IMG/VR virus record: IMGVR_UViG_3300009686_000014
Coordinates: 1 to 29,755 of that record
Source of the DNA: a virus
Direction: 5' to 3' (one strand)
DNA length: 29,755 bases
Part shown: one piece after another, positions 1-29,755 of the stretch
Layout: each line of letters opens with the position of its first letter
Numbering within the stretch: position 1 is the stretch's first letter
Position numbers and translations under genes: made by a program
The notes under the pieces: generated by a model
What the model was told of the DNA's origin: nothing
The model's input: the letters and a program-made list of their open reading frames with translations, nothing else
The model's database searches: none

Positions 1-54
1 GAATTAGGTTTTACCTTTCGAGGTTTAGGAGCGGTATATAAATTTGAGCCCTAA
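1..54 (+). CDS. 3' end of an upstream gene (partial)
   Basis: Frame 1 is open from the window edge to a TAA at 52-54 and gives 17 residues ending in YKFEP. The next gene has its own ribosome site and starts about 50 bases later, so this looks like the tail of a + strand gene that begins outside the window. Seventeen residues are too few to assign a function. Confidence 0.5.
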   Translation, partial: ELGFTFRGLGAVYKFEP

Positions 55-59
55 TGAAC

Positions 60-90
60 CCCAAGGACAATTGGGAGTTTATCTTATTTA
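60..90 (+). terminator. weak intrinsic terminator candidate
   Basis: CCCAA (60-64) can pair with TTGGG (71-75) across a 6-base loop, and an interrupted T-rich run follows (78-90). It sits between the partial upstream gene and the next ribosome site. The stem is only 5 bp, so termination may be weak. Confidence 0.35.
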
Positions 91-102
91 AGGAGTGATA
101 TT

Positions 103-345
103 ATGAACAGAAATCAAGCATACTATCGCGAACAGAAGGAACGTGCCGCAAATCGTAAGTACAATATTTTAAAGAAACTTTATGGTGAAGACTCAGCTCA
201 AAACTTTCTTAAAAATGGTAGTAAAAATAGTTTGTCTAAATTAAAAATTCATTGCTCTTGTTGGATGTGTCAAAAAGGGGAACCTTGCACATATAAAAGA
301 AAAGAACTTGCTGACAAACAAGCTCTAGATGAATATGGATTTTGA
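103..345 (+). CDS. small Cys-cluster phage protein, 80 aa
   Basis: The protein has a basic N-terminal half with tyrosines (NRNQAYYREQKERAANRKY) followed by a Cys cluster, HCSCWMCQKGEPC, and a charged tail ending DEYGF. The spacing CxCxxC plus a downstream Cys suggests a small metal-binding knuckle. Similar short basic proteins with a K-x-HCSC-x-xC core are common as unnamed genes in large phages; this is recognition from memory, not a search. The ATG has a good ribosome site (AAGGAGTG, about 90-97). It is the last gene before the tRNA cluster, so a link with RNA is possible but unproven. No catalytic motif is visible. Confidence 0.8.
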   Translation: MNRNQAYYREQKERAANRKYNILKKLYGEDSAQNFLKNGSKNSLSKLKIHCSCWMCQKGEPCTYKRKELADKQALDEYGF

Positions 346-395
346 TAAACTATCGCCAGGGAAATGGCTATAACTCTCCCTGCAAATACACAATA

Positions 396-407
396 GGACT
401 TTAGTCC
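396..407 (+). other. short hairpin upstream of the tRNA cluster
   Basis: GGAC and GTCC pair around TTTA, then GGCGGTTTTC follows. It lies in the 79-base gap between the Cys-cluster gene and tRNA-Asp. A second pairing, AGGGA with TCCCT, is possible at about 358-381. These may be tRNA-precursor processing signals or an attenuator. No sigma-A-type promoter is visible here, so the tRNAs are probably transcribed from upstream. Confidence 0.35.
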
Positions 408-424
408 GGCGGTTTTCTATATAT

Positions 425-501
425 GGTTCAGTAGCTCAGTAGCGTAGAGTGCCGCCCTGTCACGGCGGAGGTCGAGGGTTCGAGTCCCTTCTGGATCGCC
501 A
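425..501 (+). tRNA. tRNA-Asp (GTC)
   Basis: Full cloverleaf. The acceptor stem GGTTCAG pairs with CTGGATC. The anticodon stem CCGCC/GGCGG holds the loop CTGTCAC, giving anticodon GTC. The T arm is GAGGG-TTCGAGT-CCCTT. The discriminator is G, as expected for Asp, and CCA is encoded. The 3' trailer can fold into a hairpin (GGATG...CATCC, about 509-531). Confidence 0.95.
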
Positions 502-529
502 TTGTCCTGGATGTTTGACACCAAACCAT

Positions 530-580
530 CCCGTCTAAGGCAGACGTTAAATCACCCGTCTAAGGCACGACGTTAAATCA
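530..580 (+). repeat. tandem direct repeat, 25 and 26 bp, each holding a small hairpin
   Basis: Two adjacent copies (530-554 and 555-580) share CCCGTCTAAGGC, then a 3' stem arm, then GACGTTAAATCA. They differ by one or two bases. Each contains a hairpin (GTCT with AGAC in the first, GTC with GAC in the second) followed by GTTAAA. The same 'hairpin then GTTAA' layout recurs after other tRNAs in this cluster (702-720, 1004-1024, 1217-1255). Confidence 0.75.
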
Positions 581-623
581 CCCGAGGTCCTCTGTCCTGA
601 GCATGACTAAAACTGCTCCGCGT

Positions 624-698
624 GGATTCGTAGCTCAGTGGTAGAGCAGCCGGCTGTTAACCGGCAGGTCGTAGGTTCAAATCCTACCGTGTCCTCCA
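624..698 (+). tRNA. tRNA-Asn (GTT)
   Basis: The D arm GCTC/GAGC, the anticodon stem GCCGG/CCGGC with loop CTGTTAA (anticodon GTT), and the T arm GTAGG/CCTAC are all perfect. The acceptor stem GGATTCG/CGTGTCC has one U-U mismatch at pair 5-68. CCA is encoded, but the discriminator is U where bacterial tRNA-Asn normally has G. Confidence 0.93.
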
Positions 699-701
699 TT
701 A

Positions 702-720
702 GTCCGAAATGACGATAAAC
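702..720 (+). other. inter-tRNA hairpin with GATAAAC tail
   Basis: GTC and GAC pair around CGAAAT and are followed by GATAAACTA, four bases after the CCA of tRNA-Asn. This is a weaker member of the 'hairpin then GTTAA' family found between the tRNAs. Confidence 0.4.
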
Positions 721-726
721 TAATAC

Positions 727-802
727 GTAGGGTTAGCGAAGTTGGTATCGCGCTAGTGCTGGATACTAGAGATCCTGGGTTCGACCCCCAGACCTTGCAC
801 CA
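727..802 (+). tRNA. tRNA with TGG anticodon (Pro), unusual C33
   Basis: A complete 76-nt cloverleaf with all stems paired: acceptor GTAGGGT/ACCTTGC with two G-U pairs, D stem GCGA/TCGC, anticodon stem CTAGT/ACTAG, T stem CTGGG/CCCAG. Discriminator A and CCA are present. The 7-base anticodon loop reads GCTGGAT, which places TGG at 34-36 and C at position 33 where U is almost universal. Shifting the register to obtain U33 and anticodon GGA breaks the stem, and there is no long Ser variable arm. Pro(TGG) is therefore the best call, with some doubt about identity or activity. Confidence 0.8.
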
Positions 803-826
803 TTTCCCCATAGGCAGTCCTTCACG

Positions 827-868
827 AAGACTCGGCCTACCAGCTGTAGAGATACAGGAGTCTGAGTG
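827..868 (+). other. structured RNA segment between tRNAs, no gene recognised
   Basis: Between tRNA-Pro and tRNA-Ser (803-908) there is no T-arm consensus and no credible ORF. An outer pairing, AGACT with AGTCT, encloses CTGTA-GAGA-TACAG. Further downstream AGGGT can pair with ACCCT (about 883-902). This may be a decayed tRNA or a small noncoding RNA. No known family was recognised. Confidence 0.3.
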
Positions 869-908
869 AGCAGTTTGCAGGGTGTCTGTCCAAAAACCCT
901 CACACTAT

Positions 909-1001
909 GGAGCGTTTGATCCCAGCGGGGCGGGAAACAGTCTTGAAAACTGTCAGTCATTGAGAGGTGACTTGTGAGTTCGAGTCTCACACGCTCCTCC
1001 A
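909..1001 (+). tRNA. tRNA-Ser (TGA)
   Basis: The acceptor GGAGCGT/ACGCTCC pairs perfectly. The anticodon stem ACAGT/ACTGT holds CTTGAAA, giving anticodon TGA. A long class II variable arm (AGTCA...TGACT) is present, as expected for Ser. The T arm is GTGAG-TTCGAGT-CTCAC and CCA is encoded. The discriminator is U rather than the usual G. Confidence 0.94.
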
Positions 1002-1003
1002 GA

Positions 1004-1024
1004 GTCCGAGAGGACGTTAAACTA
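1004..1024 (+). other. inter-tRNA hairpin GTCC-GAGA-GGAC followed by GTTAAACTA
   Basis: A 4-bp stem with a GAGA tetraloop sits just after the CCA of tRNA-Ser and is followed directly by GTTAAACTACCCC. It is the clearest member of the repeated hairpin-GTTAA element in this cluster. Confidence 0.5.
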
Positions 1025-1144
1025 CCCCCTTAGCGCAAGGGATTTACGGATAGACGAAGAGGATACCGTATCTTAAAGGCTCTTACTACTTTCGGTGGAT
1101 GTGGTAATAACCGACGATGGCAGTATCGTAAACTGCCTAATTAT
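1025..1144 (+). other. structured noncoding stretch with an orphan anticodon-arm-like hairpin
   Basis: No ORF or complete tRNA is visible. Several hairpins can form: CCCTT/AAGGG (about 1026-1040), TACGG/CCGTA (about 1046-1071), TTACTAC/GTGGTAA (about 1083-1107), and GGCAGT/ACTGCC (about 1120-1138). The last encloses the 7-base loop ATCGTAA, which has U at the '33' position and would present CGT. It resembles a tRNA anticodon arm but has no T arm before tRNA-Val begins. Confidence 0.4.
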
Positions 1145-1216
1145 GCTCGATTAATTCAGCGGGAGAAGGCTTCCCTTACAAGGAAGAGGTCGTTGGTTCG
1201 AATCCAACATCGAGTA
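1145..1216 (+). tRNA. tRNA-Val (TAC), CCA not encoded
   Basis: The acceptor GCTCGAT/ATCGAGT includes a G1-U72 terminal wobble. The anticodon stem CTTCC/GGAAG holds CTTACAA, giving anticodon TAC. The T arm GTTGG-TTCGAAT-CCAAC is perfect and the discriminator is A. The next bases are GAC, so CCA must be added after transcription, unlike the other tRNAs here. Confidence 0.92.
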
Positions 1217-1255
1217 GACTCCAAATAAGTGCCTTCACGTGGCGGAGTCGTTAAG
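1217..1255 (+). other. trailer hairpin of tRNA-Val with GTTAAG tail
   Basis: GACTCC (1217-1222), directly after the discriminator base, pairs with GGAGTC (1244-1249). GTTAAG follows. It has the same layout as the other inter-tRNA elements (stem, then GTTAA) with a longer loop. Confidence 0.5.
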
Positions 1256-1308
1256 TATTTAATACGAACTGAACTTATGAAAAAAAGAAAGGAGTCGTTT
1301 ATGTTTAT

Positions 1309-1385
1309 GCTCTTGTGATGCAATTGGCAGACATACTGTTTTCAAAAATCAGTAATTGTGGGTTCGAATCCCACCGAGAGCACCA
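1309..1385 (+). tRNA. tRNA-Leu (CAA), short variable arm
   Basis: The acceptor GCTCTTG/CGAGAGC has discriminator A and encoded CCA. The D loop AATTGGCAGAC is typical of bacterial tRNA-Leu. The anticodon stem CTGTT/ATCAG (one U-U mismatch) holds TTCAAAA, giving anticodon CAA. The T arm is GTGGG-TTCGAAT-CCCAC. Only five bases (TAATT) separate the anticodon and T stems, so the long variable arm normal for bacterial tRNA-Leu is missing. The ribosome-like GGAG just upstream (about 1291) seems fortuitous. Confidence 0.85.
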
Positions 1386-1485
1386 TTAGGCGATACCTGT
1401 TGTTCGGGTCCGAAAGGGTACTTCCCCGTAGTTCGTTTGTGAGCTACAAGTGTGAGAAGGCTATGGGAGAAATCGTCTTTATTAT
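1386..1485 (+). other. structured noncoding spacer between two Leu tRNAs
   Basis: No gene is recognised. It contains a strong hairpin, GTAGTTC/GAGCTAC with loop GTTTGT (about 1429-1448), and a possible TACC/GGTA pairing around 1395-1421. The function is unknown; it could be a decayed tRNA or a small RNA. Confidence 0.35.
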
Positions 1486-1562
1486 GCTCTCGTATCCCAA
1501 CTGGCAGAGGAGCTGGTCTTAGAAACCAGATGTTGTGGGTTCAACTCCCACCGAGAGTACCA
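1486..1562 (+). tRNA. tRNA-Leu (TAG), short variable arm
   Basis: The acceptor GCTCTCG/CGAGAGT has a G1-U72 terminal wobble. Discriminator A and CCA are encoded. The D arm TCC/GGA carries a Leu-like loop (CAACTGGCAGA). The anticodon stem CTGGT/ACCAG is perfect, with loop CTTAGAA and anticodon TAG, which reads CUA rather than a stop codon. The variable region is only ATGTT. Its acceptor and T arms are nearly identical to those of tRNA-Leu(CAA) at 1309, suggesting duplication. Confidence 0.87.
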
Positions 1563-1594
1563 TTATTCAAAAAAGAGAAAAGGAGTGGAGTGTT

Positions 1595-1987
1595 ATTAAT
1601 ATCTATGCACGAGAAGGAGATCAAGTTAAGGTTACTCAAGAGACCGCTTTGTGTGGTTACACCAGTGACAAAGAGCAGGTTGCGAAACTTTTAGAAATTG
1701 AAAAAATCTATACCGTAGACTATACTAATGTAGGCGGATCACATACTGATGTTTATTTAGAGGAATTCCCTTCTGAAAGTTTCAATAGTGTTAACTTTGT
1801 TGATGTTAAAGAACCTTTGGAAGCAAATCTCAGAGTTCTTCTATTGGGTTGTCATGATTCTACTCTTGTTGAAATTGGAGCAACTCCAGAGCAAATAGAG
1901 TTCTTAACAGAGTTGTCCGAGAAAATTAATGAGACATCTACTCTTAGCTGTATGCCTAAACTTCATATTAAAATAATTGAGGAGTAA
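1595..1987 (+). CDS. small phage protein, ~130 aa, probable non-ATG start
   Basis: The frame is open from inside tRNA-Leu(TAG), but the first in-frame ATG (1535) lies in the tRNA T arm, so it is unlikely to be the start. A ribosome site AGGAG (1581-1585) is followed nine bases later by ATT (1595), a rare but known start codon; no ATG, GTG or TTG occurs at a suitable distance. From there the protein begins INIYAREGDQVKV. It continues with the pattern IYTVDYTNVGGSHTDVYL and EEFPSESFNSVNF, which I recognise from many short uncharacterised phage proteins. There are no catalytic residues or membrane segments. It is embedded in the tRNA cluster and probably co-transcribed with it. Confidence 0.75.
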   Translation: MNIYAREGDQVKVTQETALCGYTSDKEQVAKLLEIEKIYTVDYTNVGGSHTDVYLEEFPSESFNSVNFVDVKEPLEANLRVLLLGCHDSTLVEIGATPEQIEFLTELSEKINETSTLSCMPKLHIKIIEE

Positions 1988-2063
1988 CCCTCCGGGGCCT
2001 TGTGGAGAATACCCACAGCATGGTGTAGCTAGAGCACCCGACTCTTGCGAGAGTCGTCTTTAT
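1988..2063 (+). pseudogene. tRNA 5'-half remnant (D arm plus anticodon arm)
   Basis: About 2020-2036 forms a D-arm-like hairpin (GGTG-TAGCTAGAG-CACC). It is followed by an anticodon-arm-like hairpin, CGACTC/GAGTCG around TTGCGA (about 2039-2056). No T arm or acceptor 3' strand follows before tRNA-Leu(TAA) starts. The D-arm sequence resembles an ordinary bacterial tRNA such as Ala, with TGC in the loop, but the loop is not a standard 7 bases. A further hairpin, TGTGG/CCACA, lies upstream (about 2002-2018). Confidence 0.45.
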
Positions 2064-2139
2064 GGGTTAGTAGACCAACGGCAGAGTCATCCGGTTTAAG
2101 CCCGGTCCAGTAAGGGTTCGAATCCCTTCTAACCTACCA
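2064..2139 (+). tRNA. tRNA-Leu (TAA), short variable arm
   Basis: The acceptor GGGTTAG/CTAACCT has a G1-U72 wobble, with discriminator A and encoded CCA. The D stem is GAC/GTC. The anticodon stem TCCGG/CCGGT has a U-U first pair, and the loop TTTAAGC gives anticodon TAA with G37. The T arm is AAGGG-TTCGAAT-CCCTT. The variable region is about five bases, again lacking the class II arm expected for Leu. UUA is a frequent codon in this AT-rich genome, so such a tRNA would be useful. Confidence 0.85.
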
Positions 2140-2168
2140 TTACCTAATATACCCAAAAGGAGATCAAC

Positions 2169-2444
2169 ATGAAGAAAAACATTGAAAGAAAAGTAGAACT
2201 TGGTTTTAGATTTAGCGACATTATCTCAAAAGAAGAGCAGTTGATTATGAAAATGGCGGTTTCCAATAAGCAGTATGATCTCAACAAGTCCGAGTTTGAG
2301 GCGGGTAAAAGACTCCATAGAATGTCTAGCCCTATGTCCAAAGCGGGTCTGAGAGTTGTTGCTAATGTAACCAAACAGACTTGGATTGACCAGAAGGGCA
2401 AACCCGTAGACTGTGCCAAGGATATGGCGAGACTTAGAGATTAA
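2169..2444 (+). CDS. hypothetical protein, 91 aa
   Basis: A basic, mostly helical small protein with no recognised domain, Cys cluster or membrane segment. The start ATG follows AAAAGGAGATCAAC, a good ribosome site with 8-base spacing. It is the last gene of the tRNA-cluster transcript: it begins 30 bases after tRNA-Leu(TAA) and is closed by the terminator at 2449-2472. The overlapping minus-strand frames have no ribosome site. Function unknown. Confidence 0.8.
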   Translation: MKKNIERKVELGFRFSDIISKEEQLIMKMAVSNKQYDLNKSEFEAGKRLHRMSSPMSKAGLRVVANVTKQTWIDQKGKPVDCAKDMARLRD

Positions 2445-2448
2445 AGGA

Positions 2449-2472
2449 AAGGTGGTTCGCCACCTTATTTTT
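2449..2472 (+). terminator. intrinsic terminator
   Basis: AAGGTGG-TTCG-CCACCTT, a 7-bp stem with a stable UUCG-type loop, is followed by ATTTTTA. It ends the tRNA-cluster operon just after the stop at 2444 and precedes the next promoter. Confidence 0.85.
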
Positions 2473-2545
2473 ATAACCACAATTGTCTGAAAATTCGCCG
2501 ACCACCAAAGTTATATAGAAGTGATATAAAAACCTTTTTGAATAT

Positions 2546-2574
2546 TTGACGCAGGCCTGAATTTATGGTATAAT
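2546..2574 (+). promoter_or_regulatory. sigma-A-type promoter P1
   Basis: TTGACG (2546-2551), 17 bp, then TATAAT (2569-2574) with an extended TG motif (ATGGTATAAT) and TTATAAG downstream. It drives the small-gene operon from 2608 towards 5554. Confidence 0.92.
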
Positions 2575-2607
2575 TAGTTATAAGAGAAAATAAAGGAGAG
2601 ATGAATA

Positions 2608-2910
2608 ATGAGAATGGAAGTAATATATGAACTTCAAAGTCGAGGAATAAGACAAGTTACCGGTTGCATACGGCCTTTTTCTGGAGAATACGCTTATTGG
2701 ATAGAAGCTACCACTACTAATGTTGAATTTAAAGATGTCCCTTCTGGATACTCATCTACGGCAGCCTCCGTTCCAGGTATTGAAGAAATTAAGAAAATGA
2801 AGAAAGAAGCAAAAGAAGCCTTAGTTTTGAATATATTAAAAGAAAAGGAACGCAGAATCAGAATCCAAACAGTTGAAGAAATCTTAGCACCCGATATAAT
2901 CGAGATATAA
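2608..2910 (+). CDS. hypothetical protein, 100 aa (paralogue of 3358-3642)
   Basis: The first gene after promoter P1, with AAAGGAGAG upstream. The protein has a beta-type front (CIRPFSGEYAYWIEATTTN), a Ser/Ala-rich linker and a charged helical tail (KKMKKEAKEAL). The YWIEA core followed later by K-x-EAK-x-x-L matches the layout of the 94-aa protein at 3358, so the two look like diverged duplicates. No enzyme motif is visible and the function is unknown. Confidence 0.8.
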   Translation: MRMEVIYELQSRGIRQVTGCIRPFSGEYAYWIEATTTNVEFKDVPSGYSSTAASVPGIEEIKKMKKEAKEALVLNILKEKERRIRIQTVEEILAPDIIEI

Positions 2911-2926
2911 GAAAGGAGACTAACTA

Positions 2927-3097
2927 ATGGGAAAGAGAAAGAAGAAAGAAAAAGTAATACACCTTGGAACCATTAGCGTTCTATCTCAAATTAAGGCATC
3001 TCAGCCTTGGTTAGGGAACGAAAGAAGTGCTACACACGGTTCTAAAAAGGATTATAAACGCAAAGACAAACACCCCAAGAGAGATCTGTGGGGTTAA
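2927..3097 (+). CDS. small basic phage protein, 56 aa
   Basis: The ATG is preceded by GAAAGGAGAC at 2911-2920. The product starts MGKRKKKEK and ends with NERSATHGSKKDYKRKDKHP and then KRDLWG. The Lys/Arg-rich 'G-SKK-DY-KRK-KH' tail is a pattern I recall in many very small phage proteins of unknown role. Over 30% basic residues suggests nucleic-acid binding, which is inference. It lies between 2608-2910 and 3138-3344 with normal operon spacing. Confidence 0.75.
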   Translation: MGKRKKKEKVIHLGTISVLSQIKASQPWLGNERSATHGSKKDYKRKDKHPKRDLWG

Positions 3098-3137
3098 TTG
3101 TCTTGCGTATTTTTTTTGCGTAAAGGAGGATATAAAA

Positions 3138-3344
3138 ATGAGAGATTTAAGTAAGTTTCATGGGCATAGAAATGGAAATCAATTTACAAAAGTAGAGGGT
3201 AATACAATTTATATAATGGAAGATATAATAAAGAAAGGTTTTTTTAAAGATAAAAAAGATACTATAATTATTTCTTTTTTTATTACAGTATTTGCTTCAG
3301 ACAGTTCTATTGAAGAGTGGTTAGCTGGGTTTAATTTAAATTAG
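3138..3344 (+). CDS. hypothetical protein, 68 aa
   Basis: A longer frame runs upstream, but the ATG at 3138 has the only good ribosome site (AAAGGAGGATATAAAA). The protein begins MRDLSKFHGHRNGNQFTKVEGN and contains a hydrophobic stretch, TIIISFFITVFA, that could be a short membrane segment or a buried strand. The region is very AT-rich, and the T-run just upstream (about 3109-3117) might weaken transcription. No family recognised. Confidence 0.65.
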   Translation: MRDLSKFHGHRNGNQFTKVEGNTIYIMEDIIKKGFFKDKKDTIIISFFITVFASDSSIEEWLAGFNLN

Positions 3345-3357
3345 GGAGGATATAATA

Positions 3358-3642
3358 ATGAAAGTAAAGTTTAAATATTGTATACAGAAAGATGAAATAA
3401 AGGGCCAGGTAGACCTTATGGTATATTCCCAATACTGGGTTGAGGCATCGTGTAAAGTTAATGATCAGATTCTAGTAGCAAACTCTACTATTACCCCGAC
3501 AAAAATGTCCCCAACTCGTGCTAAAAGTTACAAAGAAGAAGCTAAGCGAAAACTGATTGAGAAAATTAATAACCAAACATTCGAAGATGAGTATATAAAA
3601 CAAATAGACAGAATCCTGGGGGAGGAAGAGGTTGAGATATGA
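3358..3642 (+). CDS. hypothetical protein, 94 aa (paralogue of 2608-2910)
   Basis: The ribosome site is GGGAGGATATAATA. The protein has the core SQYWVEASCKVNDQILVANS, then a basic helical segment (KSYKEEAKRKLIEKI) and an acidic C terminus (LGEEEVEI). It resembles the 2608 protein in the YW-V/I-EA core, the EAK-L-I helix and the terminal EI. Its stop overlaps the next start (ATGA), so the two are translationally coupled. No known function. Confidence 0.8.
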   Translation: MKVKFKYCIQKDEIKGQVDLMVYSQYWVEASCKVNDQILVANSTITPTKMSPTRAKSYKEEAKRKLIEKINNQTFEDEYIKQIDRILGEEEVEI

Positions 3643-4289
3643 AGCCAAAAAGAAGAATAACATCTATATATAACAAACTATTAAAAGCAGAGCAGACGGA
3701 GGAAACTTTGTTAGTTCTGCAGATTCTTGGGTGGGTATTAGAGGATAATGATTTAGACTTCGAAGATATCGTATCAGGTATCAAAGAGCCGGCGCCTAGA
3801 CTATCCACAGACCTTTTCGCGTATGATACAGTACAAATGGTTTGGGCTATGAAGAATCCCTATAACCATGAACAAGTGTTCATTGTGGATCGAGTGCCTG
3901 ATTATACACCTAAGAGTTGGTGGGAGTTAATAGATATAAATGAAATACAAGAAGAGATTATTGTAGAAGTAGATTATCTTAAGGTGCGCGATCATCTAAA
4001 AGGGGATAGTATCTCATGGGTTGAAATTCCCTGGTGTTTCCAAAAATATAGAGAATTCTTTAGGAAACAGCTTGAAGCTGAAACCTATCTATCCAAGTTT
4101 TTTACAATAGATTATCACGACAGGTGGGAAGTAACTGCTATAGAACGGCGAGCCTTTCAGCAGCGCACAAATTGCAACTCGAAAGCTCTTCGAGAGAAAC
4201 TTGAAGCAGAATACAACGCTGACTGGATCTATACTTACAAAAACAAAGGAGAACGAATATGGGTAATGAGAAAGCGTCCAATAGAATAA
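3639..4289 (+). CDS. hypothetical protein, 216 aa
   Basis: A medium-sized, acidic, tryptophan- and tyrosine-rich protein. It starts MKPKRRITSIYNKLL through the ATGA overlap with the previous gene. The middle contains PDYTPKSWWELIDIN and the C-terminal third is charged and helical (SKALREKLEAEYNADWIYTY). No transmembrane helix, Cys cluster or nucleotide-binding motif is visible. Its last 31 bases overlap the guanylate-kinase-like gene, whose ribosome site (AAAGGAG, about 4245-4251) lies inside this frame, so the two are probably made together. Function not recognised. Confidence 0.8.
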   Translation: MKPKRRITSIYNKLLKAEQTEETLLVLQILGWVLEDNDLDFEDIVSGIKEPAPRLSTDLFAYDTVQMVWAMKNPYNHEQVFIVDRVPDYTPKSWWELIDINEIQEEIIVEVDYLKVRDHLKGDSISWVEIPWCFQKYREFFRKQLEAETYLSKFFTIDYHDRWEVTAIERRAFQQRTNCNSKALREKLEAEYNADWIYTYKNKGERIWVMRKRPIE

Positions 4290-4849
4290 TCGTCCTAGTT
4301 GGACGTTCAGCCGCGGGTAAAGATAGTGTGGCTAGCGCCCTTAGTCAGAGACATCCAGAACTACACCGAGCAATTTCCACAACTTCTAGACCGATTAGAA
4401 GCGGCGAACAGAATGGTCTTGACTACTACTTTATTTCCAAAGAAAAATTCGCAGAAAAAAGTATGCAAGGAAAATTTTGGGATGAAGTTGTTTATCACGC
4501 ATATAAGGATAATAAACTTGAAGATTGGTATTATGGTTTAGAAAAAGATAAAAACAATCTTCTTAAAGATAATTTTATTATCGCGTGTGATCTACCTCGA
4601 TTAAGGCAATTAAAAGCCAGATTGGGAGATAGAGTAGTGTCAATTTATATAGATACTCCCACAGAACAAAGGAGACTAAGAGCAGTAGCTCGAGAAAAAA
4701 AATTCAATATAGTCGAATGGGAGAGAAGAGTATCAGATGAAAATTATGTATTCAAAGGTATCGAGAAGGAAGTTGATTATATTGTCAAAAACGATATTTT
4801 AGAAGAGTGTTTAAAACAAGTAGAAAATATTTATAAGTGGCACGCATAA
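4259..4849 (+). CDS. guanylate kinase-like (d)NMP kinase, 196 aa
   Basis: This looks like a cytoplasmic nucleoside-monophosphate kinase that phosphorylates GMP or dGMP, supplying nucleotides for phage DNA synthesis. The P-loop is GRSAAGKDS at residues 15-23. The guanylate-kinase signature STTSRPIRSGEQNGLDYYFI follows at about 41-60, including the Arg, Glu and Tyr positions that bind GMP in this family. The length matches bacterial Gmk (about 200 aa). The P-loop has GKDS where cellular Gmk usually has GKST, a form common in phage dNMP kinases, so dGMP or broader specificity is possible. It overlaps the preceding gene by 31 bases. Confidence 0.88.
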   Translation: MGNEKASNRIIVLVGRSAAGKDSVASALSQRHPELHRAISTTSRPIRSGEQNGLDYYFISKEKFAEKSMQGKFWDEVVYHAYKDNKLEDWYYGLEKDKNNLLKDNFIIACDLPRLRQLKARLGDRVVSIYIDTPTEQRRLRAVAREKKFNIVEWERRVSDENYVFKGIEKEVDYIVKNDILEECLKQVENIYKWHA

Positions 4850-4894
4850 TATTGAATCAGATACCACAAATTTACTTAAATAAAGGAGTGGCGT

Positions 4895-5554
4895 ATGAAG
4901 AAAATATTAATAGGCGTTCTGTGTTTATCAATGTTGTTAGTTTTAGCAACAAAAGAGGAAACGATTGGTAGCGCAATGGAAAAAAATGCAGAACTAATAC
5001 AACCTTGGAAAGTAGCTGATCCGTTTTATCATATTGTTGAAATGAATCAACAAAATATGGAACTGGAATTAGCCCGAGCCGAGAGAGAGAAGGAAGCAGA
5101 GATTGAAAGAGTGCGGCTAGAATTAAAAGCAAAAGAAAAAGCTGCGGCAAAAGCCAAGGAAGAAGCGGAGGAAGTTAAGAGAAAAGCTGAGGAATCTAAG
5201 AAAAGTGTTAAAGCTGAAAATTTTGATAAAAATCAGTCCAACACAAAAAAATTCAAAGTTAGTTTTTACACAGCGCTTCCAGGAGAAAATGGTGGTCACG
5301 GATTAATGGCGAATGGGGAATCAGTAGTAACTGCTCGAAATGTAGTTGCTAGTAATTATTATCCATTAGGAACTAAAATCTATTTAGAAGGCTGGGGAAC
5401 TATGACAGTCTCAGATAGAGGCGGCTCACACTTCGACAGTTCGGATCGATTAGACATTTTAGTAACAAGAAAAAGTGGTGAGTCTGACTCCCAATACAAA
5501 GCAAGAGCAATGCAATTAGGTCGCCAAACTATTTCAGGTTATATTATAAAATAA
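4895..5554 (+). CDS. exported coiled-coil protein with C-terminal 3D domain, 219 aa
   Basis: The N terminus (MKKILIGVLCLSMLLVLA) is a signal peptide or membrane anchor. Residues of about 50-105 form a highly charged Ala/Glu/Lys coiled coil. Residues of about 121-219 match the 3D domain, named for three conserved aspartates: NVVASNYYPLGTKIYLEGW followed by TMTVSDRGGSHFDSSDRLDI holds the expected Asp residues. The 3D fold is a double-psi beta barrel related to RlpA and MltA, often attached to cell-wall-active enzymes in Bacillota and their phages. A role in cutting or binding peptidoglycan during lysis is likely but inferred. The ribosome site is AAAGGAGTGGCGT. The gene ends the P1 operon. Confidence 0.85.
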   Translation: MKKILIGVLCLSMLLVLATKEETIGSAMEKNAELIQPWKVADPFYHIVEMNQQNMELELARAEREKEAEIERVRLELKAKEKAAAKAKEEAEEVKRKAEESKKSVKAENFDKNQSNTKKFKVSFYTALPGENGGHGLMANGESVVTARNVVASNYYPLGTKIYLEGWGTMTVSDRGGSHFDSSDRLDILVTRKSGESDSQYKARAMQLGRQTISGYIIK

Positions 5555-5562
5555 TAAAAGAA

Positions 5563-5587
5563 CCTCTCAATTCGTTGAGGGGTTTTT
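5563..5587 (+). terminator. intrinsic terminator
   Basis: CCTCTCAA-TTCG-TTGAGGGG, an 8-bp stem with one G-U pair, is followed by TTTTT. The T-tract runs directly into the -35 box of promoter P2, a compact terminator-promoter junction. Confidence 0.9.
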
Positions 5588-5614
5588 GACATATCCGAAG
5601 AAATATGATATAAT
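5586..5614 (+). promoter_or_regulatory. sigma-A-type promoter P2
   Basis: TTGACA (5586-5591), 17 bp, TATAAT (5609-5614), in context ATGATATAATTAGTTATAGG. It is the first of a tandem pair. The short interval before P3 can form an AGGGA/TCCCT hairpin and carries CGTTAAGA but no gene. Confidence 0.92.
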
Positions 5615-5673
5615 TAGTTATAGGGAAAAAAACAAGGAATCCCTGAGATACGTTAAGAATGGGAAAAACAAAC

Positions 5674-5702
5674 TTGACGCATGATTAAAATTATGGTATA
5701 AT
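5674..5702 (+). promoter_or_regulatory. sigma-A-type promoter P3
   Basis: TTGACG (5674-5679), 17 bp, TATAAT (5697-5702), context TATGGTATAATAAGTTATAGG. It is the second of the tandem pair and the nearest promoter to the gene at 5743. Confidence 0.92.
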
Positions 5703-5742
5703 AAGTTATAGGAAAAAAAGAAAAGAAAAGAGGAGTGCATTT

Positions 5743-7425
5743 ATGAAGAGAATAGAGGTACTAGATTTAGATAAAACAGCAAAAGGTATTTGTGATTTAT
5801 ACAAATCAGAGGGGGTTGAGAAAATCTCCCTTAATCTTGTTAGAGAACTTTTAGATGTATGGGCAGTTGAGAAATACCCTATTTTTGAAAAATTTGGTAA
5901 AAAACTTATGATAGAGAGCGAAGAAGAAACCTCTACGACTTTAGATATAGAAAAGAGTTTCTTCGACTCTTGCGAATCATATTCTAGTAAACATTTTGAA
6001 AAATCATTAGGCAAAAAATCCCCAATTGAAGCAGAAGAGAGAAAAAAAGAGCAGCACTCAGCCATTGGCGGTATTTTTGCAGGTTTAAAGTATGTTTACT
6101 CTTCTATGATAGAGAATGTTCTCGAAAATAAGGCTCTGAAATCAGAACACGAGCTTAGACAATTTTTAGCAAATATTTCAAGATACCAATTTATAAGCCC
6201 TACTCCAGAAAACTACGAAAAAGCTATGAAACAATCTAAACTAACAAGACAAATTTACTTCATGGTTAAGGATACTGGCGGTCTATGCTATCTGCCTGAT
6301 TGGTACTCTAAAGAAGACCAAGTGAGAAGAGCTCAAGAGCACAAATCTTATATAGAAATGTTTCCAGAGGCTTTTAATATTGCTCTTTCAGAGGTTAAAC
6401 AAAACCTTATAACCGGACCACAGAGTAATAAGTTTGTTATGTCTATTCACCCTTACGATTTTGTAACAATGTCTTATAATACCATTGGGTGGAGATCATG
6501 TGTTCATCCGAGTGGAGAGTACGCAAAAACAGCTTTTGCTGTTATGACAGATAAAACTACTTTTGTATCTTATATACCGACCTCTAAGTTTACTTCTAAC
6601 GGACTTGCAGCTTTTATTAATAATAAAAAATTTAGAGCTTTAAGTCATTTTGTTTTAGACTATTCCTCAATTTTACTAAATAAGATTTATCCTTCTGATT
6701 TTAGAAGTTTTTCTAAAGTTGCGGAGCAAGCTATAAGTCATTTAAATCTTTTCGGAGAGGAAGTTAAAATAGCTGAGTATAGCACTATGTATTCTGATTT
6801 CTCTGGGTATGGTAATGGTAGCATGTATAATGATTTAGATAGAGATTCTGCAGACCTTATAAGACCTCTGTCTCATTATTTAGTAGACGCTATCGTACCA
6901 GATGTTGAAATCGGAAGAGATGTTCCATGCATGTGCTGTGGAGAAAATGGAGAATACGAGGACTCAGAATCTGATTGGATATGTAAGGTTTGCCGATATG
7001 GAGAGGATTATGGATTTTGTGAAGCTTGTAATGAGTATCAAATAAGACCAAATATGGGGTCAGGGACTGACGAATATCACTGTGTAGAATGCGCAGAGTC
7101 CTCTGATTTAAGTTATTGCTCCTGTGATCATTGTCGTGAAAGAAACTCTGGGGAGGAGGAGGAAGAGGAAAATGATTCCACCCCTTGTTCTTATCCTCTA
7201 CGCTGCCCATGCCCAGATTGCAACCCAGAAACATTGTATGTGGACCCCAAACTGCCTCCTCTCCCTAAGAAAATTGAGTCCGAGTGGGGTGTTAAATGGG
7301 GAGACGGCCAAGTGGGAGTAGTAACAGGCGACGTTGGTAACCCCTGCGCAGAGATTCTACCATCTTATAATGGGTTTAAAGAACTTAGAGAGTGTATATC
7401 GCAGATGTTTCCCAAGAGGGTTTAG
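5743..7425 (+). CDS. large phage protein with GWRSC motif and zinc-ribbon clusters, 560 aa
   Basis: The N-terminal 200 residues are helical and unrecognised. At about 220-290 comes a segment with MSIHPYDFVTMSYNTIGWRSC, then HPSGEYAKTAFAVM and a TTFVSYIP strand. This pattern recurs in uncharacterised proteins of large phages. From about 390 there are several CxxC pairs (CMCC, CKVC, CEAC, CVEC, CSCDHC, CPCPDC), consistent with zinc ribbons or knuckles, interrupted by a run of Glu. The last 40 residues contain GNPCAEILPSY, which resembles the N-P-C-x-E-I active-site motif of ribonucleotide reductase large subunits, although no reductase domain is present. RNA or DNA binding is plausible. The ATG is preceded by AGAGGAGTG. 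The function is not known. Confidence 0.82.
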   Translation: MKRIEVLDLDKTAKGICDLYKSEGVEKISLNLVRELLDVWAVEKYPIFEKFGKKLMIESEEETSTTLDIEKSFFDSCESYSSKHFEKSLGKKSPIEAEERKKEQHSAIGGIFAGLKYVYSSMIENVLENKALKSEHELRQFLANISRYQFISPTPENYEKAMKQSKLTRQIYFMVKDTGGLCYLPDWYSKEDQVRRAQEHKSYIEMFPEAFNIALSEVKQNLITGPQSNKFVMSIHPYDFVTMSYNTIGWRSCVHPSGEYAKTAFAVMTDKTTFVSYIPTSKFTSNGLAAFINNKKFRALSHFVLDYSSILLNKIYPSDFRSFSKVAEQAISHLNLFGEEVKIAEYSTMYSDFSGYGNGSMYNDLDRDSADLIRPLSHYLVDAIVPDVEIGRDVPCMCCGENGEYEDSESDWICKVCRYGEDYGFCEACNEYQIRPNMGSGTDEYHCVECAESSDLSYCSCDHCRERNSGEEEEEENDSTPCSYPLRCPCPDCNPETLYVDPKLPPLPKKIESEWGVKWGDGQVGVVTGDVGNPCAEILPSYNGFKELRECISQMFPKRV

Positions 7426-7471
7426 ATAAAATTAAAGAAGATCTTAATATATTATTCAAAGGAGGGAATTA

Positions 7472-8854
7472 ATGGCTGCACCAATTATTGTTGCAGAAAT
7501 AGATAAATACGTTACAGAAAAAAAAGATTTTATATTGCAACTACTAAAAGGGGGTACTCACTCCCTTTTGGTGAGCAATACAGGTAGCGGAAAAACTACT
7601 TTCTGTTTAGAAACAGCAAAAGAAAGCAACTACACTATTTTACTATCGCCAACAAGAGTTATAGTAGATCAAATGATGGCAGAAGCTAGTAAAACACATT
7701 TAAAAGTATTAAAACACCAGGAGCTTGGCGACTGGGCATATGGAGAACTCCAGTTTGAGAATGAGAACAAGATTTGGATAGGCACGTTCGCTGCCTTGAA
7801 AAAAGCTCAGCCAGACTGGAGTGTTTGTGATTATATTTTTATTGATGAAATACACTTCTTGTTGGATTTATCGTTATTCGGTAAAGACACTGCTTTAGAT
7901 GTATGGGAGTTAACCCAAACAATAGAAAAATATCCAAACACAAAACTAGTAAGTTTAACAGCAAGTGATGAACTAGTACTACCATTAAGACGATTCTTCA
8001 AGTTTGACAAAATTTTTATGGTCAAATCAGAAGAGTGGCGCTTAAAACCAAACAAGATCAGGATCTATCCTACAATTGAAGGTATGAATAACATCCAGTA
8101 TATTTTACACTATGCTAAAAACTTTGTACAAGAGGGTGAAAAAGTTCTTTGTATTGTTAAATCATATAAAGAACTGCGCCAACTACGAGAAGTGGTTCGG
8201 TATCTACCACCAGATGTAGAGATTGCTAACGCACAAGACAAAAAAGACTCCGAGACGTATTGGGAAATATGTTTTAATTCTCAATACCCTAAGCGAATTA
8301 GAGTCTTTATTACAACTACGTGGATATCGTTGGGAGCATCTATATTAGACCCTGATGTTAAACATGTAATTTGTACTTTTCCAAACTACTCAATCGTACA
8401 TCAAAGTTTGTCAAGGATAAGGGCGGGAGAAGTTAATGTTGCCGTTATGCAACTGCCTTCTGTGTATACGGACAGTGTCGGCCCAGCGCCAATAGGAGTT
8501 AACTTTGAAGATATTGCTACCCAAATATCTCCTTACGCTGGAAATATAAAACTTCATCCAGACTATTTTACTTTATATAAAGGGAGTTGGATTTTCTTTC
8601 CACTTCCTCAAATTTCACAGATATATCAACAACAGCAAGAAGAGCTATTTAGCGATTTGTATTTGTTAGAAGCTACTTTAGAAAATAACCTAGACTGTGA
8701 AGTAGAAATCCTCTGGGAAGAACTGCTACCGTATCGAAAGAACATTCTAACTGAAGAAGAATACTTTAAACTAAAACAGTATGCCCTGGCTCTCAAATTT
8801 CCTATCGTGGGAGATAAGGCCTTTAGGAAAGCTTTACAACTTACTGTTTACTAA
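7472..8854 (+). CDS. SF2 DEAH-type helicase, 460 aa
   Basis: A superfamily 2 helicase that uses ATP to move on or remodel nucleic acid. Motif I is NTGSGKTT (residues 36-43), motif Ia LLSPTRV, motif II DEIH (125-128), motif III LTAS (about 161-164), motif V ITTTWISLGASI, and motif VI HQSLSRIRAG (310-319) with the arginine finger. Two RecA-like lobes are followed by a C-terminal extension of about 110 residues without known motifs. The QSLSR-x-R form recalls herpesvirus UL9-type origin-binding helicases, so a replication role is a reasonable guess. The start is ATG after CAAAGGAGGG. A strong reverse promoter (8874-8902) points into its 3' end. Confidence 0.88.
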   Translation: MAAPIIVAEIDKYVTEKKDFILQLLKGGTHSLLVSNTGSGKTTFCLETAKESNYTILLSPTRVIVDQMMAEASKTHLKVLKHQELGDWAYGELQFENENKIWIGTFAALKKAQPDWSVCDYIFIDEIHFLLDLSLFGKDTALDVWELTQTIEKYPNTKLVSLTASDELVLPLRRFFKFDKIFMVKSEEWRLKPNKIRIYPTIEGMNNIQYILHYAKNFVQEGEKVLCIVKSYKELRQLREVVRYLPPDVEIANAQDKKDSETYWEICFNSQYPKRIRVFITTTWISLGASILDPDVKHVICTFPNYSIVHQSLSRIRAGEVNVAVMQLPSVYTDSVGPAPIGVNFEDIATQISPYAGNIKLHPDYFTLYKGSWIFFPLPQISQIYQQQQEELFSDLYLLEATLENNLDCEVEILWEELLPYRKNILTEEEYFKLKQYALALKFPIVGDKAFRKALQLTVY

Positions 8855-8873
8855 GTATTTTCTCTATATATAT

Positions 8874-8902
8874 ATTATATCACTTTTTCAGTACACTGTC
8901 AA
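8874..8902 (-). promoter_or_regulatory. reverse-strand promoter antisense to the SF2 helicase gene
   Basis: On the minus strand TTGACA (plus 8897-8902), 17 bp and TATAAT (plus 8874-8879) occur in context GTGATATAATATATATATAG. This matches the + strand promoters of this phage in box sequence, spacing, extended TG and downstream TA-rich tract. Transcription would start near 8866 and run into the helicase 3' end. No minus-strand gene with a ribosome site follows, so an antisense RNA is the likely product. Confidence 0.8.
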
Positions 8903-8937
8903 ATTTGAAATTGCTTATATAAAACAGCAGTCTAAAT

Positions 8938-8966
8938 TTGACAATAGAGCGAAAGTATGATATAAT
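8938..8966 (+). promoter_or_regulatory. sigma-A-type promoter P4
   Basis: TTGACA (8938-8943), 17 bp, TATAAT (8961-8966), context TATGATATAATTAATTATAAGG. It is divergent from the reverse promoter at 8874-8902; the two -35 boxes are 35 bp apart and lie within an inverted repeat (TGTCAAATTT and AAATTTGACA). Confidence 0.92.
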
Positions 8967-9006
8967 TAATTATAAGGGAGAAAAGGCTAATTAGGAGGTG
9001 GAAAGA

Positions 9007-9507
9007 TTGGAACAAGGAAAAACTTACAAATGTTTTTATTGTAATAAAGAATATGAGAAAGCTGAAGAAGCTTTGTTATGTCAAATAAAACATGAAACAC
9101 TTATTAAAAGAAATAGTACAGAAAGTTTAAATCATTATATAGCTGGGGCTATGTTAAATTTAAACGATATTAGTGATGGCCAAAGTACTTTTGGAGAGCT
9201 ATACGAAGATAAATATATTTTAATACTATCAACCTTTATTCTTCTATCTAAAGATGAGAAGAACTATATATGGTTTAGTGATTTCTTCTCAGACGGTTCT
9301 TTAAGACCTGGTTTTTTTCTAATAGGTTTAGGAACTGACCCTGAAAAACAAATAACATATTTACTTCCTATTGAAATGAGAGGTTATGTAGAATCATTTG
9401 GTAGATTGCTTTCTGTCGCACCACCTTTTAAGGGCCACAACACAGAGGACGTAAGAGAAAGAGTTGTTGAAAGAATTATAAAACCTGGGATAAGAGGGGA
9501 TTATTAA
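9007..9507 (+). CDS. zinc-finger protein, ~166 aa, TTG start
   Basis: The in-frame GTG at 8998 lies inside the ribosome site itself (AGGAGG, 8993-8998), so TTG at 9007 with 8-base spacing is the better start. The protein begins LEQGKTYKCFYCNKEYEKAEEA, with CxxC followed by Cys and His (LLCQIKHE), a C2H2-like finger. The rest is mixed alpha/beta with a motif YIWFSDFFSDGSLRPGFFLI. No enzyme family recognised. Its stop overlaps the helicase start (TAATG), so the two are coupled, and it could be a partner or loader for that helicase. Confidence 0.8.
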   Translation: MEQGKTYKCFYCNKEYEKAEEALLCQIKHETLIKRNSTESLNHYIAGAMLNLNDISDGQSTFGELYEDKYILILSTFILLSKDEKNYIWFSDFFSDGSLRPGFFLIGLGTDPEKQITYLLPIEMRGYVESFGRLLSVAPPFKGHNTEDVRERVVERIIKPGIRGDY

Positions 9508-10565
9508 TGCTAACTAGAGAACAAGAAAGCGGATTAAAAATACTTAAAGATAAGATAGAAAATGGATCACCTGTGACAATATTACAAGGTGCTGCCGGGA
9601 CTGGAAAATCTTATCTATTATCTTATCTTCTTAGTTCTTTAGACTACCTTGAAGAAGAACTTGCTTTTGTTAGCTTTACTGGTACAGCCGCTAAAATATT
9701 GCAAAAGCAAGGTCTTCCTGCCTCTACGATACATAAGTTAGTTTATAACCCAATCATAGTAAGAGGTTCTTGTGTAGGTTTTAAAAGAAAATCAAGAGAA
9801 GAATTATTGAGGATAAAGTTAATAGTAGTAGATGAATTTAGTATGTTAACACAAGAGATATTAAAAGACTTAATGACTTATAAAATACCCTTGCTTTTAG
9901 TCGGGGATTTATATCAGCTTCCTCCGATTGGTACTCCAAATCAATATATAAATAGCGCAGATGTCTTCTTGGAAGAAGTACATAGACAAGCGCTAGGGAA
10001 TCCAATCCTTTGGGCCGCCACTCAAGTGAGATTAGGAAATGGTCTTCCAGGCGGGATATACGGAAATACCCTTTTTGTTGGAAGGAAAGAAGATGCTAGC
10101 GAAGATTGGTTTAGAAAAGATGTTCAAATCATAACGGGTTTAAATAAAACTAAAGATGATTTGAATCTGACAATGGCTGGAACTGTTAATCCTATGGTGG
10201 GACATAAGATTATCTTTCTAAAAAACGATATGGGGAAAGGTATAACTAACGGAACAATAGCTTCTTTGTTACACCTTAGAAGAATTTATAGAAATACCTA
10301 CGCACTAAGTATAATTACAGAAGACGGAGAGAGAATAGACAACTACCAAGCAGAATTTATATTGACAGGAGAAACTCCTCAAATGAGAGGACAGTATTTT
10401 TCATACGCTTATGCAATATCCTGTCATAAGGCGCAAGGGCAAACATTCGATACACCTGGGATTGTGTTCGATGAAAGTTCGTTCTTTGGCGTTAATAGCC
10501 GAAAATGGTTGTATACGGCAATCAGTAGATGGACAGGCAATTATAACGTTGCCATATTGAGATAA
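9507..10565 (+). CDS. SF1 helicase, Dda/RecD2-like, 352 aa
   Basis: A superfamily 1B (5'-3') DNA helicase of the phage T4 Dda/RecD2 type. Walker A is GAAGTGKS (28-35), motif Ia SFTGTAAKIL with STIHKL, Walker B VVDEFSML (about 108-115), motif III LLVGDLYQLPPIG, an EVHRQ-type motif IV with its arginine, and a C-terminal UvrD_C_2-like segment (ISCHKAQGQTFD then LYTAISR). The length is close to Dda (439 aa) and well short of RecD2. It is expected to act in replication start, fork restart or recombination. The ATG overlaps the preceding stop. Confidence 0.92.
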   Translation: MLTREQESGLKILKDKIENGSPVTILQGAAGTGKSYLLSYLLSSLDYLEEELAFVSFTGTAAKILQKQGLPASTIHKLVYNPIIVRGSCVGFKRKSREELLRIKLIVVDEFSMLTQEILKDLMTYKIPLLLVGDLYQLPPIGTPNQYINSADVFLEEVHRQALGNPILWAATQVRLGNGLPGGIYGNTLFVGRKEDASEDWFRKDVQIITGLNKTKDDLNLTMAGTVNPMVGHKIIFLKNDMGKGITNGTIASLLHLRRIYRNTYALSIITEDGERIDNYQAEFILTGETPQMRGQYFSYAYAISCHKAQGQTFDTPGIVFDESSFFGVNSRKWLYTAISRWTGNYNVAILR

Positions 10566-10575
10566 GGAGGGCTTT

Positions 10576-10773
10576 ATGATACCTAGTAAATGGACAAGAT
10601 TTAAAAGATGGATATGTATGCAATTTGGACATAGTTTAAAGTATTCTCATAGGTTTAATGGAAGCAATTTCTATGTTTGTAGAAGATGTAATGTTTTAAA
10701 CGATGAAGATTCTTTCGAAGAAGGGAGGGAGAACTGGCGTGCCACAAGAGATAGAAAAAAACATAAAGCCTAG
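10576..10773 (+). CDS. DUF1660-like small zinc protein, 65 aa
   Basis: The pattern is CMQFGHSLKYSH, then about 15 residues, then YVCRRCN. This C-x-x-x-GH...CxRC layout is typical of the DUF1660-type small prophage proteins and implies one bound zinc. The C terminus is basic (RATRDRKKHKA). The start is ATG after AAGGAGGG. It overlaps the next gene by 35 bases; that gene's ribosome site lies inside this frame. No known function. Confidence 0.78.
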   Translation: MIPSKWTRFKRWICMQFGHSLKYSHRFNGSNFYVCRRCNVLNDEDSFEEGRENWRATRDRKKHKA

Positions 10774-11161
10774 GACTGCGTTCAAACAATTCCTGAATTA
10801 TCTTCATTCGGAAGTTTTAGATTTCGAAAAGATAGAGGAAGATGGGATGTTCGACATTTATGTTAAGGCGATGCAATTTGTAGGAGAGATTGCGGGCAAT
10901 AGCAGCTACAGCCCTTTATATAAAATAGACGGAGAAATACTAATGGTACTTAAACAAAACCCAGCAGTCTCTATAAAAGATGCCAGTGCTCGCTTTGATA
11001 CGACTTACAGGAGCATGGCGCCAAAGATGACTAAGTTAATAAATTTAGGCTTCGTCTCTAGTTTTAAGGAAAATAAGGAAACCTATTATAAGATAACGCC
11101 TTACGGTTCTATAATCTTAACAGAATTAGTGCTAGATCCGGAAAGCGTACTCTATCAATAA
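10739..11161 (+). CDS. winged-helix (MarR-like) protein, ~140 aa, GTG start
   Basis: The frame is open further upstream, but GTG at 10739 follows AAGGGAGGGAG (about 10721-10731), the only convincing ribosome site. An N-terminal helical part of about 70 residues is followed by a winged-helix segment: EILMVLKQNP, a helix-turn-helix (SIKDASARFDTTYRSMAPKM) and a wing (LGFVSSFKENKETYYKI). This is typical of MarR or DnaD-type DNA-binding domains. It may be a phage regulator or a replication accessory factor. It ends the P4 operon. Confidence 0.8.
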   Translation: MPQEIEKNIKPRTAFKQFLNYLHSEVLDFEKIEEDGMFDIYVKAMQFVGEIAGNSSYSPLYKIDGEILMVLKQNPAVSIKDASARFDTTYRSMAPKMTKLINLGFVSSFKENKETYYKITPYGSIILTELVLDPESVLYQ

Positions 11162-11164
11162 AAT

Positions 11165-11193
11165 TTGCCTTCTTTTTAAAACTATGGTATAAT
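11165..11193 (+). promoter_or_regulatory. sigma-A-type promoter P5
   Basis: TTGCCT (11165-11170), 17 bp, TATAAT (11188-11193), context TATGGTATAATTAATTATAG. The -35 box is weaker than in its siblings (GCC instead of GAC) but the extended -10 is intact. It drives the ligase/DHFR operon. Confidence 0.88.
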
Positions 11194-11223
11194 TAATTAT
11201 AGTAAAAAAAGGAGGTATTTTCT

Positions 11224-11502
11224 ATGAGGTTAACTAAGGATTATAAGTGGACGTATTATAGAGTGGTTGAGGGTATGTATTCTGTGTTGCCACCTGAGAA
11301 AATAAGATCAAGATGCAAAATAGAGTATGCTCAAAAGATTTTTCCAGAGTTACAAGAAAAACTAGAAGGATTAGGAGTTGATACTTTTAATTACCCTAGG
11401 TATCATCCAGAGACAGAGGAGCAGGCGGATAAGGTAATAAAACTACTTAATAATGAATGGCAGAAATATTTAGAAGAGGAGATTAAAAAGCGTGGGATAT
11501 GA
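11224..11502 (+). CDS. hypothetical protein, 92 aa
   Basis: A basic N terminus (MRLTKDYKWTYYRVVEGMYS) is followed by a charged helical C-terminal half (EEQADKVIKLLNNEWQKYL). No Cys cluster, signal or nucleotide motif is visible. The ATG is preceded by AAAGGAGGTATTTTCT. It overlaps the ligase start by 11 bases and is the first gene of the operon. Function unknown. Confidence 0.8.
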   Translation: MRLTKDYKWTYYRVVEGMYSVLPPEKIRSRCKIEYAQKIFPELQEKLEGLGVDTFNYPRYHPETEEQADKVIKLLNNEWQKYLEEEIKKRGI

Positions 11503-12586
11503 TATAGAAACAATCAAAGGCCTCAAACCAATGTCGTACTGGGCGTTTCCAACAGGAAGCAGCGCCAATCAAAAGAAAAGATTAGCAGATGCTTTTAAGA
11601 AAAATTACATTTTAACATTAAAGAGGGACGGAGCACTGTACAGAGCGGTAATAGGAGAAGATGAAATGCTTCTTCAAAGTAGAACCGTGTCTAGAACTAC
11701 TGGAGAGTTTGTAGAAAAACAAGACAGAGTGCCCGAAATTATGAAAGCTTTAGAAGCATTCCCTAAAAATACCGTGCTTATGGGAGAAATTTGTTTTCCA
11801 CTATCCTTTGGAAACACAATTAGTTCTGACGTAGTAGGTATCATGGGGTGTAATGCGCCAAAAGCTATTGCTAGACAAGAGCTTACTCCGGTTAATTTCT
11901 ACATCTTTGATGTATTAATGTATGACGGAGAGGTTTGGTATGACAAACCATACAAAAGAAGAATTGAAAAAGTTCAAGAAATAGCAAAACTAGTAGAAGG
12001 TAATGAGAGAATAGAGTTTGCTAAGCCGATTTACGAAGACCTGGAAATGACAGTTCAAAACTATCTTTCTAATGGTTGGGAAGGTGGCGTATTGATGAAG
12101 TCTGACGCAGCCTATGATTTCGGTAAAAGACCCGCTTGGACTAGTATCAAAATCAAACAGTCAACAGATACTATTGATCTAGTTGTAATGGAAACAACTT
12201 TGCCTAACAAAGAGTATACAGGAAAGTATCCTGCTTCTCATCAGTATTGGGAGAATCAGAAAACCGGAGAACTTGTTGAGGGAAACTATTATGCACATGG
12301 CGGCTATACTGCTGTTAGTGTAAATTACTTCCGCAAACTAGTCGGGGGATTGAAACTTGGGGCGTATTATGGCGAAAATCTTATTGAGGTTTGTAGAATA
12401 GCCAATCTAACAGACGAGCTTAGAGCAATCATTGATGAGGATCCATCTTCTGTAATTGGTAAGGTTGTCGAAGTTAGTGCGATGATGATTGATATCGAAA
12501 AGAAGAGTTTGAGGCATCCTAAGCTTATCAAAATAAGAGAAGATAAAAATCCTGACGAATGTAAGTATTCAGAGATTTTTAGATAG
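11492..12586 (+). CDS. ATP-dependent DNA ligase, 364 aa
   Basis: Joins nicks in phage DNA through an enzyme-AMP intermediate. The nucleotidyltransferase motifs are in order: motif I LKRDGALYRAV with Lys44 as the AMP-accepting residue, motif III FYIFDVLMYDGE, motif IV EGGVLMK, and motif V WTSIKIKQ. The C-terminal region (about 220-364) should be the OB-fold domain. The predicted start is GTG at 11492 with AGGAG upstream; an internal ATG at 11531 is an alternative that would remove 13 residues without touching motifs. The sequence LKRDG is one residue off the common K-x-DG-x-R form (the usual Arg is replaced by Leu-Tyr-Arg spacing). Confidence 0.92.
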   Translation: MGYDIETIKGLKPMSYWAFPTGSSANQKKRLADAFKKNYILTLKRDGALYRAVIGEDEMLLQSRTVSRTTGEFVEKQDRVPEIMKALEAFPKNTVLMGEICFPLSFGNTISSDVVGIMGCNAPKAIARQELTPVNFYIFDVLMYDGEVWYDKPYKRRIEKVQEIAKLVEGNERIEFAKPIYEDLEMTVQNYLSNGWEGGVLMKSDAAYDFGKRPAWTSIKIKQSTDTIDLVVMETTLPNKEYTGKYPASHQYWENQKTGELVEGNYYAHGGYTAVSVNYFRKLVGGLKLGAYYGENLIEVCRIANLTDELRAIIDEDPSSVIGKVVEVSAMMIDIEKKSLRHPKLIKIREDKNPDECKYSEIFR

Positions 12587-12594
12587 GAGGATTA

Positions 12595-12891
12595 ATGAAA
12601 ATACTTATTATTGCAAAACATATTTCTATAGGTGAGGAAATTTTGGCAGAGATCATAAGAATCCCCCCTGAAGAGATACGAAAAGAACGCGGTTATATTT
12701 TAGCAAAGTTTCGGAATGGCGACACAATTGAAGTAAGACTTATCTCAAGTGTTTTGAGGGGTTTAAAAGTGGATAAACTTTATCTTCCTAAAAATATAGA
12801 CCCCAACTTAAAAAGCGATCTTATCCCTTTATTAATGCTTTCCCCATATAAAGATTTTTTAAACTATTATGAGGGAGGTAAGATATGTTAG
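12595..12891 (+). CDS. hypothetical phage protein, 98 aa
   Basis: A small protein beginning MKILIIAKH, with the pattern FRNGDTIEVRLISSVLRGLK followed by VDKLYLPKNID. Short 'NGD-x-I-x-V...RG-x-x-x-D' proteins are frequent in large phages and recall a piece of a large-terminase or helicase ATPase core without a P-loop. It has a good ribosome site (TAGGAGGATTA) and overlaps the DHFR start by 7 bases. Function unknown. Confidence 0.75.
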   Translation: MKILIIAKHISIGEEILAEIIRIPPEEIRKERGYILAKFRNGDTIEVRLISSVLRGLKVDKLYLPKNIDPNLKSDLIPLLMLSPYKDFLNYYEGGKIC

Positions 12892-13385
12892 TAGGAATAG
12901 TAGCAACAACACAAGACGGTTTAATAGGAGATAGCCAATCTCCCAACGGGTTACCTTGGCGACTTAAAAAAGATTTACAATTTTTTAAAGCTGCTACAAA
13001 AGGAAAGGTCGTTATTGTAGGCTCAAATACTTTTAAAACACTACCAACACTACCTGGCAGAACTATTGTTGTTCTAACCAGGAACGGTGAAGAATTGGAG
13101 GGTATGCAGCCGCATATTGTAGTAAATGATTTAGAAGGGTTGAGACCATACATACTAGACGAAAAAGTGAATTTGGTTATTGGTGGCGCGACAATATACA
13201 AATTATTAATGCCGTTCTGTGACCATTTTCTAGTAACAGAAGTCTTTGGAAATTTTGAAGGAGATATTTGTTTTTCAATAGAAGATTTAGAAGAAAACTT
13301 TGAAATTGTTAAATACACCCCAGAGGTTGACGAGTCGGGAGTACCTCTAATATTTAAATTTTATAGAAAGAGGAAGGTTAGATAA
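12885..13385 (+). CDS. folA: dihydrofolate reductase, 166 aa
   Basis: Reduces dihydrofolate to tetrahydrofolate with NADPH, supporting thymidylate synthesis during infection. Visible family hallmarks are the N-terminal VGIVATTQDGLIGD, the GLPWRLKKDLQFFK helix with the substrate-binding acidic residue, TKGKVVIVGSNTF, LPGRTIVVLTR, and the NADPH-binding VIGGATIYKLLMP. The length is normal for bacterial DHFR (about 160). No thymidylate synthase is present in this window, so it may lie elsewhere in the genome. The ATG overlaps the previous gene's end, and AGGGAGGTAAG provides the ribosome site. Confidence 0.95.
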   Translation: MLVGIVATTQDGLIGDSQSPNGLPWRLKKDLQFFKAATKGKVVIVGSNTFKTLPTLPGRTIVVLTRNGEELEGMQPHIVVNDLEGLRPYILDEKVNLVIGGATIYKLLMPFCDHFLVTEVFGNFEGDICFSIEDLEENFEIVKYTPEVDESGVPLIFKFYRKRKVR

Positions 13386-13386
13386 T

Positions 13387-13728
13387 ATGGGATATATATC
13401 AGATAGGACAACAATACGGCCACACACTCACGAAATGTATTATGACGAGAATCAGAATATCAAAATAAGTTACCCCGGGATATCTATAGGTAAAATCTGG
13501 GGAGAAAGCATTGCAACTGAAAAGCCTAAAATAAAACTAGGAGTAAAAAGAGTTCTTTTCCACTACCCCTCAACAATAGTCTATTGGGAAGACGGGACAA
13601 AAACTGTAGTAAGTGTTCAACATGGAGAAGCTTTTGATGAAGAAAAAGGTTTCGCTATGGCGGCCTTAAAGAAACTATTAGGGAATGAAGGAAATTATTA
13701 TAACGAAATAAAAAAGTGGGTAAAATAG
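13387..13728 (+). CDS. phage protein with TIVYWxDGTKTVV motif, 113 aa
   Basis: The C-terminal half carries YPSTIVYWEDGTKTVVSVQ, GEAFDEEKGFAMAALKKLLG and NEGNYYNEIKKW. This block is shared by a very common group of unnamed phage proteins. It is clearly paralogous to the protein encoded immediately downstream at 13729. The N-terminal half differs between them. Compact alpha/beta, no enzyme motif. Function unknown. Confidence 0.85.
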   Translation: MGYISDRTTIRPHTHEMYYDENQNIKISYPGISIGKIWGESIATEKPKIKLGVKRVLFHYPSTIVYWEDGTKTVVSVQHGEAFDEEKGFAMAALKKLLGNEGNYYNEIKKWVK

Positions 13729-14187
13729 ATGAACGATATTAAAATGGAAGTTATTGTAAACTATGAAGATCCTCTTCGCAAAATTCCCCAAACTTTTATC
13801 ACAAAGGGGTACGGCGACTTATATCTAACCCCTCGTAGCTCTTCTCGCCCAAGAGAAGACTTAACGCTACATGTTAACACAAGAATGTTAACTCAACCAG
13901 ATGGGAGCGTTTATAAAATAACCCCTGGAGAAGTAAGACCTGTTACTTCTTTGATAGAAAGAGTTCTTTTCTATAACCCTGCGACAATAGTTTATTGGAA
14001 GGACGGTACTAAAACTGTAGTGAAAACTCAGGATGGGGAAGTCTTTGACAAAGAGAAAGGTCTTGCTATGGCTATTGCGAAAAAAGTTCTGGGAAATGAA
14101 GGAAATTATTACGAAACCTTTAAAAAATATACGTCAGAAGACATTGAAAAAGACACTCAGAATGAAGATTCGGATTACTGTATTTAA
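13729..14187 (+). CDS. phage protein with TIVYWxDGTKTVV motif, 152 aa (tandem paralogue)
   Basis: The ATG follows the upstream stop codon directly (TAG then ATG). The C-terminal half repeats the neighbour's block: NPATIVYWKDGTKTVVKTQ, GEVFDKEKGLAMAIAKKVLG, NEGNYYETFKKY. The pair probably arose by tandem duplication. The N-terminal 80 residues (EDPLRKIPQTFITKGYGDLY) are unrelated and may give a separate specificity. The acidic tail ends SDYCI. It is the last gene of the P5 operon. Confidence 0.85.
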   Translation: MNDIKMEVIVNYEDPLRKIPQTFITKGYGDLYLTPRSSSRPREDLTLHVNTRMLTQPDGSVYKITPGEVRPVTSLIERVLFYNPATIVYWKDGTKTVVKTQDGEVFDKEKGLAMAIAKKVLGNEGNYYETFKKYTSEDIEKDTQNEDSDYCI

Positions 14188-14195
14188 CTTTATCT

Positions 14196-14219
14196 AGGGA
14201 GAATAAATTTCTCCCTTTT
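14196..14219 (+). terminator. intrinsic terminator
   Basis: AGGGAGAA pairs with TTCTCCCT around TAAAT, followed by TTTT. It closes the ligase/DHFR operon just before promoter P6. Confidence 0.85.
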
Positions 14220-14223
14220 AAAT

Positions 14224-14252
14224 TTGACTTAAATTCGAATGTGTGATATAAT
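14224..14252 (+). promoter_or_regulatory. sigma-A-type promoter P6
   Basis: TTGACT (14224-14229), 17 bp, TATAAT (14247-14252), context TGTGATATAATAAGATATAAGG. It drives the topoisomerase operon. Confidence 0.92.
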
Positions 14253-14279
14253 AAGATATAAGGAAAAAGGAGGTAGATT

Positions 14280-16064
14280 ATGCAATATAATGAAGATTCT
14301 ATACAGACACTTGAACCACTTGAAGCCATTCGTTTAAAACTTGGTATGTATGTTGGTTCGGCAGATAATAACGCAGTTCATCATATCGTAAAAGAACTTT
14401 TGTCAAATGCGATTGATGAATTTTTAGCGGGTTATGGTAAAAAAATAAGCATAACTATTAAAGAAAACAACTCTATAGACATTCGAGATCATGGTAGAGG
14501 TATCCCTCTGGAGAAGGTAGAGGATGTTTTCACTAAAACTCATACAAGTGGGAAATTTAAAAAAGAAGGAGAGTCTGCTTATGGTGCGTCTGGAGGTCTG
14601 AACGGAATCGGAGCAAAGACCGCAACAGCTACTGGAAATCTTAGAGTAGAGTCTTGCGTTAAAGGCCAAGGAATCGCGGTGGGTGTATATACATACCAGA
14701 CAAAATCCACTTTGATAGACAGGAAAAATAAGGGCGAGTTTCCAGGAACAAGAGTAATATGGACTCCAGATAATGGCGTCTTCGAAGACAATACTATCAA
14801 TTTTGATAAAGTATTTGATCTTGTTCAAATACTCTCATACGCGACTCCGGGGCTTGTTTTTGAAATTAACCATAATGAGAAAACATACGTCATTGAATCG
14901 GGAGGGATTGAGGACTTTTTAACAGATAGTCTGAGCAAAGAGAAAATGTTTTCCCCTCTAATGTGTTTCAAAGCATCCGATGATATACTAAGCGTAGAAG
15001 GCGCAATGGTCTGGACAAAAGAAAGACCGGTAGAACTATCTTTAGTTAATCTTATACCAACTTCAGACCATGGAACGCATGTAACTGCGCTTAAAACTAC
15101 TTTAACCAGAGAACTTAATAAGATGTTGAACTCTGATTTAAAAGGTGATGAGATAAGATCCGGTTGGAGTTTTGCGCTATCTGTGAAAACATTAGACGAG
15201 CCAGTATTCAAAGGCCAATCGAAAGATACTTTAAACATGCCGACAATTAACGCGCCTTTGTCTGCGATGCTTAGAGAAAGTTTTGGAGAGTTACTAAAAG
15301 AACATAAAGACTTTTTTGAAAAGCTCCAAACAATAGTAGCGAAGATGAGAGAGAAGGACGAAGCAATTGCTCAGGTTCGGGAAGTTTTGACAAAGACAAA
15401 GTCTAAATCTAATCCAATACCTAAGAAACTTAAAATGGCTCTTAATAAAACTGGCGCGGAATTGTTCCTTACCGAAGGAGATGGTGCTAGTGGTTCCCTG
15501 ATTCAAACAAGGGATCCAAAGAAACATGCTATCATGTCTTTGCGAGGTAAGCCAATTAATGTTATGAAGCATGAGCTTACGAAGGTTCTTAAGAATCAAG
15601 AAATTCAGGATATGATTATTGCACTAGGCGGGTTTGGAGAAGATTTTAAACCTAGTAAACTAGCCTATGATAAAATTATTCTTGCTTCTGATGCTGATAG
15701 TGACGGAGCACATATTCAAAACTTGCTTCTTGCTTTCTTGTATAGCTTCTACCCACAGTTAATTGAAGCGGGTAAGATTTATATTGTAAAAACACCTTTG
15801 TATATAATCAAAAGAGGAGTGAAGGTTCATTACGTTTTCTCAGAGAGCGAAATGACTAATTTCAAAACGCAGAAGTCAGATACAATAAGCCGTCTAAAAG
15901 GTCTTGGAGAAATTGATAAAACCTTTATGGCTGACTTTATGTTCAATGAAAAGACACGAATCTTAGAGCAAGTAGTTATGGAAGATAAAGAAAAGACTTT
16001 TGAGATACTAGAGCAGATACTTGGAGACGACCCAATGGAAAGAAAAGAGATTCTTTTTGGATAA
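14280..16064 (+). CDS. type II topoisomerase ATPase subunit (GyrB/ParE-like), 594 aa
   Basis: The ATPase/TOPRIM subunit of a two-part type II topoisomerase that changes DNA supercoiling or unlinks replicated DNA. The N-terminal GHKL ATPase shows SNAIDEFLAG (about 42-51), DHGRGIP and GLNGIGAKTA. The transducer region follows. The TOPRIM domain has Glu399 in TEGDGASG and the DxDxD magnesium site at Asp471, Asp473 and Asp475 (ASDADSDGAH). GyrB/ParE proteins are usually 630-800 aa, so this is slightly compact. It is paired with the subunit at 16074, nine bases downstream. The ribosome site is AAAGGAGGTAGATT. Confidence 0.95.
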   Translation: MQYNEDSIQTLEPLEAIRLKLGMYVGSADNNAVHHIVKELLSNAIDEFLAGYGKKISITIKENNSIDIRDHGRGIPLEKVEDVFTKTHTSGKFKKEGESAYGASGGLNGIGAKTATATGNLRVESCVKGQGIAVGVYTYQTKSTLIDRKNKGEFPGTRVIWTPDNGVFEDNTINFDKVFDLVQILSYATPGLVFEINHNEKTYVIESGGIEDFLTDSLSKEKMFSPLMCFKASDDILSVEGAMVWTKERPVELSLVNLIPTSDHGTHVTALKTTLTRELNKMLNSDLKGDEIRSGWSFALSVKTLDEPVFKGQSKDTLNMPTINAPLSAMLRESFGELLKEHKDFFEKLQTIVAKMREKDEAIAQVREVLTKTKSKSNPIPKKLKMALNKTGAELFLTEGDGASGSLIQTRDPKKHAIMSLRGKPINVMKHELTKVLKNQEIQDMIIALGGFGEDFKPSKLAYDKIILASDADSDGAHIQNLLLAFLYSFYPQLIEAGKIYIVKTPLYIIKRGVKVHYVFSESEMTNFKTQKSDTISRLKGLGEIDKTFMADFMFNEKTRILEQVVMEDKEKTFEILEQILGDDPMERKEILFG

Positions 16065-16073
16065 GGAGGGCTT

Positions 16074-18023
16074 ATGAATTTAAATTTAGAAAACAAACTA
16101 TTAGAGAACTTTACAGAATATGCTGATTATGTGAATAACGAAAGAGCTATTACACATTATTATGACGGCCTCAAACCTGTGCTACGAAGAATCTTATTTA
16201 CAATGTATCAAATGGGGCTGACCCCTGATAAGCAAACTAAGAAGTGCGCTACAATCGTGGGAAAAACACTTGAGTTTCATCCTCATGGAGATAGCGGAGT
16301 ATACAATGCTCTAGTAAGAGCGACTCAAGACTTCTCTTTATTAATTCCGGTTCTCACAGGTATGGGTAACTTCGGAAGTTTAGACATGGGTCCTGCGGCG
16401 ATGAGGTATCCTGAAGCTAAGATTTCTCCTTTTGGAATGAGTCTTGTATCTGGTTTAAAAGATAAGATTGTTCCTATGGTGCCAAACTATGACGGAACGA
16501 TAGAGGAGCCAGCTTTTCTTCCTGTTCCTTTTCCACATCTTTTAGTTAATGGAACATCAGGTATCGGAGTAGGAATGGCATCTTCAATGCCCTCTCATAA
16601 CCTATCGGACGTGATAGATATGATTTCGTATTTCATTCTCAACCCTGAAGCTTCGACTTCAGATTTGGTTGACCAATTGAAGGGGCCAGATTTTAGCTCT
16701 GGGTGTGATATTGTTAACAAGGAAGACTTCAAAGAAATCTACTCAAAAGGTTCGGGGAGTTTTAAAATGAGAGCTAAGTTCTCTATAAAGGGTTCCCAAA
16801 TAACAGCGACCAATTTACCATACAAAATAAGTGGCGCGAAGATTCTAGAACAATTGAATAATGCTCAAGATAGAGGTGAATGTGGATTTGTCAAAGAGGT
16901 AATGGACTTAGACGAATCTGTTCTTATTGACATATCTACAAAAGATACAGAAATGGCAATTCGAGAGTTATGTAGAGTTTCTGATTTAGAGAAAAGTTTT
17001 TCATTAGACTTCTCCGTGGTTTTGGATACTCCAAGAAGGGTTAACCTAAAAGACTATACAGACGCTTGGGTAAGGACGCACAAATCTCTGAATAGACAAA
17101 GATTGATTCAGGAGAAAGAGAAGGCTGCCGCAAGGCTCCATATCTTAAAGGGATTTTTTAAAGCTATTGAGATGATGGATTATGTCATTAGAACCATTAG
17201 AGAAAGCGATGATAGAAGTGCGGCTAAAAAAGCTTTGGTCGAGTTACTTGGCTTTAGCTCGCTGCAAGCAGATGCGATTCTTGATATGAGGTTATCAAAA
17301 CTGACTAAGTTGAACAATATCACTCTAGAGAAAGAAGCAACAGAGCTAGAGCAGGAGATAAAAGATCTAACCGCCCTATTAGAGGACGCAGGTAAGTTTA
17401 ATGATTTTCTTGTAGAGAGTATGAATAAACATAAGAAGATGGCGGCTCCAAGAAAAAGTGCTTTAGTTCAGAAGATTTTTGCTAAAGTTGCTAAACAAAC
17501 TGATACGAACTTTAATATAACTTTTATGAGAAACAAAAACAAAATCCTCATTGCGGAGGGGTTCTCATCTAAAAGTATTAATGGGGATAGCAAGTCTCCT
17601 ATATACATTCTACATTCAGACAGTGTAACTCCTGTTAGGAACGCAAAAGAGACTGTCATTGCCGATGTTTGGGAGGTTCTAGACTCTAAAGCTCTTTACA
17701 CCCTTCACTTTAGCGAAGATGGATATGTAAAGAAAACTAAGGCTGCTGATTTGAAAACGAGTAGAAAAGCTATCGTTGCGAAGCAAACTAAAGTAGTATC
17801 GGTCTTGATCACAGACAAAGAACAAGATAAGGATTTATACGCACTACTTACCCTTAATAACGGAAAGCAAATTCAGTTCAACACTGATGATATTAATCCT
17901 ACCGGTAGAAATACCAGAGGAGTCATTGCGGTTAAACTTGAAGAGGGAGAGAAGGTTACCGAAGTTATTTGGACTAGCAAGGTTAACGATGTGCAAGTTG
18001 GAAGAAATAAGAAAATTAAGTAA
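16074..18023 (+). CDS. type II topoisomerase DNA-cutting subunit (GyrA/ParC-like), 649 aa
   Basis: The breakage-reunion partner of the upstream GyrB/ParE-like subunit. The winged-helix region contains RAITHYYDGLKPVLRRIL, the quinolone-region-like segment HPHGDSGVYNALVRATQDF, GNFGSLDMGPAAMRYPEA with catalytic Tyr112, and NGTSGIGVGM further on. Coiled-coil and C-gate helices follow (KLTKLNNITLEKEATELEQE). A C-terminal part of about 150 residues could form a reduced beta-pinwheel. No GyrA-box (QRRGGKG) is visible, so topoisomerase IV-like decatenation or relaxation is more likely than gyrase supercoiling. The start follows AAGGAGGGCTT. Confidence 0.94.
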   Translation: MNLNLENKLLENFTEYADYVNNERAITHYYDGLKPVLRRILFTMYQMGLTPDKQTKKCATIVGKTLEFHPHGDSGVYNALVRATQDFSLLIPVLTGMGNFGSLDMGPAAMRYPEAKISPFGMSLVSGLKDKIVPMVPNYDGTIEEPAFLPVPFPHLLVNGTSGIGVGMASSMPSHNLSDVIDMISYFILNPEASTSDLVDQLKGPDFSSGCDIVNKEDFKEIYSKGSGSFKMRAKFSIKGSQITATNLPYKISGAKILEQLNNAQDRGECGFVKEVMDLDESVLIDISTKDTEMAIRELCRVSDLEKSFSLDFSVVLDTPRRVNLKDYTDAWVRTHKSLNRQRLIQEKEKAAARLHILKGFFKAIEMMDYVIRTIRESDDRSAAKKALVELLGFSSLQADAILDMRLSKLTKLNNITLEKEATELEQEIKDLTALLEDAGKFNDFLVESMNKHKKMAAPRKSALVQKIFAKVAKQTDTNFNITFMRNKNKILIAEGFSSKSINGDSKSPIYILHSDSVTPVRNAKETVIADVWEVLDSKALYTLHFSEDGYVKKTKAADLKTSRKAIVAKQTKVVSVLITDKEQDKDLYALLTLNNGKQIQFNTDDINPTGRNTRGVIAVKLEEGEKVTEVIWTSKVNDVQVGRNKKIK

Positions 18024-18030
18024 CTAAAAT

Positions 18031-18059
18031 TTGACCAACCTCTAAAATCGTGGTATAAT
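18031..18059 (+). promoter_or_regulatory. sigma-A-type promoter P7
   Basis: TTGACC (18031-18036), 17 bp, TATAAT (18054-18059), context GTGGTATAATTAATACATAGG. It is the first of two tandem promoters upstream of the RNA array, with its -35 box seven bases after the topoisomerase stop. Confidence 0.9.
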
Positions 18060-18095
18060 TAATACATAGGAAAAACAAAAGAAAAAAATTCTTCC

Positions 18096-18117
18096 AACTT
18101 ATTTCAGAAAATGAGTT
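18096..18117 (+). other. 9-bp hairpin between promoters P7 and P8
   Basis: AACTTATTT pairs with AAATGAGTT (one G-U) around CAGA. It lies in the short leader transcribed from P7 and ends a few bases before the P8 -35 box. It contains TGAG but lacks the RCAGCAA motif of the four array units. It may be an attenuator or a further small RNA. Confidence 0.5.
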
Positions 18118-18125
18118 AGAAAAAT

Positions 18126-18154
18126 TTGACTCTCACCTAAAATCATGGTATAAT
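18126..18154 (+). promoter_or_regulatory. sigma-A-type promoter P8 (RNA array and DUF2828 gene)
   Basis: TTGACT (18126-18131), 17 bp, TATAAT (18149-18154), context CATGGTATAATATATATATAGG. The predicted start is near 18161, about 20 bases before the first array hairpin, so this promoter makes the array and, by readthrough, the DUF2828 mRNA. Confidence 0.92.
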
Positions 18155-18181
18155 ATATATATAGGAAAAAGAAATAAATAT

Positions 18182-18236
18182 TGAGTGCTTACAGCAAACA
18201 ATTAATATTTAATTTGATAAATAATAAAAGCACTCA
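18182..18236 (+). ncRNA. array RNA unit E1 (Y-RNA-like hairpin)
   Basis: The outer stem TGAGTGC/GCACTCA (7 bp, plus a TT/AA extension) is followed on the 5' side by TT and ACAGCAA (18191-18197). An inner AU-rich stem TTAATATTTA/TAAATAATAA pairs 9 of 10 positions around ATTTGA. The 3' flank CCTTTTTCTTT is T-rich and could partly terminate transcription. It shares its layout with E2-E4. Confidence 0.82.
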
Positions 18237-18248
18237 CCTTTTTCTTTA

Positions 18249-18306
18249 TGAGTACGGACAGCAATAAAATTTTAAAAGCAAGATATGTTTAAAATAAACG
18301 TACTCA
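18249..18306 (+). ncRNA. array RNA unit E2 (Y-RNA-like hairpin)
   Basis: The outer stem TGAGTACG/CGTACTCA is followed by ACAGCAA (18258-18264), two bases after the common 7-bp stem. The inner stem ATTTTAAA/TTTAAAAT is perfect, with loop AGCAAGATATG. Compared with E1 the middle stem bases change on both sides (TG/CA to TA/TA), keeping the pairing. Confidence 0.82.
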
Positions 18307-18310
18307 GTTT

Positions 18311-18394
18311 TGAGCGCACGCAGCAATACAAAAATCGCTGGTTAATAGCCTGCTACAAATGAGATAGTTACGTACTATACTAATCCAGCGCTCA
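18311..18394 (+). ncRNA. array RNA unit E3 (longest, branched)
   Basis: The outer stem TGAGCGC/GCGCTCA is followed by AC and GCAGCAA (18320-18326). At 84 nt it is the longest unit. Inside, TGGTTA can pair with TAATCCA (one bulge), and ATAGT/ACTAT forms a further hairpin. A competing stem CGCTGG/CCAGCG would use part of the outer 3' strand, so two exclusive folds are possible. Confidence 0.8.
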
Positions 18395-18437
18395 GTATCA
18401 ACTAATCAACTAATAATAATAATAATCCCGGGAGGGT
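18395..18437 (+). other. E3-E4 spacer with AAT microsatellite
   Basis: Between E3 and E4 lie two copies of ATCAACTA and a run of AAT triplets followed by CCCGGGAGGG. No ORF or stable hairpin is obvious. It may be a flexible linker between RNA units. Confidence 0.5.
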
Positions 18438-18487
18438 TGAGCACACGCAGCAACCAAATTGTTATCAAAACAGCAAAAAGGTGCTCA
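18438..18487 (+). ncRNA. array RNA unit E4, adjacent to the DUF2828 ribosome site
   Basis: The outer stem TGAGCAC/GTGCTCA is followed by AC and GCAGCAA (18447-18453). A small inner stem TTGTT/AACAG is possible. The loop side holds a second ACAGCAA (18470-18476). The 3' strand ends one base before GAAAGGAG, the ribosome site of the next gene, so protein binding here could control translation. Confidence 0.82.
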
Positions 18488-18501
18488 GAAAGGAGAAGTA
18501 A

Positions 18502-19989
18502 ATGCTAAGAGATCTTTTAGAAAACCAAGCCTTTACACAAAACGGAGCAATCTCAAACAGGACAACAGGTTCAAACTTATTAAATTTCTTTGCTACAGCA
18601 GGGTCAGCTCGAAACAAACCTGAACTTGAATTAATTCAGATGTTCGAAAAGGCTTACGCAGACGACCCAATCGCCGCTACAGTATTACTGTTTTACTTCC
18701 GAGATGTCCGAGAAGGACAAGGTGAACGTAGACTTTTCAGAGTGGTTGTAAACCATTTTGCTAAAACTCAACCTTCTATCCTTAAGGGTGTTATGTCCCT
18801 TATCCCAGAATATGGCCGTTGGGATGACATGTATCTATTTGTCGGTACTCCATTGGAGACTGAAGCTTTTCGACTTATGAAAAAGCAGTGGAATGAAGAC
18901 CAAGTGTCTGAATATCCATCGCTATTGGCTAAGTGGTTAAAAGGTACTCGCCCTTCAAGCAAAGAAAGTAACAACCTAATGCATTTAACAGCTAGACACT
19001 TTGGTTTTAGTCTTATTACTTATCAGAAAAGCCTTGCTAGATTAAGAAGAAAGCTAAACATTGTCGAAACTAAAATGGCCGAGGGTAATTGGGATGAAAT
19101 TAATTATTCTCATGTTCCTTCTCATGCGATGAAAACTTACTTTAAGGCGTTCTTAAAGCATGACGGAGAGAGATTTAAAGAGTATTTGGACGCATTAAGT
19201 TCTAAGGACGAAATTGTTGCCCAAAGTGTCAAGATCAATGCTTCGACTCTTTACCCTCACGATGTAGTCTACAAAGCTAGAATGAACCAGTATGGTAGTA
19301 GAGAAGAGAATCAGGTTTACAATGCACAGTGGAAGGCTCTTCCAAAGTTTCCTTTGGAGGACACAATTTCAATTGTCGACGTATCCGGTTCAATGTTCTC
19401 CACTATTGGTGACGGAAAACTAGCAGCAATAGACGTTTCCCTAGCATTAGGAATCTATACTGCGGAGAATCTTAGAGGTGAGTTTAAAGACGCCTTCCTA
19501 ACTTTCTCAGACCGTTGCTCTTTAGAAGTCTTAGTTGGAGACGACTTAACTACTAAAGTAAGAAACCTACAAAGTGCTGAATGGGGAATGACTACAAACA
19601 TTGAAGCCGCATTTAAACTAATCCTAGACACAGCGACTGAAAATAACCTGCTTGATAGTGAAATTCCTAAGAGACTTTTAGTAATCTCTGATATGCAATT
19701 TAACCAAGCATCTAGGAGAGCGACTAACTATAACAATGCAAAAAGAATGTTCGAAGAGGTAGGCTACACCTTCCCTCAACTTATTTTCTGGAATGTTATG
19801 GCAGCGCCTAGTAAGGAGTATCCAATTAAGCAAACCGATAACGCTTTGCTTTTAAGCGGATATAGCCCTGTTATCTTAAAGTATATCTACAAAAATGAAA
19901 TGGTTTCTCCCCTGGAGCTAGTTTATGAAGTAGTCAATGCTGAAAGATATTCCCAGGTAGTGAAAATTTTAGAGAAATTGTATCTCTAA
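18502..19989 (+). CDS. DUF2828 family protein: TROVE/Ro60-like domain plus vWA, 495 aa
   Basis: From memory this matches DUF2828, a family of unknown role with the layout of Ro60 (TROVE helical-repeat ring plus von Willebrand A domain). The N-terminal part (about 20-260) has LLNFFATAGSARNK, LLFYFRDVREGQGERRLFR, LIPEYGRWDDM, SLLAKWLKG and VPSHAMKTYFKAFLKHDGERF. The vWA domain (about 285-495) keeps all metal-site (MIDAS) residues: DVSGSM at 293-298, Thr364/365 in GMTTN, and Asp397 in ISDMQF. Ro60 proteins bind Y RNAs and misfolded RNA and act in RNA surveillance. Here four similar hairpin RNAs fill the 5' leader, so they are its likely RNA partners (inference). The start ATG follows AAAGGAGAAGTAA. 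Confidence 0.88.
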   Translation: MLRDLLENQAFTQNGAISNRTTGSNLLNFFATAGSARNKPELELIQMFEKAYADDPIAATVLLFYFRDVREGQGERRLFRVVVNHFAKTQPSILKGVMSLIPEYGRWDDMYLFVGTPLETEAFRLMKKQWNEDQVSEYPSLLAKWLKGTRPSSKESNNLMHLTARHFGFSLITYQKSLARLRRKLNIVETKMAEGNWDEINYSHVPSHAMKTYFKAFLKHDGERFKEYLDALSSKDEIVAQSVKINASTLYPHDVVYKARMNQYGSREENQVYNAQWKALPKFPLEDTISIVDVSGSMFSTIGDGKLAAIDVSLALGIYTAENLRGEFKDAFLTFSDRCSLEVLVGDDLTTKVRNLQSAEWGMTTNIEAAFKLILDTATENNLLDSEIPKRLLVISDMQFNQASRRATNYNNAKRMFEEVGYTFPQLIFWNVMAAPSKEYPIKQTDNALLLSGYSPVILKYIYKNEMVSPLELVYEVVNAERYSQVVKILEKLYL

Positions 19990-19992
19990 AAT

Positions 19993-20021
19993 TTGACTAC
20001 TACCCAAAATCATGATATAAT
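19993..20021 (+). promoter_or_regulatory. sigma-A-type promoter P9
   Basis: TTGACT (19993-19998), 17 bp, TATAAT (20016-20021), context CATGATATAATATATATAG. Its -35 box begins three bases after the DUF2828 stop. It drives the leader peptide and the tandem HTH gene. Confidence 0.92.
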
Positions 20022-20047
20022 ATATATAGAAGAGAAAAGGAGAGCAA

Positions 20048-20080
20048 ATGCTTTCTAAGGCTCGTCAAAAAATAATTTAA
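20048..20080 (+). CDS. 10-aa leader peptide (MLSKARQKII)
   Basis: A short frame ATG to TAA encodes MLSKARQKII. It has a strong ribosome site (AAGGAG at 20037-20042, 5-base spacing), is the first frame after promoter P9, and lies 19 bases before the next gene start. The ribosome site quality and position suggest it is translated. It may act as a leader controlling translation of the downstream HTH gene. No attenuator hairpin is obvious. Confidence 0.5.
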   Translation: MLSKARQKII

Positions 20081-20099
20081 ATACGAAGGAGAAAAACAC

Positions 20100-20609
20100 A
20101 TGCAGACAGTAAACACAAAGAGCGAAAACACAATTAAGGCCTACGAGTTTTTAAAGGCTAATCCAGATCAGATGTACACAATCAAAGAGGTTGCAGAAGC
20201 ACTCGGACTTACCTCACCTCAGGTTCTTGGTGGACTTGTTTCACTAGCTAAAAAAGGTATCGTTGAAAGACACGAAGTTGAAGTTACAGAGGGCGAAAAG
20301 ACTAAGTCAATCAAAGCTTATTCTATTCTTGACCTAGACGTAGAGTTCGTAATGGACGCACCTAAGAAAATGAGCGACAAAGCTATTCAGGTTATGGAAT
20401 ACCTTAAAAATGGTGGAGACGGCCAGACTCACAAAGAGATCGGAGACGCACTTGGAGTAGCGGCTGTTGGAATCGTAGGAGTAGTTAATAGTCTAGTTAA
20501 GAAAGGTCTTGCTACAAGAGAAGAAGTTTCAGTAGAAATGCCTGAGGGCGAAGCTAAGACTCTGAAGACTGTCAACCTGACAGAAGAAGGAAGAAACTAT
20601 ACATTTTAG
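20100..20609 (+). CDS. tandem winged-helix DNA-binding protein, 169 aa
   Basis: Two similar HTH domains occur in one chain. Residues of about 10-65 contain TIKEVAEALGLTSPQVLGGL then VSLAKKGIVER. Residues of about 95-150 contain THKEIGDALGVAAVGIVGVV and NSLVKKGLATREE. Each is a helix-turn-helix followed by a short wing. The duplication suggests binding to two half sites or a large protein-DNA scaffold. It may be a phage transcription factor or a DNA-organising protein. It has its own promoter (P9) and a good ribosome site (CGAAGGAG). Codon use is more GC-rich at third positions than in several neighbours, hinting at high expression. Confidence 0.85.
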   Translation: MQTVNTKSENTIKAYEFLKANPDQMYTIKEVAEALGLTSPQVLGGLVSLAKKGIVERHEVEVTEGEKTKSIKAYSILDLDVEFVMDAPKKMSDKAIQVMEYLKNGGDGQTHKEIGDALGVAAVGIVGVVNSLVKKGLATREEVSVEMPEGEAKTLKTVNLTEEGRNYTF

Positions 20610-20614
20610 TCATT

Positions 20615-20632
20615 AGGGGTTTAAGAACCCCT
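20615..20632 (+). terminator. hairpin after the HTH gene, weak terminator
   Basis: AGGGGTT-TAAG-AACCCCT is a strong 7-bp stem but is followed by CTTGTGAG, not a T-tract. It may stabilise the mRNA end or terminate only partly, allowing readthrough into the SSB-like gene, which has no promoter of its own. Confidence 0.55.
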
Positions 20633-20684
20633 CTTGTGAGAAAAGACAAAGTAATAAAATAAGATAATCGAAGGAGAAAATTAA

Positions 20685-21548
20685 ATGGCAGCAGAATCAG
20701 TAAATGAAGTAAAAATTGTAGGTAAGCTTGTTGAAATATCTCACAAAGACGGTGTAAATAAAAACGGTCAGGAGTATATTGCCGGTAAGGTTATGATCGA
20801 AACCGAACCAGACAATATCGTGCCTATAGATTTTTATCAGAACGTTTTGAAGAAAGACGGAAAGACTGCGAATAGTGTCTACAAAGGCATTATGACCATG
20901 ATTAACGAATTTAAAACAATTGCTAAAGACGGTAGAGATGCCGCAGACCTTGTTGAGGTTAGTGCAGGAAGACTTGAAGAGAATAGCTTTTACGGACAGG
21001 GTGGAAGCCTTGTAAGAGGATTCAGAACAAGCGCACCTTTCTTCAATAGAAGAGCAGATATCGACACTGAGAACACTTTTGTTAACACCGGTATTGTGCT
21101 TAACATGGTAGACGAAATTAAGGGAGATATCCCTACAGGAAGTCTGCTTGTTGACCTATTAATTATTGGATACAAAGACAGAGGAGACGTACTTAGATTC
21201 GTAATCGAAGACGAAAAGGGTGTTAAATACCTTAAGGATTCTCTTTCTAATGAAGACGAAGTTAAATTTGCAGGTAAGATTGTTGTTGGGGAGACAAGAG
21301 TAGAAAAGATTGAGGAAGCCGCTTTTGGTGATCCAATCGTTCAGTACGACACAAGAACTGAGAGAAAACTACTTGTAACTTCTATGACACCTGCTCAGGA
21401 GAGTAACGTAGACAAGGCAGAGTTAGAAACAATTCTTGCCGCAAGAGAAGGTAGAATGGCCGCTGCTAAAGCTAAGGCAGAAGCAGACGCTAAAGGTAAT
21501 GGAAACAGCTCTAGTAAATCAACTACAGCGAGAAACTTCAGCCTATAG
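20685..21548 (+). CDS. single-stranded DNA-binding-like protein, 287 aa
   Basis: The N terminus (VNEVKIVGKLVEISHKDGVN then KNGQEYIAGKVMIET) looks like an OB-fold strand pattern, as in SSB proteins. The middle is mixed beta, and the C-terminal 50 residues are low-complexity Ala/Lys/Ser/Asn (AAAKAKAEADAKGNGNSSSK), like a flexible tail, ending ARNFSL rather than the classical acidic SSB tip. It lies directly before a Sak4-like recombinase ATPase, and SSB-Sak4 pairs are common in phages. The assignment is from pattern and context. It would coat ssDNA in replication and recombination. The ribosome site is GAAGGAG. Confidence 0.72.
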   Translation: MAAESVNEVKIVGKLVEISHKDGVNKNGQEYIAGKVMIETEPDNIVPIDFYQNVLKKDGKTANSVYKGIMTMINEFKTIAKDGRDAADLVEVSAGRLEENSFYGQGGSLVRGFRTSAPFFNRRADIDTENTFVNTGIVLNMVDEIKGDIPTGSLLVDLLIIGYKDRGDVLRFVIEDEKGVKYLKDSLSNEDEVKFAGKIVVGETRVEKIEEAAFGDPIVQYDTRTERKLLVTSMTPAQESNVDKAELETILAAREGRMAAAKAKAEADAKGNGNSSSKSTTARNFSL

Positions 21549-21569
21549 AATATAGAGAAACTTAATTGG

Positions 21570-21599
21570 ATAGGGGCAGTTTGACTGTCCCTATTTTTT
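21570..21599 (+). terminator. intrinsic terminator
   Basis: ATAGGG-GCAGT-TTG-ACTG-TCCCTAT forms a long stem of about 10 bp, followed by TTTTTT. It lies between the SSB-like and Sak4-like genes. There is no promoter after it, so it may tune the ratio of the two products by partial readthrough. Confidence 0.88.
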
Positions 21600-21622
21600 A
21601 AATAAAGGAGAAGAGATAATAA

Positions 21623-22579
21623 ATGATTGATATTTTAGGAATAGAGCCACACGAAGTTTCAAGTGACATTACAGGTTATGCAATTGGTATCATGGGACCT
21701 CCAGGTTGCGGTAAAACAACCCTAGCAAGTAAAGTGCCTGATTCATTGCTACTAGCCACAGAGCCAGGATATAAAGCTATCCCAGGAGTTATGGCTATAG
21801 ATATTAACACTTGGTCAGACGTGCTACAGGTTATGGCGCAGTTAAAGAAACCAGCCGCCAAAGAAAAATATAAGACAATAATTATTGATACGTTAGATGA
21901 GTTCGTATTTTTAGCGACTCAGTTTATCATTCAAAAAGAAGGCGTAGACGCCCTTACTGAAATTGGGTGGGGTAGAGGATACGCGCTCCTTGAGGAAGCT
22001 CTTAGAAAAGTATTCCGTCAGATTCAACAAAACTACGGTTTGATTCTTATCGCGCACGATGGTAGAAAAGTAGATGAAGAAGACGATAAACTGTTCTACG
22101 CTTCATTAAATTTCAATAGAAAAGTTAAGAGAATCGTAATGGGACTTCTTGATATTCTTGCTTACGTAGAAACAAGAAGAGGAGAACAAGGTTCTATAAT
22201 GCACTTTAGAGATTCCGATAGGTGGGAAGCTAAATCTCGTTTTGAGAAAATTGTTCCTTCTTGTGAATTCTCTCATGCAGGACTTGTTAAAGCAGTTGCA
22301 GATGCTGTAGCTGGAGTAGCGACAACTGACAAGAGACAAAGTGTAGATTTCCACGAAGCTCAAATGGAAGATGTTAACGTAAAACAATTTGAGGAATATT
22401 TAGTATTTATTAACGAACTCGCTATGAGCGTTATTGAAATACTAGGAGATATGGATCCTGTCCAAGAAAAGATTTCAAAAGCTTTAAACGGAAGAAAACT
22501 GTCTCAAGCCAACATTCAGGATTTCTATGTTCTTAAAGAATTAGAAGTAGAACTAGAAGGGTTAAAGGCAATTAAGTAA
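21623..22579 (+). CDS. Sak4-like RecA-fold ATPase (AAA_24), 318 aa
   Basis: A RecA-core ATPase probably working in single-strand annealing or recombination with the SSB-like protein. Walker A is GPPGCGKTT (25-33) followed by LASKVPDSLLLATEPG. Walker B is KTIIIDTLDEF (about 84-94), and a sensor-like LILIAHDGRKVDEE lies at about 140-153. The N-terminal core of about 220 residues fits phage Sak4/AAA_24. An extra 90-residue C-terminal helical part (DMDPVQEKISKALNGRKLSQ) recalls the domain often found in such phage proteins. The start is ATG after AAAGGAGAAGAGATAATAA. Confidence 0.85.
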   Translation: MIDILGIEPHEVSSDITGYAIGIMGPPGCGKTTLASKVPDSLLLATEPGYKAIPGVMAIDINTWSDVLQVMAQLKKPAAKEKYKTIIIDTLDEFVFLATQFIIQKEGVDALTEIGWGRGYALLEEALRKVFRQIQQNYGLILIAHDGRKVDEEDDKLFYASLNFNRKVKRIVMGLLDILAYVETRRGEQGSIMHFRDSDRWEAKSRFEKIVPSCEFSHAGLVKAVADAVAGVATTDKRQSVDFHEAQMEDVNVKQFEEYLVFINELAMSVIEILGDMDPVQEKISKALNGRKLSQANIQDFYVLKELEVELEGLKAIK

Positions 22580-22599
22580 AAAAGTTAGGAGAGAAGCAT

Positions 22600-23751
22600 A
22601 TGCGATTATTAGACACAAGTGCATTACTAGAAGGGGAGCGCGAAGGAAGAATCTTATTATCGGTTATCGGCGAACTTGATAATCTAAAAACAAGAGAGGG
22701 TTTAGTAGGAAAGAAAGCCAGAGACGTAATTAAATTCATTTTTAGAGAGGCCTTAGAATCGGTCTATAATGAAAATGAAGAGTTTGACTTTGGTTACCAA
22801 CCAACAGACGACATCTTGTTAAAAGTAGCAAAAGCTAAGAATTGGACATTAGTAACAGCGGATCTTAGTCTATTCCTTAGAGCTAATGCTATGAAGGTTG
22901 ATAGAGAGTTTGTAGACGGAAATAAGAATGAGTACAAGCTTCAACCAACTTCGACCTATTTAACAGATAAAGAGTATTGTGAGCTTATGGAAGGTAATTA
23001 TAAAGGAGAATATTCAAACAATCATTTCCTTATCTTCGGAGACGAAGCTTTCAGGATTGTTAACGGAAGACCAGAACACATAATGTATAAAGAGATAAAT
23101 AACGATTGGCTTGGGAATATCAAACCTAGGAATGTAGAGCAGAAATGTTTAATCAACTTGCTCCATTCTGATGTGCCAGTAGTTGCCGTACATTCTAAAT
23201 ATGGTTGCGGTAAAAGTTATCTTATGTTAAACTATATGTTAGGTGTAGTTGGATCTGGGAAAGATAAACCTTATCAGAAGATAATTGTTATTCCAAATAA
23301 CTCCGCAGTAGCACAAAGTAGAGAAGTCGGAACGCTACCTGGAGACCTACTTGAGAAAGAGTTTGTATATCTAGGGCCTATGATTGACCTACTTGGAAAA
23401 GAGACTGTCAGAGATATGATCTTAAGGAATCAATTAGAAGTAGCTCCAATAGCTTTCGTAAGAGGGCGTAGTTGGGACAATGCTATAATTTGGGTTTCAG
23501 AATCTCAGAATTTAAGTAGTTACCATATAAAGCTATTGCTTGGTAGAATAGGAGAAAATTCTAGAATATTCTTTGATGGAGATGTTCGACAAGAGGACAA
23601 TAAGATATTCACAGAGAATAGTGGATTAGTAACCCTTCATAAATTATCACGCTCATCTGATGCCCACCTTTTTGGTAGTGTAGAGTTAAAAATAATCGAA
23701 AGAAGTAAAGTTGCTAGGTTAGCAGATACGCTAGATAGAATGGAAGGGTAG
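22600..23751 (+). CDS. phoH: PIN-PhoH fusion protein (PhoH2-like), 383 aa
   Basis: The N-terminal PIN RNase domain (about 1-130) has acidic active-site candidates Asp5 (LLDTSAL), Glu25 (GELDNL) and Asp88 (TADLSLF). The C-terminal PhoH-type ATPase (about 175-383) has IIVIPNNSAVAQSREVGTLP then GDLLEKE, which strongly matches PhoH. PIN-PhoH proteins couple RNA unwinding to RNA cutting. The Walker A reads VHSKYGCGKSY (Lys205) and lacks the usual leading Gly. Walker B reads IIWVSESQNL, with Ser300 in place of the conserved Asp before Glu301. ATP hydrolysis may therefore be altered. RNA degradation fits the nearby Ro60-like gene. Confidence 0.9.
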   Translation: MRLLDTSALLEGEREGRILLSVIGELDNLKTREGLVGKKARDVIKFIFREALESVYNENEEFDFGYQPTDDILLKVAKAKNWTLVTADLSLFLRANAMKVDREFVDGNKNEYKLQPTSTYLTDKEYCELMEGNYKGEYSNNHFLIFGDEAFRIVNGRPEHIMYKEINNDWLGNIKPRNVEQKCLINLLHSDVPVVAVHSKYGCGKSYLMLNYMLGVVGSGKDKPYQKIIVIPNNSAVAQSREVGTLPGDLLEKEFVYLGPMIDLLGKETVRDMILRNQLEVAPIAFVRGRSWDNAIIWVSESQNLSSYHIKLLLGRIGENSRIFFDGDVRQEDNKIFTENSGLVTLHKLSRSSDAHLFGSVELKIIERSKVARLADTLDRMEG

Positions 23752-23770
23752 AGCTTATGCTCTACTCTTT
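23748..23770 (+). terminator. intrinsic terminator candidate
   Basis: GTAGAGC-TTAT-GCTCTAC, a 7-bp stem, is followed by TCTTTCTCC. The T-tract is interrupted, so strength is moderate. It overlaps the stop of the PhoH gene and precedes promoter P10. Confidence 0.65.
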
Positions 23771-23779
23771 CTCCTATAT

Positions 23780-23808
23780 TTGACTTTATTTTAAAATTAT
23801 GGTATAAT
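23780..23808 (+). promoter_or_regulatory. sigma-A-type promoter P10
   Basis: TTGACT (23780-23785), 17 bp, TATAAT (23803-23808), context TATGGTATAATATATGTATG. It drives the replisome operon 23830-28631. The predicted transcript start is only about 15 bases before the first ATG. Confidence 0.92.
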
Positions 23809-23829
23809 ATATGTATGAGGTGAGAAAAA

Positions 23830-24372
23830 ATGGAGAAAAAACTTAGAAACTGTTCTATCTGTGGGATAGAAACGAGCCAAGGTGTTTATAATGTAAAACA
23901 AAATTATGTCTGTAGGTCTTGCCTAAATACTTATTCCAATCTCTATGTTGATGATTTTTCAATTGAGAACGGAGTAGTTATCGGTAAGGTTCCTTTAGAA
24001 GACCTAACAGAAGAGGATCAGCGAGCCGCCTGCATACAATATGCTTATACCCTATTTAATCAGAAGTTGGCTACAAGAAGTTACTCTTTACTTGCGAACT
24101 ATCGTAAAAAAGATTTCACTTGGATTGGTATGATTAGGGCTTTAGAGTGGTTTTATATTGTTAGGAAAAACGATATAGCCAAAGCTAGAAACAGCGTTGG
24201 TATTATTCCTTATGTTTATGAAGATGCTCAAAAATACTACGTGCTAGCAAACAAGACTATTAAAGAAAGATATAAAACACAGGTACTTCCGAAAACAAAA
24301 ACGGAAAGTATTAAAATAGAAATAACCCCGAAAAAGAATAAAGATAATTTAGTTGACTTAGGAGGGTTATAA
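23830..24372 (+). CDS. zinc-finger replication-associated protein, 180 aa
   Basis: The N-terminal zinc knuckle has Cys8, Cys11, Cys28 and Cys31 (CSICG...YVCRSC). The middle contains DFTWIGMIRALEWFYIVRKN and SVGIIPYVYEDAQKYY, a pattern I recall in phage proteins encoded next to replicative helicases in Bacillota phages. The C terminus is basic and probably disordered. It is the first gene of the helicase-primase operon and ends three bases before the DnaB-like start, so a helicase-loading or primosome role is a reasonable inference. The short leader has GAGGTGAG as ribosome site. Confidence 0.75.
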   Translation: MEKKLRNCSICGIETSQGVYNVKQNYVCRSCLNTYSNLYVDDFSIENGVVIGKVPLEDLTEEDQRAACIQYAYTLFNQKLATRSYSLLANYRKKDFTWIGMIRALEWFYIVRKNDIAKARNSVGIIPYVYEDAQKYYVLANKTIKERYKTQVLPKTKTESIKIEITPKKNKDNLVDLGGL

Positions 24373-24375
24373 TCT

Positions 24376-25956
24376 ATGATTTATAATAAGAGTGTCGGGG
24401 CGCAGTTGTTAGGAGTCCTCTTCCAACACCCTGAAATTCTTGCTGATACAGATACTTATATGTTAACAACAGATGATTTCCCAGAGCGCCTTCCAAGACT
24501 AATCTTTGGATTCATTTTTAATCTCTATCACAGTGGTATGGAAAAAATCGACTTACCGGATTTTGTAAAAGAAATTTCTGCTTATCCGGAACAGTTGAAT
24601 TTTTTCTCTTCTAGTGCAGGAGAGAATTATATAGTAACTGCAATTGAAAAAGGTAAGAAAGAAAATTTTGATTTTTACTATAATAGAATTAAAAAACTAT
24701 CCTTACTTAGGTCTTTAAAAGAAGGCGGCTTTGATATATCAGAGTGGTATGTAGAAGACTTGTATGATATTCATCAGCGAGAAATATTGGAGTCAAAACT
24801 TGAGGAAGCTACAATTAGAGAGATAATTCAAAGCGTGCAAGCAAAGTTTTATGATATCGAAAGTGCTTTTATCAACAAGAAAGAGTTTAAGTTCTCGAGC
24901 GTAGCTCAAGGATTAGAAGAAACATTAAGAAGAGCTAAGGAAGAAACGGCGGTTGGATTGCCACTTCATGGGAAAATGTTATCGACAATTTTCATGGGTG
25001 CGAGAAAAAGAAAAGTTTTTTCATTGAGCGGAGAATCTGGAGCAGGTAAGTCTAGATACGCTCTTGCTACTGCTTGTAAACTGGCTTACCCCATTCTATG
25101 GAACAAGGGTAAAGGAGTTTGGGAGAACAGCGGCTCGAATCAAAAGGTAGTTTTCATAACTACTGAAATGGACTTGGAAGAAGTTCAGACAGTAGTTGTA
25201 GCTATCGTCAGCGGGGTAGATGAAGATAGAATCATCACTGGTAGGTTAACAATGGAAGAGTCTACTAGAGTTCGTCAAGCAAGTAATATTATGAACTACT
25301 ATGTTAAGAATTTTCATGTTTACCAACTACCAGACCCAAACGTAAACCAATTGAATATTAATGTTCGAAGATATGTTATTAGGCATCAACTCGATGCAGT
25401 CTTTTTTGATTATATCCACACCTCTCCTAATTTGTTAACAGAGTTTTCTGGAGCGAGAATTAGAGAGGACGTTGCGTTGATGTTACTTTCAACCGCACTT
25501 AAAAACTTAGCAAATGAGTTAGATATATTTGTTTGGACAGGTACTCAGATTAACTCAAATATCGAACCAGGCAAGTTTGCCGGAGTAGAGGTAATAAGAG
25601 GTTCAAAAGCAATTATAGATAAAGTCGATGGCGCGGGTATATTAAGAAGACTTGCTCCTGAAGATTTAAAAATGGTTAATGGATTGATATCTCAATCTGG
25701 TGTAACGCCTACTCACTCGATAGATATTTTCAAGAACAGAAGAGGAAAGCATAATAAAGTTAGGTTGTGGATTGATCTAGACCTAGGGAATATGAATGCT
25801 AAAGAATTATTTCTAACGAATGAATATGGTGGGCTAATAGATATCCAGCTTATAGAAACTTTTGATAGGTATGCAAAAGTTGAGGATATCTCAGAAATAA
25901 TAAATACACAAACCGGAGAAACAGCGGGACCTAAGAAAATGAAAATTACTTTATAA
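24376..25956 (+). CDS. dnaB: DnaB-like replicative helicase, 526 aa
   Basis: A hexameric 5'-3' helicase at the phage replication fork. The N-terminal part (about 1-130: GAQLLGVLFQHPEILAD) resembles the DnaB N-domain. The RecA-like core has Walker A GESGAGKS (219-226), motif H1a with VVFITTEMDLEEV, Walker B DAVFFDYIH, and WTGTQINSN with the sensor Gln. The C-terminal IFKNRRGKHNKVRLWID matches the DnaB motif with an arginine finger. The length is slightly above cellular DnaB (about 450-470). It sits between the zinc-finger protein and the primase in one operon, as expected for a primosome. Confidence 0.93.
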   Translation: MIYNKSVGAQLLGVLFQHPEILADTDTYMLTTDDFPERLPRLIFGFIFNLYHSGMEKIDLPDFVKEISAYPEQLNFFSSSAGENYIVTAIEKGKKENFDFYYNRIKKLSLLRSLKEGGFDISEWYVEDLYDIHQREILESKLEEATIREIIQSVQAKFYDIESAFINKKEFKFSSVAQGLEETLRRAKEETAVGLPLHGKMLSTIFMGARKRKVFSLSGESGAGKSRYALATACKLAYPILWNKGKGVWENSGSNQKVVFITTEMDLEEVQTVVVAIVSGVDEDRIITGRLTMEESTRVRQASNIMNYYVKNFHVYQLPDPNVNQLNINVRRYVIRHQLDAVFFDYIHTSPNLLTEFSGARIREDVALMLLSTALKNLANELDIFVWTGTQINSNIEPGKFAGVEVIRGSKAIIDKVDGAGILRRLAPEDLKMVNGLISQSGVTPTHSIDIFKNRRGKHNKVRLWIDLDLGNMNAKELFLTNEYGGLIDIQLIETFDRYAKVEDISEIINTQTGETAGPKKMKITL

Positions 25957-25968
25957 GGAGAGCAGAGG

Positions 25969-27006
25969 ATGAAAGTAGATTATATTCAAATGGTAGATTT
26001 TATAAAGAGGGAGTATGGAGTTACCCCGATTGAGAAGGAAGGATATTTTGTTTATCCCACAATCTGTCATAATCTTGACCATAAAGAAGCAAGCCACAAA
26101 CTATACCTTTATAAAAACGAAGATACTGAGACTCCTTTATTCTACTGCTTTACAGATTGTGGGGAAGCATTTAACATATACCAGTTAATTCAAAAATATG
26201 CAAGCTTAAGAGGTCAGGAGATTAGTTTTAGAGACGCTTTTAAATTCTTTCACGGTAAAGAGTATGAGTTTAAAAGAACCTTAGGCGCAGCAGAAGCTGA
26301 AATTAGGATTCCTAAGTTTGAGAACCCTCTTGATGTTAAACTTCCAGGCTATCCGGAAGGCGTATTAGATATATTTAGTGCTAGCTTGGACACTCATCCT
26401 TGGGCTATTGAGGGCATTGACAGAGATGTTCTAGACAAGTATGAGATATCTTTCTCCGCCAGTTATGAGGGAGTTATTATTCCCCATAGGGATTGGAGAG
26501 GCAACTTAGTAGGTTTAAGAATTAGAACTTACAATCAAGATAAGATAAAGAAATATAAGTATATGCCGATGTTAATAAACAATATTTACTACAGGCATCC
26601 AGTTTCTTTAAACCTGTTTGGTATATATCAAAACCAAAAAGCTATTAGGAGAACCAAAAGAGTTATCCTAGTAGAAAGTGAGAAATCTGTTCTTCAAGCA
26701 GAATCAATGTTTGAAGATGATAACATAACTCTAGCCGTGTGCGGCAGCTCTATTTCGAGTTGGCAAACAATGCTATTGATATATTATTTAAATGTTGAGG
26801 AAGTTATTATAGCTTTTGATAAAGAATACTCTAACTACGGGGAAGCTTTTGAATATGTTAAAAAAATAAAAGAGCAAATTCAAACACTTTCAAACTTCGC
26901 CACGGTAACCGTATTGATAGATGATAAAGAACAATTCTCTTTAAAAGATTCTCCTTTTGATAGGACAGTTAAAGAGTTTTATAGTATGAAACGATGGCAA
27001 ATATAA
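25969..27006 (+). CDS. DnaG-type DNA primase, 345 aa
   Basis: Makes RNA primers for lagging-strand synthesis. An N-terminal zinc site has Cys33, His38, Cys60 and Cys64 (CHNLDH...YCFTDCG). The TOPRIM catalytic fold follows, with RVILVESEKS (glutamate, about 222-231), CGSSIS and EEVIIAFDKEYSN (acidic residues). The RGNLVGLRIRTYNQ segment matches the primase core. It is shorter than cellular DnaG (about 600 aa) because it lacks a DnaB-binding C-terminal domain, typical of phage primases. It is co-transcribed with the helicase; AAGGAGAGCAGAGG is the ribosome site. Confidence 0.9.
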   Translation: MKVDYIQMVDFIKREYGVTPIEKEGYFVYPTICHNLDHKEASHKLYLYKNEDTETPLFYCFTDCGEAFNIYQLIQKYASLRGQEISFRDAFKFFHGKEYEFKRTLGAAEAEIRIPKFENPLDVKLPGYPEGVLDIFSASLDTHPWAIEGIDRDVLDKYEISFSASYEGVIIPHRDWRGNLVGLRIRTYNQDKIKKYKYMPMLINNIYYRHPVSLNLFGIYQNQKAIRRTKRVILVESEKSVLQAESMFEDDNITLAVCGSSISSWQTMLLIYYLNVEEVIIAFDKEYSNYGEAFEYVKKIKEQIQTLSNFATVTVLIDDKEQFSLKDSPFDRTVKEFYSMKRWQI

Positions 27007-27023
27007 TTAAGAGGAGATAGTAT

Positions 27024-28631
27024 ATGAAAATAGATATTAAAAGCACATTGGATGGGAACGCAATCGATATTGTTCTAAAAGAGAGAGGGGTCTCTAGAGC
27101 ATGGCTTGAAGCCGGAAGAGAAGATCTTTTAGACGGAAGAGTATTAAGAAACTTTGACAAAGCCCAGGCGCTCCTAAACAAACATCTTAAAGATAAGATT
27201 GGAATATTCGTAGATAGTGATACTGACGGATTCTCTTCATCAGGTATTATTTATCAGTGGTTGAAGAAGAAGTATGATATCCAACCCGTAGTTATCATTC
27301 CAGAAGGAAAGATCCATGGAATTTTGCCGCACCTTATCCCAGATGACCTAGACCTACTTATAGTTCCTGATGCTTCTAGTTCCGAAGCTTTAATTCACAA
27401 AGAGTTGATAGCTAAGGGTATCGACGTCTTAGTATTGGATCATCATGAGTTTAATTTGTCTAACGGAGAGTTTGCGACGATTGTTAATCCGCAACATCCT
27501 GATTGCCCATACGCAAATAAAAACATCAGCGGTACTGGTGTCACATATAAATTTATGGAGGGCGTAGATAAAAACGAGGGCGTAGATTTCCATAGCGAGT
27601 ATATAGACCTTGTAGCTATTGCGACAGTAGCCGACGTAATGGATTTAAAAACTATGGATAATAAAGCTTTGGTAAACATAGGTTTATCACATATTGTTAA
27701 TCCTTATTTCTCAGCTTACCACAAGTTTGATCAGAGAATAAAAGATATGGAAGTTGACCCTATCGTAGTTGGGTTCTACATGGTACCTCCTATTAATGCC
27801 TTAATTAGACTTGGAGGAGTAGCAGAAAAAACAGAACTGTTCGAAGCAATTGTAGGAGAGCTACCTGCTGAAATGGTTGTAGCTACCGTAGGTAAGATTA
27901 AAGGTCGTCAAGATCGTCAGAAAGATCCAATAATTACTAGAGTAGCAATGACATTAAACGCTGAAGAGGGAAGCAAGGAACACGCTATTATTATGACAAC
28001 CGCACCCTTCAATACCCCTCGTTCTATGACAGGTTTAATAGCCGGACAAATGACGAACATATATTCTAGACCAATCTTTTTAGGACAAATAGGTAACGGA
28101 ACCCTTGTCGGCAGCGCACGAAACCTGAACAATTCAAACATCGAAAACTTGAAAGATTTTTGTATTGAGTCTGGTTTGTTCAACTGGGCGGCAGGACATC
28201 AGAGTGCTTTTGGTTATTCAATTCCAGAAGAAAATATCAAGAAGTTTTTAACCTACTGCGATGAGAACCTTCCAAAATATGAACCAGTTTTCCATGCGGA
28301 TTTTGCACTAGCAAAAGGAATGGATAAATCTCAAATAGTATTTGACGTAAGCGAACTTAAACCTCATTACGGTCCAGGATTCCCAGAGGTAGTTATCTAC
28401 GACAGCATCATTGTTAAACCTTCAAACATCGCTTTGAAAGGACCTAAGAACGATGTCCTTATCATAACTACAGAAGACATGGAGTATATTGCTTTTAAAT
28501 TCAAAGGAGACTTACCTATTTCAGTGGCCGAGTGGCAGATAGTAGGAAAACCAAGTATCAATGAATTTATGGGGAATAAGAAAGCGCAAATCAAAATGGA
28601 AGGTTGGATTATAAAACCAATAGATTTATAA
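27024..28631 (+). CDS. recJ: RecJ-like DHH single-strand exonuclease, 535 aa
   Basis: A 5'-3' ssDNA exonuclease of the DHH phosphoesterase family, used in recombination and repair. Motifs: FVDSDTDGFSSSG (about 63-75, metal-binding aspartates), LIVPDASSSE, VLDHHEF with Asp139, His140 and His141, NPQHPDCPYANKNISGTG, and IATVADVMDL. The DHHA1 region includes SARNLNNSNIENL and AAGHQSAFGYSI. The C-terminal 90 residues could be the OB domain. The length is normal (RecJ about 550-580). It is the last gene of the P10 operon; the ribosome site is AGAGGAGATAG. Confidence 0.93.
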   Translation: MKIDIKSTLDGNAIDIVLKERGVSRAWLEAGREDLLDGRVLRNFDKAQALLNKHLKDKIGIFVDSDTDGFSSSGIIYQWLKKKYDIQPVVIIPEGKIHGILPHLIPDDLDLLIVPDASSSEALIHKELIAKGIDVLVLDHHEFNLSNGEFATIVNPQHPDCPYANKNISGTGVTYKFMEGVDKNEGVDFHSEYIDLVAIATVADVMDLKTMDNKALVNIGLSHIVNPYFSAYHKFDQRIKDMEVDPIVVGFYMVPPINALIRLGGVAEKTELFEAIVGELPAEMVVATVGKIKGRQDRQKDPIITRVAMTLNAEEGSKEHAIIMTTAPFNTPRSMTGLIAGQMTNIYSRPIFLGQIGNGTLVGSARNLNNSNIENLKDFCIESGLFNWAAGHQSAFGYSIPEENIKKFLTYCDENLPKYEPVFHADFALAKGMDKSQIVFDVSELKPHYGPGFPEVVIYDSIIVKPSNIALKGPKNDVLIITTEDMEYIAFKFKGDLPISVAEWQIVGKPSINEFMGNKKAQIKMEGWIIKPIDL

Positions 28632-28660
28632 TTGACTTTGTATTAAAATTGTGATATAAT
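28632..28660 (+). promoter_or_regulatory. sigma-A-type promoter P11
   Basis: TTGACT (28632-28637), 17 bp, TATAAT (28655-28660), context TGTGATATAATAAAGTATAG. It overlaps the end of the RecJ gene and drives the polymerase gene. No terminator is seen between the two. Confidence 0.92.
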
Positions 28661-28687
28661 AAAGTATAGAGGAAAAGGAGGGATTTC

Positions 28688-29755
28688 ATGGCTTTTGCAA
28701 ATTTACATCAACATAGTTCATATAGTAACGCAAGTACAGTGTTAGATAGTATCATCAAAGTAGAAGAAATAGCTCAGACAGCATTTGACCTTGGTTGGTC
28801 AGGAGTAGCTTTAACAGACCACAACATCATGGGTGGACATTTAAAGTTTTTAAACTCGGTAACCAAACTTAGAGAAGAAGGCGCAAAAGAGCTAGAAGTC
28901 TCCCCACACAATTTGGATGCGAAAAGAAAAGCTAATTTCAAACCAGTCCTTGGAGTTGAGATTTATCTTTCTAGGGAAGGGCTAAATGCAGAGACACATA
29001 AGCAAGGAGAAAGGTTTTATCACTTTCTCCTTTTAGCCAAGGACAAAATTGGTTGGGAGCAATTAAATAAACTAAGTCAGCTTAGTTGGGGAAGAATGTA
29101 CAAAAGGCCTTCAAATAGAATGCCTAACTATATCTCTGACTTACAAAAAATAGTAGGAGAGAATCCTGGTCATCTTGTAGCTACAAGCGCTTGTTTAGGG
29201 TCTCCTCTTGGCGATAGGATTCAAGAATTTGGTAGTGCGGCAGGGGAAAGAAGAGAAGAGCTAAAAGAAGAAATACTAGGATTTATTTATACTATGAAAG
29301 ATATTTTTGGTGAGGATTTCTATCTAGAAATACAACCGAACCAAGAGGGCGATCAGATAGTTTACAATGAGGGCTTAGTAGCTTTTGGACAACATACAAA
29401 TACCAAGATAACAGTGGCGCTTGACTCTCACTATAAATTTAAAAAAGATAGAGAAATTCATAAGGCCTACCTAAACTCTCAAAGCGATGTAGAAAGAGAA
29501 ACAGACCGTTTTTATTCTTATACATATATGATGGAAGAGAAGGAAATTAAACAGTTATTAGGACATCATCTAGATATGGATACTATCGAAGCTGGATTGA
29601 GAAGTACCATTGAAATTATAGACCAGATTGAGATTTATGAAATAACTCATTCTCCTATTATTCCTGAGATACCTTTTCAGAATAAAGAGAAGTGGGAAGA
29701 GGTTATTCATCGCTATGACCAGTGGGAATATTTTAAAAAACTATCTCATTCTAAC
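28688..29755 (+). CDS. dnaE: DNA polymerase III alpha subunit, N-terminal part (partial)
   Basis: The frame is open from ATG 28688 to the window edge (356 codons), so the gene continues outside. The N-terminal PHP domain is clear: NLHQHSSYSNAS (H-x-H metal site), ALTDHNIMGG, PVLGVEIYLS, RFYHFLLLAKD, ATSACLGSPLG and VALDSHY. These fit the DnaE-type C-family replicative polymerase; the palm domain is not yet reached. A DnaE polymerase with DnaB-like helicase, primase, ligase and topoisomerase means the phage brings its own fork. The ribosome site is AAAAGGAGGGATTTC. Confidence 0.93.
   Translation, partial: MAFANLHQHSSYSNASTVLDSIIKVEEIAQTAFDLGWSGVALTDHNIMGGHLKFLNSVTKLREEGAKELEVSPHNLDAKRKANFKPVLGVEIYLSREGLNAETHKQGERFYHFLLLAKDKIGWEQLNKLSQLSWGRMYKRPSNRMPNYISDLQKIVGENPGHLVATSACLGSPLGDRIQEFGSAAGERREELKEEILGFIYTMKDIFGEDFYLEIQPNQEGDQIVYNEGLVAFGQHTNTKITVALDSHYKFKKDREIHKAYLNSQSDVERETDRFYSYTYMMEEKEIKQLLGHHLDMDTIEAGLRSTIEIIDQIEIYEITHSPIIPEIPFQNKEKWEEVIHRYDQWEYFKKLSHSN

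What the first reader, a model, noticed from the sequence alone, without database searches (positions are those of the whole stretch)
18182..18487. Tandem array of four covarying hairpin RNAs in the leader of a TROVE/Ro60-like (DUF2828) phage gene
Four consecutive units share an exact layout: TGAG-NN-C, two free bases, RCAGCAA, a variable inner stem-loop, then G-NN-CTCA. The two variable stem positions read TG, TA, CG and CA in E1 to E4, and the 3' strand changes to match every time. This is compensatory variation within one array, strong evidence for selected RNA structure. The loops differ in length and sequence (units are 55, 58, 84 and 50 nt) while RCAGCAA stays fixed. The gene that follows has a Ro60-like ring plus an intact vWA metal site. 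Ro60 proteins act with Y RNAs that are often encoded beside them, so the simplest model is a phage Ro-Y-like ribonucleoprotein with several exchangeable RNA partners. I know of no named RNA family with this motif.
Basis: partly seen in the sequence, partly recalled or inferred. Interest (0 to 1): 0.95.

Follow-up and report, generated by a model that had tools for sequence, protein, structure and literature searches.

The report
Y-like RNA array beside Ro60-like gene
Next to a phage gene for a Ro60-like ring protein lie four small hairpin RNAs that belong to an apparently undescribed RNA family, widespread in phages and gut bacteria, whose members often carry pieces that imitate transfer RNA, which suggests a protein-RNA machine linked to tRNA damage and repair.

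Summary
Four hairpins (18182-18487) share a 7-bp stem, 3 nt, CAGCAA, a variable interior and the closing stem; stem positions covary. They start about 30 nt after a promoter-like site and end at the ribosome-binding site of a DUF2828 gene. The predicted DUF2828 structure is a full-length Ro60 fold (Z 23.6).

The element is a family. Across 188 viral DUF2828 loci I find 295 sense units in 135 loci (11 antisense); across 80 bacterial/archaeal contigs, 130 units in 58. TGAG is local to this phage; stem and CAGCAA are general. Units lie upstream, downstream or among tRNA genes, so they are not simply a leader.

Interiors are often tRNA parts: T-arms, anticodon arms (CUNNNAA loops 24 observed, 0.2 expected), permuted YrlA-type modules. 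The window's own units show none clearly. In Clostridia the cassette is often WYL - array - DUF2828 - RtcB, parallel to rsr-yrlBA-rtcBA.

The Rfam model of Dictyostelium Class I RNAs, run on 11 phage genomes, ranks these units first (8 of 8 best phage hits).

Best reading: a Ro-Y-type ribonucleoprotein with several exchangeable RNA partners. Binding and function are untested. No earlier description was found.

The parts
18031..18059 (+). promoter-like site TTGACC-17-TATAAT
   Evidence: consensus match only
18126..18154 (+). promoter-like site TTGACT-17-TATAAT, about 30 nt before E1
   Evidence: near-copies elsewhere in the window
18182..18236 (+). unit E1: arm TGAGTGC 18182-18188, TTA, CAGCAA 18192-18197, interior, arm GCACTCA 18230-18236
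   Evidence: model R1 E 3e-9
18249..18306 (+). unit E2: arm TGAGTAC 18249-18255, GGA, CAGCAA 18259-18264, interior, arm GTACTCA 18300-18306
   Evidence: model R1 E 2.9e-5
18311..18394 (+). unit E3 (long form): arm TGAGCGC 18311-18317, ACG, CAGCAA 18321-18326, interior of 61 nt with own hairpins, arm GCGCTCA 18388-18394
   Evidence: too long for model R1
18438..18487 (+). unit E4: arm TGAGCAC 18438-18444, ACG, CAGCAA 18448-18453, interior, arm GTGCTCA 18481-18487
   Evidence: model R1 E 5.5e-4
18490..18495 (+). ribosome-binding site AAGGAG, two bases after E4
   Evidence: sequence
18502..19989 (+). DUF2828/DUF7788 gene, 495 aa, Ro60-like HEAT ring plus vWA domain with conserved metal site

Best explanation
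The array makes four small structured RNAs, transcribed from a promoter just upstream and possibly cut out of the same transcript as the DUF2828 mRNA. They are partners of the Ro60-like DUF2828 protein. The 7-bp end stem plus the adjacent single-stranded CAGCAA element is the common docking module. The variable interior is an exchangeable effector module, as in bacterial Y RNAs, where a basal stem binds Rsr and a tRNA-like domain recruits other factors. In the wider family the interior is often a piece of tRNA (T-arm, D-arm, anticodon arm, permuted tRNA, almost a whole tRNA), and in Clostridia the cassette sits with the RNA ligase RtcB and a WYL regulator. The most likely job is therefore in tRNA damage: presenting tRNA-like bait or decoys to anticodon nucleases, tRNA-modifying enzymes, PNPase or RtcB, so that tRNAs are spared, repaired or cleared during phage-host conflict. 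Shown: the structural family, its linkage to DUF2828, the predicted Ro60 fold, tRNA-part interiors in relatives, the RtcB linkage in bacteria. Inferred: expression and processing, binding by DUF2828, any role in tRNA repair or defence, and that the window's short units do the same.
For: Linkage: an unbiased hexamer test over 101 loci puts CAGCAA first at exactly 3 nt after a perfect 7-nt arm (123 units; 10 at 4 nt); with a looser rule 176 sense and 2 antisense hits, mean 7.1 for permuted hexamers. 188 viral loci: 295 units in 135 loci, 11 antisense. Bacterial/archaeal contigs: 130 units in 58/80 loci, 11 antisense. Chromosomal loci not picked by similarity: units in 4 of 6, probably 5. In LeBron's whole genome the only 3 units lie right beside DUF2828. 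Control: none in 9 TROVE loci. Protein: AF2 pLDDT 90.6; all top ten PDB matches are Ro60/TROVE, Z 13 to 23.6. Effector: YrlA module in sister units; acceptor-like hairpin of at least 7 bp in 13/25 permuted units against 2/143 tandem tRNA pairs. 7-nt loops 89 observed, 15.2 in shuffles, no other loop size comparably enriched in phages; CUNNNAA 24 against 0.2, T-loops 29 against 0.1. Context: tRNA genes in 93/188 viral loci, 590/594 on the same strand; RtcB in 30/80 and WYL in 32/80 bacterial loci. Known parallel: YrlA basal stem binds Rsr, its tRNA-like domain acts with PNPase, and rsr/Y RNA genes lie with rtcBA (PMC8394870; PMC7790460).
Against: No RNA-seq, no binding data. The window's E1, E2 and E4 interiors show no clear T-, D- or anticodon arm, and E3 at best a doubtful one. 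Most units overall (286 of 412) have no recognised tRNA part by the strict rules. About 28% of viral loci lack a unit under the strict rule. RtcB is linked in only 1 of 188 viral loci. Members were selected for pairing, so covariation counted on them is biased; the hexamer and strand controls are the fair tests. DUF2828 does not match the Pfam TROVE model.
Confidence: 0.72

Rival explanations
1. Autoregulatory leader: the hairpins act only in cis, as binding sites in the DUF2828 mRNA by which the protein controls its own translation or stability; they are not separate RNAs.
For: In the window the array fills the leader and E4 abuts the ribosome-binding site. In bacteria 120 of 126 units are upstream.
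Against: 119 of 286 phage units lie downstream of the gene; units are interleaved with tRNA genes and one in KVP40 is 7 kb away; interiors carry tRNA arms that a plain operator does not need. It can coexist with the best explanation.
Confidence: 0.13
2. Remnants of tRNA genes: repeats left by recombination in phage tRNA clusters, without present function.
For: Arrays lie in tRNA clusters and contain tRNA parts.
Against: The stem and CAGCAA are kept where no tRNA part is present; strand bias and linkage to one gene family across phyla; arms differ but still pair.
Confidence: 0.03
3. Type III toxin-antitoxin-like system: repeated RNA antitoxin that restrains the protein encoded next to it.
For: Tandem structured RNA repeats directly before a single gene.
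Against: No ToxN-type nuclease; the protein is a Ro60 fold; units vary freely in length and interior and are often downstream.
Confidence: 0.03
4. The hairpins serve a host or phage factor other than DUF2828 (for example RNase, Hfq-like protein or ribosome), and co-location with DUF2828 is for co-expression only.
For: No binding test; Dictyostelium Class I RNAs, which share the scaffold, have a known RRM partner (PMC7919456).
Against: Linkage to DUF2828 across very different phages and bacteria, absence beside TROVE genes, and the Ro-Y precedent.
Confidence: 0.08

Closest known systems
Bacterial Y RNA YrlA (Rfam RF02553) with Rsr/Ro60 (TROVE)
   Same: Basal stem plus exchangeable module; encoded beside a Ro60-fold protein; in several sister units the same permuted T-arm, acceptor hairpin, D-arm module; RtcB and a regulator as neighbours in bacteria.
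   Different: Binding end is stem + NNN + CAGCAA, not YrlA's CgaAUGCuugg/ccaaAaAcUuGucG; best score 47.8 bits against a cut-off of 69; up to 7 or 8 units per locus; anticodon arms, which are not among the D, T and acceptor arms described for YrlA (PMC8394870); protein is DUF2828, not Pfam TROVE. The window's own units carry no YrlA module.
Dictyostelid Class I RNAs (Rfam RF01414)
   Same: 42-65 nt, short end stem with compensatory changes, motif with UUACAGCAA directly after the 5' stem, variable rest, many copies (PMC7919456). The RF01414 model ranks DUF2828 units as the 8 best phage hits in 11 phage genomes.
   Different: Scores of 15 to 27 bits, below the 41.5 cut-off; eukaryotic, with own promoters (DUSE) and binding protein Rnp1A; its authors found none outside Dictyostelia; a DUF2828 partner there could not be tested.
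Ro60/TROVE proteins (Xenopus Ro60, Deinococcus Rsr, Thermus phage phiLo Ro60)
   Same: HEAT ring + vWA fold over 408 residues, Z 23.6; metal-site residues conserved.
   Different: 11% identity; not matched by the Pfam TROVE model; different RNA scaffold beside the gene.
Phage tRNAs that evade tRNA-cleaving defence (PMC10264068, PMC11555353)
   Same: Phage RNAs with anticodon arms beside tRNA clusters; possible counter-defence.
   Different: Not translation-competent tRNAs; carried on a Ro-type scaffold.

Membership tests
YrlA Y RNA (RF02553) | Rfam gathering score of 69 bits | tested here: not met
   Window units no hit; best sister unit 47.8 bits
YrlA Y RNA (RF02553) | permuted tRNA-like module (T-arm, acceptor hairpin, D-arm) | tested here: not met
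   Not in the window's four units; met in about 20 sister units
YrlA Y RNA (RF02553) | YrlA basal-stem consensus for Ro binding | tested here: not met
   Sister units mismatch the model's basal stem and carry CAGCAA instead
YrlA Y RNA (RF02553) | gene for a Ro60-fold protein next door | tested here: met
Y RNA in the functional sense | RNA bound by its Ro-type protein | not testable with these tools
   needs a binding experiment
Dictyostelid Class I RNA (RF01414) | Rfam gathering score of 41.5 bits | tested here: not met
   15-27 bits in units
Dictyostelid Class I RNA (RF01414) | end stem of free sequence followed at once by a UUACAGCAA-type motif, variable rest, about 60 nt | tested here: met
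   alignment; 8 of 8 best phage hits of its model are units
Ro60 / TROVE protein | Pfam TROVE (PF05731) match | tested here: not met
   Only DUF2828, DUF7788 and vWA families match; vWA_Ro60 weakly in 1 of 20 relatives
Ro60 / TROVE protein | HEAT ring closed by a vWA domain | tested here: met
   Z 23.6, 408 residues aligned to 1yvp; predicted model
tRNA | complete tRNA detected by ARAGORN or Rfam | tested here: not met
   None in the array; 5 tRNA calls overlap units elsewhere
Type III toxin-antitoxin | ToxN-type endoribonuclease gene after the repeats | tested here: not met

The most novel reading that the evidence does not exclude
DUF2828 rings and CAGCAA-scaffold RNAs form a Ro-Y-type system used by phages, bacteria and, through the Class I RNAs, social amoebae: a standing set of tRNA-part mimics on one scaffold, displayed to anticodon nucleases or to RtcB repair. 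The function of Dictyostelium Class I RNAs would then follow from a DUF2828-type partner.
Probability: 0.3. Interest if true: 0.97.

Novelty: new variant of a known kind. Interest (0 to 1): 0.9.

Why it matters
It gives a gene family of unknown function (DUF2828, homologues in 681 phage records and in bacteria) a fold and a likely RNA partner, and it describes an RNA family that neither Rfam nor the papers searched contain. It extends the Ro-Y principle to arrays of RNAs with exchangeable modules, including anticodon arms. It makes testable whether phages present tRNA mimics against tRNA-cleaving defences, and it offers a first prokaryotic and viral parallel to the unexplained Class I RNAs of social amoebae.

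Tried and rejected
Scanning IMG/VR with the literal TGAG...CTCA pattern was useless: 120 stretches, only one beside DUF2828, the rest chance, because the arms are specific to this phage. Rfam hits CRISPR-DR33 and ODC_IRES on the window are chance. YrlA model hits far from DUF2828 (LeBron 61.4-61.7 kb) are junctions of tandem tRNA genes; this is why the acceptor-hairpin control was run. Extra CAGCAA hairpins elsewhere in P100 and UAB_Phi87 look like chance matches. An anticodon-arm reading of E3 was considered and not claimed. A Class I model hit in a bacterial contig away from DUF2828 (G014 C76) has no clear unit. Key papers on bacterial Y RNAs (Chen 2014; Sim and Wolin 2018; Sim 2020) are not in the library, so novelty against them rests on second-hand citation.

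Full report
OBSERVATION. The four units lie at 18182-18236, 18249-18306, 18311-18394 and 18438-18487. Each is a 7-nt arm, 3 nt, CAGCAA, a variable interior and the complementary arm. The inner arm positions TG, TA, CG, CA are matched on the other side every time. The exact pattern occurs three times in the window (E3 exceeds the gap limit) and never in 100 shuffles. Two promoter-like sites, TTGACC-17-TATAAT and TTGACT-17-TATAAT, precede the array, the second about 30 nt before E1; E4 ends two bases before AAGGAG, and the ATG is at 18502.

THE PROTEIN. ORF 18502-19989 (495 aa) matches DUF2828 and DUF7788. An AlphaFold2 model from a 42-sequence alignment has pLDDT 90.6 and pTM 0.89. All ten best PDB matches are Ro60/TROVE structures: Z 23.6 over 408 residues for Xenopus Ro60 with RNA, 15.7 for the Ro60 of Thermus phage phiLo, 13.0 for Rsr; the best other match is a vWA domain alone at 10.3. 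The metal-site residues D293, S295, S297, T365 and D397 are invariant. The Pfam TROVE model does not match.

THE RNA FAMILY. The relatives L006, L007 and L008 (37-42% identity) carry the same layout with different arms. So do phages of Bacillus, Synechococcus, Vibrio, Klebsiella, Staphylococcus, Listeria, Fusobacterium, Mycobacterium, Salmonella, Campylobacter and Enterococcus. An unbiased test asked which hexamer follows a perfect 7-nt arm with a partner downstream: CAGCAA came first by far, with 123 units at a distance of exactly 3 nt and 10 at 4 nt. A looser rule gave 176 sense hits in 68 of 101 loci, 2 antisense, and on average 7.1 for permuted hexamers. Over 188 non-identical viral loci there are 295 units in 135 loci and 11 antisense hits. 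Several loci without a strict hit have a variant, such as CAGCAC in phage DLP6. In Mycobacterium phage LeBron the only three units of the genome lie in the 300 bases after DUF2828. A model built without the window finds E1, E2 and E4.

BACTERIA. Genome contigs of Clostridia, Synergistales, Thermoactinomyces and some archaeal MAGs hold DUF2828, with 130 units in 58 of 80 loci and up to seven in one array. Six further chromosomal loci, not chosen by likeness to the window, have units in four, and a fifth has two on what its coordinates show to be the gene's strand. Ruminococcus loci sit beside cellulase genes, so they are not simply prophage. RtcB lies within 4 kb in 30 of 80 loci and a WYL regulator in 32. 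This parallels the rsr-yrlBA-rtcBA operon (PMC7790460). Nine TROVE loci have no CAGCAA unit.

INTERIORS. Hairpins in the interiors have 7-nt loops far beyond chance: 89 against 15.2 in phages, 51 against 5.1 in bacteria. Phage CUNNNAA loops number 24 against 0.2 and T-loops 29 against 0.1; bacterial ones 10 and 13 against none. Anticodons are mixed; UUU and GUU are the commonest. Sub-threshold YrlA matches lie inside units of Enterococcus phage EA1, LeBron and Klebsiella phage KP2025. Because the YrlA model also hits junctions of tandem tRNA genes, I compared the hairpin between T- and D-arm: at least 7 bp in 13 of 25 units, in 2 of 143 tandem tRNA pairs. Some bacterial interiors are nearly whole tRNAs. 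By these rules 286 of 412 units have no tRNA part, and the window's units belong to this class.

CLASS I RNAs. The window's E1 gave a weak hit to RF01414, the Class I RNAs of social amoebae. Those are 42-65 nt, with a short end stem of free sequence, an 11-nt motif right after it and a variable rest, and were reported absent elsewhere (PMC7919456). Run on whole phage genomes, the RF01414 model's eight best phage hits (E 0.0006 to 0.007, all below its cut-off) are CAGCAA units in KVP40, Fnu1, KP2025, P100, a Staphylococcus phage and UAB_Phi87. Homology and convergence cannot be told apart here.

MECHANISM. Most likely the end stem with CAGCAA docks on the Ro-like ring and the interior is an exchangeable effector, as in Rsr-YrlA (PMC8394870). 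tRNA-part interiors, tRNA-gene neighbours and RtcB point to tRNA damage: bait, decoy or scaffold for repair. That phage RNAs answer tRNA-cleaving defences has precedent (PMC10264068). The docking, the processing and the function are inference.

NOVELTY. No paper found links DUF2828 with RNA arrays; known are TROVE proteins and YrlA in phages. I file it as a new variant of the Ro-Y kind, not as a YrlA or a Class I RNA, because both cut-offs were tested and not met.

Noticed in passing
window 5686-5717, 8858-8906 (-), 18031-18059, 18126-18154, 19988-20037, 23778-23816: Similar promoter-like elements (TTGAC-17-TATAAT core) recur through the phage segment and may mark its transcription units.
   Followed up: partly
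window 425-2139: Eight tRNA genes, three of them tRNA-Leu (CAA, TAG, TAA).
   Followed up: no
window 14280-18023: The phage encodes its own GyrB-like and GyrA-like topoisomerase subunits directly before the array.
   Followed up: no
L136 (Bacillus phage BcoS-136) and W03:54306-56956: Units spread over about 3 kb of a tRNA gene cluster before DUF2828, so arrays and tRNA genes are interleaved.
   Followed up: partly
W06 (KVP40) 176664-176721, minus strand: A unit 7 kb from DUF2828 whose flanks read AAG at the start and CUGU at the end, the conserved ends of Dictyostelium Class I RNAs.
   Followed up: partly
L137 1363-1794 (Klebsiella phage KP2025): Record annotates a 432-nt tRNA-Arg running into the DUF2828 gene; the Rfam tRNA match there is 72 nt.
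   Followed up: no
Listeria phage P100 record 119028-120311: RtcB-like tRNA ligase five genes after DUF2828, the only viral case among 188 loci.
   Followed up: yes
412 units of all loci: Within an array the outer arm bases are shared and inner pairs differ (2.3 mismatches per arm pair against 4.0 between arrays), as in the window's TGAG; cause unknown.
   Followed up: partly
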